Positions 1-64,000 of a stretch of DNA of 64,000 nt are shown one piece after another. This DNA comes from a virus. Position 1 is the first letter of the stretch. Every line of letters starts with the position of its first letter. The DNA is taken from positions 1 through 64,000 of the IMG/VR virus record IMGVR_UViG_3300025872_003406, one strand, 5' to 3'. The translations under genes and the position numbers were made by a program. The notes beneath the pieces are model-generated. The model saw nothing but the letters and a program-made list of their open reading frames with translations, did no database searches and was not told the origin of the DNA.

Positions 1-229
1 TCTAAATAGAAGAATAGGCCTAGTGCGGCAGATGCATCAGTGCGTAGCGCGAAGTGCATCTGCGACTTGCCACGCCACAGTTCCGTTGGATCCCGGATTA
101 AAGCAAACGCGCTGTGTGAATAAACACGAGGACAAAGATCTTTCAGCACATATCTTGCTGATCGATAAATAAATCTCGTTGCGGTTAAAGATATCCGCCA
201 GCGTGGCGCCTCTTTCTTGTTCTTTTTAT
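1..229. other. Structured noncoding region upstream of the tRNA
   Basis: No convincing protein gene lies here. The sequence contains strong hairpins: a perfect 9-bp stem 28-36/55-63 and a 6-bp stem 143-148/156-161 with a 7-base loop. It may be the 5' part of a larger structured RNA that continues past the tRNA. An AATAAATA-like octamer lies near 163-171, but no gene start is near it. The left edge of the window cuts the region, so its true beginning is unknown. Confidence 0.5.
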
Positions 230-304
230 TGCAGTGTAGAGCATTGGTAGCTCGTCTGGCTCATAACCAGGAGGTAGGTGGTTCGATTCCATCCGCTGCA
301 CCCA
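230..304 (+). tRNA. tRNA with CAU anticodon (Met, or Ile2 if modified)
   Basis: A full cloverleaf can be drawn. The acceptor stem is 230-236/294-300, followed by U8 and A9 at 237-238. The D stem is GAGC/GCTC, the anticodon stem is 255-259/267-271 with loop CTCATAA and anticodon CAT at 262-264, and the T stem is 277-281/289-293 with loop TTCGATT. CCA at 302-304 is encoded. The anticodon stem lacks the three G:C pairs of initiator tRNAs, so it is an elongator Met tRNA or an Ile tRNA whose C34 becomes lysidine. The U1:A72 pair and the C73 discriminator are unusual for both. Confidence 0.9.
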
Positions 305-660
305 ATTTTTCTTAGACCACACTTACAACCGGCAATTGCGCCGTTAGTGGTCGTATTCATCGAAGCCAGCAACGTCAGAACAGCAGGACAGCTATGACGC
401 CGAGTGACTAATTACGATGCAATGGCAATGCGAAGCCCGGATGTTAAGACCCGCTGTTATCTAGAACGGTCTCATCCGGTACCGGTGTACCGGAGACAGT
501 AATGTCGTAGCATATCCTAAACAACATCGATGAGCAGTGGTCTAAGGAAAAGCAGATACTGCACCCGTAGTTAACTATGGGAAGCTTTCTGATGGTCTGA
601 ACCTCGCGCCAACAACGCCTTTGTTGGCGGTGTAAGCAACCGGTTGCTATATACGAGGCT
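305..660 (+). ncRNA. Candidate large structured RNA downstream of the tRNA
   Basis: These 356 bases hold no gene but many perfect stems. GACCAC 315-320 pairs with 347-352 around an inner CGGC/GCCG hairpin. CGTCA 373-377 pairs with 395-399. GTCT 469-472 plus CCGGTAC 476-482 pair with 487-493 plus 494-497. A 9-bp hairpin lies at 607-615/621-629 and a 6-bp one at 635-640/643-648, and both are enclosed by CCTCG 602-606/CGAGG 654-658, forming a three-way junction. Together with the embedded tRNA this recalls large phage RNAs such as GOLLD, but membership was not tested. Confidence 0.5.
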
Positions 661-689
661 ATGAAAGTTCACAAAGACCTTATTTCCAG

Positions 690-697
690 GATAAATA
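690..697 (+). promoter_or_regulatory. Candidate late promoter (GATAAATA)
   Basis: The octamer differs by one base from the T4 late consensus TATAAATA and ends nine bases before the ATG at 707. It would give an almost leaderless mRNA for the haemagglutinin-like gene. Confidence 0.5.
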
Positions 698-706
698 CGT
701 CTCCCT

Positions 707-2215
707 ATGAGAAACACAAACCTAACCACAAACCTGAAGAACGGATTGCTTCAAGCAGTTCTATTCTTCATCTTTGCAGTCTCGGCAGTTGCCCTTCCAG
801 GAACTGGCCCTACAAATCTCCAGACAAGTACTGGAGTAACGTTCACGCAGTCGGGTTCGACGCTGGCGTTCAACGCTCCGGATCGTGCGATCCTGAATTG
901 GAACAACTTTGGTTCCGGTGCAGACCAGATCGCCGTCGCTGACACCATCAGGTACAATCTTCCTGGTGCTGCAGCCTCGGTCCTAAACATCGTTTCCGGC
1001 GGTGCACAGACCACGATCAACGGAACGATCGAATCAAATGGAAAGGTCTACGTACTGAATCCAAATGGCATCGTGATCGGCGGTACTGCTCGCATCGACA
1101 CCAATGCATTTGTGGCCAGCGCAGTGGACAATCCATTCGCCGCACAGTTCAAGTACATGACCGATGGAGTTATTCCTTCGGAGGTCGGTGGACAGCGTAC
1201 CGCTAGCGGTAATGTCGTTGCACAGAACGGTGCGATCTTCGCTACTCCTAACGTAGTCATCCTCGGCAAGGACATCACCATTGGTGGAGTCTTGACTGCT
1301 GGAAACATGGCTCTGAACGGCGACGGCGCAGTCACAGTTGGTGCTCCTGCCTTTACCACCTGGATTTCTGGTGACCTAAGCATCACGAATCCTACCGGTA
1401 CAACCACGATCGGTGTTCCTACCGCCAATGTTGGAACAAACAATGGTATCTCTGTGATCTCCACATCTGGCGATATCACCAATGCTATTGGTTCTCGTGT
1501 TGTTGGAAAGAACCTGGTTGTTAACACAGTCAGCGGTAATGTCACGCTCGCCGCTGTTGCCACAAATGCAGTCACTGCAAACGGCAAGAACGTCACCGTT
1601 GCTTTTGATACCGGCGCTCTTACGCCAAGCTTCTCAGGATCTGCGGTCAACGGCCTGACGGTCACTGCTCCTGCTTATCTCCTCTTGGCCGATGTCAAGG
1701 GCGATGCTGCCAATAACAGCTTCACGGCTGGTGGCACGCTGACCATCGGTAAGGTTCATCTGGGCGGCAGCGCATCCTTCACTGGATCTCGTGTCGTTGA
1801 CTCGGTCGACAACGTATTCGTTTATGACCGTGCTTCGTTCACGGCTACCGCTGGTGACGTTGCAGTCACCAAGGCTGGTCACAGCTTCGGTCCTTTGTCG
1901 ATTTCGGCCACGGGTAATGCTACCGTCTATGAGAATGCCGCGATCAATCTGAATGGCGTGAACGTCAAGGAACTCGTCCTTAAGACTAAGGAAGGATTCT
2001 TCCAGACTCCTAACACGTTTGCACTGACCGCCACGAAGTTCTCGCTCGATACTCTCGGCGCAGTCACCTTTACCGGCGGTACGGTCTCGAATGGCCTGAC
2101 GATCAATGCCGGATCTGGTAACGTCGACCTGAGCAAGCTCAGCCTCGTCACCAATCTGAATAGCGTTGCTCCAGTTGTTACCACAACCGGTACGGTTGCT
2201 AACCCAGCTCAATAA
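707..2215 (+). CDS. Secreted filamentous-haemagglutinin-like protein
   Basis: The 502-residue protein begins with a hydrophobic export signal, with likely cleavage near residue 30. Residues of about 35-140 resemble the haemagglutination-activity (two-partner-secretion) domain, including the typical NPNGIVIGG segment. The rest is rich in G, T, V and N with a regular beta-strand pattern, consistent with a right-handed beta-helix. Such domains in bacteria are exported to the cell surface and act in adhesion. No second-partner transporter with POTRA domains is present; the only barrel nearby is the 224-residue protein that starts on the last base of this stop codon. A late-type promoter lies just upstream. 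Whether it coats the infected cell or the virion is unknown. Confidence 0.7.
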   Translation: MRNTNLTTNLKNGLLQAVLFFIFAVSAVALPGTGPTNLQTSTGVTFTQSGSTLAFNAPDRAILNWNNFGSGADQIAVADTIRYNLPGAAASVLNIVSGGAQTTINGTIESNGKVYVLNPNGIVIGGTARIDTNAFVASAVDNPFAAQFKYMTDGVIPSEVGGQRTASGNVVAQNGAIFATPNVVILGKDITIGGVLTAGNMALNGDGAVTVGAPAFTTWISGDLSITNPTGTTTIGVPTANVGTNNGISVISTSGDITNAIGSRVVGKNLVVNTVSGNVTLAAVATNAVTANGKNVTVAFDTGALTPSFSGSAVNGLTVTAPAYLLLADVKGDAANNSFTAGGTLTIGKVHLGGSASFTGSRVVDSVDNVFVYDRASFTATAGDVAVTKAGHSFGPLSISATGNATVYENAAINLNGVNVKELVLKTKEGFFQTPNTFALTATKFSLDTLGAVTFTGGTVSNGLTINAGSGNVDLSKLSLVTNLNSVAPVVTTTGTVANPAQ

Positions 2216-2889
2216 TGAATAAGCTCATCGCACTATTGCTCGCCACTGCAGCCATTTCACAGGCTGCTCTGGCTCCTGCCAATAACGGTACCCTGACCGT
2301 TGGTTACCGTGAGAAGGACATCACCTTCGGAAAGGTGACAAGCCGCCAGGGTGCTTATGTGGCCAATGCCGAGTTCACCTGGCAGAGCTTCCGCGCTGCT
2401 GCAGTAATGCAGAACAACGTTTCCCTCAAGGATTCCGGCCTTTATCAGGCTGACCTCGTTGGTGGTTACTCGTTCTTCTCCACCCTGGCAAACGTCGAGG
2501 TTGGAACAAAGTACGTCACAAAGTTCAAGGCAGATCCAAAGGATCGGATGAATCACTGGCGTCCATTTGTTACAGTCGGTAACTCCTGGTTGTCTGTCAC
2601 TGCGACAGCCGATCTTGAGGCTCAGACCACGAACATCGAGGGCAAGGTCTCAAAGACCATCCCTCTGTTCCTGGGAATCAAGAGCACGACGGCTCTATCG
2701 GCAGGTTACACCGATGTCAACGACGCACTTCCTCGTACCCTGAAGGAAGTCAAGTACACCAATGCGTACTACGGTGGGTCCTTCGATATCACCTGGAAGA
2801 TTGCCACTGCTGGAATCTACGTCCTGCGTGATGGCATCAAGAATGAATGGTCTGCTGGCTGGAGAGCCGGAACCACAATTCGCTTCTGA
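2215..2889 (+). CDS. Small outer-membrane beta-barrel-like protein
   Basis: The 224-residue protein has an N-terminal signal peptide (cleavage near ALA, residue 20) followed by alternating strands with aromatic girdle residues. It ends in Phe after GTTIRF, the C-terminal signature read by the BAM machinery in outer-membrane proteins. Its ATG overlaps the stop of the haemagglutinin-like gene (TAATG), so the two are translationally coupled and probably act together. It is far shorter than TpsB transporters and has no POTRA region, so it may be an anchor or small pore. No family is recognised with certainty. Confidence 0.55.
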   Translation: MNKLIALLLATAAISQAALAPANNGTLTVGYREKDITFGKVTSRQGAYVANAEFTWQSFRAAAVMQNNVSLKDSGLYQADLVGGYSFFSTLANVEVGTKYVTKFKADPKDRMNHWRPFVTVGNSWLSVTATADLEAQTTNIEGKVSKTIPLFLGIKSTTALSAGYTDVNDALPRTLKEVKYTNAYYGGSFDITWKIATAGIYVLRDGIKNEWSAGWRAGTTIRF

Positions 2890-2909
2890 TAAACTAACTA
2901 ATTCCTAGC

Positions 2910-2937
2910 AAAAGGGTGACTTCGGTCACCCTTTTTT
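2910..2937 (+). terminator. Rho-independent terminator
   Basis: AAAGGGTGAC and GTCACCCTTT form a stem around a TTCG tetraloop, followed by a run of T. It ends the 707-2889 pair and lies directly against the next promoter. Confidence 0.92.
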
Positions 2938-2966
2938 ATTTACAGCAACCACACATAGTGTATGAT
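2938..2966 (+). promoter_or_regulatory. Sigma70-like promoter, leaderless layout
   Basis: ATTTAC (2938-2943), a 17-base spacer and TATGAT (2961-2966) match the other promoters of this family. The -10 box ends six bases before the ATG at 2973, so transcription would start on the A of the start codon. Confidence 0.7.
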
Positions 2967-2972
2967 CAACCA

Positions 2973-3548
2973 ATGACCATGAAGTACGTATTTGTTGACC
3001 TAGATGAGACGTTAATCCACTGCTCATTCCTGGGCAGCAGCGAGAAATCGAAGAAGTTTTCCCGAAAGGGATCTGAGATAATCAACCTGAGCCTGGGAGA
3101 CGAGACTCCGGAGTACTACCAATGCACCCTGAGAAACGGTGCGATCGATCTGTTGTCCAGGTTAAGAGACCTGCCGAATGCAGAGGTCTACATGCTGACC
3201 GCTGCCACGAAAGACTACGCCCTGGCCAACAGCGAGACGTTCAACCTGCGGTTCACCGGCGATCGTGTTTTCTCTCGAGAGGATACCAACCTGCTGGCAT
3301 CTCGAGTCGCCGATCGTTTTAAGCCTGAAGGTGACTTCGATATGTTCTTGCTGGATAATCTGCCCTACAGCGATAATAACATCAAGATCGATTGGCTGAC
3401 TTCGCTGGCACGTGCCATTGGGGATTCTTCCAAGAGATTCTCTCGTTCTCATTACATTCAGGTCCCGGACTACTATGGAATGAAGAATAGCCGGGCGTTC
3501 AAAGACGAATACATCACCGATATCATCGAGCAAATCAAGAATTCCTAA
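2973..3548 (+). CDS. HAD-superfamily phosphatase, FCP1/NIF-like
   Basis: From the chosen ATG the product has 191 residues. DLDETL at residues 9-14 is HAD motif I, with Asp9 as nucleophile and Asp11 as acid/base. LTAAT follows as motif II, and a KPEG...LLDN stretch fits motifs III and IV, as in NLI-interacting-factor or FCP1-type phosphatases. The substrate is unknown; relatives act on phosphoproteins or small phosphorylated metabolites. An upstream in-frame start at 2916 would lie inside the terminator and was rejected. The gene sits behind its own leaderless promoter. Confidence 0.75.
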   Translation: MTMKYVFVDLDETLIHCSFLGSSEKSKKFSRKGSEIINLSLGDETPEYYQCTLRNGAIDLLSRLRDLPNAEVYMLTAATKDYALANSETFNLRFTGDRVFSREDTNLLASRVADRFKPEGDFDMFLLDNLPYSDNNIKIDWLTSLARAIGDSSKRFSRSHYIQVPDYYGMKNSRAFKDEYITDIIEQIKNS

Positions 3549-3552
3549 GACC

Positions 3553-3798
3553 ATGTCCTCCGCAACTGATTATGGATACGACCGCCGGTACGCCGAGCAA
3601 TCAGCCGCGGCCGTTCTACGCCTCAAGAAAGGCGTTGACAGCGTTTCTCTGAACGAAGCCTGGAGAGCAGCTCAGGCATACGATCAGATGTGTTGGAAGA
3701 TCAACAAGTTACATCTCACCAAGGAAGAATACGACGAATGGATGGGTTTCATCACCGCCCTTCGTCCAGTTTTCCCGGCAATGATTGACAATCAATGA
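3553..3798 (+). CDS. Hypothetical protein, 81 residues
   Basis: A soluble, mostly helical small protein of unknown family, rich in Ala, Lys and aromatic residues. It starts four bases after the phosphatase gene and is probably co-transcribed with it. Its 3' end overlaps the operator-like box of the next promoter. No Shine-Dalgarno sequence precedes the ATG. Confidence 0.6.
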   Translation: MSSATDYGYDRRYAEQSAAAVLRLKKGVDSVSLNEAWRAAQAYDQMCWKINKLHLTKEEYDEWMGFITALRPVFPAMIDNQ

Positions 3799-3845
3799 CT
3801 TAGGTAATTCTAAGCTGTTTACTTTTGGGTGAACATTGCTAGGAT
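3794..3845 (+). promoter_or_regulatory. Promoter with palindromic box, ligase gene
   Basis: GTTTAC (3817-3822), 17 bases, then TAGGAT (3840-3845), with the ATG six bases later at 3852. The upstream box contains CTTAG-gtaatt-CTAAG, a perfect short inverted repeat. It corresponds to the AACAACTTAGGTAATTCTTAG box found before other genes of this set. Confidence 0.75.
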
Positions 3846-3851
3846 ACTGAC

Positions 3852-4952
3852 ATGATGAAGCTACCCACACTCTACGCTCGCACCGGTACCGGTGCCGTAC
3901 AGCAATGGACCATTGAGATCGATGGTGACCGCTACCGTACTATCCACGGACAGACCGATGGCAAGAAACAGACGACCGAGTGGATGGTTGCTTCTCCCAC
4001 AAACGTGGGTCGTTCGAACGAACGAGATGGCAATCAGCAGGCGGAGTTCGAGGCGAAGGCGGCCTGGAAAAAGAAATCCGAGTCAGGTTACTATCAGGAC
4101 CTGAAGGATATCGACAAGCCTGCATTCATCGAGCCGATGCTGGCCCAGAAGTACGAGGACCGTAAGGACGAGATCACCTTTCCCGTCTGGAGTCAGCCGA
4201 AGCTTGATGGCATCCGCTGCATCTGCACAAAGGATGGCATGTTCAGCCGGCAAGGCAAGCGGTTTGTCTCGGCTCCCCATATCCAGAAGGCGCTTGAGAG
4301 CTTCTTCCAGAAGCACCCAGATGCCATCGTCGATGGCGAGCTGTACTGCGACAAGCTGGCAAACGACTTCAACAAGATCTGCTCGCTCGTCAAAAAACAG
4401 AAACCGACCGCAGATGAACTCCTCGAGTCGTCGAGGACGATCGAGTATCACGTATACGATATCGTGGATGCCACGATGACGTTCTCTGAGCGGTACCGCT
4501 GGCTTGAGGAGAACCTTCCTGTGGATCGAAACAAGGAAATTCGACTGGTCATGACGGTAGAGGTCGTGCATCATAAAGAGCTCGACCACATCTACGGTGG
4601 TTACGTTGAGGACGGCTACGAAGGCCAGATGGTCCGCATCGATGCCCCGTACGAGCAGAAGCGGTCGAAGTACCTGCTCAAGCGCAAGGAGTTTCAGGAT
4701 GCCGAGTACAAGATCATTGAGATCGGCGAGGGCACTGGCAATCGCACCGGTACGGCTGGATTCGCGATCCTCGAGAACAAAGACGGTAGTCTGTTTCGCT
4801 CGAACATCAAGGGCAGCCACGAGTTCCTGGCAGATCTTCTTAAGAATCGAGAGGATGTTATCGGAGAGAAAGCCACGGTTCAGTACTTTAACCTGACGCC
4901 GGATAACGTTCCGCGTTTCCCATTTGTTATCGCAATCCGCAACTACGAATAA
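3852..4952 (+). CDS. ATP-dependent DNA ligase
   Basis: The 366-residue protein seals DNA nicks through an adenylated lysine. Motif I is KLDGIR with Lys117 as nucleophile, followed by DGELY (161-165), EGQMVR (257-262) and a KRKE motif V region (277-280), then an OB-fold domain at the C terminus. The first 80 residues form a WGR-like N-terminal domain seen in several viral ligases. T4 also encodes its own ligase for replication and recombination. The gene begins ATGATG directly at the predicted transcription start, so its mRNA should be leaderless. An alternative start at the second ATG would remove one residue. Confidence 0.9.
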   Translation: MMKLPTLYARTGTGAVQQWTIEIDGDRYRTIHGQTDGKKQTTEWMVASPTNVGRSNERDGNQQAEFEAKAAWKKKSESGYYQDLKDIDKPAFIEPMLAQKYEDRKDEITFPVWSQPKLDGIRCICTKDGMFSRQGKRFVSAPHIQKALESFFQKHPDAIVDGELYCDKLANDFNKICSLVKKQKPTADELLESSRTIEYHVYDIVDATMTFSERYRWLEENLPVDRNKEIRLVMTVEVVHHKELDHIYGGYVEDGYEGQMVRIDAPYEQKRSKYLLKRKEFQDAEYKIIEIGEGTGNRTGTAGFAILENKDGSLFRSNIKGSHEFLADLLKNREDVIGEKATVQYFNLTPDNVPRFPFVIAIRNYE

Positions 4953-4955
4953 GCC

Positions 4956-5189
4956 ATGCCATCATACACCGATACGCCATCCATCACTAAGCAGCCGGTA
5001 TTTCGTCCAGAGATGACACGAGATGTCACCATGGAGGACATCATTGCCGCGCAATGCGCTTTTTACGATGTTCTCGAGAAGAGGGGTCTGTGCTTTGCCT
5101 CGGTTGAGAATGACGACAAGTTCTTCGAAAGCCATCGTCTCTTCCTCGAGGAAAGTTTCAACTGGCCGGACTACAATTCCTACAACTAA
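4956..5189 (+). CDS. Hypothetical protein, 77 residues
   Basis: A small acidic soluble protein of no recognised family, located four bases after the ligase stop and presumably on the same transcript. The start ATG follows TAAGCC without a Shine-Dalgarno sequence, as is usual in this genome. Confidence 0.6.
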   Translation: MPSYTDTPSITKQPVFRPEMTRDVTMEDIIAAQCAFYDVLEKRGLCFASVENDDKFFESHRLFLEESFNWPDYNSYN

Positions 5190-5190
5190 C

Positions 5191-5466
5191 ATGAGTGCTA
5201 GAAGCATCAAGATCTTATTCATCAGCTGGACCGCTCTGGCTGGATTCATGAGTTTCACTGGTTTCCTCGTCGGAGACACCTGGCAGGTTCTGGCTGGATT
5301 CTGGGGACTTCTCTGGGGTATCACGGTTCTGGATCTGAGGGATGAAATCAAAGAAAACCGAGAGCTCCGCGAGGAACTAAAAGAATCCCGCAAACAGGTG
5401 GCTATCGTAGCGGAAGAACTTCAGAAAGTTCGTCAGATCCTGGATCTCGAACAGAAAGTCCGATGA
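5191..5466 (+). CDS. Small membrane protein with coiled-coil tail
   Basis: The 91-residue product has two hydrophobic segments (about residues 5-27 and 31-47) followed by a charged heptad-like helix rich in Glu, Lys and Arg. A longer in-frame reading starting at 5023 overlaps the preceding gene completely and was rejected; the ATG at 5191 sits just after that gene's stop. Its stop overlaps the next start as ATGA. Function unknown. Confidence 0.65.
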   Translation: MSARSIKILFISWTALAGFMSFTGFLVGDTWQVLAGFWGLLWGITVLDLRDEIKENRELREELKESRKQVAIVAEELQKVRQILDLEQKVR

Positions 5467-5627
5467 ACGGCAAAGGCTCAAAACCTCGTCCCCTGAGCAT
5501 CTCCTACCAGGAGTTTGCCGATAATTGGGAGAACATTTTTGGTCGGAAGGACGCGTCTGTTCCATCCGGTCAACAACACACAGACACACAGACACAACCC
5601 AAGAAAAGGAAACCAAAACATGGCTAA
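5463..5627 (+). CDS. Small basic protein, 54 residues
   Basis: This short gene is coupled to its neighbours at both ends. It starts on an ATGA overlap with the preceding stop and ends inside the start of the next gene (ATGGCTAA). The product is basic, with a Thr/Gln-rich stretch followed by a KKRK cluster near the C terminus. No family is recognised. The double coupling is the main reason to call it real. Confidence 0.5.
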   Translation: MNGKGSKPRPLSISYQEFADNWENIFGRKDASVPSGQQHTDTQTQPKKRKPKHG

Positions 5628-5853
5628 CACAACAGGAAAAAACGCCTACGAGATTCGTCTCGAGGTTCTTCAGATCGCAGTCAACCAGGCCGACAGCGCC
5701 TACTTCCATCAGATCGATTCGGCGCGGGCCGCAGCGGGCGACGGAAAGCCGTATGAACTGCCAGAGGACAATCGTGTCCGTCAGGCCCTCAAGATTGCCA
5801 AGAAGCTCTACGCCTTCGTCGAAGGTGAAGGTGATTCTGAGGCAGCCGAATAA
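5620..5853 (+). CDS. Conserved T4-like phage protein of unknown function
   Basis: The 77-residue product contains NAYEIRLEVLQIA near the N terminus, a segment typical of small helical proteins in marine and freshwater T4-like phages. The ATG at 5620 was chosen over an in-frame upstream start at 5515 because it overlaps the stop of the 54-residue gene and gives the length usual for relatives. Function is not known. Confidence 0.65.
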   Translation: MANTTGKNAYEIRLEVLQIAVNQADSAYFHQIDSARAAAGDGKPYELPEDNRVRQALKIAKKLYAFVEGEGDSEAAE

Positions 5854-5862
5854 TTCATAAAC

Positions 5863-5903
5863 TGTTGATGGTCAACATCTTTCATCAGTGTTGACCATCA
5901 ACA
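5863..5903. terminator. Perfect 15-bp inverted repeat before a promoter
   Basis: TGTTGATGGTCAACA (5863-5877) and TGTTGACCATCAACA (5889-5903) are exact reverse complements around an 11-base loop. It lies between the stop at 5853 and the promoter at 5923. It lacks a strong T run, so it may be a factor-assisted terminator or a double operator. Each arm is itself nearly palindromic (GTTGA-tgg-TCAAC). Confidence 0.6.
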
Positions 5904-5951
5904 ACTTACACAATTTTTAGTGCTGTACTTTTTCTCGTACCGGTGTAGGAT
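5903..5951 (+). promoter_or_regulatory. Sigma70-like promoter, leaderless layout
   Basis: CTGTAC (5923-5928), 17 bases, then TAGGAT (5946-5951), with the ATG at 5958 after six bases. The upstream AACAACTTAC box is present but the rest of the palindrome is degenerate here (ACAATTTTTAG). Confidence 0.72.
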
Positions 5952-5957
5952 ATTGAC

Positions 5958-6293
5958 ATGATGAAGATCCTACTCCAAACTCAGATCCACGAGAACTACG
6001 GCGCCCATGATTGGGACGGTACCGGCAAGTGCCCCCAGTACTGGAAGGCCAAGGGCGGCAATGACATCGAGATCGACCGCGAGCTGACCTGGAACGAGGC
6101 GGCTGACACCGAGCTCGTCAAGTCGCTGGTCAAGGCGGCTACCGCCAAGGTCAACCGTAAGGACGATTACTACGAGGAGCACGTGATCGGCTGGGACCTC
6201 GTCACCACGGACCACAAGACGTGGTTCGAGCAGTCGCAGCTTGAGATGGACGGCGTGATCCGCTGGCCGCGCATCAAGATCTCTGTTGCCTGA
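5958..6293 (+). CDS. Conserved phage protein of unknown function, 111 residues
   Basis: The product starts MMKILLQTQIHENYGAHDW and carries CPQYWKAKGG, a signature of a small protein found in many phages with no assigned activity. It is soluble and acidic with several Trp residues. It is the first gene after a leaderless-type promoter and begins with two consecutive ATG codons. Codons are richer in C and G in third positions than the late genes. Confidence 0.7.
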   Translation: MMKILLQTQIHENYGAHDWDGTGKCPQYWKAKGGNDIEIDRELTWNEAADTELVKSLVKAATAKVNRKDDYYEEHVIGWDLVTTDHKTWFEQSQLEMDGVIRWPRIKISVA

Positions 6294-6297
6294 TCCC

Positions 6298-6591
6298 ATG
6301 TCCTCACCCTTCACATCTGATCTCCCCATGAGTACCGCAATGCACCACTTCAGTTCGAACCAATTTGCCTGGAAAGGCAACAAAGGCACCGCCGAAATGT
6401 CGGAGCTTCTAGGTCCTGGCGTTTATTCCTCCATCGGACGGTTCTCCATCACCTCGACTCGTACCGGCAAGACCCGGTTCTACGAGCTCGATTCCTCTGC
6501 TCCTGGCTACGAGGATGGCTGGGACGGCGAGTATAAGGTCTATACCGACAACCTATTCGACGGTACCCGTATCGTCATCCTCAACGACTAA
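6298..6591 (+). CDS. Hypothetical protein, 97 residues
   Basis: A soluble protein with many Ser, Thr and Tyr and a predicted beta-rich C terminus. An in-frame TTG lies at 6286 inside the preceding gene; the ATG at 6298 is preferred, though the ATG at 6328 cannot be excluded. It is probably co-transcribed from the promoter before 5958. Family unknown. Confidence 0.55.
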   Translation: MSSPFTSDLPMSTAMHHFSSNQFAWKGNKGTAEMSELLGPGVYSSIGRFSITSTRTGKTRFYELDSSAPGYEDGWDGEYKVYTDNLFDGTRIVILND

Positions 6592-6592
6592 C

Positions 6593-7192
6593 ATGAATCG
6601 CGATCTGCAACAAAAACTTTTTGACAAGTACCCAAAGATCTTCCAGGAGACCAAGCTCGGCGTATCCCAGTCTTGCATGGCCTGGGGCCTCGAAATTGGA
6701 GAAGGCTGGTATTCCATCATCGATCTTCTGTGCGATGCCGTGACGTATACGTATTCCACCTCCGTAATGATCGATGAGGAGGATGGAAAGCGTCTCGGAA
6801 TCAGTCCTACCACTGACTTCAAGGGGAACGATCCGAGGTACTTTCTTCCCATAGAACCTCCTCAGTTCGTGGCCACTCAGGTCAAAGAAAAGTTTGGCGG
6901 CCTTCGCGTCTACTACCGTCTGGAATTCGATCCTCAGGTACAAGAGCTCTTCAAACAGACCGGTAAATACCCAGACCTCCAGAAAATCGTGGAGAGGTAT
7001 TCAGCATACATGGACGGAATCGTGCACTGTGCTGAGGCGCTTTCTTATCGTACCTGCGAAGTGACCGGTGGCCCTGGAGAGATGCACATCCGCTCAGGCT
7101 GGTATAAGGTTCTGAACCGGGCAGTTGCCAAGACGGAACCATACATCGGTTATGAACCTGCCTCTGAAATCAAGAAAAACAATCTTCCGTAA
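6593..7192 (+). CDS. Conserved phage protein of unknown function, 199 residues
   Basis: The protein starts MNRDLQQKLFDKYPKIF and contains QVKEKFGGLRVYYR, segments shared by a family found in many phages and some bacteria. It has two Cys near the C-terminal third (HCAEALSYRTCEVTG) that could bind a metal. Its activity is unknown. The longer reading from 6515 overlaps the preceding gene and was rejected in favour of the ATG one base after the preceding stop. Confidence 0.7.
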   Translation: MNRDLQQKLFDKYPKIFQETKLGVSQSCMAWGLEIGEGWYSIIDLLCDAVTYTYSTSVMIDEEDGKRLGISPTTDFKGNDPRYFLPIEPPQFVATQVKEKFGGLRVYYRLEFDPQVQELFKQTGKYPDLQKIVERYSAYMDGIVHCAEALSYRTCEVTGGPGEMHIRSGWYKVLNRAVAKTEPYIGYEPASEIKKNNLP

Positions 7193-7193
7193 C

Positions 7194-7445
7194 ATGTACC
7201 TCTCATTTGACCTATTCTCTCTCAGCATGTGGAGAGCTCCTAGCCACGACTTTAACCTCCACATCGGTTATGTGACGATGTGGCCGAAGAACATGCCGGA
7301 CGTCAACTCCAGGGGATTCAACGGATCACTGTTGACGATCTCCTACAGTAACAATGTGGACGACTCAAGCCCGTTCTATTTCGACTTCCTCTACATCAGA
7401 GGCATCATCGGCTTCTTCCGTAAACAAGACAATGACATCAAATAA
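7194..7445 (+). CDS. Hypothetical protein, 83 residues
   Basis: A small aromatic-rich protein (MYLSFDLFSLSMWRAP at the start) of unknown family, beginning one base after the preceding stop. It overlaps the next gene by 14 bases. The in-frame ATG at 7125 lies inside the preceding gene and was not used. Confidence 0.5.
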   Translation: MYLSFDLFSLSMWRAPSHDFNLHIGYVTMWPKNMPDVNSRGFNGSLLTISYSNNVDDSSPFYFDFLYIRGIIGFFRKQDNDIK

Positions 7446-7920
7446 GAAAGACCTTCTCGAGCACTACAAAAACGAGGCTGAACGCTGGCGGCATCTGGCA
7501 AGCTCGCGGCTGTCGGCTGACCCCGTATCGGCACGAGTTGCGTTCAAGGAGGATCAACGGCTGTACCGTAAGGTCGGCAAGAAGTTCGTTCCGGTCAATG
7601 ATCCCTACGCATACGATGGTCTGAGCAACGGATTCTGGCTGATCAGGATCTCGAATGGCTGCACATCGATTCGCCAGCAGATCTTCCCAGACAAGGCTCC
7701 GATTCATGCAGCGGCGCGAGATCTGGAGGACAAGCTTGTGGACATCATTCGTGCCGCTAGCGAAGCCCGTCCATCGAAGCAGCCGCTGACTCCGGCAGAG
7801 AAGAAGGACTGGGATGCCTTCATTAAGAAGCACGGTGAAAGCTTCAGCACCCTGCAGTATCCATCCATGCAGGAGAACGCCGAGAAGATCATCAAGGCCT
7901 TGATCGGAGAATCAAGGTGA
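7432..7920 (+). CDS. Hypothetical protein, 162 residues
   Basis: A soluble helical protein with a charged N terminus and a Lys-rich C terminus, no recognised domain. It ends the plus-strand block that starts at 5958 and overlaps the 3' end of the convergent lipoprotein gene by nine bases, with no obvious terminator between them. The upstream in-frame start at 7354 lies inside the previous gene. Confidence 0.6.
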   Translation: MTSNKKDLLEHYKNEAERWRHLASSRLSADPVSARVAFKEDQRLYRKVGKKFVPVNDPYAYDGLSNGFWLIRISNGCTSIRQQIFPDKAPIHAAARDLEDKLVDIIRAASEARPSKQPLTPAEKKDWDAFIKKHGESFSTLQYPSMQENAEKIIKALIGESR

Positions 7921-8898
7921 TGCAGGAGGTGGCGCTGGAGGTACTTCCGGCGCCTTCTTCTTTGAGAGCAGATCGATCTTGCCAGTCTTTGGATTGACCA
8001 CAATCATCACCACGATGAAGAGTCCCATGACTGTTGCTACGATCCAGAACGGAATGGTTGCAGCCACATAGGCCAGACCTAGCATTGCCACACCGGCAAT
8101 GATGAACGTCGGGCTCTTCATGAGGAAGCCGACCAGCAGGAGAAGGATGGACACGCCAAGAAGGGCCTTGACGATCATACTGACCATCTCCTGCCGTTGC
8201 TTTTCCTTGGCAATCTCCACGGCATCCTTGGCTTCCTTGAGCATGCGCTCGCGTTCTGCGGCCTGCTCATCCTGAATCTTCTTCAGAGCGCTTGCCTGAT
8301 CCATGCGAAGCTTTGCTTTCTCGGCCTCCTTCTTCTTGACCAGAGCATCGGCTTCCTCGTAACGCTTTGCTGCAGCCTGGGCTTCCTTGGTCTTCTGCTC
8401 GTACTTCTTCGTAATCTCGGCGAGTTCTTTCTTTACATCCTCTAGGATCTCGGCATCGATGGCTTTCTTTTTTGGATCCGGCACCGGCATGAGCATCTCT
8501 GCATTCTCTTTAGCCTTCAGGTTTGCGATCAGAACTCTCTTGTCCAAGCCCACGACTTCTTCCGTGGCAGAGATGATACCATAGTTGATCTCAGAGATCT
8601 TGTCAAAGTTCTCGTTGTCGACCTTCTCTCGAGCAGCATACGCTGCAGCCAATTCTTGGCGGAACTTCTCGTACTGGGCCTCCAGAGCTCTGCGGGCCTC
8701 CGCCTCGCGTCTGGCGATCTCTGACATACGGTCAATTGCTCCAGCAGTTGCCTGCGCACCTGCCACTGTTCCGCTGGTGTCTCCTGGTTTCTTGTTCAGT
8801 CTATCCCCTAGACTTCCAATCTTACTACCCAGCCCACTCAGCATCTGGCAGCCGGTTAAAAGCATTGATAAAGCAATAGCTGTAAGTACTCGCATCAT
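7912..8898 (-). CDS. Lipoprotein with coiled coil and C-terminal membrane segments, spanin-like layout
   Basis: The 328-residue protein begins with a lipoprotein signal (LLTGC, lipidation at Cys17) and continues as a long Glu/Lys/Ala-rich coiled coil of about residues 55-235. Three hydrophobic segments follow (about 241-263, 264-280, 281-301) and a Pro-rich tail. An outer-membrane lipid anchor joined by a periplasmic helix to inner-membrane segments is the arrangement of unimolecular spanins, which fuse the two membranes at lysis. Known ones are much shorter and have a single membrane segment, so the role is inferred. A late-type promoter ends six bases before the ATGATG start. Confidence 0.6.
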   Translation of the reverse strand: MMRVLTAIALSMLLTGCQMLSGLGSKIGSLGDRLNKKPGDTSGTVAGAQATAGAIDRMSEIARREAEARRALEAQYEKFRQELAAAYAAREKVDNENFDKISEINYGIISATEEVVGLDKRVLIANLKAKENAEMLMPVPDPKKKAIDAEILEDVKKELAEITKKYEQKTKEAQAAAKRYEEADALVKKKEAEKAKLRMDQASALKKIQDEQAAERERMLKEAKDAVEIAKEKQRQEMVSMIVKALLGVSILLLLVGFLMKSPTFIIAGVAMLGLAYVAATIPFWIVATVMGLFIVVMIVVNPKTGKIDLLSKKKAPEVPPAPPPASP

Positions 8899-8901
8899 CC
8901 G

Positions 8902-8919
8902 AGCTATTTATAAATAGCT
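8902..8919. promoter_or_regulatory. Palindromic bidirectional late promoter
   Basis: An 18-base perfect palindrome (AGCTATTTATAAATAGCT) contains TATAAATA on the plus strand (8909-8916) and on the minus strand (8912-8905). The minus copy ends six bases before the ATG of the lipoprotein gene. The plus copy faces the structural gene at 8957. Confidence 0.75.
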
Positions 8920-8940
8920 ATTCCCACGAATCTCAATCTC

Positions 8941-8948
8941 AATAAATA
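8941..8948 (+). promoter_or_regulatory. Second late-type octamer (AATAAATA)
   Basis: It ends eight bases before the ATG at 8957, the spacing seen at other late promoters here. It may be the main start for 8957-10224, with the palindromic copy as an upstream alternative. Confidence 0.5.
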
Positions 8949-8956
8949 GGAATACT

Positions 8957-9211
8957 ATGGTTGCAACAATTATTCAAGTTCTCGGTTCAGAAGCCTCTGT
9001 TAACGCATCCGGAAGTGCTTTTTCCGGTAATCAGCTCATCCGCGTTTACAACAATAACGCCACGGATGTTGTGATTTCTCTGCTCACTGCGGCAGACGCA
9101 ACGGTCGGTACGTTCACTCTTCGTTCGTACGAAACCGCCTATGTCCGCAAGTCCCCAACTCAGAAAGTCGCAGCTGCCACTGCCTGCAAGATGACACCTG
9201 TCGCATTCTAA
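8957..9211 (+). CDS. Small virion-type protein, 84 residues
   Basis: A beta-rich protein with Ala, Thr and Val repeats and an ending ...KMTPVAF. It resembles small structural proteins common in marine T4-like phages, where similar short beta-sandwich proteins occur in virions. It is the first gene of a late transcript that continues into the beta-helix and glycosyltransferase genes. The exact virion position is unknown. Confidence 0.55.
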   Translation: MVATIIQVLGSEASVNASGSAFSGNQLIRVYNNNATDVVISLLTAADATVGTFTLRSYETAYVRKSPTQKVAAATACKMTPVAF

Positions 9212-9212
9212 C

Positions 9213-9746
9213 ATGGCTGACAAGAACTACATCTCATACGCCGACGTGGACGGCGAGACAATCGAGAACACGGTATTCCCGGCCGCTGGTACAAACCAGT
9301 CCGAGTTCTCGGATATCCTGAAGCTTTCTCATGCCAAGAACACAGTTGTCCGTGGTTGCCACATTTACGGTGGGAAGGAAGACTGCGTCGACATGAATCG
9401 CAATTGCGAAAACATTTTGATTGAGAACTGCACCGTTTACCCGTTCGGGTCATACGGATTTACGATCAAGGGCGGAGCAAAGAACATCACGCTTCGTAAT
9501 GTCATTTTTGACGGCCATGGTAGAGAGGCCGATATTGATCTGGGCAACTGGTCAGATCAATCGATGGAGCAGACCAAGAACGTCGTACTCGAGAACGTAC
9601 GCACGCTCGATGGATCTCCTGTCAAGGTTCGAGTGTTGTGGGCCGAAAAGCCAACGATCGTCGACAGCAACGTCAAGCTGTTGGTGATTCCAAAGCCTAT
9701 CATCTGGGCTTATCGTTGGCTACGAGTTCGCAAGCTCGTGCCATGA
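9213..9746 (+). CDS. Right-handed beta-helix (pectin-lyase-fold) protein
   Basis: The 177-residue protein shows successive short turns with Asn, Gly and Val ladders (for example TVVRGCHIYGGKEDCVDMNR and NILIENCTVYPFGSYGF), typical of parallel beta-helices related to pectate lyases. No signal peptide is visible. Phage proteins with this fold are often fibre parts or polysaccharide-binding or -cleaving enzymes. The short length and the absence of a clear catalytic pattern leave enzymatic activity open. It is followed directly by a glycosyltransferase, which suggests a shared glycan substrate. Confidence 0.6.
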   Translation: MADKNYISYADVDGETIENTVFPAAGTNQSEFSDILKLSHAKNTVVRGCHIYGGKEDCVDMNRNCENILIENCTVYPFGSYGFTIKGGAKNITLRNVIFDGHGREADIDLGNWSDQSMEQTKNVVLENVRTLDGSPVKVRVLWAEKPTIVDSNVKLLVIPKPIIWAYRWLRVRKLVP

Positions 9747-9747
9747 A

Positions 9748-10224
9748 ATGACGAAGATCCAGGTACTCGTACTAGCACCAGATAAACACAGTTCGTTGCC
9801 TCGAGCAATCAGGCACTACGAATCTTTTGCGGACCGTATCACGGTCTATGACCTACCGATACACAAGCCGGTATCTGATCACATCAAGAGCACCGGCTGG
9901 ATCAATGACCATCAATCAGATTGGGTCATAGCTGTTGATGCAGATGAATTGGTGCACTTCCCATTGGGAGCGAAGGAAACATTGGCCAAGTACGATGAAC
10001 AGAATGCCCCACTAATTACGGCAAAGGGATTTTCAGTTAAAGGCGGCGTCAAGATCTACACGCCGAAGTATTCGAAGCCTGCTATCTTCTCTCCTCGCCG
10101 GCTCATGAACATTAGTTTCAGCCGTAATGGTGAAGAGTGCACAGCAATCGACCTGAATATGCATGAGGTCCGAACTCCGGATGAGTCAACGGAACCTCCG
10201 GCGATCCTGCTACGGTACATTTGA
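9748..10224 (+). CDS. Glycosyltransferase family 2-like protein
   Basis: The 158-residue product has an N-terminal nucleotide-sugar region and the acidic motif VDADELV (DxD-type, metal and sugar-nucleotide binding) near residue 69, followed by a stretch typical of short GT2-like proteins. It is shorter than full GT-A enzymes and could be a minimal version. Its ATG follows the preceding stop by one base. Targets might be the host surface, the virion or phage DNA; the sequence does not say. Confidence 0.55.
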   Translation: MTKIQVLVLAPDKHSSLPRAIRHYESFADRITVYDLPIHKPVSDHIKSTGWINDHQSDWVIAVDADELVHFPLGAKETLAKYDEQNAPLITAKGFSVKGGVKIYTPKYSKPAIFSPRRLMNISFSRNGEECTAIDLNMHEVRTPDESTEPPAILLRYI

Positions 10225-10238
10225 AATAGCTAGAAATC

Positions 10239-10277
10239 TATAAATAAAGGTGGTACTGCCCCGCGGTACCACCTTTT
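10239..10277 (+). promoter_or_regulatory. Late promoter fused to a terminator hairpin
   Basis: TATAAATA (10239-10246) is followed at once by AAGGTGGTAC (10247-10256), which pairs perfectly with GTACCACCTT (10266-10275) and then TTC. The hairpin can terminate the upstream glycosyltransferase transcript, while the octamer can start the 10283-16572 operon within or just after the 5' arm. Confidence 0.72.
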
Positions 10278-10282
10278 CTTTC

Positions 10283-10447
10283 ATGCCCTCAAGAACACCC
10301 CATGAGGAGAAGGCTTGGGCAATGGCCGTAGAATCCCTACAAGGACGCTACTGGACGTCGCGCGAACTTCTCTACACAACGATCATATCGGCGATCATCG
10401 GATTCGTCGGGGGCATGGCATTTCAAATACTTATTACCCATGGCTGA
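10283..10447 (+). CDS. Small membrane protein, 54 residues
   Basis: A polar N terminus is followed by one hydrophobic segment (about residues 30-50, IISAIIGFVGGMAF). The ATG at 10283 was chosen because the in-frame start at 10250 lies inside the terminator/promoter hairpin. It opens the operon leading to the curli genes and overlaps the next gene by eight bases. Confidence 0.55.
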   Translation: MPSRTPHEEKAWAMAVESLQGRYWTSRELLYTTIISAIIGFVGGMAFQILITHG

Positions 10448-10694
10448 CGATCCTATTTTCGATTTTGGTTTTACCGCAGTTGACGAGAACGAGCTGGAGG
10501 TCACAAAGCAAGTGGATGTGGCATACCAGCGTGTTGCAGAACACGAGGACAAACTCAACCGCCTCTACAATGCAATCCTTCCGCTCCTGCACAATCTGAA
10601 GAAGAATCCTGAGAAGGAATACATCAAGTGGCCTAATCGCGTCAAGAAGGTAGAGGAGTTCGAGACGTTCATCGCGAAGATCATCACTGAATGA
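10440..10694 (+). CDS. Conserved T4-like phage protein, 84 residues
   Basis: The protein begins MADDPIFDFGFTAVDENELE and ends with NPEKEYIKWPNRVKKVEEF, both well conserved in small helical proteins of cyanophage-type T4-like viruses. Its function is unknown. It overlaps its neighbours at both ends, so it is part of the same operon as the membrane coiled-coil genes. Confidence 0.7.
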   Translation: MADDPIFDFGFTAVDENELEVTKQVDVAYQRVAEHEDKLNRLYNAILPLLHNLKKNPEKEYIKWPNRVKKVEEFETFIAKIITE

Positions 10695-10975
10695 ACTTCG
10701 AGACCTTCAAGTCAATAATGGATCTGGGCTTCTCGGTGGCCGCAGTGGCCGTCGGTGGGGTCTTTATCGTTATTTTGCTGAAGTACATTCTGGCTGGAGT
10801 TGTTTCTGATGTGGAATCGCTCAACGGTCTAGCCACGATGCTGAACAATCGTATCCGTACCATGAACAACGATCTGATCCGGATCGACGCTCTTGTATCT
10901 TCGCGCTTCGGTCTGAGAGTCGATCTGGAAAGATTGGCACGTACTGACGGAAAGACCGATGCAAGAAGAGATTAA
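10691..10975 (+). CDS. Membrane-anchored coiled-coil protein
   Basis: The 94-residue protein has one transmembrane helix (about residues 12-37) followed by a helix with NNRIRTMNNDLIRID and a conserved C terminus RLARTDGKTDARRD. Similar proteins occur in marine T4-like phages without assigned function. It starts on an ATGA overlap and is related in layout to the next gene, which repeats the pattern of a membrane helix plus a DNDLIRLE helix. Confidence 0.65.
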   Translation: MNFETFKSIMDLGFSVAAVAVGGVFIVILLKYILAGVVSDVESLNGLATMLNNRIRTMNNDLIRIDALVSSRFGLRVDLERLARTDGKTDARRD

Positions 10976-11315
10976 CACTTTCAAGAATGCAGTAAACCAA
11001 TATGGTCTGCCCATCATGGCTGCAGGCGGTATGGGCTACTTCATTTACTTCGTCTGGAAATTCGTCACAGAGAACATCAATTCGAAGCTATCAGAGGCCA
11101 AGAAGACGATGATTGCTCTGATCGATCGAATTCGCATGCTCGATAATGATCTGATTCGCCTCGAGCAGAAAATAAATACTGCGATAGAAATGCAGCGTGG
11201 AGATAATCCAATCCAACGTACTAACCCTCCAATACCTAAACCAGATGAAACAAGACCGCAACAAGTCGTCGGACGTGTGGATGCTCCTAACGCTAGCAAT
11301 AATCCTGTTTCTTAG
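10959..11315 (+). CDS. Membrane-anchored coiled-coil protein, paralogue-like
   Basis: The 118-residue product has a membrane helix (about residues 16-37), then a helix with IDRIRMLDNDLIRLEQ matching the preceding protein, and a Pro-rich tail. It overlaps the upstream gene by 17 bases and the CsgF gene by 71 bases. The pair may form an inner-membrane complex, perhaps serving the curli export genes that follow; this role is inferred only from position. Confidence 0.6.
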   Translation: MQEEINTFKNAVNQYGLPIMAAGGMGYFIYFVWKFVTENINSKLSEAKKTMIALIDRIRMLDNDLIRLEQKINTAIEMQRGDNPIQRTNPPIPKPDETRPQQVVGRVDAPNASNNPVS

Positions 11316-11745
11316 CATAATGCCATCGTGTGTCCGTGCGTCGGACATGGTGCATGCATTTAAGTCTCCGGCGTTCAACGGTATTGGATATTCATCTCAC
11401 GTATTCACGCAGGAGAATCTGGCACGTACTCGTAAGCAGACGATCAAGGATGTTGCAAAGGCAGAGGCCGAGAACCTGAAGCTAGCCAGTCAGAACACCC
11501 CTCTCAATAACTTTATCGTCAACCTGCAGGCACGAATCTACTCGCAGCTCGCGTCTCAGGTCACCGACGAGATCTTCAATGCATCAGGCGCCACATTCGG
11601 TGTGATTAATCTGCAGGGAGGTGCGACTGTCACCTGGAATCGATCTGGTGACTTCGTGACACTTTACATCGTGGATCCTTCGACCGGAAACATGACCTCG
11701 ATTCAGGTACCGGTTGGTTCACTCACACCTCCACCCACGGGCTGA
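11245..11745 (+). CDS. csgF: Curli assembly protein CsgF homologue
   Basis: From the ATG at 11245 the 166-residue product has a basic N terminus, a hydrophobic signal segment ending near SCVRAS, then SDMVHAFKSPAFNGIGY, which matches the start of mature CsgF. NNFIVNLQARIYSQLA and a C-terminal beta part (VTLYIVDPSTGNMTSIQVP) follow, as in CsgF. CsgF sits at the outer rim of the CsgG pore and helps nucleate curli fibres. A GTG at 11197 is an alternative but gives no better signal. The gene overlaps the preceding one and couples to csgG. Confidence 0.82.
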   Translation: MKQDRNKSSDVWMLLTLAIILFLSIMPSCVRASDMVHAFKSPAFNGIGYSSHVFTQENLARTRKQTIKDVAKAEAENLKLASQNTPLNNFIVNLQARIYSQLASQVTDEIFNASGATFGVINLQGGATVTWNRSGDFVTLYIVDPSTGNMTSIQVPVGSLTPPPTG

Positions 11746-12557
11746 TGAGATCGATACTGGCAATCCTACTTGGAGTGTCTTTGGCCGGTTGCGGTTCGCT
11801 ACCGAAATCTCCTCGTATCATCGAGGCTCCGCTCGCCCAGCAATCACCTCTGCAGAAGCAACTCAACTCTCTGCCGACTGTGGATGGCAACCGAATCACC
11901 ATTGCAGTCTACACATTTGCCGACAAGACCGGTCAGAGAAAGACGGTTGATCAGTATGCATCTTTCTCATCGGCCGTCACACAGGGTGCAGAATCCTGGC
12001 TAATCGACGCCCTTCGTATTGCCGGCCAGGGTTCATGGTTCCAGGTTCTGGAGAGGGCATCTCTGGATAATCTCATCAAGGAACGTCAGCTGATCGCACA
12101 GACGCGTGAATCCTTCTTTGGTAAAGAGGCTGAGAAACTATCACCGCTTCTCTTTGCTGGAATCATCGCAGAGGGTGGCATCATCGGTTACGACACAAAC
12201 GTCCTGACCGGTGGTGCTGGTGCCAGCTTGCTAGGAATCTCTGGTAGCACTCAGTACCGCAAGGATGTGGTCACTGTTTCCCTTCGATTCATCTCGGTTC
12301 AGACCGGCGAGGTTCTGCTCTCCGTGGCGGTCACGAAGACCATCACGAGCGTAGCGACCTCTGGAAACCTTTTTAAGTTTTATGAGCATGGAGTAACTCC
12401 CGCAGAATCAGAAATTGGCCTGACGGCGAACGAACCCAACACAATTGCGGTTCGAAGCGCTATCGACCAAGCTGTGATTGAAATCATACATCAGGGAGCC
12501 AAAACTGGATTATGGAAATTCGTCACAGCTAACAACCAACCCACAACAGAAAAATGA
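11745..12557 (+). CDS. csgG: Curli secretion channel CsgG homologue
   Basis: The 270-residue lipoprotein has a lipobox LAGC (Cys at residue 17) and the CsgG core: RITIAVYTFADKTGQRK, a long helix region, ERASLDNLIKERQ, GGIIGYDTNVLTGGAGA and RKDVVTVSLRFISVQTGEV. CsgG forms a nonameric outer-membrane pore that exports curlin. Standalone CsgG genes are known in marine T4-like phages; here it stands between CsgF and a curlin-repeat protein. The start codon overlaps the csgF stop, and its own stop overlaps the next start (ATGA). Confidence 0.92.
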   Translation: MRSILAILLGVSLAGCGSLPKSPRIIEAPLAQQSPLQKQLNSLPTVDGNRITIAVYTFADKTGQRKTVDQYASFSSAVTQGAESWLIDALRIAGQGSWFQVLERASLDNLIKERQLIAQTRESFFGKEAEKLSPLLFAGIIAEGGIIGYDTNVLTGGAGASLLGISGSTQYRKDVVTVSLRFISVQTGEVLLSVAVTKTITSVATSGNLFKFYEHGVTPAESEIGLTANEPNTIAVRSAIDQAVIEIIHQGAKTGLWKFVTANNQPTTEK

Positions 12558-13360
12558 AGACCTCAGTCGTAGCACTCACACTGCTTCTGCTCTCAGCTGC
12601 GACAGCACTGGCTCAGAATCAGATCTACATCAATCAGATAACAACTGGTGGAAACACCACTCTCGTTCAGGTCGGAAGCCTGAACAAAATCGGCACTTCG
12701 GCTGCAGCCCAAAGTGACATCACAGGAGACAACATCGTGTTCGAGATGCGCCAGATCGGCAACAGTAACGACACGAAGTTCTCCATTGCTAGCGCAAACA
12801 ATCTGAAACTTCTGACCGTTGCTACTGGCAACAGCAACAATCAGCAGTACTATTTCAGTGGCGCCAGCAACAACGCAAACATACTGCTGAATGGAAACTC
12901 AAACAAGTTCTTGCTCAACGGGGACACCTCGGTGGATCACACGTCGAATTCGGACACCACTAAGGCTACCTTCACAAACTCGGACCTTATCTTCAACGTT
13001 CAAGGTAATTCCAACGACCTTCGCTTTGGAATTAGTTCCGGCAAATACAACTATCTGGACTTCTCGATCACTGGTGACTCCAATAACATCAAGTCCACCC
13101 AGATCGGAAACCCAGGTGGCGCTGCTGCAAAAACTGGCCACGAACAGACCGTTGTGCTTACAGGCTCCAGCAACAACCTGACAATCTATCAGGCAGGACT
13201 GGAAAAGCAGACGCTGAACTATAACCTGACAGGTTCCACAAACACCGTCCAGATCGTTCAGACGACTGCCGGTTATGCTCCCGTCATGACAACGACTGGA
13301 ACAAACGGACCAACTGGACCATCACAGACAACCAACTCGATCACTCCTCCAGGAAATTGA
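12554..13360 (+). CDS. Curlin-repeat (CsgA/CsgB-like) secreted protein
   Basis: The 268-residue product starts with a signal peptide (cleavage after ATALA, residue 20). It then shows curlin-like strands such as NQITTGGNTTLVQVGSLNK and at least eight later G-x-S/T-N repeats (GNSNDTK, GNSNNQQ, GASNNAN, GNSNKFL, GNSNDLR, GDSNNIK, GSSNNLT, GSTNTVQ). The spacing is less regular than in CsgA and the C terminus is Thr/Pro-rich, so it may be a divergent subunit. It is the natural substrate of the CsgG/CsgF pair just upstream, to which it is translationally coupled. Confidence 0.75.
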   Translation: MKTSVVALTLLLLSAATALAQNQIYINQITTGGNTTLVQVGSLNKIGTSAAAQSDITGDNIVFEMRQIGNSNDTKFSIASANNLKLLTVATGNSNNQQYYFSGASNNANILLNGNSNKFLLNGDTSVDHTSNSDTTKATFTNSDLIFNVQGNSNDLRFGISSGKYNYLDFSITGDSNNIKSTQIGNPGGAAAKTGHEQTVVLTGSSNNLTIYQAGLEKQTLNYNLTGSTNTVQIVQTTAGYAPVMTTTGTNGPTGPSQTTNSITPPGN

Positions 13361-13375
13361 TCTAGTCTTTAGATC

Positions 13376-14530
13376 ATGAAGTTACCACGGACAGCCGCTA
13401 TTGCTCTGGCTTTAGCGGCTGCTTCGTCTGCAAAGGCCTTCATCGGAAAGATGATGGAGGTCACCGGCCCTACTCAGATCGTACGAGGAAAAGACAAGAT
13501 CGAAGGAAAGGTAGAGGTCGGAGTCGAGATGAACGACTCGGTCGAGACCCTGAAGTCCCGCGTCTCCATCACATTTGAGGACAACACCAAGATGCAGGTG
13601 ACCGAGTTCTCGAAACTCAAGATCGACGAGTTCGTCTACGATCCGAAGAGTGGAAAGGGATCTCTGTCCGTCAAGGCGGCATTCGGTACCGTACGGTATG
13701 CATCCGGAGCCATTGCCAAGAACAGCAAGGAGAACGTCAAGGTTCAGACTCCAACGGCCAAGGTGTCGGTTCGTGGCACTGACTTCTCGATGACAGTATC
13801 CGAGGATGGCAAGAGTCTGATCGTGCTGTTGCCATCGAAACCATTAGCGGCCGGAGGACCTCCTTTGGTCGGAGAGATCTCGGTGTCGAATCTCTCCGGT
13901 ACGGTACTATTGAATCAGGCTTATCAGGCCACCTTCGTGGCATCATCCACGATTGCACCGACAGTACCAGTGGTACTAGACTTTCAGGACGAATCTAAAA
14001 TCAATAACATGCTCATCGTAGAGACACCGCGACAGGTAACGCAGGCAGTCAAGGAGCAGAAGAAAGAAAAGCAGACACAATCGAGCAATGAAGAAGATAC
14101 CAAGCCGAAAAAAGGCACAAGCACAAAGTCTGAGAGCAACAAGACTGCGGTTTCTCAGGTCGATACGCCACCAGCTGCTGAAGCAGTGGCTCAGGCAGAA
14201 GAAGCACCTCCTGTCGAAACTAAGCTAGAGCTTGCAGCAATACAACCTGCAGTTCTTCAGGCAGCTGCTGCAGCAATTGAGAAGGTTGTGGCACCGGCTG
14301 CACCAGCGGCACCGGTTGTTCCTGTTCTGGTGAGCATGACCACCAATCCTGGATGGTCCACGGATGGAGTGAATGCCGTGTTGTCTCTGGATAATAGTGG
14401 TCAGATTCTGTACTACAGCACGAAGGCAAACGCCAGCCTGACGGTCGAGGTCACAACAAATTCAGGAACGAAGTCATATCCACTCAACTTCGGTGATAAA
14501 TTAAAGGTGAACGTCACACAAAAGAAATGA
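13376..14530 (+). CDS. FecR-domain exported protein
   Basis: The 384-residue protein has a signal peptide (to about residue 21) and a FecR domain at about residues 25-140, with SITFEDNTKMQVTEFSKLKI, DEFVYDP, FGTVRYASGAIAK and TPTAKVSVRGTDF as hallmarks. A Lys/Glu/Ser linker and an Ala/Pro-rich stretch (about 265-325) lead to a small C-terminal beta domain. FecR domains in the periplasm act as sensors or regulators. In bacteria such proteins often lie beside CHASE2-type cyclases, as here, where the stop overlaps the cyclase start by ATGA. It probably relays a surface or periplasmic signal to the cyclase. Confidence 0.85.
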   Translation: MKLPRTAAIALALAAASSAKAFIGKMMEVTGPTQIVRGKDKIEGKVEVGVEMNDSVETLKSRVSITFEDNTKMQVTEFSKLKIDEFVYDPKSGKGSLSVKAAFGTVRYASGAIAKNSKENVKVQTPTAKVSVRGTDFSMTVSEDGKSLIVLLPSKPLAAGGPPLVGEISVSNLSGTVLLNQAYQATFVASSTIAPTVPVVLDFQDESKINNMLIVETPRQVTQAVKEQKKEKQTQSSNEEDTKPKKGTSTKSESNKTAVSQVDTPPAAEAVAQAEEAPPVETKLELAAIQPAVLQAAAAAIEKVVAPAAPAAPVVPVLVSMTTNPGWSTDGVNAVLSLDNSGQILYYSTKANASLTVEVTTNSGTKSYPLNFGDKLKVNVTQKK

Positions 14531-16572
14531 AGAAACATACTTTGAAGACTCTCCTGGTCGGATTCTCCGTACTGGCAATCGCGGTTGTCCTGCGTATCTG
14601 GGATCCGTATCCCATCGAGGTACTGAGACTCAAGGGTCTGGACTATTACCAGAGAGTCCAGGAGAAGAAGCCGTCGGATAACATTGCCGTCATCGAGATC
14701 GATGAGGATTCGCTGGAGGCCAATGGCCAATGGCCCTGGAAGCGTGATGTTCTGGCAGCCGGGATCAACCGGGCATTCGAGGCCGGTGCTTCGGCCGTGG
14801 TTCTTCCGATCATCTTTGCAGAACCTGACCGTCTGGGAGGAGACTCGGCTTTCGTTGATCAGCTTGGCAAAGCTCCGGTCATCATCGCACAGTCTGCTGC
14901 CCAGAAGGGTAAAGGAGAACCGGTACCGCGTGGATTGGCTACTATCGGTGGTGGAGCCGAGGATTGGCTATTCGATTATCCAGCGGCAATAGGACCTATC
15001 AGTGACGTTGGTAAATCGGCTGCTGGGGTCGGAATGTTGCTGACCGCACCGGAGCTTGATGGAGTCGTTCGCCGGTTGCCTCTGATCGTGCAGGTCAAGG
15101 GAGAGAAGTATCCGACCCTGCCGCTCGAGGTGCTTCGTGTCTTCGGCGGAGAGGCAAGTAACCAGGCCAAAGTCACCGAGGCCGGAATCAAGATGATCCG
15201 CGTCGCCGGCATTCCTCCGATCAGTACAGATGCGAATGCACGCGTCTGGCTCAATTTCAAGTACACCTTCCCATCAGTTTCGTATGCATCCAAGGACTGG
15301 AGTGCAGTGAAGGGCAAGATCGTGGTGATCGCTCCGACCGCTGAAGGTCTGGCGAACACCGTGGCAACTCCTCTTGGGACTAGCTACGGATACGAGGTGA
15401 ACATCCAGGCTCTCCAGATGCTCATCGATTCGGCCCGACTGGATCGCCCGGCAGAGTTCGATCTGTACGAACTGGGAGCCGGATTCCTGATCTCTGCAAT
15501 CGCCGTCATCACGATCTGCTATCTCGGTTATTCCTTGGCCGGTCTGATCTTTGCAGTGCTGATGGTGGCTCCGATCTGGACAGGCTTTCACCTGTTCTCG
15601 AACTATGGATTTCTGGCAGACTTCACCTGGGCCTGCGGTGCTCTGGTTGTGGCCTGGGGATCCGCTCTCTTCATGAGATTCGTCATGGAGTTCAAGCTGA
15701 AGCAGCAGATCAAGAAGCAGTTCGAAACATACCTTTCACCAGACCAGGTCGCTCAGCTCCAGAAGAACCCGGATGCCCTGAAATTGGGTGGCGAGGAACG
15801 CGAGCTGTCCATCATGTTCACCGATGTTCGTGGGTTCACTGCCATCTCGGAGCACTACGGAAAGAACGTGCAGGGACTGACTCAGATCATGAACCGTTAC
15901 ATGACGGCCATGACTCGGTCGATCATCGAGAAGAAGGGAACCCTGGACAAGTACATCGGTGATGCTCAGATGGCCTTCTGGAACGCACCTCTGGATGATA
16001 GCTCTCATGCCATCCATGCGGTCGAGACCGGACTGGAGATGATGGGCAGTCTGAAAGCTTTCAACGAGGAGATCGCCAAGGAAGGTGTTCCGGCCTTCGG
16101 AATGGGTCTCGGCATCAACACCGGAGTCGTGGTGGTCGGCAACATGGGATCCGAGCAACGGTTCGATTACACCTGCCTCGGTGACCACGTCAATCTGGCC
16201 TCTCGCCTCGAGGGTCAGTCAAAGCCGTACGGCGTCAAGATCGTCCTCGGGCCTCTCACACGTGAACGCGTGAAGGACGTGTTCCCGACCCTCGAGCTTG
16301 ACTGCATCGCGGTGAAGGGAAAGAAGGAAGGAGTCAAGATCTACACGGTCTTCGACAAGGGCACCAAGATCTACTCGGAATCCCACGACCAATTCCTGCA
16401 GCTCTACCGCGGCCAGAAATGGAAGGAGGCGATCAAGCTCGCCAAGGATCTATCCTCCCATATGGACTTCATGTCCGGCTACTACGAGATGATGATCGAG
16501 CGCATCGAGTACCTCAAGGACAACGATCCTGGCGCGAATTGGGACGGAGTTTACAGAGCAACTTCGAAGTGA
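14527..16572 (+). CDS. CHASE2-domain class III adenylate/guanylate cyclase
   Basis: The 681-residue membrane protein has an N-terminal membrane helix (about 8-25), a periplasmic CHASE2 sensor (about 30-310, with DNIAVIEIDEDSLEANGQWPW), three further membrane helices (about 312-385) and a class III cyclase domain from about 425. Metal-binding Asp433 (MFTDVRGF) and Asp479 (KYIGDA), Lys475, and Asn556/Arg560 of NLASRLEG are all present, so the enzyme should be active; Lys475 favours ATP as substrate. It would make cAMP in response to a periplasmic signal, perhaps through the FecR protein. It is the last gene of the curli operon. Confidence 0.9.
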   Translation: MKKHTLKTLLVGFSVLAIAVVLRIWDPYPIEVLRLKGLDYYQRVQEKKPSDNIAVIEIDEDSLEANGQWPWKRDVLAAGINRAFEAGASAVVLPIIFAEPDRLGGDSAFVDQLGKAPVIIAQSAAQKGKGEPVPRGLATIGGGAEDWLFDYPAAIGPISDVGKSAAGVGMLLTAPELDGVVRRLPLIVQVKGEKYPTLPLEVLRVFGGEASNQAKVTEAGIKMIRVAGIPPISTDANARVWLNFKYTFPSVSYASKDWSAVKGKIVVIAPTAEGLANTVATPLGTSYGYEVNIQALQMLIDSARLDRPAEFDLYELGAGFLISAIAVITICYLGYSLAGLIFAVLMVAPIWTGFHLFSNYGFLADFTWACGALVVAWGSALFMRFVMEFKLKQQIKKQFETYLSPDQVAQLQKNPDALKLGGEERELSIMFTDVRGFTAISEHYGKNVQGLTQIMNRYMTAMTRSIIEKKGTLDKYIGDAQMAFWNAPLDDSSHAIHAVETGLEMMGSLKAFNEEIAKEGVPAFGMGLGINTGVVVVGNMGSEQRFDYTCLGDHVNLASRLEGQSKPYGVKIVLGPLTRERVKDVFPTLELDCIAVKGKKEGVKIYTVFDKGTKIYSESHDQFLQLYRGQKWKEAIKLAKDLSSHMDFMSGYYEMMIERIEYLKDNDPGANWDGVYRATSK

Positions 16573-16583
16573 CGTTAGGTACC

Positions 16584-16635
16584 AACAACTTAGGTAATTC
16601 TTAGTTGTTTACGTGTGCGAGGTATTTGGTAGGAT
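16584..16635 (+). promoter_or_regulatory. Promoter with full palindromic operator box
   Basis: The box 16584-16609 has AACAACT and AGTTGTT as inverted arms around tAGGTAATTCTt. GTTTAC (16607-16612), 17 bases and TAGGAT (16630-16635) follow, with the ATG six bases later at 16642. The box overlaps the -35 element, so a bound protein would block or recruit polymerase. Confidence 0.78.
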
Positions 16636-16641
16636 ATCCTC

Positions 16642-16899
16642 ATGATGAAAAATCTAAAGATCAACGACGTCTTCGAGATTGCTGGACGCGAGTCCCTTTA
16701 TGTGGTAACTGGAGTTGCCATGACCGGTGGTGGTACCGGCCACGGTCACTATGACGTCTACCCCGATCGCCGTGAGATCACTGCGGCCAAGATTCTGGTC
16801 GATGGAATCGGTCGTCCGATTCGCTTCTACGAAGGTACCAAGAAGGTGACCAAGGTCGGTCGTGCCAAAATCGCCGTCACTGAAATCACCCTTTCGTAA
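16642..16899 (+). CDS. Hypothetical protein, 85 residues
   Basis: A small, probably all-beta basic protein with a Gly-rich turn (TGGGTGHGHYD). It starts ATGATG at the predicted transcription start. It is a single-gene unit: a new promoter of the same family follows directly. No family is recognised. Confidence 0.6.
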   Translation: MMKNLKINDVFEIAGRESLYVVTGVAMTGGGTGHGHYDVYPDRREITAAKILVDGIGRPIRFYEGTKKVTKVGRAKIAVTEITLS

Positions 16900-16901
16900 T
16901 C

Positions 16902-16953
16902 AACAACTTAGGTAATTCTTAGAGCTGTACATTTCACTCGAATTTGGTAGGAT
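16902..16953 (+). promoter_or_regulatory. Promoter with operator-like box
   Basis: AACAACTTAGGTAATTCTTAG upstream, then CTGTAC (16925-16930), 17 bases, TAGGAT (16948-16953) and six bases to the ATG at 16960. The right arm of the palindrome is altered (AGAGCTGT). Confidence 0.75.
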
Positions 16954-16959
16954 ATTGGC

Positions 16960-17205
16960 ATGTTGAGCAACACTACCTTCAAGACGTACAAGTCTAGCGT
17001 TACCGATCTCGAACAGTTTGGCGTCCGTGACATCAATGCGTGGTACGCGCAGGAGTCGGAATACCGCACGACCGCTCAGGACATCGTGATGTCGATTGCC
17101 TCTGACATCCAGCATGTGCTCGGCGACTCCGAATTCGAGCAGAGTATCCGGTGGAGGCTCAACCGCATCAAGTGGATCACTCTCAACAAGTTGAGCAATC
17201 GCTGA
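16960..17205 (+). CDS. Hypothetical protein, 81 residues
   Basis: A soluble helical protein with no recognised family. Leaderless layout: the ATG lies at the expected transcription start. It is followed by a broken copy of the promoter box. Confidence 0.6.
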   Translation: MLSNTTFKTYKSSVTDLEQFGVRDINAWYAQESEYRTTAQDIVMSIASDIQHVLGDSEFEQSIRWRLNRIKWITLNKLSNR

Positions 17206-17207
17206 GC

Positions 17208-17223
17208 ATCAACAACTTAGGAA
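17208..17223 (+). promoter_or_regulatory. Truncated copy of the promoter box
   Basis: AACAACTTAGGAATC is present, but the -35 and -10 elements that always follow are missing and an ATG comes at 17229. It looks like a deletion within the repeated promoter module. Confidence 0.5.
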
Positions 17224-17228
17224 TCATC

Positions 17229-17501
17229 ATGAGAGAATCTACTACTCGTAAGCACGGCAAGAAGTACCTAGCTGTCACATCAGATGGTGCATTCGGGCCG
17301 ACGATCTACTACTTCAACTCGATCAAGGAGCTGTCGAAGTTTGATCGAGAAGACGTAAAGCGTAAGCGCTTGGCAATCTGGCGGGCCCACAATGGAGCGA
17401 TTTACCGAGTAGGTGCGGATGGTAGGTTACCCGCGGACGTCCTAAAGCGCGATGCCGAGCTCAATGTTCTAGTCGATTCTTCGGATCCTCGGCTAGCCTG
17501 A
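17229..17501 (+). CDS. Hypothetical basic protein, 90 residues
   Basis: The chosen ATG follows the truncated box; the in-frame start at 17151 lies inside the preceding gene. The product is basic in its first half and ends with LVDSSDPRLA. The segment LVDSSDPRL recurs near the start of the small gene at 21709 although the DNA differs. Without its own promoter it is probably read through from the one at 16948. Confidence 0.55.
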   Translation: MRESTTRKHGKKYLAVTSDGAFGPTIYYFNSIKELSKFDREDVKRKRLAIWRAHNGAIYRVGADGRLPADVLKRDAELNVLVDSSDPRLA

Positions 17502-17506
17502 CCATC

Positions 17507-17568
17507 AACAACTTACGTAATTCTTAGAGTTATTTAGAGTTGTACATTTACTGAGAACTTGCTAGGAT
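17507..17568 (+). promoter_or_regulatory. Promoter with operator-like box
   Basis: AACAACTTACGTAATTCTTAG, an extra insert with a second TTAGAG, then TTGTAC (17540-17545), 17 bases, TAGGAT (17563-17568) and six bases to the ATG at 17575. The box is about ten bases further from the -35 than elsewhere. Confidence 0.72.
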
Positions 17569-17574
17569 ATCCCC

Positions 17575-17856
17575 ATGATGAAAGCTATCACCCACAAAGG
17601 TACCTACTCCCCGATCGTCCGCAACAACGGCTGCGAAGTGACCCTCCTCCTGAAGAAGGGCAAGACCACGTTCGAGCAGGTCGTGTCCTACTCCGAGTTC
17701 TCCAAGCGCCAGCAGAAGATGCTGGCCCGCAACAAGACCGTCACGGAGTACCGGACGACCAAGAGCTACATGAACCCCACCGGCCCTGACATCCTGGTGG
17801 CCGTCGATGCTCCGCTCTCCTGCGATCCCTCCTCCGAGACCTACTGGTCGATGTGA
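17575..17856 (+). CDS. Hypothetical protein, 93 residues
   Basis: A basic N-terminal half and a Pro/Asp-rich C terminus; no recognised domain. Starts ATGATG at the predicted transcription start. Codons prefer C and G in third position. Confidence 0.6.
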   Translation: MMKAITHKGTYSPIVRNNGCEVTLLLKKGKTTFEQVVSYSEFSKRQQKMLARNKTVTEYRTTKSYMNPTGPDILVAVDAPLSCDPSSETYWSM

Positions 17857-17881
17857 TTCGCAACCTAAGCTCTTCTTTATC

Positions 17882-17980
17882 ATGGACTACCAAAACATAC
17901 CTGAGAACCTGTCGGATGTCATCCGTGACGCGATGCTGGAGGAAGATTTCAGCCTCGTTGAGGATCAACAACTTACGTAA
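17882..17980 (+). CDS. Possible 32-residue acidic peptide
   Basis: A short open frame starting MDYQNIPENLSDVIRD, strongly acidic, ends inside the next promoter box, whose sequence it uses for its last four codons. It lies 25 bases after the preceding stop on the same strand. Coding status is uncertain, because the end is fixed by the promoter repeat. Confidence 0.35.
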   Translation: MDYQNIPENLSDVIRDAMLEEDFSLVEDQQLT

Positions 17981-18018
17981 TTCTTAGTTGTTTACGCTGG
18001 CTCGGTTTTTGCTAGAAT
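17967..18018 (+). promoter_or_regulatory. Promoter with full palindromic operator box
   Basis: AACAACT...AGTTGTT inverted arms at 17967-17992 overlap GTTTAC (17990-17995). After 17 bases comes TAGAAT (18013-18018), and after six bases the ATG at 18025. Drives the lytic transglycosylase gene. Confidence 0.78.
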
Positions 18019-18024
18019 AATAGC

Positions 18025-18456
18025 ATGAAAGTCAAGCTCACCCTCGCCCTCCTCGCCACCGCGATCTCGGCCACCGCCGACACCCCGCGCCTGATCGAGG
18101 CTCTGGTCCGAGTCGAGTCCAACGGTAAGGCCAACGCGGTCGGTGACTCCGGCAAGGCCTTCGGCATCCTGCAGATCCATGAGATCACTGTGAAGGAAGC
18201 CAACCGTTTGGCCCAGACGCGCTTCACCCATGCGGACATGATGAATCCTACCAAGTCCCGTGAGGTCGCCACGATCGTCCTGAACCACTACGCCAAGCAC
18301 ATCCAGAAGACCACCGGACGCGAGGCGTCCGAGCAGGAACTGGCCTACATCTGGAACGGTGGAGCGTCATCCTGGAAGCGCGTGGCGGCTCCTCAGAATG
18401 ACACCAAACAGAAGAACCTTGAGCGTTACTGGAGCAAGGTTTCCCGAGTTCTCTGA
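18025..18456 (+). CDS. Exported lytic transglycosylase (SLT-like)
   Basis: The 143-residue protein has a signal peptide (cleavage near residue 18) and a lysozyme-like fold: catalytic Glu31 in VRVESNGKANAVG, GILQI at 47-51, and WNGG at 110-113. Such enzymes cleave the glycan chain of peptidoglycan in the periplasm. Unusually for a lysis enzyme it sits behind an early-type, operator-bearing promoter rather than a late one. It could therefore serve cell-wall remodelling or complex insertion, or replace the missing gp5 lysozyme activity in part, rather than lysis itself. Confidence 0.8.
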   Translation: MKVKLTLALLATAISATADTPRLIEALVRVESNGKANAVGDSGKAFGILQIHEITVKEANRLAQTRFTHADMMNPTKSREVATIVLNHYAKHIQKTTGREASEQELAYIWNGGASSWKRVAAPQNDTKQKNLERYWSKVSRVL

Positions 18457-18464
18457 TACCTACC

Positions 18465-18701
18465 ATGAATGACACACCCCTAACAGAGGCCAGAGTCGTA
18501 TTCTTCGGCTACAATCCTGACGAAGGGGACGAGTTCGTTCAGGCAGACTTTGCTCGAGATCTGGAGCGCCAGAACACCGCGCTGCTGAACGCTATCAAAG
18601 ACATCGCCTTGCTTACAGCAAACGGTGACGCGGAAAGAGCCAGCTGGGTTGCTCTTGGTATCCTCAATGACCCACGCGCCGCCATCGACGCAGCACGATA
18701 A
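18465..18701 (+). CDS. Hypothetical protein, 78 residues
   Basis: The C-terminal half (FARDLERQNTALLNAIKDIA) is helical and typical of small phage proteins of unknown role. It begins eight bases after the transglycosylase stop and lies just before the AT-rich block. Confidence 0.55.
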   Translation: MNDTPLTEARVVFFGYNPDEGDEFVQADFARDLERQNTALLNAIKDIALLTANGDAERASWVALGILNDPRAAIDAAR

Positions 18702-18713
18702 ACGAGTCGGGCC

Positions 18714-18742
18714 TGTTTAAGTTCGACTAAAACGCATAGGAT
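18714..18742 (+). promoter_or_regulatory. Candidate promoter of the AT-rich block
   Basis: TGTTTA, 17 bases, TAGGAT. Unlike the other members there is no ATG six bases later; the first clear gene starts at 18833 behind a GGAG site, so this transcript would have a leader of about 85 bases. Confidence 0.45.
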
Positions 18743-18832
18743 TTTCTGGCATTAGTAGAAAAACTGCGGTATTACAAAAGATCAACCATGACGGAACAGA
18801 GATAAAATATATTGTTAGTGGAGATTGATACT

Positions 18833-19156
18833 ATGAACCAAACCAAACAAAGAACCGCTATTGCTGAACATCTTGGCTATATTGATGTGCGTGATTATGT
18901 TGAAGATATGGATAATGACTATCTTTCTTTGATGGGAAGAAAGTATAAGAAGGGTCCGCTAATCCGCATTCCAGATTATCTAAATGATTTAAATGCTATG
19001 CACGAAGCGGAAGAGCATCTATCTACAGAAGAGATTAAGACATATATGGGGCATCTTCTTGATATTATGGGAATATCTGTGTGGTGCATTACTCATGTTA
19101 GTGCCGAACAGAGAGCAGAAGCATTTCTAAAAACTATCGGTAAGTGGAAAGAATAA
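18833..19156 (+). CDS. Phage ABA-sandwich-type protein, copy 1
   Basis: The 107-residue protein has the features of the phage ABA sandwich family: an N-terminal IAEHLGY, a central IPDYLNDLNAMHEAE and a C-terminal RAEAFLKTIGKW. Function is unknown. A GGAG sequence nine bases upstream acts as a ribosome site, in contrast to the SD-less genes outside this block. It is a paralogue of the next gene. Confidence 0.7.
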   Translation: MNQTKQRTAIAEHLGYIDVRDYVEDMDNDYLSLMGRKYKKGPLIRIPDYLNDLNAMHEAEEHLSTEEIKTYMGHLLDIMGISVWCITHVSAEQRAEAFLKTIGKWKE

Positions 19157-19160
19157 TACT

Positions 19161-19487
19161 ATGGACAAGAATAAACAAATCATTGCTATTGCCGAATATT
19201 GCGGATGGCAACAAGTGATGGAACTTCACGGTTACATTAAGGGCATTCGACCCCCCACCCGAGGATGGATAACTGTGCCAGATTATCTAAATGATTTAAA
19301 TGCTATGCATAATGCGGAAAAGCATTTGCTGAACAGAGAGGGTGATGATTGGGGAATATATTGTGATAATCTAATGGACATTATTGTGTCGGCGGCAGGG
19401 TATAGTGCTGCTGATCTATATTGCCACGCATCCGCAGCAACCAGAGCAGAAGCATTTCTAAAGACCATTGGAAAGTGGGAAGAATGA
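19161..19487 (+). CDS. Phage ABA-sandwich-type protein, copy 2
   Basis: The 108-residue product repeats the pattern of the preceding gene (IAEYCGW, VPDYLNDLNAMHNAE, RAEAFLKTIGKW), with an altered middle. The two genes lie four bases apart, a tandem duplication that has since diverged. A GGAAAG run lies upstream of the start. Confidence 0.7.
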   Translation: MDKNKQIIAIAEYCGWQQVMELHGYIKGIRPPTRGWITVPDYLNDLNAMHNAEKHLLNREGDDWGIYCDNLMDIIVSAAGYSAADLYCHASAATRAEAFLKTIGKWEE

Positions 19488-19490
19488 GAT

Positions 19491-19535
19491 ATGGACAAAA
19501 TCAAACAGATTACTCATTATGAAATCAGACCTTGA
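19491..19535 (+). pseudogene. N-terminal remnant of a third ABA-sandwich copy
   Basis: ATGGACAAAATCAAACAGAT encodes MDKIKQIT, like the starts MDKNKQII and MNQTKQRT of the two complete copies, and then stops after 14 residues. The next gene starts inside it at 19519. It looks like the end of a series of tandem duplications cut by deletion. Confidence 0.5.
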
Positions 19536-19848
19536 TGTTCTTGGTTTATCAGACAAAGAAAAAATTGCTTTTCTTGAGCATCGCCACGAAATGATTATCA
19601 AATGGATTGAGCGTGAAAAACAAAGAGCGATTGATGCCAGAAAGCCACTACCAAGCCCGATGGATTTCCAAATGTCAACACCCGAAGAACAAGAAAAGGA
19701 AACTCGTGCAATCATGGAAAGTAATTGGCACCACGATGCTGTTAAAGGTGCATATTCATATCTGTTGACAGCAATCGAAGTTGGCGATGAACGAATGATT
19801 GCGAAACTTTACAAAGAAAAGTTTCCGAATAACGAATACTCGATTTGA
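19519..19848 (+). CDS. Hypothetical protein, 109 residues
   Basis: A charged, helical protein (MKSDLDVLGLSDKEKIAFLE at the start) of no recognised family. The in-frame start at 19468 lies in the preceding gene and was rejected. AT-rich codon use fits the surrounding block. Confidence 0.6.
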   Translation: MKSDLDVLGLSDKEKIAFLEHRHEMIIKWIEREKQRAIDARKPLPSPMDFQMSTPEEQEKETRAIMESNWHHDAVKGAYSYLLTAIEVGDERMIAKLYKEKFPNNEYSI

Positions 19849-19851
19849 TTT

Positions 19852-20001
19852 ATGCCAAAATACATTGTAGAGTTGTATCTTGACGGTTATGACTCCGAAA
19901 AAGAAATGGAAGCAGCTTGTGATGAGTTTATCTATGAGCAGCTAAACATGACTGCCAGTTCTGTTAAAGTTACAAAGATTCCAGATGAGCAAGCATCGTA
20001 A
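19852..20001 (+). CDS. Conserved small phage protein, 49 residues
   Basis: The product contains YIVELYLDGYDSE, CDEFIYEQLNMTASSVKV and a short tail, the pattern of a small protein widespread in phages of enteric and aquatic bacteria and of unknown role. It is too short for most gene finders. It overlaps the next gene by 17 bases. Confidence 0.72.
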   Translation: MPKYIVELYLDGYDSEKEMEAACDEFIYEQLNMTASSVKVTKIPDEQAS

Positions 20002-20218
20002 ACTATATAAAATCGAATATCTATTTGAGCATCCAAACTTTCCCAATGGTAGTAAATGGATGGACTTTACCATGTTCACCTGTATGCAAAAATCATTTGC
20101 TGAAGGAGCTTTTGCTATGTTAAAAGCTCATTATGGCGGTGAGAAGAAATATCGCTTAGTAGATAGTGAAGGTACTATTGTTGATCAATGGAACACTGGT
20201 AAAATAGTAGTTAATTAA
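19985..20218 (+). CDS. Hypothetical protein, 77 residues
   Basis: A basic protein rich in Phe, Tyr and Lys (LYKIEYLFEHPNFPNGSKW), probably a small alpha/beta fold. No family recognised. Part of the AT-rich operon. Confidence 0.6.
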   Translation: MSKHRKLYKIEYLFEHPNFPNGSKWMDFTMFTCMQKSFAEGAFAMLKAHYGGEKKYRLVDSEGTIVDQWNTGKIVVN

Positions 20219-20224
20219 CTCAAA

Positions 20225-20947
20225 ATGAACAAATTCCTAAAACTAATTGGCTATCAGCACAACTATGGTGGTAGAGAACCCTCATATAAGTTCAAGTGGG
20301 GCGAAATTGCTCTATGGTCAAAAGGCATTTCATTTAGATGGAGTGGGCCTCATTATTCTTATGAGCCGAAACTGATTGTCGCTTTATATTTCATTACTTT
20401 CTATATCAACACTCCATCGTTTGGAGTAGAAGCCGCGCAAATGTGTTCCGAAGATGAACGTAATTACGGCTTTTATCTTTTTCCTAATCTCAATAACTGG
20501 GAAACAACAGTTTTTGAGTTTCATAACAAATCAAAGCACATCAACATGCCCTGGACATATAAATGGAAACGCACTGAACTGCTTGATTGGGATATGAATA
20601 CAGTGTTGAAGGAAGAAGCGGGAGAAAGAGATTTTGATAAGTGGTATCGCGAAAGTCAGGCTTGGGTAGCAATCAACGCTAAGACTTACGACTATTTATA
20701 TGTTTTAGAGAATGGCGTTATACAATATCGCAAAGCTACTTGTCATATTGAACGTCGCACTTGGACTGTAAGATGGGCTCCTTGGATCAACAAAGTCAGC
20801 ACTACATTGGAAGTAAAGTTTGATGATGAAGTCGGTGAACGCAGTGGCTCTTGGAAAGGTGGAACGATTGGCTGCTCTTATGAAATGCTGCCAAATGAAA
20901 CCCCTGAACAAACTCTACGCAGAATGGAAAGGGAAAGAGAGTTTTGA
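20225..20947 (+). CDS. Hypothetical phage protein, 240 residues
   Basis: The largest gene of the AT-rich block. The product is rich in Trp and Tyr, with many beta-strand-like segments, and ends with a NETPEQTLRRMERERE helix. A similar Trp-rich unknown protein occurs in various phages, but no activity is assigned. Its codon use is strongly AT-ending. Confidence 0.6.
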   Translation: MNKFLKLIGYQHNYGGREPSYKFKWGEIALWSKGISFRWSGPHYSYEPKLIVALYFITFYINTPSFGVEAAQMCSEDERNYGFYLFPNLNNWETTVFEFHNKSKHINMPWTYKWKRTELLDWDMNTVLKEEAGERDFDKWYRESQAWVAINAKTYDYLYVLENGVIQYRKATCHIERRTWTVRWAPWINKVSTTLEVKFDDEVGERSGSWKGGTIGCSYEMLPNETPEQTLRRMEREREF

Positions 20948-21014
20948 TTAAAAACTTGACCTTTAACGGAACTGTACCATAATAATACAATTCATTCGTC
21001 TACAGAAACTATTC

Positions 21015-21389
21015 ATGAAATCAAAGTCCGTATTTCTATCAAATCTACACTATTTCTATGCTCAAACGGATGGATCATATGCCATTCCGAATAGTGCCGA
21101 AGGTGATTTACTAAAAACTGCCAAGAAAGAAATAGAAGAGTTGATGGAAGAAAAGCAGTGGCTACGAGAAACTTTATCCGATGAGGCCAAAAACTATTTT
21201 GATATGGCACAAATCAGATTGCCTGAACTATTGCGAGAAAACGAAAAACTGCGTGAGGCACTAAAAGAAATCAGCACCGAGGCTCATTGTATTGCCAAAG
21301 CAGGTCCATTGAATACACCAACATTACATGATGCTTGGGGTAAGTTTATGGCAATAGACGCTATGGCAACGAAAGCATTATCAAAATGA
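21015..21389 (+). CDS. Coiled-coil hypothetical protein, 124 residues
   Basis: The middle of the protein (about residues 33-95) is a Glu/Lys-rich coiled coil (EIEELMEEKQWLRETL, ENEKLREALKEIS), followed by a short helical end. A 67-base gap with no clear promoter precedes it. Its stop overlaps the next start by ATGA. Confidence 0.55.
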   Translation: MKSKSVFLSNLHYFYAQTDGSYAIPNSAEGDLLKTAKKEIEELMEEKQWLRETLSDEAKNYFDMAQIRLPELLRENEKLREALKEISTEAHCIAKAGPLNTPTLHDAWGKFMAIDAMATKALSK

Positions 21390-21712
21390 GCGATACACCA
21401 CATACTCAAAAAGTACAAGTAGATAATCTTGGCAAGCCTTGGCATTATGCTTATAAAGAGTTGTATAATCACGCCTGTGAACAAGAAAAGGAGATTAACC
21501 AGTTGAAGGCAGATTTCGTAAACATTACTGGGCGTTATATGAAAGAAAACGCTAAACTAAAAACACTATTAAATCAAATACGCAATGAACCAAAACTTTG
21601 GAAATCGGGTCGTGCTGGAAGACAAGACCAGTATGCTGGAATGCCGCCATTTGTTCCTATGATTGACGCTATTATGAAACAGCATCTTGACGAAGGAGGT
21701 ACACCGACATGA
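21386..21712 (+). CDS. Coiled-coil hypothetical protein, 108 residues
   Basis: Translationally coupled to the preceding gene and also partly coiled coil (EQEKEINQLKADFVN). The two may form a heteromer. It ends with the Shine-Dalgarno-like AAGGAGGT of the next gene inside its last codons. Confidence 0.55.
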   Translation: MSDTPHTQKVQVDNLGKPWHYAYKELYNHACEQEKEINQLKADFVNITGRYMKENAKLKTLLNQIRNEPKLWKSGRAGRQDQYAGMPPFVPMIDAIMKQHLDEGGTPT

Positions 21713-21879
21713 GTGTTGAAGGAAAAGAGATCCGTAGCCTTGAGCTCGTTGATTCGAGCGATCCGCGTCTCACGACTACGTGTAAAACCGCCAAGAAAAG
21801 CCACAAAAAACCACAAAGAGCGAAGACTACGAGGATGATCGTCCGAGTATGCTCAAGTGGGTTATGGAAAATCGCTTGA
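21709..21879 (+). CDS. Small basic protein, 56 residues
   Basis: The start is preceded by a perfect AAGGAGGT at eight bases, the best ribosome site of the window, and overlaps the preceding stop. The first half contains LVDSSDPRL, also seen at the end of the gene at 17229; the second half is Lys/Arg-rich. The base composition changes back toward that of the main genome here, so the gene may be a fusion across the block's right edge. Confidence 0.45.
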   Translation: MSVEGKEIRSLELVDSSDPRLTTTCKTAKKSHKKPQRAKTTRMIVRVCSSGLWKIA

Positions 21880-21880
21880 G

Positions 21881-22034
21881 AATAAATAACTCTGCAATTA
21901 GTTCTTTTCAGTGAGCCTACTTCTAACAAAGTAGACCAAGACTACGTTTCGGCCAATGTCCATACGACTAAGATGGCCTAAATACCATAAAGCATACTTC
22001 AAGACACAATTGGAGTAGGCTCACTGAAAAGAAC
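21881..22034 (+). ncRNA. Structured element closed by a 20-bp inverted repeat
   Basis: GTTCTTTTCAGTGAGCCTAC (21901-21920) is the exact reverse complement of 22015-22034. The 94 enclosed bases contain two further stems, GTAG/CTAC (21931-21945) and GGCCA/TGGCC (about 21951-21978). An AATAAATA late-type octamer at 21881-21888 lies where it could start an RNA just before the stem, and CTTTTT follows the 3' arm. A small noncoding RNA with an intrinsic end fits best; a transposon remnant or invertible segment is possible. Confidence 0.55.
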
Positions 22035-22042
22035 ACTTTTTG

Positions 22043-22071
22043 ATTTACTTCCTGACCGAACACGGTAGGAT
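22043..22071 (+). promoter_or_regulatory. Sigma70-like promoter, leaderless layout
   Basis: ATTTAC (22043-22048), 17 bases, TAGGAT (22066-22071), then seven bases to the ATG at 22079. The AACAACTTAG box is absent; the inverted repeat stands in its place. Confidence 0.7.
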
Positions 22072-22078
22072 CTACACT

Positions 22079-22351
22079 ATGAACACGACTGACAAGTATT
22101 CCCGAGCCGATCTGCTCGAGGCCCTCCGCAACAACAAGGTTGTTGTGACCTTCACGAAGGTCGATGGTACCGTGCGTGACCTGTATTGCACGCTGAAGAA
22201 CGACCTGATCCCGGCCGACAAGGTTCCGAAGAACGAGAAGCCGATCAAGGAGAATGACTCAGTCATCCGAGTCTTCGGCCTCGACCAGTCCAATGGATGG
22301 CGTTCGTTCCGCGTGGCTTCTGTCACCGGAATGACCATCATCAACGACTAA
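22079..22351 (+). CDS. WYL_2/DUF2693-like small phage protein
   Basis: The 90-residue product matches the DUF2693-type family of T4-like phages: VVVTFTKVDGTVRDLYCTL, then an Asn/Lys loop, then the ending NGWRSFRVASV. The fold is Sm-like/SH3-like and may bind nucleic acid; the role is unknown. The start at 22079 fits the promoter, and the in-frame start at 22040 lies upstream of the -10 box. Confidence 0.72.
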   Translation: MNTTDKYSRADLLEALRNNKVVVTFTKVDGTVRDLYCTLKNDLIPADKVPKNEKPIKENDSVIRVFGLDQSNGWRSFRVASVTGMTIIND

Positions 22352-22355
22352 TCCA

Positions 22356-23576
22356 ATGGCTGTCGAAGACATACTCAAGAACGCCAAGAAGCGCACCAAG
22401 AAGGCCCGCAAGCACATCGGTGGTGTTGATGCCACTGATGAGCGTTACACCGGTCTCGAACCGGTCTGGGACAATTGGTCCTCGTGGCCCAAGGAAAAGT
22501 TCCATGCGGAACGCTCTCGCGCGTTCAATTTCTACAACTACTACCAGGACTCGAAGGCCATGAAGCCTCGTGTGCTCGAGTGGATGGAGGCCAACGGCTA
22601 TTCCAAGGAGGACGTCTCCGCGGTTCGCCGTACGGCTGACTACCTTCCTGGTGTGACCACCGGCACGCTGTGCACCTGCATGCTCCGTGGCATGCCGGAG
22701 AAGCACCCAGAACTCGATTATACGAGCGATCGGGAGTTCGTGGATACCAGCATTCGCAACACAATCTCGATCGGCCGTAGCATGGCCCGGGAGGCATCCA
22801 AAGGTGACTCTGGAAGCCCTGCAGCACCCTCGGTTTCTCCGATGGAGCTGCTGCGGAACAAGGCCACGCGTACGATCATCCGTGACCTCGATGAGATGAT
22901 CGACCTGTGGGTCCTCAAGAAGGACTATGATCCGATCGATATCTATGCCAGGATGCAACACCATGGCCTCTCTGCCATGGCCTGTGCGACCGTGGAGAAC
23001 TTCCTGACGCGTCATATGACCGAGATCCAGAAGGCTCTGGATGGTTCGGATCCTTACCTCGTGGAGGTCTACCAGAACGAACCGAAGCCTGCCCTCAAGA
23101 AGAAGGTACAGGCATTCGAGAAGATGCTGGCCGATCTGGAACGCTTCCGTCATGCAGCCAAGGCCACTCGTGCTCCTCGTGAGAAGAAGCCGATCTCTGC
23201 TCAGAAGCAGATCGCTAATCTGAAGTACTGCAAGGAGAACGCCGAGCATAAGATCGCCTCGATCGATCCTCAACGGATCGTCGGTGCCTACCGCCTCTTG
23301 GCCTTCAATGTCAAGTACCGCATGCTGATCGATTACGTGGCCCAGAACGAGAAGGGTCTTTCCATCAAGGGTACCACACTGCAGAACGTGGATGAGGTCA
23401 ACACTCGGTCCATCCGCCTGCGCAAACCTGACGAGTTCCTGCCTATCGTACTCGGTAGTACACCAAAGCAGATCAACAAGGCCTGGGAGAAGCTGACCAC
23501 CAAGGAAAGCAAACCCAATGCTCGTATCGGATCTGAGGTCGTGCTCCTACGAGTCTTCGAGAGGAGGGACGTCTGA
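22356..23576 (+). CDS. Conserved T4-like protein of unknown function, 406 residues
   Basis: A soluble, highly charged protein with a central helical region and a Lys/Arg/Ala-rich linker near residues 245-290. The N-terminal part (RSRAFNFYNYY) resembles a family in cyanophage-type T4-like viruses. Its place directly before gp33 suggests a link with transcription or replication, but no domain is recognised. It starts four bases after the preceding stop and overlaps gp33 by one base. Confidence 0.6.
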   Translation: MAVEDILKNAKKRTKKARKHIGGVDATDERYTGLEPVWDNWSSWPKEKFHAERSRAFNFYNYYQDSKAMKPRVLEWMEANGYSKEDVSAVRRTADYLPGVTTGTLCTCMLRGMPEKHPELDYTSDREFVDTSIRNTISIGRSMAREASKGDSGSPAAPSVSPMELLRNKATRTIIRDLDEMIDLWVLKKDYDPIDIYARMQHHGLSAMACATVENFLTRHMTEIQKALDGSDPYLVEVYQNEPKPALKKKVQAFEKMLADLERFRHAAKATRAPREKKPISAQKQIANLKYCKENAEHKIASIDPQRIVGAYRLLAFNVKYRMLIDYVAQNEKGLSIKGTTLQNVDEVNTRSIRLRKPDEFLPIVLGSTPKQINKAWEKLTTKESKPNARIGSEVVLLRVFERRDV

Positions 23577-23806
23577 TGTTAGACAATATCCTGACCAAAG
23601 CATCGCTGGCCGAGAAGGTCGAATCTCTCGTCAAATCCGAGAAGATGTCCTACATCGAGGCGGTCATCCATATCTGCAACGAGATGGGAGTCGATCCGGC
23701 CGACATCGGTAAGCTGATCGCACCCTCCATTAAGTCCAAGATCGAGGCCGAGGGAATGGCCTCCAATCTTCTTCCAAAAACCAATACACTGAAAGGGTTC
23801 CTATGA
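23576..23806 (+). CDS. 33: Late transcription coactivator gp33
   Basis: The 76-residue product has the gp33 pattern: KMSYIEAVIHICNEMGVDP, APSIKSKIEAEGMASNLLPK and a short hydrophobic end (LKGFL). In T4, gp33 bridges the sliding clamp and RNA polymerase carrying gp55 and so activates late promoters. Its presence agrees with the TATAAATA octamers before the virion genes. It is one of the few genes here with a purine-rich site upstream (GGAGGG, ten bases before the ATG). Confidence 0.8.
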   Translation: MLDNILTKASLAEKVESLVKSEKMSYIEAVIHICNEMGVDPADIGKLIAPSIKSKIEAEGMASNLLPKTNTLKGFL

Positions 23807-23997
23807 GCACAGATCAAACCGTAAACATTAGCGCCAATCCCGATGGTACGCTGGCTGCCAAGCCTGCCAAGATCCCGTTGAAGTACCGTCCTCGTCGCGG
23901 CCGTCATCCTGAGGTGACAGCCGGTGCATTCGGCAACGGCCGCAAGCACAATGGCATCAAGTACCGTCGTAGCTCCCTGATCCGTCGCTTTCGATGA
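23803..23997 (+). CDS. Small very basic protein, 64 residues
   Basis: Rich in Arg, Lys and Gly in its second half (RRGRHPEVTAGAFGNGRK, RRSSLIRRFR), consistent with nucleic-acid binding. It is ATGA-coupled to gp33 and ends on the ATGATG start of the next gene. No family recognised. Confidence 0.5.
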   Translation: MSTDQTVNISANPDGTLAAKPAKIPLKYRPRRGRHPEVTAGAFGNGRKHNGIKYRRSSLIRRFR

Positions 23998-24245
23998 TGA
24001 AGGTCTACACACTCGATCAGAACGATCTGCAGAGGACCGGTCAAGCGGCCACCACTGCATTTCTGAATACGGCTCTGGCTGATAAGGTCATCACTCAGGA
24101 GCAATACGATGAACTCTCGAAGTACTGTATGATCTGCCATACCCCAAATGGATTCATTGAGCGGCTGAAAAACGCCATCGGATTCAACAAGGAAGAGAAT
24201 GGGTATGAGAAGATCTACTGGACTGCGCATCAACTCACAAGGTAA
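23994..24245 (+). CDS. Hypothetical protein, 83 residues
   Basis: A small helical protein with two Cys in CMICHTP. It starts on overlapping ATGATG and ends one base into the gp59 start (TAATG). Unknown family; its place between gp33 and gp59 corresponds to where T4-like phages keep small accessory genes. Confidence 0.55.
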   Translation: MMKVYTLDQNDLQRTGQAATTAFLNTALADKVITQEQYDELSKYCMICHTPNGFIERLKNAIGFNKEENGYEKIYWTAHQLTR

Positions 24246-24859
24246 TGCAGCCCTGGGAGGCATATCAGATATATACTGCACTGAAGCTACACTTTGAGTC
24301 AGAGTCCTACGACGCCTTAAAGTATAACTTCAGAACTTCTGCTAGCCAGAAGTCGTTCCTTCAAAGACGGGATCGCTTTCACTTCGCCAAGCTGGCCAGG
24401 AAGTATCCCGAACAAAAAACTTTGGTCGAATTCCTGGTTGCCAATTTCTCTAAAAACGGAAAGGGCATCTGGGCTGGAGACCTACTCGATAACGAAGGTG
24501 AGGAGACGTACCGAGACTGGCTGAAGAAGCGAGACTCGTTCACGTACTTTTTTACTGGAGAAGTCGATAAACTTGCTGACTATTGCAGGAGCCATTCGCT
24601 CTCGTTCGATCAATTATTTGCTCGGACCGGAGAGGATCATCCTGTGATCGTCAAGCTTTTCGGACAAGGCGAAATCTCAAAGGAGACGGTCACCGTCCTC
24701 GATGAGCTACTCAACTTCCTGAAGCATCAGAACGTAACAGAGACGATCTTCTGGCCAGAATTTGAGAAGTCAGTCCGAAAATACCGGCCATTCCTAAGGC
24801 AGAGCGTGGATCTCGCAAAGTGCAAGCAAATTGTGCTTTCGAGATTTACATCCGCCTAG
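24245..24859 (+). CDS. 59: Helicase loader gp59
   Basis: The 204-residue protein has the gp59 layout: an N-terminal half with YDALKYNFRTSASQKSFLQR and RRDRFHFAKLARKYPE, and a helical C-terminal half. In T4, gp59 binds forked DNA and gp32 and loads the gp41 helicase at recombination forks. It lies immediately before gp32, as in T4, where the two proteins interact. Confidence 0.88.
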   Translation: MQPWEAYQIYTALKLHFESESYDALKYNFRTSASQKSFLQRRDRFHFAKLARKYPEQKTLVEFLVANFSKNGKGIWAGDLLDNEGEETYRDWLKKRDSFTYFFTGEVDKLADYCRSHSLSFDQLFARTGEDHPVIVKLFGQGEISKETVTVLDELLNFLKHQNVTETIFWPEFEKSVRKYRPFLRQSVDLAKCKQIVLSRFTSA

Positions 24860-24865
24860 TGTCAG

Positions 24866-24912
24866 CATACAGTCATACATTGTTACACATACTAACCATA
24901 CATCGCACATAC
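24866..24912 (+). promoter_or_regulatory. CATAC-repeat leader of gp32, candidate operator
   Basis: Five CATAC units at 24866, 24874, 24888, 24897 and 24908 fill the gap before the gp32 ATG. The stretch contains almost no G and should stay single-stranded. In T4, gp32 represses its own translation by binding an unstructured leader, so this is a plausible autogenous site. No clear promoter is seen. Confidence 0.5.
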
Positions 24913-24913
24913 T

Positions 24914-25840
24914 ATGTCATTCGCAAATCTAAAGAACAGTCGCTCTCGCGACATCGAGTTCATGAAGCAGCAGGCGCTCAAGGCCGGCGGCAATACGCCT
25001 AACGAGAAGTCCTATGAGGACAATCGTTTCTGGACGGCTGGAGTAGACAAGGCTGGTAACGGTTATGCCGTCTTCCGCTTTCTGCCTGCCGGTGAGGGAG
25101 AAGAACTGCCCTGGGTCCGTTATTGGGACCACGGCTTCAAGGGCCCGACGGGTAAGTGGTACATCGAGAACTCTCTGACCACGATCGGTCAGAAGGATCC
25201 GGTCTCGGATATGAACTCCAAGCTCTGGAACAGCGGTCTGGAGTCCGACAAGGAGCTGGTGCGTGCACGCAAGCGCCGTCTGCACTACGTCTCCAATATC
25301 CTGGTCATCTCTGACCCGGCCAATCCTGCCAATGAGGGCAAGGTGTTCCTCTTCAAGTACGGCAAGAAGATCTATGACAAGATCCTTGACTTGATGCAGC
25401 CTCAGTTCCAGGACGAGAAGCCGGTCAATCCGTTCGACTTCTGGACCGGTGCCGACTTCAAGCTGAAGATCCGTAACGTTGAAGGCTACCGCAACTACGA
25501 CAAGTCTGAGTTCTCGACTCCGGCTCCTCTGTTCGGTGGTGATGATGCTAAGCTCGAGGCTGTTTACAAGCAGCTTCACAAGCTGGCTGACTTCATCGAT
25601 CCGAAGAACTTCAAGTCCTATGCAGAGCTTGAGAAGCGCCTGAGGGACGTACTCGGTGAGGAAGGTCAGATCCTGACCACCGCCGAACGTACTCAGCTGG
25701 ATGAGAAGGTTGCGGCTCCTCGCCGTGCCTCTGCTGAAGCTCCGGCTCCTCGTGAGGTTGCAGCTCCAAAGGCTCCTGCAGCCGATGAAGAGGAAGAAGA
25801 GACGCTCAGCTACTTCGCCAAGTTGGCCAAGGAAGGCTGA
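24914..25840 (+). CDS. 32: Single-stranded DNA-binding protein gp32
   Basis: The 308-residue protein has the basic LAST-like N terminus (FANLKNSRSRDIEF), the OB-fold core (YAVFRFLPAGEG, KWYIENSLTTIGQKDPVSDM, ANEGKVFLFKYGKKIYDKI) and an Ala/Pro linker ending in an acidic tail (DEEEEETLSYFAKL) that binds partner proteins. It coats ssDNA in replication, recombination and repair. The whole protein contains no Cys, so the zinc site of T4 gp32 is missing. A terminator follows. Confidence 0.95.
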   Translation: MSFANLKNSRSRDIEFMKQQALKAGGNTPNEKSYEDNRFWTAGVDKAGNGYAVFRFLPAGEGEELPWVRYWDHGFKGPTGKWYIENSLTTIGQKDPVSDMNSKLWNSGLESDKELVRARKRRLHYVSNILVISDPANPANEGKVFLFKYGKKIYDKILDLMQPQFQDEKPVNPFDFWTGADFKLKIRNVEGYRNYDKSEFSTPAPLFGGDDAKLEAVYKQLHKLADFIDPKNFKSYAELEKRLRDVLGEEGQILTTAERTQLDEKVAAPRRASAEAPAPREVAAPKAPAADEEEEETLSYFAKLAKEG

Positions 25841-25864
25841 TCTTTCTCTAGTCTATCTCAAAAC

Positions 25865-25893
25865 AAGAGCGGTCGAAAGGCCGCTCTTTTCTT
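25865..25893. terminator. Bidirectional terminator between gp32 and the tape measure
   Basis: AAGAGCGGTC and GGCCGCTCTT pair around a GAAA tetraloop and are followed by TTCTTTT on the plus strand. The stem also serves the minus-strand tape measure gene, which ends at 25894. Confidence 0.88.
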
Positions 25894-27834
25894 TTACAGC
25901 GACCAGTTCGCCAGAGGAGTGGTCATCCAGCTGGTACGGTCAGGAATGTTGTTGCTGTTGTATGTGACAGACTGGGCAGAGACGTTCGTGGTCTTCTTTC
26001 CGGAACCGCCTGACATCGATGGGATCATCGCCTTGGCAAGCTCGGCATTATCCTCAAGATCTCTGGTATTTGAGACCAGAGCAGACATCTCGGAACCAAT
26101 CGTAGAAGGTACTGCGCCAATCTTCGCCTGTGTCTGGCCTCCGTTAATGTTTTCCTCAAGAGCCTTGTAGAAAGCGTCCTGTGCACTCTTGAGCAGACCC
26201 CAGATTCCAGATTCTTCGCCCTCTGGCTTATTTGGGTCACCTAGTGTTTTTTCGGTAGCCTTATCAGTGACCGTTTGTGCCTGCTCTGCGATTTTCTTTG
26301 CTGCAGTTCTTTCCTGCGATGCAGCCACGATACTTTTTTGAGGGCTAGTAGCAGACTCTGCCTCAGTGATGGTATTTGTACCACCTAGGAGTTTCTTGAA
26401 GCTGAACTTTCTCAGTTCACCCATGTCAGCACCGAACCATTCTCCGACGTTTGCAATGGCGTTCTTCACGAGATCCATCGGCAGTGCTAGAAGGTACTTT
26501 GCTAGACCTCTGAAGATCTCAACCACTCCTCCCAGAATATCTCCGGACGAGAACTTGTCTGCGATATCGCCCCAAACATCGACGAGGGTCTGAAACACCA
26601 TCTCAAAGGTCTGACGTCCCCAGGCGACCAGACGACTTACGAATTCTTGGATGATATCGGTGAAGCTGAACGAATCGAGGAACGACTCGGCCTCGCTAAA
26701 TCCAAATTTACCGAGTATCCAGGAAACGGCACTCTTCAATAGATCCAGAGGAGCTCCGATGACTCGTCCTAGAAGTTCAGAAACTCCAGTCTCGAGGGCG
26801 GCTCCGATGTCTCCAGTTTTTCCAAACTTGTCGAATGCGGCCTGAACAGACTTGAATATGTCCCAGACGACTAGAAGTTTTCCGAAGATCACACCGAATA
26901 ACTTGCCGATCCCGAAGAACTTCTTGAAGCTACCGAGGAATGGCTCAATGGCCTTCATCAATGTGTTCTTCATGTTGGCAAAGAACTCACCAACCTTACC
27001 GAGAGATCCTCCCTTGGAGAATAGATTGCCGATCTTGCCGAACGTATCACCGATGAAGTCAGTGACGGGCTTGATAAAGTTCTTGATCTTACCAAATACC
27101 TCCTTGAATGGGGCAGCCAGTTTTGTCAGGAACTCACCGTTCAGACCGATCTTAGAAAGAAACTTTCCGACACCCAGGATCTTCGATAGTGACGAAAGTA
27201 TGCCGGTGAAGAGCTTGGTGAAATATCCTACGACGCCAGCCACAAATCCTGCCAATAGACCTCCGATGATAGCCAGCGGTCCTAGCAGTTTGGCCAGAAT
27301 ACCATCTTCTTTCGGTGCAGTTGGAGCTGTCGGCTTACTCTCAGGGCGGGCTCCCAGGCGCGCCAGAAGCTTCATCATCTCCGAGTCTCTTTCTTGCTGT
27401 TGTAGATCCTTCGTTCTCTGCGCAGATGCCTGTCTTCTATCGGATTCAACTAAGTAATTATAGGTAGCCGAAAGATCATTGGCAATGATCGACAGAGCGT
27501 TTCTCATCAGGCCGGAATAGTCTGACAACATCACGACTCCGGCCTCGACCGACTTCATCGTGGTCAGTAACTCCTCAGCTACCAGAAGTATTCCGTTAAG
27601 AGGCTGAAGTAGAACGGACAAATCACTACCACCCTGCACAAGTCCTTGGGCCTGAGCTGTAGCCGGAGCCTCCGAAGCCTCCTTTAGCGATTCCTTCGAG
27701 GCCTCAGAGACTGGTGTCAATAGATCGACAACCTTCAGCGCACTCGTCTGAATCTTGTCGAGTGTCTCATTCTGGACCATCAGTTCCAGAAGTATGTCGT
27801 CGAATGTGCGCTGTTGTTTGTCTTTTTCGTTCAT
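25894..27834 (-). CDS. 29: Tape measure protein (gp29-like)
   Basis: The 646-residue protein has a helical N terminus, a long hydrophobic middle with Gly/Phe/Lys-rich repeats (about residues 180-360, such as FGKIGNLFSKGGSLGKVGEFF) and a charged C-terminal part. T4 gp29, the tail length-determining protein, has 590 residues. It lies directly after the probable chaperone pair with its frameshift, the universal position of tape measures. The start overlaps the frameshifted stop (ATGA). Sequence identity to T4 gp29 could not be judged, so the call rests on length, pattern and order. Confidence 0.75.
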   Translation of the reverse strand: MNEKDKQQRTFDDILLELMVQNETLDKIQTSALKVVDLLTPVSEASKESLKEASEAPATAQAQGLVQGGSDLSVLLQPLNGILLVAEELLTTMKSVEAGVVMLSDYSGLMRNALSIIANDLSATYNYLVESDRRQASAQRTKDLQQQERDSEMMKLLARLGARPESKPTAPTAPKEDGILAKLLGPLAIIGGLLAGFVAGVVGYFTKLFTGILSSLSKILGVGKFLSKIGLNGEFLTKLAAPFKEVFGKIKNFIKPVTDFIGDTFGKIGNLFSKGGSLGKVGEFFANMKNTLMKAIEPFLGSFKKFFGIGKLFGVIFGKLLVVWDIFKSVQAAFDKFGKTGDIGAALETGVSELLGRVIGAPLDLLKSAVSWILGKFGFSEAESFLDSFSFTDIIQEFVSRLVAWGRQTFEMVFQTLVDVWGDIADKFSSGDILGGVVEIFRGLAKYLLALPMDLVKNAIANVGEWFGADMGELRKFSFKKLLGGTNTITEAESATSPQKSIVAASQERTAAKKIAEQAQTVTDKATEKTLGDPNKPEGEESGIWGLLKSAQDAFYKALEENINGGQTQAKIGAVPSTIGSEMSALVSNTRDLEDNAELAKAMIPSMSGGSGKKTTNVSAQSVTYNSNNIPDRTSWMTTPLANWSL

Positions 27835-28025
27835 GTCAACTGTTTGTTCTTACGCTTGGCGCGTTCGTTTTCTTCCTTGATGTGTTCAACCAGCAAGGAA
27901 ACGTAGATCTCCCTCTCCCACGGAATCATGTTATCCAGCTCGGTCAGACTGTACTTGTGATGCTGCATTAGAGCAAAGTTGGTCTGGTAGTGGTTGACGA
28001 GACTATCATGAGAGAGGCCTACGAG
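27831..28025 (-). CDS. 51: Extension of gp26 reached by -1 frameshift (gp51-like)
   Basis: This 64-residue segment begins LVGLSHDSLVNHYQTNFALM and ends KRKNKQLT. It has no suitable start of its own: the only upstream in-frame ATG (28082) lies deep inside gp26 and would add unrelated residues. The conserved pattern continues straight from the last Phe-Phe of gp26 after a -1 slip on T-TTT-TTC (28031-28025). The fusion would have 299 residues. NMIPWEREIYVSLLVEHI is typical of small T4-like tail-assembly genes labelled gp51. The arrangement is that of lambda G/GT. Confidence 0.72.
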   Translation of the reverse strand, partial: LVGLSHDSLVNHYQTNFALMQHHKYSLTELDNMIPWEREIYVSLLVEHIKEENERAKRKNKQLT

Positions 28026-28729
28026 AAAAAATTCTGGAGTCCTGTGAGAGTCAGGCTGTTGTCGGCACCACAGTGAGAACACTTGTACTCGATCTTGTGC
28101 TCTAGCTTCGGAGTCGATTCAATGAACTTCCTGATCTTATTGAATTGAGTCTGGTTCAGGGATTCGATGAACTGGTGGAGCTCCTCGGTGGTATGATCAG
28201 AGGCACGGTGCACGACCTTCTCATCGAAGATCGAATCGATACAACCGACGATGACTGACATGACCACCTTGCCGGTGTCTGACTTGTCCTGTTCGGCGAG
28301 CTCGGAGATGAGGTTGACGTTTGGCCAGTTCATCACGACGCCGATCTTATCTGTCAGCTGGATCTTGGCATCTGGCAGGTTCTCGGTGTTGACGGAGACT
28401 TCTTCCAGATTGATCTCAAGTGGATTCGGCTTCTCGCACTTCTCGCACTTCAATGTCAGCTTCGATACCTCTCCTACCGACTTGGCGCGTAGTTTCAGGA
28501 AGATGTACTCCAGGTCAAACACCGACAGTTTGTCAGGATCGATCTTTCCAAATGTGCAGGACGCGATCGTATCCTTGATGGCCTGGGTGATCTGTTTCTG
28601 ATCGTTCGACTCACGAGCGACCATCAGGATCTTCTCTTCCTTGACGAGGTATGGGCGATACTGAATTCGCTTGTTGCTGGACGGAAGTCTCAGCTCATAT
28701 TTTGGGGTCTCAATGACTGGTAATGGCAT
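28019..28729 (-). CDS. 26: Baseplate hub assembly protein / tail chaperone gp26
   Basis: The 236-residue protein matches the T4 gp26-type family: ELRLPSSNKRIQYRPYLVKE, then a helical core and a four-Cys pattern (KCEKCEKPN and KCSHCGADN) that probably binds zinc. Near its end the message reads AATTTTTTCTCGTAG, a slippery run followed two codons later by the stop. Most ribosomes should stop here, and a fraction may shift into the extension. It is needed for hub and tail assembly and is probably not in the finished virion. Confidence 0.82.
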   Translation of the reverse strand: MPLPVIETPKYELRLPSSNKRIQYRPYLVKEEKILMVARESNDQKQITQAIKDTIASCTFGKIDPDKLSVFDLEYIFLKLRAKSVGEVSKLTLKCEKCEKPNPLEINLEEVSVNTENLPDAKIQLTDKIGVVMNWPNVNLISELAEQDKSDTGKVVMSVIVGCIDSIFDEKVVHRASDHTTEELHQFIESLNQTQFNKIRKFIESTPKLEHKIEYKCSHCGADNSLTLTGLQNFFS

Positions 28730-28760
28730 AATGTTATCCTATAGGTTGATTTCGCTTGTC

Positions 28761-29423
28761 TCAAAAGATCTTCTTGATTCCTCCAATTGCTGTTTTGACC
28801 GAGGAGAGCGCCGATGCGACTGCACCCTCTTCCTCGAAGTTCTCATAGGTCATCGTGACCGAGAACTTCTGAATTGAATTCTCTGCGGTGTTGTCCAGCG
28901 GAATCGAAACAAATGTGATCGGATATGCATTCTTCAGCTTGATGCCGTAGACCGGAAGGTTCTCCTTGTTCAGCTGCTGTATGACGATGTCGGTGGTGTA
29001 TTCGTTCTGGTAACGAACACGATATGCATTGGCATCGATGACCAGGTTCGACCATTTGTCGAACATCTTCTTGACGTAGTAGTCATGGGTCAGCAGGAAA
29101 GTAAATGTGACGTCCTCATTCATGAAGCCGTACGGGATCTTGATCGCCTGGCGGTTGCTCTGATAATCCATCGTCATGATCTGACGGCCTGGTAGCGAGC
29201 ACGACTCGCACAGGATTCCGACATCTCGAGGATCATTGATGAGAGAGCTGGCCTTGAAGCTACGAGAGACCAGTGAAACCAGTATGTTCTGGATATCGAT
29301 GTTCAGAAGGCTTGCAGCTGGTGGCTGCATGTAGATCGCAAACCGATTTGTATGGGCCAGGCCACCATGCTTCGTGATGGTGCCTTTCATGTCGTTGATG
29401 CTTTTTCCGATGAGTGTGGCCAT
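28761..29423 (-). CDS. 54: Tail tube initiator-like protein (gp54/gp19 family)
   Basis: The 220-residue protein has tube-protein features: NRFAIYMQPP near the N terminus, ESCSLPGRQIMTMDYQSNRQ, and MTYENFEEEG near the C terminus, as in T4 gp19-related proteins. In T4, gp54 caps the baseplate and starts tube growth. The position among baseplate hub genes favours gp54 over the main tube protein. It lies 31 bases before gp26 and 6 bases after the gp2-like gene. Confidence 0.6.
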   Translation of the reverse strand: MATLIGKSINDMKGTITKHGGLAHTNRFAIYMQPPAASLLNIDIQNILVSLVSRSFKASSLINDPRDVGILCESCSLPGRQIMTMDYQSNRQAIKIPYGFMNEDVTFTFLLTHDYYVKKMFDKWSNLVIDANAYRVRYQNEYTTDIVIQQLNKENLPVYGIKLKNAYPITFVSIPLDNTAENSIQKFSVTMTYENFEEEGAVASALSSVKTAIGGIKKIF

Positions 29424-29429
29424 AATAGT

Positions 29430-30026
29430 TTAGGCTTTCTGATAGATCTTCTTCGATTCGCTCCAGACCTTGGTCTTCTGGGCACCGCGGAAGTGTTCCG
29501 TCGGAAGGAAGATCGCGATCTCCCAGTCGGGAGCCAGGACCTGTGAAGGACGTGTCTTCATCTGGTCAAATAGGTAGTGCTTCAGGCAGGGCTGAAAGTA
29601 GCGGTGTTTTCTGGCACGTGCGAGCGTCTCGTACCTAAGTCTTAGCTTGGATCTCTCTGTCAGATTATCATCAGTGAACGACTGCATTAGGCTGTCCAGG
29701 AAGATCGCCCTGGTGTTTGGATGCAGGTAATGCAGGTTGAGCCCCAGGAAACCACCGGGAGCCGGAGACAACATGATCACCAGCGGAAAACGATCGTAGT
29801 ACGGTAGAGTGTCCTTGTGCAGAGCATCGTACACAAACATGTACATAAATCCCCATCTCGGGATATTCTTCTGCTGAAGAGCTTCATCCTTCAGGAGTTT
29901 ATTGCGATTGATTCTCCCGTTGAGCTCTTTGATCTTCTCTGTAAACCATTCTCTGGCTTCCTTGGACCTGCGCTCAAACCCAGTGCTGGCCAGCTCTGAA
30001 CTTAGCGTTTTGAATAGTGAAGCCAT
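29430..30026 (-). CDS. gp2-like protein, candidate DNA end protector
   Basis: The 198-residue protein contains GFMYMFVYDALHKDTLPYYD, RFPLVIMLSPAPGGFLGLN and LHYLHPNTRAIFLDSLM, a pattern of a T4-like family sometimes annotated as the DNA end protector. In T4, genes 2 and 4 are neighbours, as here, and gp2 protects the DNA ends and acts with gp4 in head completion. The match to gp2 is from memory of the family and order, so a baseplate or tail completion role is also possible. Its own late promoter lies seven bases upstream. Confidence 0.5.
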   Translation of the reverse strand: MASLFKTLSSELASTGFERRSKEAREWFTEKIKELNGRINRNKLLKDEALQQKNIPRWGFMYMFVYDALHKDTLPYYDRFPLVIMLSPAPGGFLGLNLHYLHPNTRAIFLDSLMQSFTDDNLTERSKLRLRYETLARARKHRYFQPCLKHYLFDQMKTRPSQVLAPDWEIAIFLPTEHFRGAQKTKVWSESKKIYQKA

Positions 30027-30033
30027 AGTTCAC

Positions 30034-30041
30034 TATTTATA
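30034..30041 (-). promoter_or_regulatory. Late promoter, minus strand
   Basis: TATAAATA on the minus strand ends seven bases before the ATG at 30026. It probably serves the whole run from the gp2-like gene to the tape measure. Confidence 0.78.
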
Positions 30042-30050
30042 GAGAAATTT

Positions 30051-30491
30051 CTAAAGTATCTTGATGCCCAGTCCACGCAGAGTCTCTTCAGTCCATACCT
30101 CGAACGACCAACCACGATCTGCGGCATATTCCTTGGCCGCTTCCCACTTGCTGATGTTCTTCGCGTAGGTCATGACCTCGGTGATGTACTTACGTGTCTT
30201 CTTGCCAGGATTCTTTGGAGGCTGAGATTCCTTCTTCGGCTTCACCTCGATCAGTATGACCCTGCCATCCGTGAACTCAGCCTTGACATCGACGAAGTAG
30301 CGATGGATCTTGCCATCCGTCTTACACCGGTATGGCACCACAACCTCCTCCGAGGACCATGATTTGATGTGAGATCCCTCGTCTAGCCACCGAAAGAGTT
30401 GACGCTCCCACAGCGACCGATAGACGATGTTTGTGATATCGCCTCGGTACTTCGAAGGGTTCTGTGGAAGGAATTTACCTCGGTAACTCAT
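30051..30491 (-). CDS. 4: Head completion protein gp4
   Basis: From the ATG at 30491 the product has 146 residues and begins MSYRGKFLPQNPSKYRGD, close to the typical start of gp4. A nuclease-like core follows (YRSLWERQLFRWLDE, YFVDVKAEFTDG, ILIEVKPKKE), resembling Vsr/Mrr-type folds. gp4 completes DNA-filled heads before tail joining. A TTG four codons upstream is not needed. It is transcribed away from gp48. Confidence 0.85.
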   Translation of the reverse strand: MSYRGKFLPQNPSKYRGDITNIVYRSLWERQLFRWLDEGSHIKSWSSEEVVVPYRCKTDGKIHRYFVDVKAEFTDGRVILIEVKPKKESQPPKNPGKKTRKYITEVMTYAKNISKWEAAKEYAADRGWSFEVWTEETLRGLGIKIL

Positions 30492-30516
30492 ATAAATATC
30501 CAATCACATATTTATG
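30491..30516. promoter_or_regulatory. Overlapping divergent late promoters between gp4 and gp48
   Basis: TATAAATA at 30491-30498 faces gp48 (ATG 30514) and CATAAATA on the minus strand at 30516-30509 faces gp4 (ATG 30491). Each octamer overlaps the other gene's first codon or leader. Leaders would be about 10 to 12 bases. Confidence 0.75.
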
Positions 30517-31386
30517 TCACTTATCGACACAGCACAAAATATAGCTAGAGTAACGAATTCAGAGACATTGGTGATGCCTCAATTTAGAGTGTTCGGTTCG
30601 CAATCGAATGCTCTGACCTTCCCAGATACTCTTCGGAAGAACCCTCTACCATTTGTTCTTTTTACTGCTCTCGGTAAGTCTCAAAGCCCGGCGATTAGTT
30701 TACCAATACCTCCAGGATTGACGATCGGCGACGGAATGTCGTACTCATCAATGAACCTAGGTATTATTGGCACTATCATGGCTGAAACGATGACTCAGAT
30801 GGGAAAACAAACATCTGTTTCTGGAGTGATTGGAGCCGGAGTGGGAGGGATGGTAGGTTCAGTGATCAATAAAGCGGGTCAGTTGAATGCCGCAGCGGCC
30901 GCATCGATATTGGCCAGAAAATTTGGATTCGAAACCGTTGCCGACACAGTTGACTTCAGTCAACGACAGGTCATCGCTCCAAATACGAATACAACTTTTC
31001 AGAACTCGAATATCCGATCATACTCTTTTACATTTAAACTCGTTTCTCGATCGAAGAAAGAAGCTGAGACGATCAAGAGGATCGTAGACATGTTCAGAGA
31101 ATATATGTACCCAGAGGGTAAAGATGTAGTCCTATCGTATCCTCCGATATGGAACATCTCTTTCTATGATAAAGATGCCGTGGTTAATCCATATCTTCCT
31201 AAGATCTATGATTGCTATCTGACCGGAATGACTGCGACATTCAACGCTTCCACGAATATCTTCCACGAAGATGGAAGCCCGGTCGAGACCGATGTGGCTT
31301 TATCGTTCCAGGAAACTCGTGCCCTGACGAAGAAGGATATTCAAGATTTGGAAAGAGGAGAGACGAGAACAACCGAATCTGTATAA
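30514..31386 (+). CDS. 48: Baseplate tail tube cap gp48
   Basis: The 290-residue protein matches gp48 in its C-terminal half: NTTFQNSNIRSYSFTFKLV, ETIKRIVDMFREYMYPEGKD, LSYPPIWNISFYD and NIFHEDGSPVETDVALSFQE. The N-terminal half is Gly/Ala-rich and more variable. In T4, gp48 sits on top of the hub and, with gp54, starts the tail tube. It is the first gene of the plus-strand baseplate run. Confidence 0.85.
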   Translation: MSLIDTAQNIARVTNSETLVMPQFRVFGSQSNALTFPDTLRKNPLPFVLFTALGKSQSPAISLPIPPGLTIGDGMSYSSMNLGIIGTIMAETMTQMGKQTSVSGVIGAGVGGMVGSVINKAGQLNAAAAASILARKFGFETVADTVDFSQRQVIAPNTNTTFQNSNIRSYSFTFKLVSRSKKEAETIKRIVDMFREYMYPEGKDVVLSYPPIWNISFYDKDAVVNPYLPKIYDCYLTGMTATFNASTNIFHEDGSPVETDVALSFQETRALTKKDIQDLERGETRTTESV

Positions 31387-31389
31387 TCC

Positions 31390-32196
31390 ATGGCATTCTT
31401 TCGACAATTTCCAAAGACCGGGTATGACTTCGAGTCTAACGGTGTCATCACGAAGATCATCGACATCTTTCGTACGGTTAGAGCCGATTCAGTATTCCTG
31501 GATGACATGTCCACGTACCAGTATTTTCAGGTACGAAATGGTGAAAGACCTGATGTCATATCAAACATTCTCTATGGAACTCCAGAATACTACTGGACGT
31601 TTTTCGTTATCAATGAACACCTAAAGACGGGACTCTCTGGATGGCCAATGGGTACGGCGGAGTTTGAGGATTACATCCGTCTAGAGTATTCTGGAACTGT
31701 GATCGACACTGAGCCAGTCGTGGTCAAAACTCCCGATGGAACAGTAGCGAGATATGACAACTCATTGGCTGGAAGATTTACGATCGGAGAGACGATCACT
31801 GGAGCAACATCGCTTGCGACGGGAATATTGAAGGAAAAGAACGTCCCGATGAGTCAGCTGATACTGGGATCAGTATCTGGTAACTTCAGAGAACCAGAAA
31901 GCATCACGGGTGCTACCAGCGGTAGTTCGGTCGTTACGAGTCAGGTATACCTGCATCGCGATGCCCCTCACCACTACGAAGATCCGAATGGGCTGGAAAT
32001 GTACAACTCTCGATTTATCGATGAGGATCTGACCATTGCTGGAGTCCAGCCAAATGCTGCCGACTTTAGTCTCACGCCAGTATCCTATTACGAGTACGAA
32101 CTACAATTGAATGAAGAGCGCGGAAACATCCGAATCGTGAGACCGAATATGATCTACCAGTTCGCTCAGGTGTTCGGAAAACTCATCAATGAGTAG
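31390..32196 (+). CDS. 53: Baseplate wedge protein gp53
   Basis: The 268-residue product has the gp53 signature in its first 110 residues (FFRQFPKTGYDF, YYWTFFVINEHLKTGLSGWP) followed by an inserted beta domain and a conserved end. gp53 joins wedges around the hub in T4. Its last eight bases overlap the gp27 gene. Confidence 0.88.
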   Translation: MAFFRQFPKTGYDFESNGVITKIIDIFRTVRADSVFLDDMSTYQYFQVRNGERPDVISNILYGTPEYYWTFFVINEHLKTGLSGWPMGTAEFEDYIRLEYSGTVIDTEPVVVKTPDGTVARYDNSLAGRFTIGETITGATSLATGILKEKNVPMSQLILGSVSGNFREPESITGATSGSSVVTSQVYLHRDAPHHYEDPNGLEMYNSRFIDEDLTIAGVQPNAADFSLTPVSYYEYELQLNEERGNIRIVRPNMIYQFAQVFGKLINE

Positions 32197-33529
32197 ACAA
32201 AACAACGTTGATCTTAATTCATCTAAGATCTTTGTACCATCGGCGTACAGAGCCTCGGAGATCGTAATCAGAAATCATGCAGGTAAGGAATACGACATCA
32301 AGAGAATTGTAGCCGATTTTACCATCACTGAGAGCATATATCGATCGACTCTCACCCTGAATATCGGAATCCGTGATGATGGAAATTTCATGGAGCAGGC
32401 TGCTCTTACCGGGCACGAATGGATCTATGTTGTACTCGACCGAACTTTACCGAATGGAACATCTCAGAACATCAGTCTATGGTTCCGAGTGACAGAATAT
32501 CCGGTATTTGCCAAATACAATAACAATGTCCAGGTGTATCGCATCGGAGGAATATCCGATCATGCGTTCGTCTCAAAGTTCAAGAAGATCTCCCGGGCAT
32601 TCAACGGTAAAATATCGGATTTTATTCATAACGTTTTCCGTAATGATCTTGGCTACGATAATCTAGAATTCGGATCAGATACCACCGGCACGGCGGCATT
32701 CATTGTTCCGAACATGGAGCCGATCGATGCTATGCATTGGGCACTCCGTAGAGCCTTTACTCAGGAAGGAAGTCCGTTCTATCTTTACCAGACACTCGAT
32801 GGGAAGATACACCTCAAATCTCAGGCGGATATCATCAGACAAGATCCGTACAAAGAATACCGAGACGCAAAGTTTTTTCAATACGATATTAATCGCGACC
32901 CAGAGGAGGCATACGAAGAAAGGGCGCTACGCATTCTGAGCATCAATTCTGATCTTAGTCTCTCGAAGCCGGCTCAGGGAATGAACGGAGCTTTTGCCTC
33001 CCGCAGCGAATACATCGATATTGCCACGAAAACCGCCTCAGCATTCAAATTTGATTACCTCGAAAACGTCTCAAGGTTTCCTACAATAGAGGCATATCCG
33101 TTCGTTGCGCCTAATTTCGAGATCGACAATCAGAAATACATCAATTCCTACGATAGGACCAAGATTAACTACATACCTATCAATTCCGCTGCATTCTCAA
33201 ATGTCGGAAACTATCACGCCCCGACATCCAGAGGCATCATAAACTATGCTCAGTCTCAGCTGGAGACACTAGATACACAGCAGCATACTATCGTTTTGAA
33301 TGGAGATCTAGAGCTTAACTGTGGAAAGGTTGTTTCTTTACGAATCCCTCCGGCAGTAGATCCGAAACCAGCGAAGAAAAATTCACATTCCTCCGATAAC
33401 AATCAGGTTGATGATTATCTTTCCGGAAACTATGTGGCGGCATCGGTCGTCCATAATTTTGCTGAGGAATACTTTATCGACATGAAGGTGAAACGAGATA
33501 CATCACCAGTGACACCATTTGCATCATGA
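32189..33529 (+). CDS. 27: Baseplate central hub protein gp27
   Basis: The 446-residue protein is a gp27-type hub: IKRIVADFTITESIYRSTL, SLWFRVTEYPVF, an AMHWALRRAF region and a C-terminal tube-like domain with YVAASVVHNFAEEYFIDMKV. gp27 forms a trimeric ring that holds gp5 and connects to the tube. It overlaps gp5 by ATGA, as expected for partners made in equal amounts. Confidence 0.85.
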   Translation: MSRQNNVDLNSSKIFVPSAYRASEIVIRNHAGKEYDIKRIVADFTITESIYRSTLTLNIGIRDDGNFMEQAALTGHEWIYVVLDRTLPNGTSQNISLWFRVTEYPVFAKYNNNVQVYRIGGISDHAFVSKFKKISRAFNGKISDFIHNVFRNDLGYDNLEFGSDTTGTAAFIVPNMEPIDAMHWALRRAFTQEGSPFYLYQTLDGKIHLKSQADIIRQDPYKEYRDAKFFQYDINRDPEEAYEERALRILSINSDLSLSKPAQGMNGAFASRSEYIDIATKTASAFKFDYLENVSRFPTIEAYPFVAPNFEIDNQKYINSYDRTKINYIPINSAAFSNVGNYHAPTSRGIINYAQSQLETLDTQQHTIVLNGDLELNCGKVVSLRIPPAVDPKPAKKNSHSSDNNQVDDYLSGNYVAASVVHNFAEEYFIDMKVKRDTSPVTPFAS

Positions 33530-34887
33530 ACGCTACATCACAGGACCAACTACTATCAAAGTCATTTTCTTGGTTTACTGGTGTCGTAGAAGATATCAGC
33601 GATCCCATGCAGATGGGTAGAGTACGTGTACGATGCTTCGGCTATCACACCGAGGATAAAAGTCAGATCGAGACAAAGGACCTACCATGGGCATTTGTAG
33701 TTCAGCCTGTCACTTCTGCGGCGATGGGCGGAATCGGAACATCGCCAACTGGAATACTACCAGGATCCTGGGTTGTTGGTTTCTTCCGTGATGGTCCATC
33801 GGCGCAGGATCCTCTGATCCTCGGCACGATTGCGTCGATGCCGGTTGCTCCTGATACAGCTAGAGGATTTTCCGATCCATCCGGTCAGTATCCTAGATCA
33901 AGTCGACTGGGTAGTGTGGATATTCCGAAACAATCGACAGGAGAATATACTCAAGCACCATCGTATGTTCGTAGGAATGATCTACGTGCTCAAAATATCG
34001 AAACAGCCGTTCCCCCTAAAGTTAGCAGCGTGGCGGTCGATGAACCAGATTCGTACTACACGAGAAGCACCTGGAGCAATCTAGAAATAGACCAGGTGGT
34101 ATCGCCGTCATATCCTAACAATCATGCACGGGAAACGACCTCAGGTCACGTGTTTGAGGTGGATGACACTCCGAATTATGAGCGCATTGCTGAAATGCAC
34201 GCATCAGGCACATACCGTGAGATCGATGCCACCGGTAACATTACCACCACAGTCGTTGGAAATCGATATACGGTGGTCTTTGAGTCGGATAACATCTACA
34301 TCATGGGATCCTGTAACATCACCGTGGATGGAGACCTGAAGCAGCTAGTAAAGGGCAACTATCACCTAGAGGTCGAAGGAAATAAGACTGAGTACATCAA
34401 GGGATCCAGACAGTCAAAGATTGGTCAGTCCGAGCAGACCGAGATCGGGAAAGAATGGGCCACAAACGTCACGAGCAATAAGATCGAACGTGTCGGTGGC
34501 AATACAGTCATCACGATAGACGGTGACAAGGTACAAACGATTGCTGGGAACAGTGACCTGACTGTGGCCGGAAACAACGGGCTCATCGTGGTTGGCAAAC
34601 ATCAAGAATTTTCTGGAGGTCATCACGAGACATCTTCATCCGGGCATCTCTTCCTGACATCCAAGGAAAACATTGAATTTGAGTCCCTGGCAGCGATGAA
34701 GATCACTGTCGACGGTAATCAGGATATCAGCGCAGCTGTCACCAATATCGCCAATAACGTGAACGTCACTGGAACAGTGGATGCAACAGTTGAGGTCGAG
34801 GCTGGATCGAATAACATCAAGCTCACCACGCACCGCCACTCCGGTGTTCAGGCCGGACTCTCGAATACTGCTACGCCAATACCATAA
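33526..34887 (+). CDS. 5: Hub/spike protein gp5 without lysozyme domain
   Basis: The 453-residue protein starts with an OB-fold domain (SWFTGVVEDISDPMQMGRVR, GILPGSWVVGFFRDGPSAQD), then a linker, then a long triple-beta-helix-type region of short repeats (ITVDGDLKQLVKGNYHLEVE, VITIDGDKVQTIAGNSDLTV), ending TTHRHSGVQAG. T4 gp5 has a lysozyme domain between these parts; here no catalytic Glu/Asp/Thr pattern is present, as in cyanophage relatives. The spike must pierce the membrane without its own wall hydrolase. Confidence 0.88.
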   Translation: MNATSQDQLLSKSFSWFTGVVEDISDPMQMGRVRVRCFGYHTEDKSQIETKDLPWAFVVQPVTSAAMGGIGTSPTGILPGSWVVGFFRDGPSAQDPLILGTIASMPVAPDTARGFSDPSGQYPRSSRLGSVDIPKQSTGEYTQAPSYVRRNDLRAQNIETAVPPKVSSVAVDEPDSYYTRSTWSNLEIDQVVSPSYPNNHARETTSGHVFEVDDTPNYERIAEMHASGTYREIDATGNITTTVVGNRYTVVFESDNIYIMGSCNITVDGDLKQLVKGNYHLEVEGNKTEYIKGSRQSKIGQSEQTEIGKEWATNVTSNKIERVGGNTVITIDGDKVQTIAGNSDLTVAGNNGLIVVGKHQEFSGGHHETSSSGHLFLTSKENIEFESLAAMKITVDGNQDISAAVTNIANNVNVTGTVDATVEVEAGSNNIKLTTHRHSGVQAGLSNTATPIP

Positions 34888-34893
34888 TCTGCC

Positions 34894-35844
34894 ATGTCAT
34901 TACTTTGTGGAAAGAATCCGGCACTTGATGCGGTCAATGCGATCCGCGATCAGATCAAAGCCAAGCTTGCTGACAAGAAGAGCGCTCTGGGAGGTCTGGC
35001 TTCTCAGGTATCTGCTATCACATCAAAGATTTCCGAGCTCCAGGCGAAGGTCACGAACCTTGATTCATTCCAGGCAGAACTTGCTGCACTCGTAGGAGCA
35101 GATGCAGCAAAGATCGCTGCCTTTAAGGAGAAGTGGAAAGGTAAGGTGGCAGAACTGGATGCACTCGTGGCAAAAACTACAAGTGGAATCGCCGATGCTC
35201 TGGACTTCTGTAAAGACGTTCCAAATGTCAAGATGAATCCGGCTACCGGCGCAACAGTCCAGGAGGCCAAGGAGTCTCCCACACCAAACACCGCACCGGT
35301 TGAAGTTGAACCAGTCAAGGAAACGGTAGTTGATAATTCTCAGAAAGTATCAACTGGAAACTCCGGTGTTATACTGGCAGAAGCGGAGAGCAAATTCGAT
35401 GAATTCATACGTCAGCCATACCGTCAACAAATAACAATTCCGCTCTCAAAGAAAGTAACCTCCGCGGTCGATGAAGAGGCGGCAATACTCCTGTCTGATG
35501 AATATAAGAAAGCACGATCGTCGATTTCTATTTTTGGAGGAACAGATGATAAGCCTGAGGTGTTTAACACATTGGAGCAGGCAAAGCTTAAGAGAAATGC
35601 TGCGTCTGAATTATCGAGTCAGGTTGACAAGTACTATGAGATCAGGCTACAGGAAGTATCGCAAGATACCGGTGTATTTACCACTATTGACTATTTTTCA
35701 ATTAAAGTAGAAAGCCTGACCGATAGGTCCATCTACCAGTATATGGAAGACATCAAACCTTGGCTAGAAAAGGTGAATAGCATTCTTACTTCCAATTCTG
35801 ATGCGGCGAAGGACTACTACCGGTACAAGAATAATACCTCGTAA
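34894..35844 (+). CDS. Structural protein between gp5 and gp25
   Basis: The 316-residue protein begins with a Cys-containing MSLLCGKNPALDAV and a coiled coil (about residues 20-110), followed by a Pro/Glu-rich linker and a helical C terminus. Marine T4-like phages have an unassigned virion protein at the same place. It may be a baseplate linker. It starts six bases after the gp5 stop. Confidence 0.55.
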   Translation: MSLLCGKNPALDAVNAIRDQIKAKLADKKSALGGLASQVSAITSKISELQAKVTNLDSFQAELAALVGADAAKIAAFKEKWKGKVAELDALVAKTTSGIADALDFCKDVPNVKMNPATGATVQEAKESPTPNTAPVEVEPVKETVVDNSQKVSTGNSGVILAEAESKFDEFIRQPYRQQITIPLSKKVTSAVDEEAAILLSDEYKKARSSISIFGGTDDKPEVFNTLEQAKLKRNAASELSSQVDKYYEIRLQEVSQDTGVFTTIDYFSIKVESLTDRSIYQYMEDIKPWLEKVNSILTSNSDAAKDYYRYKNNTS

Positions 35845-35850
35845 TTTGCC

Positions 35851-35858
35851 TATAAATA
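35851..35858 (+). promoter_or_regulatory. Late promoter before gp25
   Basis: TATAAATA ends seven bases before the gp25 ATG at 35866, so the mRNA has almost no leader. It lies just after the stop of the preceding gene. Confidence 0.8.
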
Positions 35859-35865
35859 ACAAACC

Positions 35866-36309
35866 ATGGCCGGAATCCTTGTAGCAAGCGATAGGAATAT
35901 ACTGGGACGAAAATCAGCAATCGTTTCTCAGCGAAAGCCGTATTCTGACCTGGATGTATCCCTGTCCAGAGATGTGACAAACGATATCGCTCCATTAAAA
36001 GATATTGAAGCAGTAAAAGCTGCGGTCAAAAACTTAGTTCTTACTTCATTCGGAGAAAGACCATTCCAGCCAAACCTTGGATCGGCCATCAAGGGATTAC
36101 TCTTTGAACCTGCGGATCGAATTTCGATAGCAGTACTGAGGAAGTCCATCGTTGATGTTCTCAGGAAAAACGAACCTCGTATCGATTCTATCACCATTGA
36201 GGTCAAGGATGAATCAGAGAACAACCGTTACGTGGTCGACCTAGGATTTAGGGTTATATCTCTGAACCAGGAAGTAGACATTTCATTTTATCTCCAGAGA
36301 GTTCGATAA
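35866..36309 (+). CDS. 25: Baseplate wedge protein gp25
   Basis: The 147-residue protein has the gp25 pattern: VKNLVLTSFGERPFQPNLGS, IKGLLFEPAD and a beta-rich end. gp25 initiates sheath assembly at the wedge and is homologous to TssE of type VI secretion. The order gp25-gp6 is the usual one in contractile systems. Confidence 0.92.
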   Translation: MAGILVASDRNILGRKSAIVSQRKPYSDLDVSLSRDVTNDIAPLKDIEAVKAAVKNLVLTSFGERPFQPNLGSAIKGLLFEPADRISIAVLRKSIVDVLRKNEPRIDSITIEVKDESENNRYVVDLGFRVISLNQEVDISFYLQRVR

Positions 36310-36321
36310 CCTTTTACGACA

Positions 36322-38199
36322 ATGGCTCAATTCGACGTTACAGAACTAGACTTTCAAAACATCAAGGATTCCATCAAGGATCACTTTAAATCACAGTCAA
36401 AATATAATGACTTTGATTTCGATGGATCAAATCTGTCTGTGCTGCTGGATATTCTGGCCTACAACACGCACTACAACGCGATGGTGGCTCATTTTAGCAT
36501 CAATGAGTCGTTTCTCGATTCTGCACAGATTCGTGGTAATGTTGTATCCCATGCCAAGATGCTTGGATATGTACCACGTTCGGTGCAGGCATCCAGCGCA
36601 AAGTTAAACATTACCGTTACCGGAACAAGCGTTTCTCCCGCCACGCTGACAATGGAACGTGGTACTCGTTTTCAGACCGCTTCTCCGATAAGTGGATCTC
36701 CTTATGTGTTCTTAACGCTGGAGTCAGCTACCGCCTCAAAGAATAGTTCGAATAACTATGTCTTTTCTGGAGTGACTGCAAAGCAAGGTGTTCTCAAACG
36801 CATGCTTTATCTGGTAGACAACTCGATCGAGAATCAGAAATTCGTCATACCTGAGGCGAATGTGGATACTTCCACAGTTCGCGTTCGAGTCAAGACGAAT
36901 CAAGATTCCGATGACTACGAGGTATTCACACGATTCACAAGTCTTTCTGGCATCAGTGCTACATCATTGGTGTACTTCATTCAGGAAAATGCCAGTGGTA
37001 AATTTGAAGTTTTCTTCGGCGATGGAATCCTTGGCAAGAAGCCAATCAACAATAACATCGTAGAGGTAGAGTATATCTACACTCAGGGGGCTGAGGCCAA
37101 TAATTGCCGCGGAGCATTTACTGCACTCGATTCGATCGGATCGTTCAGCGGCGGAAGCATTTCAGTCTCTTATTCGAACGGGACCTCTTCGACTTTTGGA
37201 GGAGCTGATCCCGAGACCATCGAGTCAATTCGATACAATGCTCCTTTGACCTATCTTTCACAGAACCGAGCAGTTACAGCAGACGACTATCGCTCACTCA
37301 TCATACGTGAGTTTGGAAACATCGATTCGATCTCAGTTTGGGGTGGCGAAAAGAACACTGAACCTGACTATGGCAAAGTCTATATTGCTATCAAGCCAAC
37401 TGGTGCAGCTGCACTGAATGCAGCTGAGAAGAACAATATCATCACAGCGATCGAGAATAAAAACATTGTTTCGATTACTCCCACGATCGTCGATCCAGAC
37501 TTCACCTACATCAAGCTCGATGTTTTCTTCAAGTATAATCCGAATCTGACAGACAACACAAAGATTGCTCTGGAGGGATTGGTTCGAAACCGTCTACAGA
37601 CATACGCTCAGACATATCTGCAGAGATTCGACGGAGTGTTTCGTTACTCCAAGCTTCTGGCAGAAGTTGATTCTGTCGATAAGGCGATTCTAAACAGCGT
37701 CACGCGTGTTTACATGTTCAAGGACATAACTCCTTCGAACGTGACTGCAAATAGCATCGATATTACATTTGCATCTCCGATCTATGCGACATCTTCAAGC
37801 TCATCTATTCTAAGTTCTTCCGAATTTAAGATTGGTGGCGTGGTACATTACCTGAGAGATGCTCCGATAACCGGTTCTGTCAATCGTAACATCTTTCTTT
37901 GCCGTAGATCCTCAGGGGCTGAAGTGAGAGTTGCAAATCTAGGAATACTATATGCAGCAGCCGGACGTATCGTTATCAATAAACTTCTGCCAGATACGAC
38001 TGATATTATTCGCCTGACGGTTCTTCCAAATTCCTTCGACCTGGCACCAAAGAGAAATCAGCTTCTGGATATCGCGTTGTCCATTCCTTCTGGTCGCGGA
38101 GATCTTGAACCATCGACGGTTACTGGTGAGATCGATACGATTGCGGTGTCTGGATCATCCGGTGCAGTAAACTACACAACTGTTTCACGTCACGAATAA
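36322..38199 (+). CDS. 6: Baseplate wedge protein gp6
   Basis: The 625-residue protein carries the gp6 hallmarks: an N-terminal FDFDGSNLSVLLDILAYNTH and YNAMVAHFSINESFLDSAQI, then AKMLGYVPRS, a GYD-like beta region, and RAVTADDYRSLIIREFGNID in the centre. gp6 forms the iris ring of the baseplate with gp7 and gp53 and is the homologue of TssF. Confidence 0.92.
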   Translation: MAQFDVTELDFQNIKDSIKDHFKSQSKYNDFDFDGSNLSVLLDILAYNTHYNAMVAHFSINESFLDSAQIRGNVVSHAKMLGYVPRSVQASSAKLNITVTGTSVSPATLTMERGTRFQTASPISGSPYVFLTLESATASKNSSNNYVFSGVTAKQGVLKRMLYLVDNSIENQKFVIPEANVDTSTVRVRVKTNQDSDDYEVFTRFTSLSGISATSLVYFIQENASGKFEVFFGDGILGKKPINNNIVEVEYIYTQGAEANNCRGAFTALDSIGSFSGGSISVSYSNGTSSTFGGADPETIESIRYNAPLTYLSQNRAVTADDYRSLIIREFGNIDSISVWGGEKNTEPDYGKVYIAIKPTGAAALNAAEKNNIITAIENKNIVSITPTIVDPDFTYIKLDVFFKYNPNLTDNTKIALEGLVRNRLQTYAQTYLQRFDGVFRYSKLLAEVDSVDKAILNSVTRVYMFKDITPSNVTANSIDITFASPIYATSSSSSILSSSEFKIGGVVHYLRDAPITGSVNRNIFLCRRSSGAEVRVANLGILYAAAGRIVINKLLPDTTDIIRLTVLPNSFDLAPKRNQLLDIALSIPSGRGDLEPSTVTGEIDTIAVSGSSGAVNYTTVSRHE

Positions 38200-38203
38200 G
38201 GCC

Positions 38204-39916
38204 ATGCCTCACTCGATAGAAACAATCGCGAGCACTCGTAGAAAGACAAAAGAATCGATCCGCGTCGATTCACTTGTTCCTAGCGATCTGCGTCAGCCAG
38301 CCGAAAAGTTAATCGATCTACTCGAGGATTACTATACCCATATCAATGAGGTCGGTCAACCGAGCGCCGAGATCAACTCGATGGTCGAAGCTCGCGATAT
38401 CGATGTAACGAAGGCAGCCTATCTTGACCTCATACAGAAGGAGATCGCCAGCGTAATTCCAAAGAACACCGTTGCGAATCGAGTCAATCTCTACAAGAAT
38501 CTCGCCAGATACTACAATGTCCGTGGATCGAAAGAATCGATCGAATTGTTCTTCAAGATTATCTTTCAGGACAACGCCGAGGTCTATTTTCCTAGAAAGG
38601 ACATGCTGATCGCCTCGGATGGCGTCTGGCTAGCCAACGTTCAGCGACCGGTTTATTCCGCGGCTCCTCTCCTGGGAGTGATCGGTAATGGTACAGGCGC
38701 GAAGGCGACGGTGACAACCTCAAACGGAGCAATTCGCCGTATCACTGTATCAAACGGAGGAACTCTATATCCCTGTCCCACGGCAAGTATCACTGGTAAT
38801 GGAACAAACGCTGTTTTAGAATTATATGTGGCCGGAGGCATTGTTCGATCGATTAAAGTTTTAAACGGAGGATCTGGATATACGAACGCGACAGTTGTAA
38901 TTACTGGTACAAATACCACAGTTGCAACAGCGACAGCCGAGATTGTGGCAGGAGCAATTTCATCAGTCACGGTGACTGCCGGAGGTGGCGGATATGCAAG
39001 TCCTACGGTAACAATCACTGGAAATGGATCTGGTGCAACTGCCATAGCATATTGCGCCGGTGGAGTGATCAAGCACATCCAGATGTTGACCTACGGATCC
39101 GGATATTCGACTGCAAATATTGCGGTTAGTGGTGCGACAGGATCTGGAGCCGTCACAGCCGCTACCATTGTAAATGGAGCAATCACTCAGGTCAATCCGA
39201 CATCTTATGGATCTGGATATACAACCGCAAAGGTAGCAGTAAATGGAATTGTACTCGATGAATCGGCTCCTAATTCAACCTACGCTCAAATTATACCAAA
39301 CGTAGATCGTACTGGAAACGATTCAGGTCAAATTGCATCATACATCATTGCCGATTGTGGGCAGGGATATACGGTCGCAGGCAATTTTCTAGGATACTCT
39401 ACCGGAACATACAACGAATCCCGGGGATTTCTTTCCGATAACATCAAGCTTCAGGATTCGTATTTCTACCAGAAATTTTCGTATGTTATCCGTACCGGTA
39501 ACAACTTTGATGTCTGGTCAGATACATTCAACAAATTAGTGCATCCCGCTGGAATGATATTTTTTGGTGAGATCTTGATTTTGCTGCAATTGCTTGATAG
39601 TAAGTCGATCATGCCATTGTTGCAGCCCGGTCTTATTTCCGCTGAAGACTTGGCCAGAATCATTATACTGCAGGCTGCAAATAATCTTACGATGAGCCTG
39701 GAGGCATCGTATTACCGAATGGCTCTGAATGTTCCTACTGGTACAAATACTTCGTTCATGCTTAAATTCTTCGACGATAACCCGGTGAATATCTACGGTT
39801 CGATGACAATCGAACAGGCGGAAACGCTATATCCGTATGATGATTATACCATCTCAACAGTTATAAATACAGCACCGACGTGGAATGGGACGACTCTCGG
39901 AGTCAATTACGTCTAA
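38204..39916 (+). CDS. Large baseplate wedge-type protein with GSGY repeats
   Basis: The 570-residue protein begins with a conserved helical region (YYNVRGSKESIELFFKIIFQ, followed by DNAEVYFPRKDMLIASDG) seen in the gp7-like position of cyanophage-type genomes. Residues of about 160-350 contain five to six beta repeats built on GGSGYT...V.ITGNGSGATA, and a unique C-terminal part follows. The repeats resemble inserted surface modules. It may do the work of gp7, but identity with T4 gp7 is not evident. It starts four bases after gp6. Confidence 0.6.
   Translation: MPHSIETIASTRRKTKESIRVDSLVPSDLRQPAEKLIDLLEDYYTHINEVGQPSAEINSMVEARDIDVTKAAYLDLIQKEIASVIPKNTVANRVNLYKNLARYYNVRGSKESIELFFKIIFQDNAEVYFPRKDMLIASDGVWLANVQRPVYSAAPLLGVIGNGTGAKATVTTSNGAIRRITVSNGGTLYPCPTASITGNGTNAVLELYVAGGIVRSIKVLNGGSGYTNATVVITGTNTTVATATAEIVAGAISSVTVTAGGGGYASPTVTITGNGSGATAIAYCAGGVIKHIQMLTYGSGYSTANIAVSGATGSGAVTAATIVNGAITQVNPTSYGSGYTTAKVAVNGIVLDESAPNSTYAQIIPNVDRTGNDSGQIASYIIADCGQGYTVAGNFLGYSTGTYNESRGFLSDNIKLQDSYFYQKFSYVIRTGNNFDVWSDTFNKLVHPAGMIFFGEILILLQLLDSKSIMPLLQPGLISAEDLARIIILQAANNLTMSLEASYYRMALNVPTGTNTSFMLKFFDDNPVNIYGSMTIEQAETLYPYDDYTISTVINTAPTWNGTTLGVNYV
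39862..39869 (+). promoter_or_regulatory. Possible late promoter inside the wedge gene
   Basis: A perfect TATAAATA lies 68 bases before the gp8 start, inside the end of the preceding gene. It could raise gp8 expression, or it may be chance: it encodes VINTA in frame. Confidence 0.35.
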
Positions 39917-39936
39917 AATTTTACATACCATAACTC

Positions 39937-41295
39937 ATGCCAGCCATCATTACTTCTAGATTCCGTCTCGAAAATGCCTCAAATTTTAAGGAGGCGGTCG
40001 GGTCGGACAGCGTGTATCTTTCCATCGGTAAGTCCGATAATTGGAATTCGGCACTTGGCGGAGCCGAGACCACAGCACCGACTCCTGTTGATACTCTGGT
40101 AGAGAGGAACGATTTCTGGCAGAACGCGATCGCCCTGAAGAAGATCGATTCTTCTCTTGTCACACATATCATTCCTCGCTATAATTGGACATTAGGACAG
40201 ACGTATATTCCATGGGATGACGCGTCAGATTCTATCTTTACGCAGGCATTTTACGTTATCACGAGCGAATTCAAGGTATATAAACTCATCAATAAGCTTC
40301 ATACCGCCACCACGGTACAGCTCGAACCAACGCACACTACACAAGCTCCAACGAACGCTGGCGATGGTTATATCTGGAAGTACATGTACACGGTGACTGC
40401 CGCGGAAGCCACTGCATTCATGACCAATCTTTATATGCCAGTGAAGACTGCTGTGATTCCTGCTGGTGGAGTTATCGGAGACCTGTCACCAGAAGATCAG
40501 ACGCGCTATAACTATCAGAACAATTCGGCCTCGGATGTCGGCAAGATTTACCGCATTCAGGTGACAGCCGGTGGAACTGGATATGCTACGCCTCCAACCG
40601 TAGTGATCAACGGAAATGGATCCGGCGCAACAGCAACTGCTGTCGTTTCTGGCGGAGTTGTTACTAGAATTGATGTTGATACGAATGGCGCGAATTATAG
40701 CGTAGTTTCAATATCATTCACTGGTGGCGGTGGTTCAGGTGCCGCTGCTCGCGCAATCCTTTCACCAAAGGGCGGACATGGTACCGACCCAGTTTCTGAA
40801 CTCGGCGGATTCTACATCGGAATGCGAGTCGTTCTGAATGGACCAGAAGGTTCTGGTGACTTTATTGTAAACGGTGCAACATTCCGCCAGATCGGAGTCA
40901 TCAAGAATCCATATAATCACGGTACCACCACAATTGCCACTGGCACGACTCTTTCGGCTCTTAAGTCTCTCACACTCGCCGGTGGATCTGCCGGTGGATT
41001 CCAGGTCGGAGACTATATCACAGACAGCGGTGGATCCGGAGCTCGCGCATATGTCGATGCATTTGATTCTACAGCCGGTGTCCTAAAGTATCACCAGAAT
41101 GACAAGACTGGATACGTTGCATTCACGGTCGGAATGACTATTACCGGCGCATCTGCAGGATCCGGATCAATCGGATCGCTGGGGAATCCAGAGGCAGATC
41201 GATTCAGCGGAGACGTGATGTTCGTTGAAAACCGCGCAGCCATCATTCGCTCGGCTTCTCAGCTCGAAGACATCAAGATGATTCTGGAGTTCTAA
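39937..41295 (+). CDS. 8: Baseplate wedge protein gp8
   Basis: The 452-residue protein matches gp8: ITSRFRLENASNFKEAV, NDFWQNAIALKKIDSSLVTH, IPRYNWTLGQTYIPWDD, and GDGYIWKYMYTVTAAEA near residue 140. The middle (about 205-275) carries one of the same GTGYATPPTVVINGNGSGAT-type beta repeats as the preceding gene. gp8 dimers support the short fibres and gp10 in T4. The C terminus (VMFVENRAAIIRSASQLEDI) is typical. Confidence 0.85.
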   Translation: MPAIITSRFRLENASNFKEAVGSDSVYLSIGKSDNWNSALGGAETTAPTPVDTLVERNDFWQNAIALKKIDSSLVTHIIPRYNWTLGQTYIPWDDASDSIFTQAFYVITSEFKVYKLINKLHTATTVQLEPTHTTQAPTNAGDGYIWKYMYTVTAAEATAFMTNLYMPVKTAVIPAGGVIGDLSPEDQTRYNYQNNSASDVGKIYRIQVTAGGTGYATPPTVVINGNGSGATATAVVSGGVVTRIDVDTNGANYSVVSISFTGGGGSGAAARAILSPKGGHGTDPVSELGGFYIGMRVVLNGPEGSGDFIVNGATFRQIGVIKNPYNHGTTTIATGTTLSALKSLTLAGGSAGGFQVGDYITDSGGSGARAYVDAFDSTAGVLKYHQNDKTGYVAFTVGMTITGASAGSGSIGSLGNPEADRFSGDVMFVENRAAIIRSASQLEDIKMILEF

Positions 41296-41313
41296 GATTT
41301 AATTTAACCCGTC

Positions 41314-44300
41314 ATGGCAATCAAGAATTATAATATCCCTCCGTACTACGACGACTTTGATCAGTCAAAGAACTACCTGCGTGTTCTGTTTCGCCCTGGC
41401 TATGCTGTACAGGCCCGCGAGCTGACTCAACTGCAGACCGCAATACAAGCACAGATCGATCGTTTTGGAAGCCATGTATTCAAGGAAGGATCACCGGTTC
41501 TGGGCGGTCAGGCATCTCTAGACACTAATTACGAGTTCGTAAAACTAGAAAGCACATTCACCGATGGCGGTAGCACGTACTATCCTGAAGGTGACGGCGG
41601 CAGTAATCTTTCCTATTACACATCAGCTGTAGGACTCACCGTCACTGGTGTCACGAGTGGAGTCATTGCGGATGTCCTTGAAGCAACGGCATCTACCACA
41701 TCAGATGCTCTCACTATTTTTGTTCGCTATACGCGTGCCGATACTGCAAATACATCCCATAGATTTTCTCCCGAAGAGATTTTGACATTTACTGTCAATG
41801 GTTCTACGAAGAAGTTTAAGGTTAAATCAGAAGTTAATAATCCTGTAGGAAGAGGAACCCGTGTTTCTGTCAACGAAGGGGTGTACTTTGTAAAAGGAAA
41901 TTTTGTCTATGCAGCGGCTGATTCAGTAATTGTATCAAAATATACCACAAACCCATCAGCGCGTGTAGTCTATAAGATTTCAGAGAATATCGTTACCTCA
42001 ACAGAGGATGCATCTCTGGTAGACAACTCAATAGGAACGCCGAATGAATCTGCTCCAGGAGCACATCGCTATCAGGTTGCTCTCGATCTGGTCGTAGAGC
42101 CATATCTCCTCTCGAACAGAACAGAGGACAATATCATTCAGGTACTGCTGATCAATGGTGGTCAAGTAACAGGACGTGCCCGTACAGAGTATTCAGAACT
42201 TGCACGCACTCTGGCCACTCGTACCTATGAAGAGTCTGGCAATTACACAGTTCGTCCGTTCCAGATCAACGTTCGCGAGTATTACAACAGCGGCACGAAC
42301 GGAGGATTGTTCACGCAGGCACAAATTCAGTCAGCAAATCCAGGATTCACGAGCCAACAAGCTCTGGATTATGGAAAAGCCAGATTGGCAGTAGGACTTG
42401 AACCCTCGGTTGCATATGTTAATGGGTATCGCATCGAGACTCTCGATACTACATATGTCACTGTGGAAAAAGCTCGAGATGAGGCATTCATCAATGGTGC
42501 ATCGATCTTTACTCCGCTCGGAGGATATGTCTATATCGATACGGTTGTAGGACTTCCAGATACTGCTACTTTTAGTCCGATAAACCTCAAGAATTCTGGA
42601 GGTACCACGATTGGTACCGCCCGCGCTCGTGCCATGGAATATGTTTCCGGCACAATTGGATCAGCAGCTTTCTATAAGCTATACCTGTTCGATATCGTAA
42701 TGAATTCTGGACAGTCATTCTCTAACGTCAGTACACTTCAAGATACATCTGTCCCAGGATACGACTTCACTGCAACGGTCAATGATATCGATTCGAATAT
42801 CACGTATGCAGTTCTATATGATCCATCAAATAGTTCGTTGCTGTACAAGCTTCCTGTCAGTGCTGTACAGTCTCTGCGCTCTTCTGATGATGTGACGTGC
42901 GACTTCTTCTACTACGTCAAGCGCAAGTTTGATAACGTCCAGGCAAACGGAAGTGGTCAACTGACGCTTACAGCAAGTTCCGAGAATTTCTACTCGGTTA
43001 CCTCTACGGATTATGTGGTCGTTAAGGCGAGTGACGGAACTCAGGTCACTCAGGCAGTAACTCCTGTTCTGAACAGTGGTGGAACATCTGTCACCCTCTC
43101 GCTCGGCGGTGGAAATGCAAATCTGTACTTCTACGTCATTGCATCGACACGTCGAAACCTGATCGAAAAATCAAAGACTTTCGTATCTGGTGTTACGACT
43201 TGGACCTCCGGCGCCTACGGTAATGGTCAGAAGGCATTCTCATCACCAAACACCACACCCGGTGGTTATGATTCTCTAGCTCAGACCGACGTCCTGAGAA
43301 TCAAAGCGGTGTATATGTCTGCCAATGCTTCGACGGACGCCACGACCAACGACACGAATATCACCAGTCGTTATACACTGGATGACGGTCAACGAGAAAA
43401 CTTCTACGATGTGGCCCGCATGCAGTTAAAGCCAGGAGCAAGTGCTCCTACAGGTCGTATTCTAGTAATCTTTGATTATTTCACTCACAATCCTGGTGAC
43501 TACTTCGGCGTCAATTCCTACTCTGGCGTTGACTACGGAGATATTCCTACATTCAATTCCATCAAGGGAGCGATCGCTCTCCGCGATGCGGTCGACTTCC
43601 GCCCGACCAAGAGTAACGACGGTTCTGGATTCACGGCCGCTGGTGCTTCGACCTCGAACTGCATTGTTCCAAATTCTACGATTCTGACAGATATTCAATT
43701 CTATCTGCCGCGCATCGACAAGATCTTCGTCAATAAGAATGGAGAGTTTGCCTCAATCAAGGGTATCTCGAACGTGATTCCAAAGGCGCCGGAAGATCCG
43801 GAAGATTCGATGGTACTATACTCGATTAACCTGAATGCCTATACATTCAGCACGATCGACCTCTCGGCAAAGATGATCGACAACAAGCGCTATACGATGC
43901 GTGATATCGGTCGTCTGGAGAAGAGACTCTCGAATGTTGAGTACTACACCTCGCTGTCGCTGCTCGAAAAGTCCGCAGCGAATACCCAGATTCTGGATGG
44001 TACAGGTAACCAGAGATACAAGAACGGGTTCATCGTTGATTCGTTTGTGGACCATGGAATCGGTGCCCTCAATCATCCAGACTATCACTGCTCGATCGAG
44101 GCCGAGAAGGGAATCCTTCTGCCAGAATTTACTCAAAAGTACGTCAACCTTGTTCCTAATATCGCAGGATCGGCTAATATCAAGCAGACCGGATCTTTAG
44201 TCACTCTTAACTATACAGAAGTACCATTGATCGAACAACCGTATTCGTCATACTCCGAATACGTTAACCCACACGCGGTATATGGATGGCAAGGAAGGTT

Positions 44301-45447
44301 AGAGCTATCTCCTCCATCCGATGAATGGAAAGAAGTCACCACAAAGCCTCAGCTGGCTGCAAATGCTTCTAACAGCTATAGTTGGTTCAATGAAGCCGAT
44401 GCCGATACTGCAAATGGTGGATTGTTTAACGATTGGCAGGTCAATTGGTTCGGTGTTTCCCCTGAGGAGGAAGAAGAACTCCGCAATCAACTATCCGAGG
44501 GAACATTAACCGCTCGCGGAGGATCGATCATTGCCTCGAATGGTGATGTTGTTGGACAATACACGAAGCCATCGAGTGGTGTCTACAATAACACACAGAC
44601 TTCTCAGGTATCTGATACGGTCGTCAATAATACCGTTGTTCCATACATTCGTTCCAGAAAGATATATTTTAGAGCTACTGGTCTAAAACCTCTCTCGAGA
44701 GTTTACGCATTTTTCGATGGCGTAGATATGACGAACTATGTTCGTACAGAGGTTGCGATGACCAACTACACCACGAATCCGGACGATAAAAATTATGCTG
44801 GACTGACCGCGCATCCATCTGGCGCCACAACCCTGACGACGGACTCTTCTGGACAGGTGATCGGATCATTCATCATTCCTCATAATGATGCTATCAAATT
44901 CCGCACCGGCGAAAGAACATTCAGAATCATCGATAATTCCCTGAATAACTCGGATTCAGCCTTTACATATGCCGAAGGCATTTACCGTGCAACTGGAATC
45001 TTTGTGCCGGCTCCTACACCTGCTCCTCAGCCACCGGTAGTGATTCCAACGCCAAAGCCTGGTCCGGCTCCTTCCGTGCCTCCGTTTGTTGGTATCGCAG
45101 TCCAAGGGCTCACTCCGAAGTATAACGGAATTCCGTTCAACTTTACCGCTGTCACATCTGCGACCGGATATGGATCTCTCACATCCCTCGTGATGGAAGA
45201 AAGATCCAATGCATCGGATCCTAACTTCGGATATTGGGTGCCTCTGGCATATCAGAGCGGAACAACTTCCGGAATATCTGGTAATGCGGTGTTTAGAATT
45301 TCTCCGGCTCTGCCTGGTACATATCAGGTACGTGCAAGAGCAGTTTGGAGCGGCGTAACGTATTATTCGAATACGATTTCGTTTACCGTAGCATCGGCTC
45401 CTCTGGATATTTCAACTCTACCTGAAGCCGAACGTTATACACAATAA
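41314..45447 (+). CDS. Large virion protein with DUF4815-type N terminus
   Basis: The 1377-residue protein starts NYNIPPYYDDFDQSKNYLRV and continues FRPGYAVQARELTQLQ, the mark of DUF4815-type proteins of T4-like phages. A long beta-rich body, a Pro-rich linker (about 1230-1260, PTPAPQPPVVIPTPKPGPAP) and an immunoglobulin-like C-terminal domain follow. It probably forms the outer baseplate or anchors fibres, as gp9/gp10 do in T4. Its function is inferred from position and family. Confidence 0.75.
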   Translation: MAIKNYNIPPYYDDFDQSKNYLRVLFRPGYAVQARELTQLQTAIQAQIDRFGSHVFKEGSPVLGGQASLDTNYEFVKLESTFTDGGSTYYPEGDGGSNLSYYTSAVGLTVTGVTSGVIADVLEATASTTSDALTIFVRYTRADTANTSHRFSPEEILTFTVNGSTKKFKVKSEVNNPVGRGTRVSVNEGVYFVKGNFVYAAADSVIVSKYTTNPSARVVYKISENIVTSTEDASLVDNSIGTPNESAPGAHRYQVALDLVVEPYLLSNRTEDNIIQVLLINGGQVTGRARTEYSELARTLATRTYEESGNYTVRPFQINVREYYNSGTNGGLFTQAQIQSANPGFTSQQALDYGKARLAVGLEPSVAYVNGYRIETLDTTYVTVEKARDEAFINGASIFTPLGGYVYIDTVVGLPDTATFSPINLKNSGGTTIGTARARAMEYVSGTIGSAAFYKLYLFDIVMNSGQSFSNVSTLQDTSVPGYDFTATVNDIDSNITYAVLYDPSNSSLLYKLPVSAVQSLRSSDDVTCDFFYYVKRKFDNVQANGSGQLTLTASSENFYSVTSTDYVVVKASDGTQVTQAVTPVLNSGGTSVTLSLGGGNANLYFYVIASTRRNLIEKSKTFVSGVTTWTSGAYGNGQKAFSSPNTTPGGYDSLAQTDVLRIKAVYMSANASTDATTNDTNITSRYTLDDGQRENFYDVARMQLKPGASAPTGRILVIFDYFTHNPGDYFGVNSYSGVDYGDIPTFNSIKGAIALRDAVDFRPTKSNDGSGFTAAGASTSNCIVPNSTILTDIQFYLPRIDKIFVNKNGEFASIKGISNVIPKAPEDPEDSMVLYSINLNAYTFSTIDLSAKMIDNKRYTMRDIGRLEKRLSNVEYYTSLSLLEKSAANTQILDGTGNQRYKNGFIVDSFVDHGIGALNHPDYHCSIEAEKGILLPEFTQKYVNLVPNIAGSANIKQTGSLVTLNYTEVPLIEQPYSSYSEYVNPHAVYGWQGRLELSPPSDEWKEVTTKPQLAANASNSYSWFNEADADTANGGLFNDWQVNWFGVSPEEEEELRNQLSEGTLTARGGSIIASNGDVVGQYTKPSSGVYNNTQTSQVSDTVVNNTVVPYIRSRKIYFRATGLKPLSRVYAFFDGVDMTNYVRTEVAMTNYTTNPDDKNYAGLTAHPSGATTLTTDSSGQVIGSFIIPHNDAIKFRTGERTFRIIDNSLNNSDSAFTYAEGIYRATGIFVPAPTPAPQPPVVIPTPKPGPAPSVPPFVGIAVQGLTPKYNGIPFNFTAVTSATGYGSLTSLVMEERSNASDPNFGYWVPLAYQSGTTSGISGNAVFRISPALPGTYQVRARAVWSGVTYYSNTISFTVASAPLDISTLPEAERYTQ

Positions 45448-45455
45448 TTTAAAGC

Positions 45456-47042
45456 ATGAGCAACGTATACCTATCACCAACACAAACGTCAGCTCTGCAG
45501 CAGGCTAAGACCTACGTCGATCCTGTTGCACAGAGTTTTATCGTCGATAGTCCAGGTGGAGCATTTTTGACGTCGATCGATCTATACTTTGCATCTAAAG
45601 ATTCTACCCTACCGGTTACTCTTGAGATTCGAGAGATGGAAAATGGAATTCCTACCGGAATCATTGTTCCATTTTCAACGGTGACAGTCAATGCCGCTGA
45701 CGTCGCAACGAGTTCTAGCGCATCGTTGCCTACGAAGTTTGCGTTTTCTGCTCCGGTTTTTCTACTTGATACGTCAGAATACTGCTTCGTGGTGAATGCT
45801 AACTCTCGTAACTATAAGATCTGGGTTGCAGAGACCGGAAAAAACGATGTGACAAATACGTCGTTCTCTATCACCAAACAGCCATATGCTGGAGTGATGT
45901 TCAAGTCTCAGAATGCATCGACCTGGATCCCTGAGCAGAATCTAGATATCAAGTTCGTGATTCGTCGCGCTGAATTTGTTTCCACTGGTGACATCATCCT
46001 GAACGAAGCAACACTTCCAGTCATTACACTTGAATCAAATCCTCTTTATACCTATAGCGGAACAAAGAAGGTCAGAGTGTTCCAGAAGAACCACGGTCAC
46101 ATCGCCGGGACATCAGAAGTTACAATCGCAGGTCTGACGGCAGGTACCAGTTACAACGGAGTCCTGGGAAGTGATATCAACGGCACCCGAAACGTTGTTG
46201 ATGCCGAACAGGATTCTTATACGTTTTTGGCTGGAGGCGCCTCAAACTTTACTGCCTCAAGTCGTGTTGGTGGAACGGTCGTGACTGCCACCGAGAATAA
46301 GACATACGATATTCTATACCCGAATGTACAGCAGCTTGTGTTCAAGAACACCAGAGCTGACTGGTACGCTCGTACCACGACAGGAAAGTCATTGGCCGGA
46401 TCTGAGATTCCTCACTCACTGAGTCAATATTATCAGGTTCCGGTCAATCAGAATGTCGAGATGAATCATCCTCAGATCGTTCGTGCGGTGAACAGCGCAA
46501 GTCCGACCTCAAAGAGCCTGTATCTCAAGGGCACGTTTACCACAACCCAGTCTACACTTTCTCCGGTCATTGATCTGAATCGTACCTCGGCGATTGCCAT
46601 TTCGTACCGTCTCGATCGTCCAATCGGATCTGCCGCAACTGGATATAATGTGGTGGAGGGATACCAGGCAGAAACAGCGGCCAGCGGTTCTTCTTCCCTT
46701 TCGAAGTATATCACCCGTCGAGTTGACCTGGCGACGGCTGCGTTGGCCCTTCGTATCTTCCTGGCAGTAAACCGTCCAACTGGATCGTATATTAATCTCT
46801 ACTACAAGGTAACCAATAACATCGATGCTAATTTTGATTCATTACCATGGGTGGCTGTCAATCCAATCGATACCGTTCCGATCAATGACAATGCAGCAGA
46901 ATATGCCGATGTTGAGTATGCTGTCACAGAATCAATGTTATCTGGGCCATTTGTGGCCTTTGCATTGAAGATCGTCTTTACCTCGGAGAACAGCTCAGCA
47001 GCTCCTTCCTGCTCTGACCTGAGAGCCATCGCTGTGACATGA
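45456..47042 (+). CDS. Virion structural protein, 528 residues
   Basis: The protein starts with VDPVAQSFIVDSPGGAFLTS and alternates beta-sandwich segments; similar proteins follow the DUF4815 gene in marine T4-like phages. It is likely a baseplate-to-fibre adaptor. It lies eight bases after the large gene and couples to the next gene by ATGA. Confidence 0.65.
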   Translation: MSNVYLSPTQTSALQQAKTYVDPVAQSFIVDSPGGAFLTSIDLYFASKDSTLPVTLEIREMENGIPTGIIVPFSTVTVNAADVATSSSASLPTKFAFSAPVFLLDTSEYCFVVNANSRNYKIWVAETGKNDVTNTSFSITKQPYAGVMFKSQNASTWIPEQNLDIKFVIRRAEFVSTGDIILNEATLPVITLESNPLYTYSGTKKVRVFQKNHGHIAGTSEVTIAGLTAGTSYNGVLGSDINGTRNVVDAEQDSYTFLAGGASNFTASSRVGGTVVTATENKTYDILYPNVQQLVFKNTRADWYARTTTGKSLAGSEIPHSLSQYYQVPVNQNVEMNHPQIVRAVNSASPTSKSLYLKGTFTTTQSTLSPVIDLNRTSAIAISYRLDRPIGSAATGYNVVEGYQAETAASGSSSLSKYITRRVDLATAALALRIFLAVNRPTGSYINLYYKVTNNIDANFDSLPWVAVNPIDTVPINDNAAEYADVEYAVTESMLSGPFVAFALKIVFTSENSSAAPSCSDLRAIAVT

Positions 47043-47269
47043 GCCAAACGGATCCCAAATACGCAGTTGTCAAAGAAGATCCTTCTCTTGTCAGAGATAG
47101 CTATTCGAAAGCTATAATAAATAGAAACACTAAAGACTATCTCCGTCGCCTGGTTGCGAAAAAGACCTTCGATGACAAGGAAGCGGAGATTCAAAGGCTC
47201 AAGTCGGATGTTGATGAGCTCAAGTCAATGGTGCAATCTCTACTGTCCTCTACTCAGAATTCTAAGTAA
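47039..47269 (+). CDS. Small coiled-coil protein, 76 residues
   Basis: Charged N terminus (MSQTDPKYAVVKEDPSLVRD) and a C-terminal coiled coil (KEAEIQRLKSDVDELKSMVQ). Overlaps the preceding stop and precedes the first fibre gene. It may be a small structural or chaperone protein of the fibre set. Confidence 0.6.
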   Translation: MSQTDPKYAVVKEDPSLVRDSYSKAIINRNTKDYLRRLVAKKTFDDKEAEIQRLKSDVDELKSMVQSLLSSTQNSK

Positions 47270-47281
47270 TCTCATACTTCC

Positions 47282-50200
47282 ATGGCCCTCACTGAAGTCC
47301 TACGTTCCGATACATTTGAGCAATGGCGCACAAAGACGAACACTGTTTCGTCTGACCTAGGCGACAGAGCGACGCTTTCGGCCAATATCACCGCGAACAC
47401 ATCGTTGGTGGGTGCCATCAACGAGCTTCAGAGTGACATTGGAGTCATCGGTAGCCTTTCCACTTTTGCTGCATCAAACATCGTTGCCGCTCTGAACGAA
47501 CTGAAGACAGGATCAAGTGTCACGATCTCTGGGACGAAGACCTTTTCGTCGAATCTCAACCTTTCTTCTGGTCAGGCATATACGATCGACGGAACATCGG
47601 TCCTGAACGCCACAACATTAGGATCCGGCGTGGTCACCTCCTCTCTGACCACGGTCGGTACAATCGGTACGGGTGTATGGCAGGGAACAATCGTTTCTCC
47701 GACATACGGTGGAACAGGCATCAACAATGGTAGTCGTACTCTGACGATCTCTACGGGAAATCTGGCCTTGACGACAGCGGCCGGGGGATCATCACTGACT
47801 CTTCCTGCAAGCGGAACGGTTGCTACTTTGGCTGGAAGCGAAACGCTCACCACGAAGACCATCAACCTGGCGAACAATACGCTGACCGGTACTCTGGCTC
47901 AGTTTAACACAGCTCTGACCGATGACGATTTCGCAGCCCTGAATACAGCTCAGACCCTGACGAACAAGACGATCGCTCTGGGTTCAAACACGATCAGCGG
48001 TACTCTGGCTCAGTTTAACACAGCTCTGACCGATGACGATTTCGCAGCCCTTGCCGCAACTCAAACTCTGACGAATAAGAGCCTGCAGGATTCTACCACA
48101 TTCTTTATCGATGATGTAACACCGACAAAGAGGCTGCAATTTCAGTTATCAGGTATTACCGCGAACACTACTCGCACACTGACGATCCCGGATAATTCTG
48201 GAACGATTGCTCTCACCTCAGATACGACATTCATTGGTACCACATCAATAACTCTGAGCCGTGGATCTGGTAATCTTGCCTTGGCTGGTATTTCATCGGT
48301 CACTCTTCCTGGTTCAACATCTGGAACAGTTCTACTCCAGCCTACGGCGATTGCTGGAACAACTACAATCACTCTCCCTGCAACAAGCGGAACAGTTGTT
48401 ACCACAGGAGATACTGGAACCGTTACGAACACGATGCTTGCCGGAAGCATTGCAAATGGAAAGCTTGTCAATAGTTCTGTCACATTCAATGGTGTTACTG
48501 TTGCCCTCGGATCATCTGGAACTATCACTTCGACGACAACAAATGCGCTGACAATCGGTGATGGACTTAGTGGTACGAGCTTCAATGGATCTGCAGCAGT
48601 CACAATAGCTGCAGATGCAACTATTGCTCGTCGTGCTGATACTTTCTCTATCGGTACAACATCGGTCGCGCTGAACCGTACGTCTGGAAATCTTGCACTC
48701 ACCGGAATTTCTTCGATTGATTTTCCAACAGCAGGAACCAACGTAATTAAGCTTACTCCAGCATCAACAAATGCTCTGGTGACTTTGACGATGCCGGCAC
48801 AAACCGGTACAATCGTGACAACTGGAGATACCGGTACCGTAACTAACACCATGCTTGCCGGAAGCATTGCAAATGGAAAACTGGTCAATAGTTCCGTTAC
48901 GATCGGATCTACTGCGGTATCTCTCGGATCTACGGTTACGACATTCACTGGTCTGGCTTCTGTCACATCCTCGGCATTTAGCGGACCTCTGACCGGTAAC
49001 GTCACTGGTAATCTGACTGGAAATGCCGATACGGCAACAAAGTTGGCAACTGCCAGAACAATCAATGGAGTCAGCTTTGACGGTACCGCAAATATCACAG
49101 TCACTGCTGCGGCCGGAACGCTTACTGGAACTACGCTGAATAGCACGGTTGTTACATCCTCCCTGACATCTGTTGGTACTATTGGAACCGGAATCTGGCA
49201 AGGAACATCGATCGGTACCGCATATACCGATGCAAAGATCGTATCGGTTACCGGCACCGCAAATCAGATAACGGCCACAACGACGACCGGAGCTGTTGCC
49301 CTTTCTCTGCCTCAGAACATTCATACCGGGGCAACACCAACGTTTGCCTCTGTTACAGCAAATAATGTTGTTCTTGGGAGTGCAGCGAATACGATTTCAA
49401 CGTCTACCGCTTCGACTAATCTTACGCTTACTTCTACAGGAGGAACCGTTGCGGTCACTGGAAATGAAACGGTATCTGGAACGTTGGATGTTTCTGGAAA
49501 GACACAGGTTTTAACAACTCTTGCAAACAACACCGTTGTACTTGCCGTAGTCAATAATAATTCAACGTATACAAATGGTTTTCCCACGGCGCAACAAGGA
49601 GCAAATCGTTTTACAGTTGGTGCTGATGGCTCGGTGGAAATTAAGGGAGATCTAACAGTTCGTGGCGCAACGACGATTACTGGTGCTGCTACGATTTCTG
49701 CTAATTTTAATACACTGATCAACAAGCCTTCACCGGTTGTTGGTGTTACCCTATCTGGTGAGCTTTCTGGATCAGCATCCACAACTCTAACAGAATTGGG
49801 TGCCGGAACATATACGATTGCTCTGGCATCCACTATCATTGATAACGCTGTGATTGCTAGCAAAATTGCAGCAGACGCAGTAACCACCGCAAAGATTCTA
49901 AACGGAAATGTAACAAATGCAAAACTTGCAAACAGCAGCATCACTGTTACAACGGCCGGAGGATCTGGATTAAGTGGAGGTGCTGTAGTAAATCTGGGTG
50001 AAACTGTCACCCTGACAAATAGTGATAAAGGATCATCGCAGAGCATTTTCAAGAATATCGCAATTGCCGGCACTACGGCGTTAACTGCCAATGCAAACAA
50101 CGATATTCTGAACTTTGCGTCGGATGGTACGATATCACTTACTTCTTCCACGGCAGGTGGAAATAAGACGGTTAATATCGTCCACGCCACCATGGGAAGT

Positions 50201-53200
50201 CAGGCATCGGTTGATAATAGCGGTGGAACTGTTATCCAAGACGTCACACTGAATAATGGCCACGTCACAGGATTGACGAGTGTCAATCTTGATACTCGTT
50301 TCGCTCCTATCAACACAGAGACACTTGATTCTGTAACTACCAGAGGCTCTACAACATCAAACGGTATTACGGTCGGTTCTCTTACGACGAGTGGCGCCAT
50401 CAGTGCAGCGACCCTGACACTTTCGGGGGATTTAATTGTAAATGGCACAACGACTACGATCAATAGTTCTACGGTGACGGTTGACGATAAGAACATTGAG
50501 CTTGGAAGTGTACCTGTAAAAACAGGAATGGCTGCGACTCTCACGAGCGGGTCGATCGTCGTAAATCTTACGAGCGGAAATACTACCGGATTAATTCCTG
50601 GACAACGTTTAACGGATATAAACTCAAGCGGGGGTATATTTGGTTCTGCTTCAATTGCTGTTGCTGCAATTAACAATTTAACTCAATTTACTGTCACGAG
50701 TCCACACCTAGGATCTGGTGGAGTTACATTTGGTGCCGAGGCCGCCAGCGACTCAACTGCAAACGGCGGTGGTATTACTCTGAAAGGCGCCACTGACAAG
50801 ACGATTACCTGGGATTCTGCCAACACGAACTGGACATCCAGCGAACATTGGAACCTTCCGACTGGAAAGCAGTTTAAGATCAATAATACTGCCGTTCTGA
50901 CATCAACCGCTGTTCTTGGAATCGCAGGGACTGACATTGTTACTCTTACCGGATCACAGACTCTGACTAATAAGTCTATCAGCGGTGAACAGATTACTAG
51001 CGGTACAATCAATTCTGCCCGCCTTGATGCCGATCTTGCCGCCATCGCAGGGATCTCCGGAACATCTGGATTACTCAGAAAGACCGCAGCCGATACCTGG
51101 TCATTAGATACAGCGTCTTATCTGACCGGAAATCAAAGCATTAGCCTTACAGGTGATGTAACAGGAACCGGTGCAACAAGCATTTCAACGACAATCGCCA
51201 ATAATGCTATCACAACCGCGAAGATTGCTAATTCTAATGTTACCCTTGGAAAGATTGCAGATATTGCAGCACAACGAATTCTGGGAAATAATAGTGCTAG
51301 CACCTCAGCGGCTCCAGCAGAATTAACTGTCGCACAAGTTCAGGTTATGTTAGGTCTGGGTACTGCGGCATATACTGCTTCGACAGCATATCAACCTATT
51401 GGAACATACGTCACATCTGTTGGAGCCACAGCTCCAATTTCTTCCTCTGGAGGAACAACCCCGAATATAAGTCTTTCTGCCAGTTACGGCGATACTCAGA
51501 ATCCATATGGTACAAAGAATGCAAATACGGTTCTGGCAGGTCCTCCGAGTGGTGTAGCGGCGGTTCCGACATTCAGAGCTCTTGTTGCAGCAGATATTCC
51601 ATCACTAGATGCTGCTAAAATTACCACGGGAACGTTTGATGCTGCTAGAATTCCATCACTAGATGCTGCTAAAATTACCACGGGAACGTTTGATGCTGCT
51701 AGAATTCCATCGCTGAATTACCAGCCATTTGATGCTGATCTTGCAGCAATCGCTGGATTGACCGGAACAAGCGGACTACTTAGAAAGACTAATACTGATA
51801 CCTGGTCATTAGATACATCATCGTATCTGACATCTAATCCAAATCTGCAAACTGTCTGCAATGTTGGAAACACAACGACGACTAGCATTACTGCTGGATC
51901 ATTTGTTAAGTCTGGCGCATTCTCAACCGATATTCTGAAGGGTGACGGATCAACAGAAAGTGATAGCAATTACGTCAAAACCTCGGGCAATCAGACTATT
52001 GCTGGAACTAAGATATTCAGCCAGAAGATGGGCATCGGCTCTAATTCGAGCTCGACTGCTGCTCTAAACCTTGACCTAGGATTTGATTCAATTTCTGCCG
52101 CTCAGCCAACACGAGCGATTTGGTTGCGTCCAACGTTTCGACCAAACAGCATCGGCGGAGGTGTGATGGAAGGCATTGGAATTGTTCCAATCATTGACTC
52201 GAGCTTCTGGAGTGAATCTACGCCAGCGATGACGTACAGCGCCATTCGAATCGGCGCCGTTACACGTACTGGTACTACAGCAGTCACCGAAACGCGCGGT
52301 CTTTATATCGATAACTGCACGCTGGGTACTACAAATTATGCGATTTACAGCGCTCATACTGGAGCATCTGTTTTCTCTGGATCACTTACAGCGACATCCT
52401 TTATCGGTTCAGCTGCTTCATTAACAAACTTCCCTACGCTCAATCAAAATACGACTGGTACTGCCGCAAACGTAACCGGTACCGTTGCAGTCGCAAATGG
52501 TGGTACTGGAGCGACAACATTCACTGCCGGATATCTAAAGGCTAACGCACAGAATGCGTTCACTACTGTGGCATCTGTTCCGTGGAGTGATGTTTCATCT
52601 AAGCCTGAAAGTTCGATTGTAAGCAGCCTGGCTCTTTCTGCTCAAACTGTCACCGGAGGCGCCTATCTTAACTCTACAGTTTATAAGCTGGATTCAAGCT
52701 CTGGAACATCATCGCTAAAGATTTCTAATGGTACAGGAGTTACTGTAGCTTATGTAAATGCCGGCGAAATTTCAGTGTCCATTCCTCAGGCTGTAGCAAC
52801 AACATCGAATGTCCAGTTCGGTTCTATTGGAGTTGGTACCGCTGCATCTGGAGTGTCTGGCGAGATCCGTGCGATCGATAACATCACTGCATATTACACC
52901 TCAGACGAACGCCTCAAGACGAACGTCCGCAAGATTGAGAATGCACTGGACAAGGTTACTCAGATCAATGGTGTGGTCTATGACTGGAATGATACCTACA
53001 AGAAGTCTCACGGTGATGTGGATGGTTACTTCGTTCGTAACGACAACTCCGGCGTCATCGCCCAGGAGGTCGAGAAGGTCTTCCCGAACGTTGTGGGTGA
53101 ACGTCAGGATGGATTCAAGGCAGTTCGTTACGAGCTCCTGGTTCCTCTCCTGATCGAGGCCATCAAGGATCTCAAGGCCGAGATCGAGTCATTAAAGGCA

Positions 53201-53209
53201 AATAAGTAA
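47282..53209 (+). CDS. Long tail fibre with C-terminal S74 self-cleaving chaperone
   Basis: The 1975-residue protein has an N-terminal attachment region, then many short Thr/Ser/Gly/Asn-rich beta repeats (such as TLTNKTI, SLPQNIHTGATPTF, DAAKITTGTFDAAR), and a peptidase S74-type end. The S74 domain starts near YYTSDERLKTNVRKIENALD, with the Ser-Lys pair expected for autocleavage, and continues GVIAQEVEKVFPNVV to a coiled coil. The domain trimerises the fibre and then cuts itself off. It is the likely host receptor-binding fibre. Confidence 0.85.
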   Translation: MALTEVLRSDTFEQWRTKTNTVSSDLGDRATLSANITANTSLVGAINELQSDIGVIGSLSTFAASNIVAALNELKTGSSVTISGTKTFSSNLNLSSGQAYTIDGTSVLNATTLGSGVVTSSLTTVGTIGTGVWQGTIVSPTYGGTGINNGSRTLTISTGNLALTTAAGGSSLTLPASGTVATLAGSETLTTKTINLANNTLTGTLAQFNTALTDDDFAALNTAQTLTNKTIALGSNTISGTLAQFNTALTDDDFAALAATQTLTNKSLQDSTTFFIDDVTPTKRLQFQLSGITANTTRTLTIPDNSGTIALTSDTTFIGTTSITLSRGSGNLALAGISSVTLPGSTSGTVLLQPTAIAGTTTITLPATSGTVVTTGDTGTVTNTMLAGSIANGKLVNSSVTFNGVTVALGSSGTITSTTTNALTIGDGLSGTSFNGSAAVTIAADATIARRADTFSIGTTSVALNRTSGNLALTGISSIDFPTAGTNVIKLTPASTNALVTLTMPAQTGTIVTTGDTGTVTNTMLAGSIANGKLVNSSVTIGSTAVSLGSTVTTFTGLASVTSSAFSGPLTGNVTGNLTGNADTATKLATARTINGVSFDGTANITVTAAAGTLTGTTLNSTVVTSSLTSVGTIGTGIWQGTSIGTAYTDAKIVSVTGTANQITATTTTGAVALSLPQNIHTGATPTFASVTANNVVLGSAANTISTSTASTNLTLTSTGGTVAVTGNETVSGTLDVSGKTQVLTTLANNTVVLAVVNNNSTYTNGFPTAQQGANRFTVGADGSVEIKGDLTVRGATTITGAATISANFNTLINKPSPVVGVTLSGELSGSASTTLTELGAGTYTIALASTIIDNAVIASKIAADAVTTAKILNGNVTNAKLANSSITVTTAGGSGLSGGAVVNLGETVTLTNSDKGSSQSIFKNIAIAGTTALTANANNDILNFASDGTISLTSSTAGGNKTVNIVHATMGSQASVDNSGGTVIQDVTLNNGHVTGLTSVNLDTRFAPINTETLDSVTTRGSTTSNGITVGSLTTSGAISAATLTLSGDLIVNGTTTTINSSTVTVDDKNIELGSVPVKTGMAATLTSGSIVVNLTSGNTTGLIPGQRLTDINSSGGIFGSASIAVAAINNLTQFTVTSPHLGSGGVTFGAEAASDSTANGGGITLKGATDKTITWDSANTNWTSSEHWNLPTGKQFKINNTAVLTSTAVLGIAGTDIVTLTGSQTLTNKSISGEQITSGTINSARLDADLAAIAGISGTSGLLRKTAADTWSLDTASYLTGNQSISLTGDVTGTGATSISTTIANNAITTAKIANSNVTLGKIADIAAQRILGNNSASTSAAPAELTVAQVQVMLGLGTAAYTASTAYQPIGTYVTSVGATAPISSSGGTTPNISLSASYGDTQNPYGTKNANTVLAGPPSGVAAVPTFRALVAADIPSLDAAKITTGTFDAARIPSLDAAKITTGTFDAARIPSLNYQPFDADLAAIAGLTGTSGLLRKTNTDTWSLDTSSYLTSNPNLQTVCNVGNTTTTSITAGSFVKSGAFSTDILKGDGSTESDSNYVKTSGNQTIAGTKIFSQKMGIGSNSSSTAALNLDLGFDSISAAQPTRAIWLRPTFRPNSIGGGVMEGIGIVPIIDSSFWSESTPAMTYSAIRIGAVTRTGTTAVTETRGLYIDNCTLGTTNYAIYSAHTGASVFSGSLTATSFIGSAASLTNFPTLNQNTTGTAANVTGTVAVANGGTGATTFTAGYLKANAQNAFTTVASVPWSDVSSKPESSIVSSLALSAQTVTGGAYLNSTVYKLDSSSGTSSLKISNGTGVTVAYVNAGEISVSIPQAVATTSNVQFGSIGVGTAASGVSGEIRAIDNITAYYTSDERLKTNVRKIENALDKVTQINGVVYDWNDTYKKSHGDVDGYFVRNDNSGVIAQEVEKVFPNVVGERQDGFKAVRYELLVPLLIEAIKDLKAEIESLKANK
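47888..48051 (+). repeat. Direct repeat inside the long fibre
   Basis: A 53-base unit coding for GTLAQFNTALTDDDFAAL occurs unchanged at 47888-47940 and 47999-48051, a period of 111 bases (37 residues). Confidence 0.85.
51596..51703 (+). repeat. Perfect tandem 54-base duplication in the long fibre
   Basis: Two identical 54-base units (51596-51649 and 51650-51703) encode IPSLDAAKITTGTFDAAR twice, followed by the first bases of a third. The lack of any difference points to a recent duplication. Confidence 0.88.
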
Positions 53210-53211
53210 GT

Positions 53212-53219
53212 TATAAATA
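53212..53219 (+). promoter_or_regulatory. Late promoter before 53229
   Basis: TATAAATA ends nine bases before the ATG at 53229, just after the fibre stop. Confidence 0.78.
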
Positions 53220-53228
53220 CACTGACTT

Positions 53229-53567
53229 ATGGCTGTCTACGCGAATATCTCGATTGACCAGGGATCAGATTTTACCTCAACTGTGACTGTCGAGGGTTCT
53301 GATGGTATCGCATTTAACCTGACGGGATATACTGCTCGCGGCCAGATTCGCAAGTCATATACCTCCACTACTGCGATCAACTTCTCGACGGCGATCAACT
53401 CACCTACTGCCGGAACAATTCAGCTCACACTGACAGCAGTGCAGACAGGTGCAATGAAAGCAGGTCGGTACCTTTATGACGTGGAGGTAGTACAGACCTC
53501 AACTGGTAAAGTCACTCGTGTCGTAGAAGGTCAGGTCGAGGTCAATCCTCGTATTACTCAGCCATGA
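53229..53567 (+). CDS. Virion beta-sandwich protein, 112 residues
   Basis: The pattern IDQGSDFTSTVTVEGSDG, LTGYTARGQIRKSY and GRYLYDVEVVQTSTGKVTRV is that of a small tail-associated beta-sandwich protein common in T4-like marine phages. It may bind fibres or cap the virion. ATGA-coupled to the next gene. Confidence 0.65.
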   Translation: MAVYANISIDQGSDFTSTVTVEGSDGIAFNLTGYTARGQIRKSYTSTTAINFSTAINSPTAGTIQLTLTAVQTGAMKAGRYLYDVEVVQTSTGKVTRVVEGQVEVNPRITQP

Positions 53568-53809
53568 GCAACATTGTAGGATCAGTCCTTCCTGCACCAG
53601 CAATCAAGTCCACAGTACGTGGTTTGCAGAACGTTCAGGCACGCACTGTTGCGATTGGTGCACCTAAGTCGATGGGAGATCTGTCGGATGTCGACCTTTC
53701 TGCAGTCGGTGACGGCGCGCTTTTAATTTACAACGGAACACTTCAAAAATTCGTGGCCAACACCGAGGTCAATAACTCGAACACGAAGATCGTTGGCGGC
53801 AGTTTCTAA
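53564..53809 (+). CDS. Small virion-type protein, 81 residues
   Basis: Contains MGDLSDVDLSAVGDGALLIY, a short motif also seen in longer fibre proteins (compare LTSLADVTISSVVNAQVLIY in the next gene), suggesting a shared fibre module. It ends with GGSF. Coupled to the preceding gene. Confidence 0.6.
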   Translation: MSNIVGSVLPAPAIKSTVRGLQNVQARTVAIGAPKSMGDLSDVDLSAVGDGALLIYNGTLQKFVANTEVNNSNTKIVGGSF

Positions 53810-53832
53810 CCTAGAGCATCTACCTTACTATC

Positions 53833-55512
53833 ATGCCCGGCACAATCATCAAAACCAAGTATAGCGATATCACGAATCAGCCAGCACCAGATGCATTGGC
53901 ACATTCGGAGCAAGCATACTCATTCGCATCAAATCGCCTTTTCATCGGTAAGACCAGCGGGGCCACGGTAGATCCGATCATCATCGGTGGTAAGTACTAC
54001 ACCGACATGATGGCCCAGACGCCGGGAGTGCTGACAGCAAGCTCGACGATCATCGTTGACCAGTACAAGTGGGTCGATCACCTGATCACTGGTGGACTGA
54101 AGCTGACTACATCCAACGGCGCAGGTCAGGAACTTACGACGGTTGTTACGACGATCGGTGGAGGTGCCGCGAATAACGAACTTCCGACGGCTCTGGCTGT
54201 CAAAAACTATACTGACTCCGTTGCTGCTGCTCAGACGCTCACATCTCTGGCCGATGTCACTATCTCGAGCGTGGTCAATGCTCAGGTGCTCATCTATGAT
54301 AGTACTGCTCAGCAATGGCTGAATCAATCTCTTTCTGGTGATCTGACGATCAGTAAGACCGGTGTTGTCACTCTTGCTAATACTGGTGTTACTGCTCAGA
54401 CCTACGGATCGACGACAGCAATTCCTGTTCTGACAATCGACAGTAAGGGTCGCATCACGAGCGCTTCTACCGCTTCTCTGGCAACTTCTCTTTCAATTGC
54501 TGGTGACACAGGAACTGATTCGGTTGCGCTACTGACAGACACACTGACATTCGTTGGTGGAGCGGGCATCACATCAGCCGTCACCAACAATACTGTCACT
54601 CTGGATGTCGATAATACTGTTGCGCGTAGCACTGACACGCTCAATTACTTCAGCTCCACGACGTCTGCTCAGCTTGCCTCTGTCATCTCGGATGAGACCG
54701 GCACGGGAGCTCTGGTATTTGGTACAAGCCCTACATTCACCACATCAGTTGTTACTGACAGCCTCACATTCGCAGTATTCAATACAACTGCAACAACAGT
54801 TCAGGCATTTGGTGCTGCAACCGATCTTGCGATCGGTGCAACATCTGGTAATACGACGGTTCGTAACAACCTGATCGTCTCTGGCACACTGACAGTCAAC
54901 GGCAACACATCGACAGTCAACTCGACAGTTACGACCCTGACAGATCCAGTCATCATGCTGGCCCAGGATGCCCTGGCTGCAGGTGACTCAAATGATCGTG
55001 GCGTCAAGTTCAACTACGGTGATGGCTCGCAGGTTCAGACCGGATTCTTCGGTATGGACATGCAGACCGGCCGCTTTGTGTTCAAGGCGACTGGGGCGAC
55101 TGCCACAAATCCTGAGAACTTCAGCAGCCCATGGTCCGATGCCCAGTTCGGTGAGATCTATGGTACCGGCGGTACATTAGGCAATGTCACTGTTGGCGTA
55201 GCGACAGATAACAAGATCACGACAACGAGTGGCACTCTGGTCATCGATGCAGCCAATAATACGGTTCAGATCGATGCTGACGCTTCAGTCACTGGTACGT
55301 TCGGCGTCACCGGAGCGGTTACTCTAACGACTGCTCTGGGTGTTTCATCCGGTGGTACTGGAGTCTCAAGCTATACTGGCAAAGCGGTGTTCGTATCAAA
55401 TTCTGGAGGAACAGCCACAAACTTCCTGACCGGAACTCAATACCAGATCGTTCAGTTTGATGCTACTGGCACTCCGATTGCCTCTGCCACGATTGACGGC
55501 GGCACGTTCTAA
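53833..55512 (+). CDS. Tail fibre-like protein, 559 residues
   Basis: An N-terminal region (about 1-85, TKYSDITNQPAPDALAHSEQ) is followed by an LADVTIS module, repeated beta segments and an ending TASATIDGGTF. It shares short modules with the genes on both sides (VNGNTSTVNSTVTTLTDPVI compared with NGSTTTINSTTTTLDDPIF at 60372). No chaperone domain is seen. Likely a fibre or fibre-base protein. Confidence 0.7.
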   Translation: MPGTIIKTKYSDITNQPAPDALAHSEQAYSFASNRLFIGKTSGATVDPIIIGGKYYTDMMAQTPGVLTASSTIIVDQYKWVDHLITGGLKLTTSNGAGQELTTVVTTIGGGAANNELPTALAVKNYTDSVAAAQTLTSLADVTISSVVNAQVLIYDSTAQQWLNQSLSGDLTISKTGVVTLANTGVTAQTYGSTTAIPVLTIDSKGRITSASTASLATSLSIAGDTGTDSVALLTDTLTFVGGAGITSAVTNNTVTLDVDNTVARSTDTLNYFSSTTSAQLASVISDETGTGALVFGTSPTFTTSVVTDSLTFAVFNTTATTVQAFGAATDLAIGATSGNTTVRNNLIVSGTLTVNGNTSTVNSTVTTLTDPVIMLAQDALAAGDSNDRGVKFNYGDGSQVQTGFFGMDMQTGRFVFKATGATATNPENFSSPWSDAQFGEIYGTGGTLGNVTVGVATDNKITTTSGTLVIDAANNTVQIDADASVTGTFGVTGAVTLTTALGVSSGGTGVSSYTGKAVFVSNSGGTATNFLTGTQYQIVQFDATGTPIASATIDGGTF

Positions 55513-55533
55513 TAGCTAGTCGATTTATCCACT

Positions 55534-55578
55534 TATAAATAGGTGGTCTGGGTTTTTACTCGGACCACCTATTCTGTT
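55534..55578 (+). promoter_or_regulatory. Late promoter fused to a terminator hairpin
   Basis: TATAAATA (55534-55541) shares its last bases with an 11-bp stem, AATAGGTGGTC (55538-55548) with GACCACCTATT (55563-55573), followed by CTGTTTT. The design and the AGGTGGT/ACCACCT core repeat those at 10239-10277. Confidence 0.72.
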
Positions 55579-55602
55579 TTATAACTCGGAGTTTTTACTC
55601 AC

Positions 55603-58600
55603 ATGGCCAATAACATTCTACTCAAGAAGTCTTCGGTTGCCGCCAAGGTTCCTACCACTGGCGATCTGGATTACGGTGAACTCGCGCTCAATTACGCAGA
55701 CGGCGCGCTGTATTACAAGACATCGGGTAATGCAATTGCTCGTCTGAACCCGCCCGAGTCGATTGGATTTGCGAATGTAGCAGTTAGCGGACAGAGCACA
55801 CTTGTGGCTGACACAGCTACTGGAACATTGACAGTTGCTGCTGGAAATGGCGCAATTACTGTTACTACAAATTCTGGGACCGATACTTTAACAATTTCGC
55901 ATACTGACACCTCATCCGTGGCGAATCTTTCGTCCGATAATTCTGCGGGAGTAGTGCTGCAGGACATCGCATTTACATTTGATACCTACGGACACGTTCA
56001 AACTGCCACAGTTGCGACAACAAATCTAGATAGCCGTTACTTACAAACGGAATCTGATACTCTCGCAACAGTTACCACTCGTGGAAATACCACTGCCAAT
56101 TCCATTACTATCGGAGGCCTGACAGTCAACGGTGCTTCTTCACTGGCAGGCGATGTTACTAATGTCGATTCTATCTCATTCGACCTGACAGCAGCAGCGG
56201 CCACCGGCATCGGTAAACTATACTGGGATGCTGGATTCGGTCAATTGCGCTACGGACTAGGTGGAGGAAATGTCGAGGTTGCGATCGGACAGACTCAGGT
56301 AACATATGTCCGCAATGCTGAAACAAGCACAATCACAAAGGGTCAGGTAGTTTACCTGTTCGGCGCTCAGGGTGATCGTCCTTCAGTCAAGCTGGCATCA
56401 AATACAGCCGATACAACATCGAACAAGACTTTTGGTATCGCAGCAGAAAATATCGCTGCAAATAGCGATGGCTATGTTATCAACACTGGTATACTCAGCG
56501 GCGTTGACACTTCTGCTTATACTCCTGGAGATATTCTCTGGCTAGGATCGGCTGCCGGAACATACACAACGACAAAAGCTGTCGCACCAAATCACTTGGT
56601 CTTTATTGGAGTAGTAGTCAAGGCAAATCAAGGCGGAGGACAGATCTACGTCAAGCCTCAGAACGGATATGAGCTTGATGAGATTCACGATGTTCTGATC
56701 AGTGGAATTGGCCTGAATCATAGCCTGTTCTATGATAGCTCTGTCAATGTCTGGAAGAACTATGCTCCTTCTGCAGCACGCACAAACCTAGGCCTAGGAA
56801 CGATTGCAACGCAGAACGCAAATTCTGTTGCGATCACGGGCGGAGCAATCGATGGAACTCCGGTTGGTGCAACGACTCCAAGCACGGGCAAGTTCACAAC
56901 TCTGCAGACAACGGGTGATGCCACGATTGGCGGTAATTTGACAGTGAGCGGAACGACCACGACAGTCAATGCTCAGAACCTGAACATCACTGATAATCTG
57001 TTCTACCTGAACGCTGGATCGACAAACACGAATCCAGACATCGGTTTTGCTGCGAATTACAATGATGGAACATACCGCCACGCTGGATTCTTCCGCGATG
57101 CGACGGATGGTTACTGGAAGGTGTTCAAGAACTACACACCTGAGCCAGATGCCAGCATCTACATCGATACCTCTCACGCATCATTTGCTCTGGCCGACAT
57201 TCAGGCGGCTAACTTCCGTGGTGCTCTGGTGGGTAATGCCACGACAGCATCCACACTGGCAGGCACGCCGACGATCAATGGAGTTACATTCAATGGTGGA
57301 TCGAACATCACTATCACTGCCAGTACCACGAATGCTCTGACGATCGGTGATGGCCTGAGTGGTACAAGCTTCAATGGATCTGCTGCCGTCACAATTGCTG
57401 CCGATTCTACGATTGCACGACGCTCTGATGTTCATTATATCGGAACAACTAGTATCGCTCTGAATCGTACCTCGGCTGCTCAGACACTGACCGGCATCAA
57501 TGGATTGACGGCTGTTGGTACTGACCAAAGCATCACGCTGACTCCAACTGGGACGGGTGGAGTCGGTATTGGTACTTCAAGCCCGAATGAGTTGCTATCT
57601 ATCGGATATATCGATGGGTCATACGGAAGGATTGAATTCAGAAGCGCATCGTATGCTCGCCAGGCAATCATCGAGGGTGTAGATGATGCATCCGGTGGAA
57701 ACGGACACCTCGCAATCTATACTCGAAACAGTGGAAGTGTTTTTGAAAGACTGAGAGTTACAAGCACTGGTAGACTTGGAATTGGAACAACCAATCCAAC
57801 AGCAAAAATCCATGCGATGTCTGGCGCTGCTTATTTACGCGCTACGCTTGAATCGGAAACAACTCCGCAGATCATTATATCAAACGGAACGCAGATCATT
57901 AATTTTGGTATTAACGGCGACGTTATTCCTTCTGTCACAGCCCAAAGCAATGATCCGCTAGTATTTGGCACAAATAATATCGAGCGCGCACGTTTTACTG
58001 CAGCTGGTAATTTTGGTATTGGTACCACAAGTCCATCAGCAAAATTAAGTGTTGTCGGTACTTCTGATCAGACTCAGTTTTTAATAAAAATTATTCTTCT
58101 CAAGGAAATTATGCGTTTCAGCTTCAAAACAGTAGTGGAAATGCTGTACTCGCATTTGCTGCATCCGGAAGTATAGTTAGACCTGCTACAGTTGCCGGCG
58201 ATTTAACTCTTGAACAGCTTGGAGCTAATAGTATAACTTTCAATACAAATGGATCGGAAAAAGTCCGTATTACCAGTAGTGGTGATATTGGTGTTGGAAC
58301 TACGAGCCCAACCGCCAAACTTGATGTTTACGGCGGCGCTTCCGCAACACCTCAGACATATATTTTAGCTCGCGCTGGATCATTTACTACAGTTCTTGGA
58401 GCACAGGACAGTGCAGGAGTTGCACAAGAATCATTTGTTGGATCTCTGACAAACAACGATTTTAAGTTCAAGACGAACAATATCGAGTATATGCGTCTGA
58501 AGTCAGACGGAAACTTTGGCATTGGTACTACATCGCCGTCACAAAAGCTTGAGGTCACTGGTAATATAAAGCTGACAAATGGCGGATATATCTACGGAGA

Positions 58601-60341
58601 TGGCGCAAATGCTCAGTTACATTTAAGCAATGCGATGGGATCGCAGCTGATCTATGGAAGTGTAGCGGTACGCGCTCTGGCAGCATCCGTTAAACTTGTT
58701 GCAACTTCAGAAGAAATCTCTCTGGTTAATAATAATGGGTCGCTATGGCTTACTGGTGCAGGTAACGTCGGCATTGGTATTAGCGGTCCATCAACAAAAC
58801 TCCATGTGTATGGTGCAGATCAAAGAATGTCGATTTCTACGTCGACTGACTCAGCTTCTATTACACTAGGACAATGGGACGGAACTACAAATAGAATTGA
58901 ATCGTCAACCAGAAAACTATTTCTTACATCATATGCTGGAGGAATATCGCTGGGAGCGAGCGGCAGCGAACATTTTCACGTTTCTACTGCCGGTAACGTC
59001 GGTATCGGAACAACAACTCCATCTCAAAAATTGCATATAAGCGGAGGTAATTTATTAGTAAATAATAATGGAAGTGGAGATACAAATTCTGGAATAAGAA
59101 TAGTCTCATCAATAGGTACTACGCATTATAATTGGATGTTAGCCGCACAACAGAATGTTAATGCGGCATTTGAAATTACTCCTTCAACAGCAGTTGGAGG
59201 CACGACATTTAGCGCGCCGGTTGCAGTATTTTTACAAAGTGGTAATGTTGGCATTGGTACCACAACTCCTGCTTCAAAACTTGATGTGAACGGTAGCATT
59301 GCAGCTGCAGGGCCGATCTATGTTACCACCTCAAATCAGTCAAGCCTGCGTCTGATCAACAGCGCCACAAATGGAAAAGACTGGAACATCAATAGCTACA
59401 CAGATGGAGTACTTTACATTGGTGTCCAGAACGTAGCAAATTACCTGACAGTTTCATCGAGCTATACCTCAGTAAATGGAAATCTTGGAGTCGGTACTTC
59501 ATCCCCGTCCTACAAGCTCCATGTTATCGGTGATGCACGAATGGGCGCGAATGGACAGCGCCTATACTTCTTTGATGATGGTAATGCTCATATTCACTCC
59601 ACAAGCACTCCACTCTGGATAAATGCAGAGGATAATAGCAACATCTATATCAATCACCAGTATAACGGAGGAGTAATTCTCACGAAGTCCGGTGGCGGTA
59701 ATGTGGGTATCGGAGAAGGAAGCCCAACGCAGAAGCTCCATGTCGCAGGTAACGCTCGTATTACAGGTGCGCTTTATGATTCTGCAAATTCTGCAGGAAC
59801 AAACGGTCAGGTTCTGACATCAACAGGAACCGGTACAGCATGGTCTTCATCCGGAGTCGCAGTGTCTGGCACTGGTACTGCAGGAAAGATCGCAAAGTGG
59901 TCAGCAACGACTGCTCTGGCTGATTCTGTCATCACTGAATCTTCTGGCAATATCGGTATTGACACCACACCGACACAGAAGCTCGATGTCAATGGAAACA
60001 TCGGATGGGGTACGGATTATGTTCTGTCTTCGTCTACAATCACTACAACTGCCACAACAGCAAACCAGGTCATCACCTCCGTTGCTGCTACATCCTTCCG
60101 TACGTTCAAGTTCATCATTCAGGCGACCGATGCAACAGCAGGTAAGTATCAATCTCAGGAGATTCTGGCGGTTCACAACGGATCGACAGTGGCTCACACG
60201 GAATACACTGCGATCAACGTCGGTGGTGCGGTTGCCACATACGATGTGGACATCAGCGGAAGCACAGTTCGACTGCTCTGTACTCCACTCTCTGCGAACA
60301 GCACCGTTTTCAAGGTCTCGATGCAGCTGATCAAGGTTTAA
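55603..60341 (+). CDS. Long tail fibre interrupted by a 1-base frameshift
   Basis: The first frame (55603 onwards) runs in fibre repeats until about 58090, then reads unrelated residues to a stop at 58176. From the A run at 58086-58090 the fibre pattern continues in the -1 frame (NYSSQGNYAFQLQNSSGNAV) to the stop at 60341, through many GIGTTSPSQKLHV-type repeats. One extra A in the run would join both into about 1580 residues. No canonical slippery heptamer is present, so a lost base (real or a sequencing error) is more likely than programmed shifting. The C terminus is a beta-sandwich with no S74 domain. Confidence 0.75.
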
Positions 60342-60347
60342 TAAATA
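60340..60347 (+). promoter_or_regulatory. Late-type octamer (AATAAATA)
   Basis: It overlaps the preceding stop codon and lies 24 bases before the ATG at 60372. Confidence 0.45.
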
Positions 60348-60371
60348 GGTAAAACCGGACTTTAACTACCA

Positions 60372-63300
60372 ATGGCAATCAAATCATTTCTTTCCGAGGG
60401 CGGATTTTCGGTCGGTTCTGTAGGATCGGCACCGATCGAGGTCATCGACTCGTCCGGCAATATCACTGCAGTGGGACTGACAGTCAGCGGCAACCTGACG
60501 GTCAATGGATCGACGACAACGATCAATTCCACGACAACCACGCTGGATGACCCGATCTTTACTCTGGGCGGTGATACGGTACCCGCATCAGATGACAACA
60601 AGGATCGTGGTATTGAGTTTCGCTGGCACGACGGATCGCTGGCCAAGGTAGGATTCTTCGGATTTGATGACAGCACGGGCAAGTTTGTATTCATCCCAAA
60701 TGCCACAAATACCAGTGAGGTTTTCAGTGGCACTATTGGGGCTATCGATCTGAGCGGATCTCTATCAGGCGGAACGGGTATTAACTTTAATGGTAGCACA
60801 GGAGCAATCACTAACACCGGCGTTACGTCGATCACCGGGACAAGCAATCAGGTTACTGCATCTGCGAGCACTGGGGCGATTACACTATCGCTTCCTCAGA
60901 ATATTCACGTTGAGGCACAACCGACATTTAGTAGTCTTACTGCGTATAACTTCTATCTAAGGAATAATAATACCAACTATATTGACGAAGGTTATGGATT
61001 TAGATTTCACCAACCATCGGGAGCTCATCCTGTTCAATTTGAAAAATCTATTCGTATAGGTGCAATCAATGCTAGTGGTACTGATTATGGATCTGGAAAT
61101 GTGTATGCACTTGGTAGTGGATATTTTGGATCTAGTACTGCCGCAACATCTACAGTAATCATTAATGCAGCGCAGGGTGCTGCACAGGGTGGCGCGTTCG
61201 GTATTCAAGGCGCAGGAACATGGCTGACTGGTTTAGGTACTCGAGCCGCGATCATCGGCAGTGGGACAGATCAGTCCACGATGCTGCAATCATATGCAGA
61301 TAACGTGTTTATCCATGCTGTTGGATCTACAAAAGCTGTATATCTGCAGATCAATAGCACGAATAAGCTGACAGTTGACAACACTTCTACTACAGTCGCT
61401 GGTAATTTAACAGTGCAGGGAACCGGTGATAGCACAGTTGCCGGAACTCTTGGCGTCGGTGGTGCTGCATATTATTCAGCAAAATTTACTGTTGACGGAA
61501 GTTCTATCGGATATAGTTGGGGCGTGACAAATACTCGTGGCGGTCATATCACAACAATCTCAAATCCTGATGGCGGAACAACCGCAAGTAATATAGCATT
61601 CCGCGTAAACAATTCTTCTGGTACTACACTGCTGCAATCCACATACGGTGGCGCAGTAACAATTCCTAGCACACTGACTGTTAATGGCGCTGAAGCTGCA
61701 ATATACGGTGCTGATGGATATCAGCTTAAATTAGGTTATAGCAGCGCTTATTTTTGGAAAATTGGAAGAAGTAGTTCTGGAACACTTATTTTCAATGATA
61801 GCGCAACAGATCAGATTTCTTTCACAAATACTGGTCGTCTAGGTATTGGTACTATTACTCCTGGAGCTAAGCTTCACGTGGCAGGACCACACGCAGATGA
61901 AGGTGCAGATCGTGCTGCTACAACAGCTTTGATTGTAGATACAAAAACTGATGGCACCGGAGACGGCAAGACTTATATTAAAACAGGATGGATTAATACC
62001 GGTAACTACGGAGTTTCTACGCTAGGTGTAGGATATTATGCATCAGGATCTCAGGTCAGAGATGTAATTACAATGCTTGGTACTGGTCGCGTTGGAGTTG
62101 GTACTACTACTCCAACGCAAAGATTACACCTGAACGGTGGTGTTCTACGTATTTCTGGTGGAGGCGCAAGCAGCAACGGCGAAATCAATCTTGACAGCGG
62201 CACGGAATACGATGGATGGCAGGTCAGAAAAGAATCATCCACAATGTGGGGCGTCAAATCCGTCACATCTGGTAATGATCTGGCAATCTTCGTAGATAAC
62301 ACAACAGCACGCGGTGTCTATATCAAGACTGGCGGCAACGTTGGTATCAATCAGACAAATCCTCAGCATAAGCTTGATGTTGGCGGCGCGATTCGTACTA
62401 CAGACTGGTTATACATTGAGAATTCAAATTTTGGTATCTACAGTAACGCGAGTACGGCATATTTCTCAACATCTACGAATAATTGGGATATCTCTTCTGG
62501 CCCAGGCCAAACGTGGTCGGGCTTGAGATTGTATTCAGGCGGCAGAGGTAATACGTGGCGCGGCCATTTTTATGGGGATGCTGATGGTCAAGGGTTCCTC
62601 AATTCTGCTGGAAACTGGCAACTTACTGTAGATTCATCGTCCAGACTTCGTGTCTATGCCGGTGTGTATAATATGGATTCTGGTATCCGCATTGTTAATC
62701 CTGGCGGTGCAGCATATACCACAGTTACTTCTTCAGTAACTGGCGCATTTAAGATCAAGCTGCCGACAAATCGTTTCAAGTCAGAAACGATGATGAGAAT
62801 GACAGTAAAGATTTACCAATATACAACTGGTCAATCTCACGAATTTGAAATTGGTGGTTATAATTATAGCAACGCAGCAGCTGATTGGTTAAATATCTTT
62901 GCAGAACAAAAGAGCGATGCTGCAACAGCACCGTTTACGATTCGCTTTGGTAATGATGGTACATCGCAGTGTATCTGGATCGGTGAAACTACTACTGTAT
63001 GGTCATATCCGCAGGTATATGTCACTGAGTTTCAAGGCGGATTTAGTGGCACAACTTCTTCTTGGGCATCTGGATGGACTATCTCGCCAGTCACCACACT
63101 TGATACTGTTACACAAAGCCGTACTGCAGCGCTAGTCGTCAATAGCAACAACATCGGTACGTACGGAGTAAGCTCGATAACTGGTACAGCAAATCAAGTT
63201 ACTGCATCGGCAAGCACTGGAGCTGTCACTCTGTCACTACCGCAGAACATCCATACTGGAGCAACTCCGACGTTCGGCGGCGGTACGCTGAATGGCACAC

Positions 63301-64000
63301 TGACGGTTGTCAAGAGTAATGGCGGTAATGTGAATGGATCCGCTAACGCTGCGATTTATCTGTCGCAGGATGAAAGCTCGATTCAAGGCCCAGGTACGAA
63401 TACAGTTATTCGTATGGGCGGCAATCTTGTATTAGGAGCAAATAGCACCTGGATTGCTGCGACGAACGGCACAGCAGCGATCACTGTCAATAACTCTCAG
63501 AATACGACGCTTGCCGGCAATCTTACTGTCCAGGGAACAGGAACCTCGAGTGTTGCCGGATCTGTTAATGTCGATGGAAGTATTAATTTCTTGCGCGGTA
63601 GTGGTGATTATAGCACTTATATTAAATCTAGTGATTATATCGATGCTGGATATAATTCATCTACATTAAGATATTGGATCGAACTTGGAGCAAAAGGCGG
63701 AACGCACATTGTTCTCAATACCGATGGCTCCGCTACAGCGGCAGAAAACTCATATGACCATTTTACGATCTGGCAATATACGAATGGATCCGGAGCAATT
63801 GCTGCTGGCGCCCGGAAATTCTGGATCACTAACACCGGTCGAGTTAATTTAATTAATGGCCTTTGGCATAAATCTGCCGATGGAATTGAAAGATTTTATT
63901 ACGATACAAGTGGAACTTCGTATTATAAAGGTGGCGGGACTGGAAGTATTCACGTTTTCCGAAATGCAAGTGATGTAGATATCTTAACTCTCAGTAATGC
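60372..64000 (+). CDS. Tail fibre, runs off the window (partial)
   Basis: An open frame begins with MAIKSFLSEGGFSVGSVGSA and stays in frame at every point checked to the last base of the window, giving about 1209 residues so far. It shares modules with the other fibres: NGSTTTINSTTTTLDDPIF, SLPQNIHVEAQPTF and SLPQNIHTGATPTF, KLHVAGPHADEG and the VGVGTTTPTQRLHLNG type. It has no stop, so the C-terminal end, where a chaperone could lie, is not visible. Confidence 0.8.
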   Translation, partial: MAIKSFLSEGGFSVGSVGSAPIEVIDSSGNITAVGLTVSGNLTVNGSTTTINSTTTTLDDPIFTLGGDTVPASDDNKDRGIEFRWHDGSLAKVGFFGFDDSTGKFVFIPNATNTSEVFSGTIGAIDLSGSLSGGTGINFNGSTGAITNTGVTSITGTSNQVTASASTGAITLSLPQNIHVEAQPTFSSLTAYNFYLRNNNTNYIDEGYGFRFHQPSGAHPVQFEKSIRIGAINASGTDYGSGNVYALGSGYFGSSTAATSTVIINAAQGAAQGGAFGIQGAGTWLTGLGTRAAIIGSGTDQSTMLQSYADNVFIHAVGSTKAVYLQINSTNKLTVDNTSTTVAGNLTVQGTGDSTVAGTLGVGGAAYYSAKFTVDGSSIGYSWGVTNTRGGHITTISNPDGGTTASNIAFRVNNSSGTTLLQSTYGGAVTIPSTLTVNGAEAAIYGADGYQLKLGYSSAYFWKIGRSSSGTLIFNDSATDQISFTNTGRLGIGTITPGAKLHVAGPHADEGADRAATTALIVDTKTDGTGDGKTYIKTGWINTGNYGVSTLGVGYYASGSQVRDVITMLGTGRVGVGTTTPTQRLHLNGGVLRISGGGASSNGEINLDSGTEYDGWQVRKESSTMWGVKSVTSGNDLAIFVDNTTARGVYIKTGGNVGINQTNPQHKLDVGGAIRTTDWLYIENSNFGIYSNASTAYFSTSTNNWDISSGPGQTWSGLRLYSGGRGNTWRGHFYGDADGQGFLNSAGNWQLTVDSSSRLRVYAGVYNMDSGIRIVNPGGAAYTTVTSSVTGAFKIKLPTNRFKSETMMRMTVKIYQYTTGQSHEFEIGGYNYSNAAADWLNIFAEQKSDAATAPFTIRFGNDGTSQCIWIGETTTVWSYPQVYVTEFQGGFSGTTSSWASGWTISPVTTLDTVTQSRTAALVVNSNNIGTYGVSSITGTANQVTASASTGAVTLSLPQNIHTGATPTFGGGTLNGTLTVVKSNGGNVNGSANAAIYLSQDESSIQGPGTNTVIRMGGNLVLGANSTWIAATNGTAAITVNNSQNTTLAGNLTVQGTGTSSVAGSVNVDGSINFLRGSGDYSTYIKSSDYIDAGYNSSTLRYWIELGAKGGTHIVLNTDGSATAAENSYDHFTIWQYTNGSGAIAAGARKFWITNTGRVNLINGLWHKSADGIERFYYDTSGTSYYKGGGTGSIHVFRNASDVDILTLSN

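Follow-up and report, generated by a model that had tools for sequence, protein, structure and literature searches.

The DNA examined here is a 64 kb window, to which all positions below refer, of an 81.6 kb viral record from IMG/VR that is itself a fragment. By its genes, which include gp32 and gp59 homologues together with baseplate, tail tube and head-closure genes, it derives from a T4-like myovirus. Its baseplate wedge protein is ~35% identical to the nearest proteins, those of Methylophilales phage Melnitz and the pelagimyophages, and its G+C content is 48.5%, as against 33-37% in the Melnitz and pelagimyophage loci.

Tightly packed frames occupy the plus strand from 10283 to 16572, neighbours overlapping by 1-4 bases or lying 15 bases apart. 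A first-pass annotation had placed five genes here behind a late promoter, encoding CsgF, CsgG, a curlin-repeat protein, a FecR-domain protein and a CHASE2-cyclase, and the place and strand of all five were confirmed using Pfam and family profiles. The promoter was found as well, in that a T4-type late promoter, TATAAATA, lies ahead of the operon at 10239-10246 on the plus strand. The motif occurs 10 times in the window, where 1.16 occurrences would be expected; a scan of the window located the next plus-strand copy only at 30491. The last base of TATAAATA is also the first base of a strong terminator-like hairpin (10246-10276, plus strand), which has a 14-pair stem followed by a T-rich tail. 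Small frames on the same strand precede the five genes. The first, of 54 amino acids with one hydrophobic stretch (10283-10447), is a candidate member of the module by its frame and position, and no relatives of it were found among the fetched loci. The second, of 84 amino acids (10440-10694), is kept in the nearest relatives only, where it lies upstream of the gene that we call TM1 (loci L004, L005, L031 and L050).

TM1 (10691-10975, plus strand) and TM2 (10959-11315, plus strand), both matching PHROG 18771, are short paralogous membrane proteins in which a helical tail follows an N-terminal hydrophobic stretch. Of 45 viral loci found through the cyclase, 44 have the pair together with the module, placed upstream in the same orientation or downstream in the opposite one. 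Many close relatives with a G+C content of ~38% showed neither gene in the range fetched. A "histidine kinase, sometimes two" has been described before CsgF in related phages and was left out of trees as short, diverged or paralogous (PMC9599517). No kinase domain was found in TM1 or TM2. Since the two nevertheless fit the published description, the published kinases are probably TM1 and TM2, as matched by description, and the kinase label is probably wrong.

The CsgF homologue (11281-11745, plus strand; PF10614, 7.5e-16) probably starts at 11281 and not at 11197, where the longest frame begins, as judged from its signal peptide and the spacing of the ribosome site. The motif FxxPxFxG is kept in the CsgF family and aligns, weakly (E 0.011), with FRNPNFGG of E. 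coli CsgF; by this motif, the protein has the N-terminal segment with which CsgF inserts into the CsgG channel. The gene for the CsgG homologue, the outer-membrane curli channel, follows at 11745-12557 on the plus strand (PF03783, 1.1e-49). A CsgG family profile matched solved CsgG at 2.7e-70 in a full-length alignment, and the lipoprotein cysteine is kept in the family. CsgE was found neither in the 81.6 kb record, which is a fragment, nor in five other viral contigs, nor in the genome of Hyphomonas sp. TMED17 discussed below, while the E. coli control was recovered by the same search. The earlier claim of a complete export set thus holds for CsgF, CsgG and the curlin, which are all present, and only if CsgE is left aside. 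CsgE raises the yield of curli export and is not essential to it (PMC7029224).

The gene for the curlin-repeat protein, the fibre subunit, lies at 12554-13360 on the plus strand. As a single sequence it had no match in Pfam or the PDB, and its identity as a curlin required a family profile built from 48 viral homologues, which matched the solved curlins 8c50 (8.7e-18) and E. coli CsgA (8enq, 5.2e-5). In the AlphaFold model (pLDDT 82.7), short strands are stacked into a regular ladder, and a Foldseek search with the model gave no match at E <= 0.001; the alignments behind the structure models left out rows from annotated phages. The number of GxxN motifs in the sequence was equalled in only 4 of 5000 shuffles, many of the motifs being spaced by 11-12 or 23 residues. 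From these sequence properties we take it to be a genuine curlin-repeat protein, for which amyloid formation is predicted. The curlin profile also finds the fibre genes that were stated to be missing (PMC9004378).

The FecR-domain protein (13376-14530, plus strand; PF04773, 2e-10) consists of a signal peptide and a FecR domain folded like the PupR signalling domain. Foldseek matched the domain to PupR and BDI_1681 with a probability of 1.00 and a TM-score of ~0.53 by target. The N-terminal cytoplasmic anti-sigma domain is absent, and only a short signal-peptide-like helix lies ahead of the FecR domain. This protein has been taken as an iron regulator (PMC9599517). Among 385 alphaproteobacterial genomes, FecR-domain proteins were present in 144 and relatives of the CHASE2-cyclase in 176 (threshold 1e-60), and at least 23 pairs of FecR and CHASE2-cyclase genes besides that of Hyphomonas, with gaps of 135-3066 bases, occurred among the matches listed. 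As FecR beside a CHASE2-cyclase is a common bacterial pairing, the phage FecR protein is, by analogy, probably a periplasmic partner of the cyclase and not an iron regulator. Its last ~50 residues, which close with an invariant Gln, have their strands spaced as in the curlin ladder, and its C-terminus aligns with the final curlin repeats (P 6e-4). A profile comparison of this C-terminus with the curlin scored 24.9, whereas reversed controls scored ~15 and shuffles reached 19.4 at most; with well-filled columns only, the score fell to 17.7 and the alignment moved to a different place. The FecR protein may thus end in a curlin-like repeat, a weak resemblance that the controls support in part only.

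The last gene (14527-16572, plus strand) encodes a CHASE2 receptor joined to a class III adenylate cyclase domain (PF05226, 1e-42; PF00211, Guanylate_cyc, 2.9e-20). The statement of the first-pass annotation that all catalytic residues of a class III cyclase are present was borne out, namely the two metal-binding Asp (D433 and D479), the substrate Lys (K475), T549, and the transition-state Asn and Arg (N556 and R560). Lys with Thr is the pattern of class IIIb adenylate cyclases, which points to ATP as the likely substrate. All 48 phage cyclases compared keep both Asp, the Lys and the Arg without exception. At the Thr and Asn positions, 31 of these carry Thr and Asn, 14 carry Asp and Ser, and three have other combinations that keep the Asn; the 14 copies with Ser in place of the catalytic-site Asn may, because of this replacement, be weak as enzymes. 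A search of genome contigs with the single cyclase sequence returned no matches.

The gene set is conserved in order across phages. All 35 viral loci that were found through CsgG and had enough sequence carry CsgF-CsgG-curlin-FecR-(curlin)-cyclase, on one strand in 34 of them; among those with room that were found through the cyclase, the set is present in 44 of 45, with 42 on one strand. These counts come from searches that started from phage-like sequences and say nothing on the share of phages without the set. In the exception, L250, the contig carries CsgG at a distance of ~14 kb. None of the loci lacks the curlin gene, and two copies of it are frequent. The cyclase and curli genes are thus linked; independent carriage, which had been named beforehand as speaking against a joint module, is not what these loci show. 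Comparison of the window with its near relatives L004 and L005 gave dN/dS values of 0.01-0.06 where computable (one CsgF value, from L004, was ignored on account of 17 misaligned codons). The curlin gene is under purifying selection, the TM1 protein is identical in L004/L005 at a dS of 0.38-0.48, and the cyclase comparison had saturated synonymous sites and a dN of 0.08. A secreted transglycosylase-like gene lies ~1.5 kb 3' of the module in near relatives. The module was also found on terminase-bearing viral contigs of 236-364 kb, the assembly of which may be chimeric, and on this basis it is not restricted to phages of SAR11 and OM43.

A bacterial copy was found in Hyphomonas sp. TMED17, where a 705 kb contig encodes CsgF, CsgG, a curlin, FecR and a CHASE2-cyclase, ordered as in the phage. 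The operon is preceded by metabolic genes and followed by an oxygenase gene. TM1 and TM2 were not detectable at this operon. It is the only one of 80 CsgG loci taken from genome contigs to show the combination in a bacterial setting, and CsgF of this type was found in no other of 385 members of the class or 150 relatives. In the CsgG tree the Hyphomonas protein falls in the viral group on a long branch, from which the direction of transfer is not readable. The Hyphomonas copy qualifies the published statement that FecR and the cyclase are absent from bacterial curli operons, and, as a chromosomal copy in a marine alphaproteobacterium, it may make the function more accessible to study in a cellular relative. 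Eight bacterial MAG entries (L086, L087, L088, L100, L101, L112, L115 and L124) were excluded as probably being phage DNA that had been misplaced, because they fall in the viral CsgG group and seven of them carry TM1/TM2; no gene of the window's phage was found in their flanks.

The reading that we favour, with moderate confidence, is that the operon encodes a phage curli (type VIII) exporter with its own signalling arm, which would lay down amyloid on the cell surface late in infection and gauge it through cAMP. It draws on gene content and order, the channel and catalytic signatures, the late promoter and the strong conservation, all of which are demonstrated at the level of sequence. The low dN/dS values, the FecR-CHASE2 pairs of bacterial genomes and of the literature, and the chromosomal copy in Hyphomonas also speak for it. 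Late in infection, CsgG and CsgF would form an outer-membrane channel lacking a CsgE gate, through which the curlin-repeat protein would be exported to form amyloid on the infected cell. In the periplasm, the secreted FecR-domain protein would partner CHASE2 and inform the cyclase of the state of export or fibre assembly; the cyclase would make cAMP inside the host, and TM1/TM2 would help to assemble or position the complex. The phage would most likely benefit from an altered late host surface, through aggregation of cells and progeny or through exclusion of competing phages. Counted against this are the lack of CsgE, the 14 of 48 cyclases with Ser for Asn, and the only culture observation in print, namely that Melnitz-infected cells did not clump under the conditions used (PMC9004378). 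A more specific version can be envisaged, in which the C-terminal curlin-like strand pair of FecR attaches to the amyloid as it grows or to the export channel and is read by CHASE2, the cyclase then producing cAMP. This would make the operon a viral amyloid gauge, with TM1/TM2 as regular parts, that is related to a rare alphaproteobacterial chromosomal operon; we regard this version as speculative and, taken whole, as unlikely.

It has been proposed for Melnitz that the CsgG/CsgF pore is repurposed for the timing of lysis (PMC9004378), as a gated secretin-like or pinholin-like channel that would depolarise or perforate the envelope while the other genes regulate it. The failure to find a CsgE gate, the late promoter, the small membrane proteins that travel with the module and the transglycosylase-like gene downstream in near relatives would all suit such a pore. 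A pore-only role, however, has no need of a curlin, and the curlin gene is always there, frequently in two copies and under purifying selection; moreover, the fibre genes that had been reported missing are found by the curlin profile, and CsgF keeps its conserved N-terminal segment. We therefore consider a lysis pore rather improbable. Of similarly low probability is a role in which signalling is the main point, the cyclase raising host cAMP and so redirecting host metabolism, with the curli serving mainly as sensor input. The invariant Asp, Lys and Arg of all 48 cyclases, the fixed position of the cyclase in the gene order and the membership of FecR-CHASE2 in an established type of bacterial sensory pair argue for it, but the export and fibre genes are equally constant, the second curlin gene of many phages favours bulk fibre, and a late promoter comes late for a metabolic takeover.

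It was also suggested, from the ungated pore and the FecR name, that the channel takes up nutrients for phage replication (siderophores, cobalamin or further large molecules) and that FecR is a regulator responding to iron (PMC7029224, PMC9599517). The FecR protein, however, has the periplasmic domain only, its homologues adjoin CHASE2-cyclases in bacteria, and the operon stands behind a late promoter, all of which makes uptake very improbable. Surface amyloid with a cAMP-linked gauge thus remains our preferred reading and, if functional, the module would be a case of a virus dressing its host in amyloid and monitoring this by cAMP.

The first-pass annotation had supposed that only CsgG was known in marine T4-like phages and that the linked set was undescribed. 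This did not stand, as the whole set has been published as a conserved phage type VIII secretion module of CsgF, CsgG, CsgA/B, FecR and adenylate cyclase (PMC9599517; also PMC7029224, PMC9004378). "Sibling capture" was put forward in PMC7029224, and defence against superinfection has likewise been proposed already. Both the set and the leading hypotheses on it thus date from papers of 2020-2022, and no novelty attaches to the set itself. What is new here is the near-absolute linkage, the probable reassignment of FecR, the Hyphomonas operon, the probable mislabelling of the kinase, the invariant cyclase residues and the possible curlin-like end of FecR. For a module that is known but unexplained, these data narrow the question: its FecR-cyclase half belongs to a sensory pairing common in bacteria, its cyclase is conserved as an enzyme, and the published kinase is probably none.

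In podophage MW574966, the 50 of 59.8 kb covered contained no gene annotated as curli. The closest known systems are those of HTVC008M and Melnitz, which share with the window the order CsgF, CsgG, curlin, FecR, (second curlin) and CHASE2-cyclase, CsgF being preceded by two small membrane genes. Unlike these phages, the phage of the window has no second curlin gene, is a distant T4-like relative and has a G+C content of 48.5%; and in contrast to the label given to the published pelagiphage module, TM1 and TM2 here show no kinase domain. As in bacterial curli operons (E. coli csgBAC/csgDEFG and alphaproteobacterial loci), the genes for CsgF, CsgG and curlin-repeat proteins adjoin, whereas the phage set lacks CsgE and has FecR and the CHASE2-cyclase added. 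A gene for a FecR-domain envelope protein likewise adjoins a CHASE2 receptor gene in the FecR and CHASE2-adenylate cyclase sensory clusters of Campylobacterota (PMC9239204) and in the FecR/CHASE2-kinase BiofilmReg operon of Burkholderia (PMC5192318). In contrast to those clusters, the pair described here has no known phosphodiesterase or response regulator in its operon, is borne by a phage and is joined to a curli exporter.

The late-promoter sequence that precedes the module shares a single base with a strong terminator-like hairpin, the two elements together occupying positions 10239-10276 of the window. As a consequence of this one-base overlap, late transcripts should begin within the hairpin and would be expected not to form it. 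Two further late-promoter sequences, TATAAATA, lie back to back on opposite strands and overlap one another at 8905-8916. The minus strand encodes, at 7912-8898, a lipoprotein-like protein that contains a coiled coil as well as membrane stretches and weakly matches Rz-like spanins. On the plus strand, positions 18025-18456 code for a transglycosylase-like protein that probably carries a signal peptide. The gene for this second protein is conserved in the nearest relatives (L004, L005, L031 and L050), where it likewise lies downstream of the module.

Among the other loci compared, CsgF and CsgG are separated by approximately 2-2.5 kb in L078, L252, L265 and L266, and an additional gene may therefore have been inserted between them. 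Close relatives also differ in the active site of the cyclase, with the Thr/Asn and Asp/Ser types switching when L006 and L009 are compared with L008 and L010, which suggests that the catalytic domain has been exchanged among them.

Viral-type modules were also found on eight contigs filed as bacterial MAGs (L086, L087, L088, L100, L101, L112, L115 and L124), under labels that include Synechococcus, Pirellulales and Bacteroidota; these contigs are probably misplaced phage DNA. The module additionally occurs together with a large terminase on viral contigs of 236-364 kb (L067, L260, L223, L271 and L231), lengths comparable to those of jumbo phage genomes.
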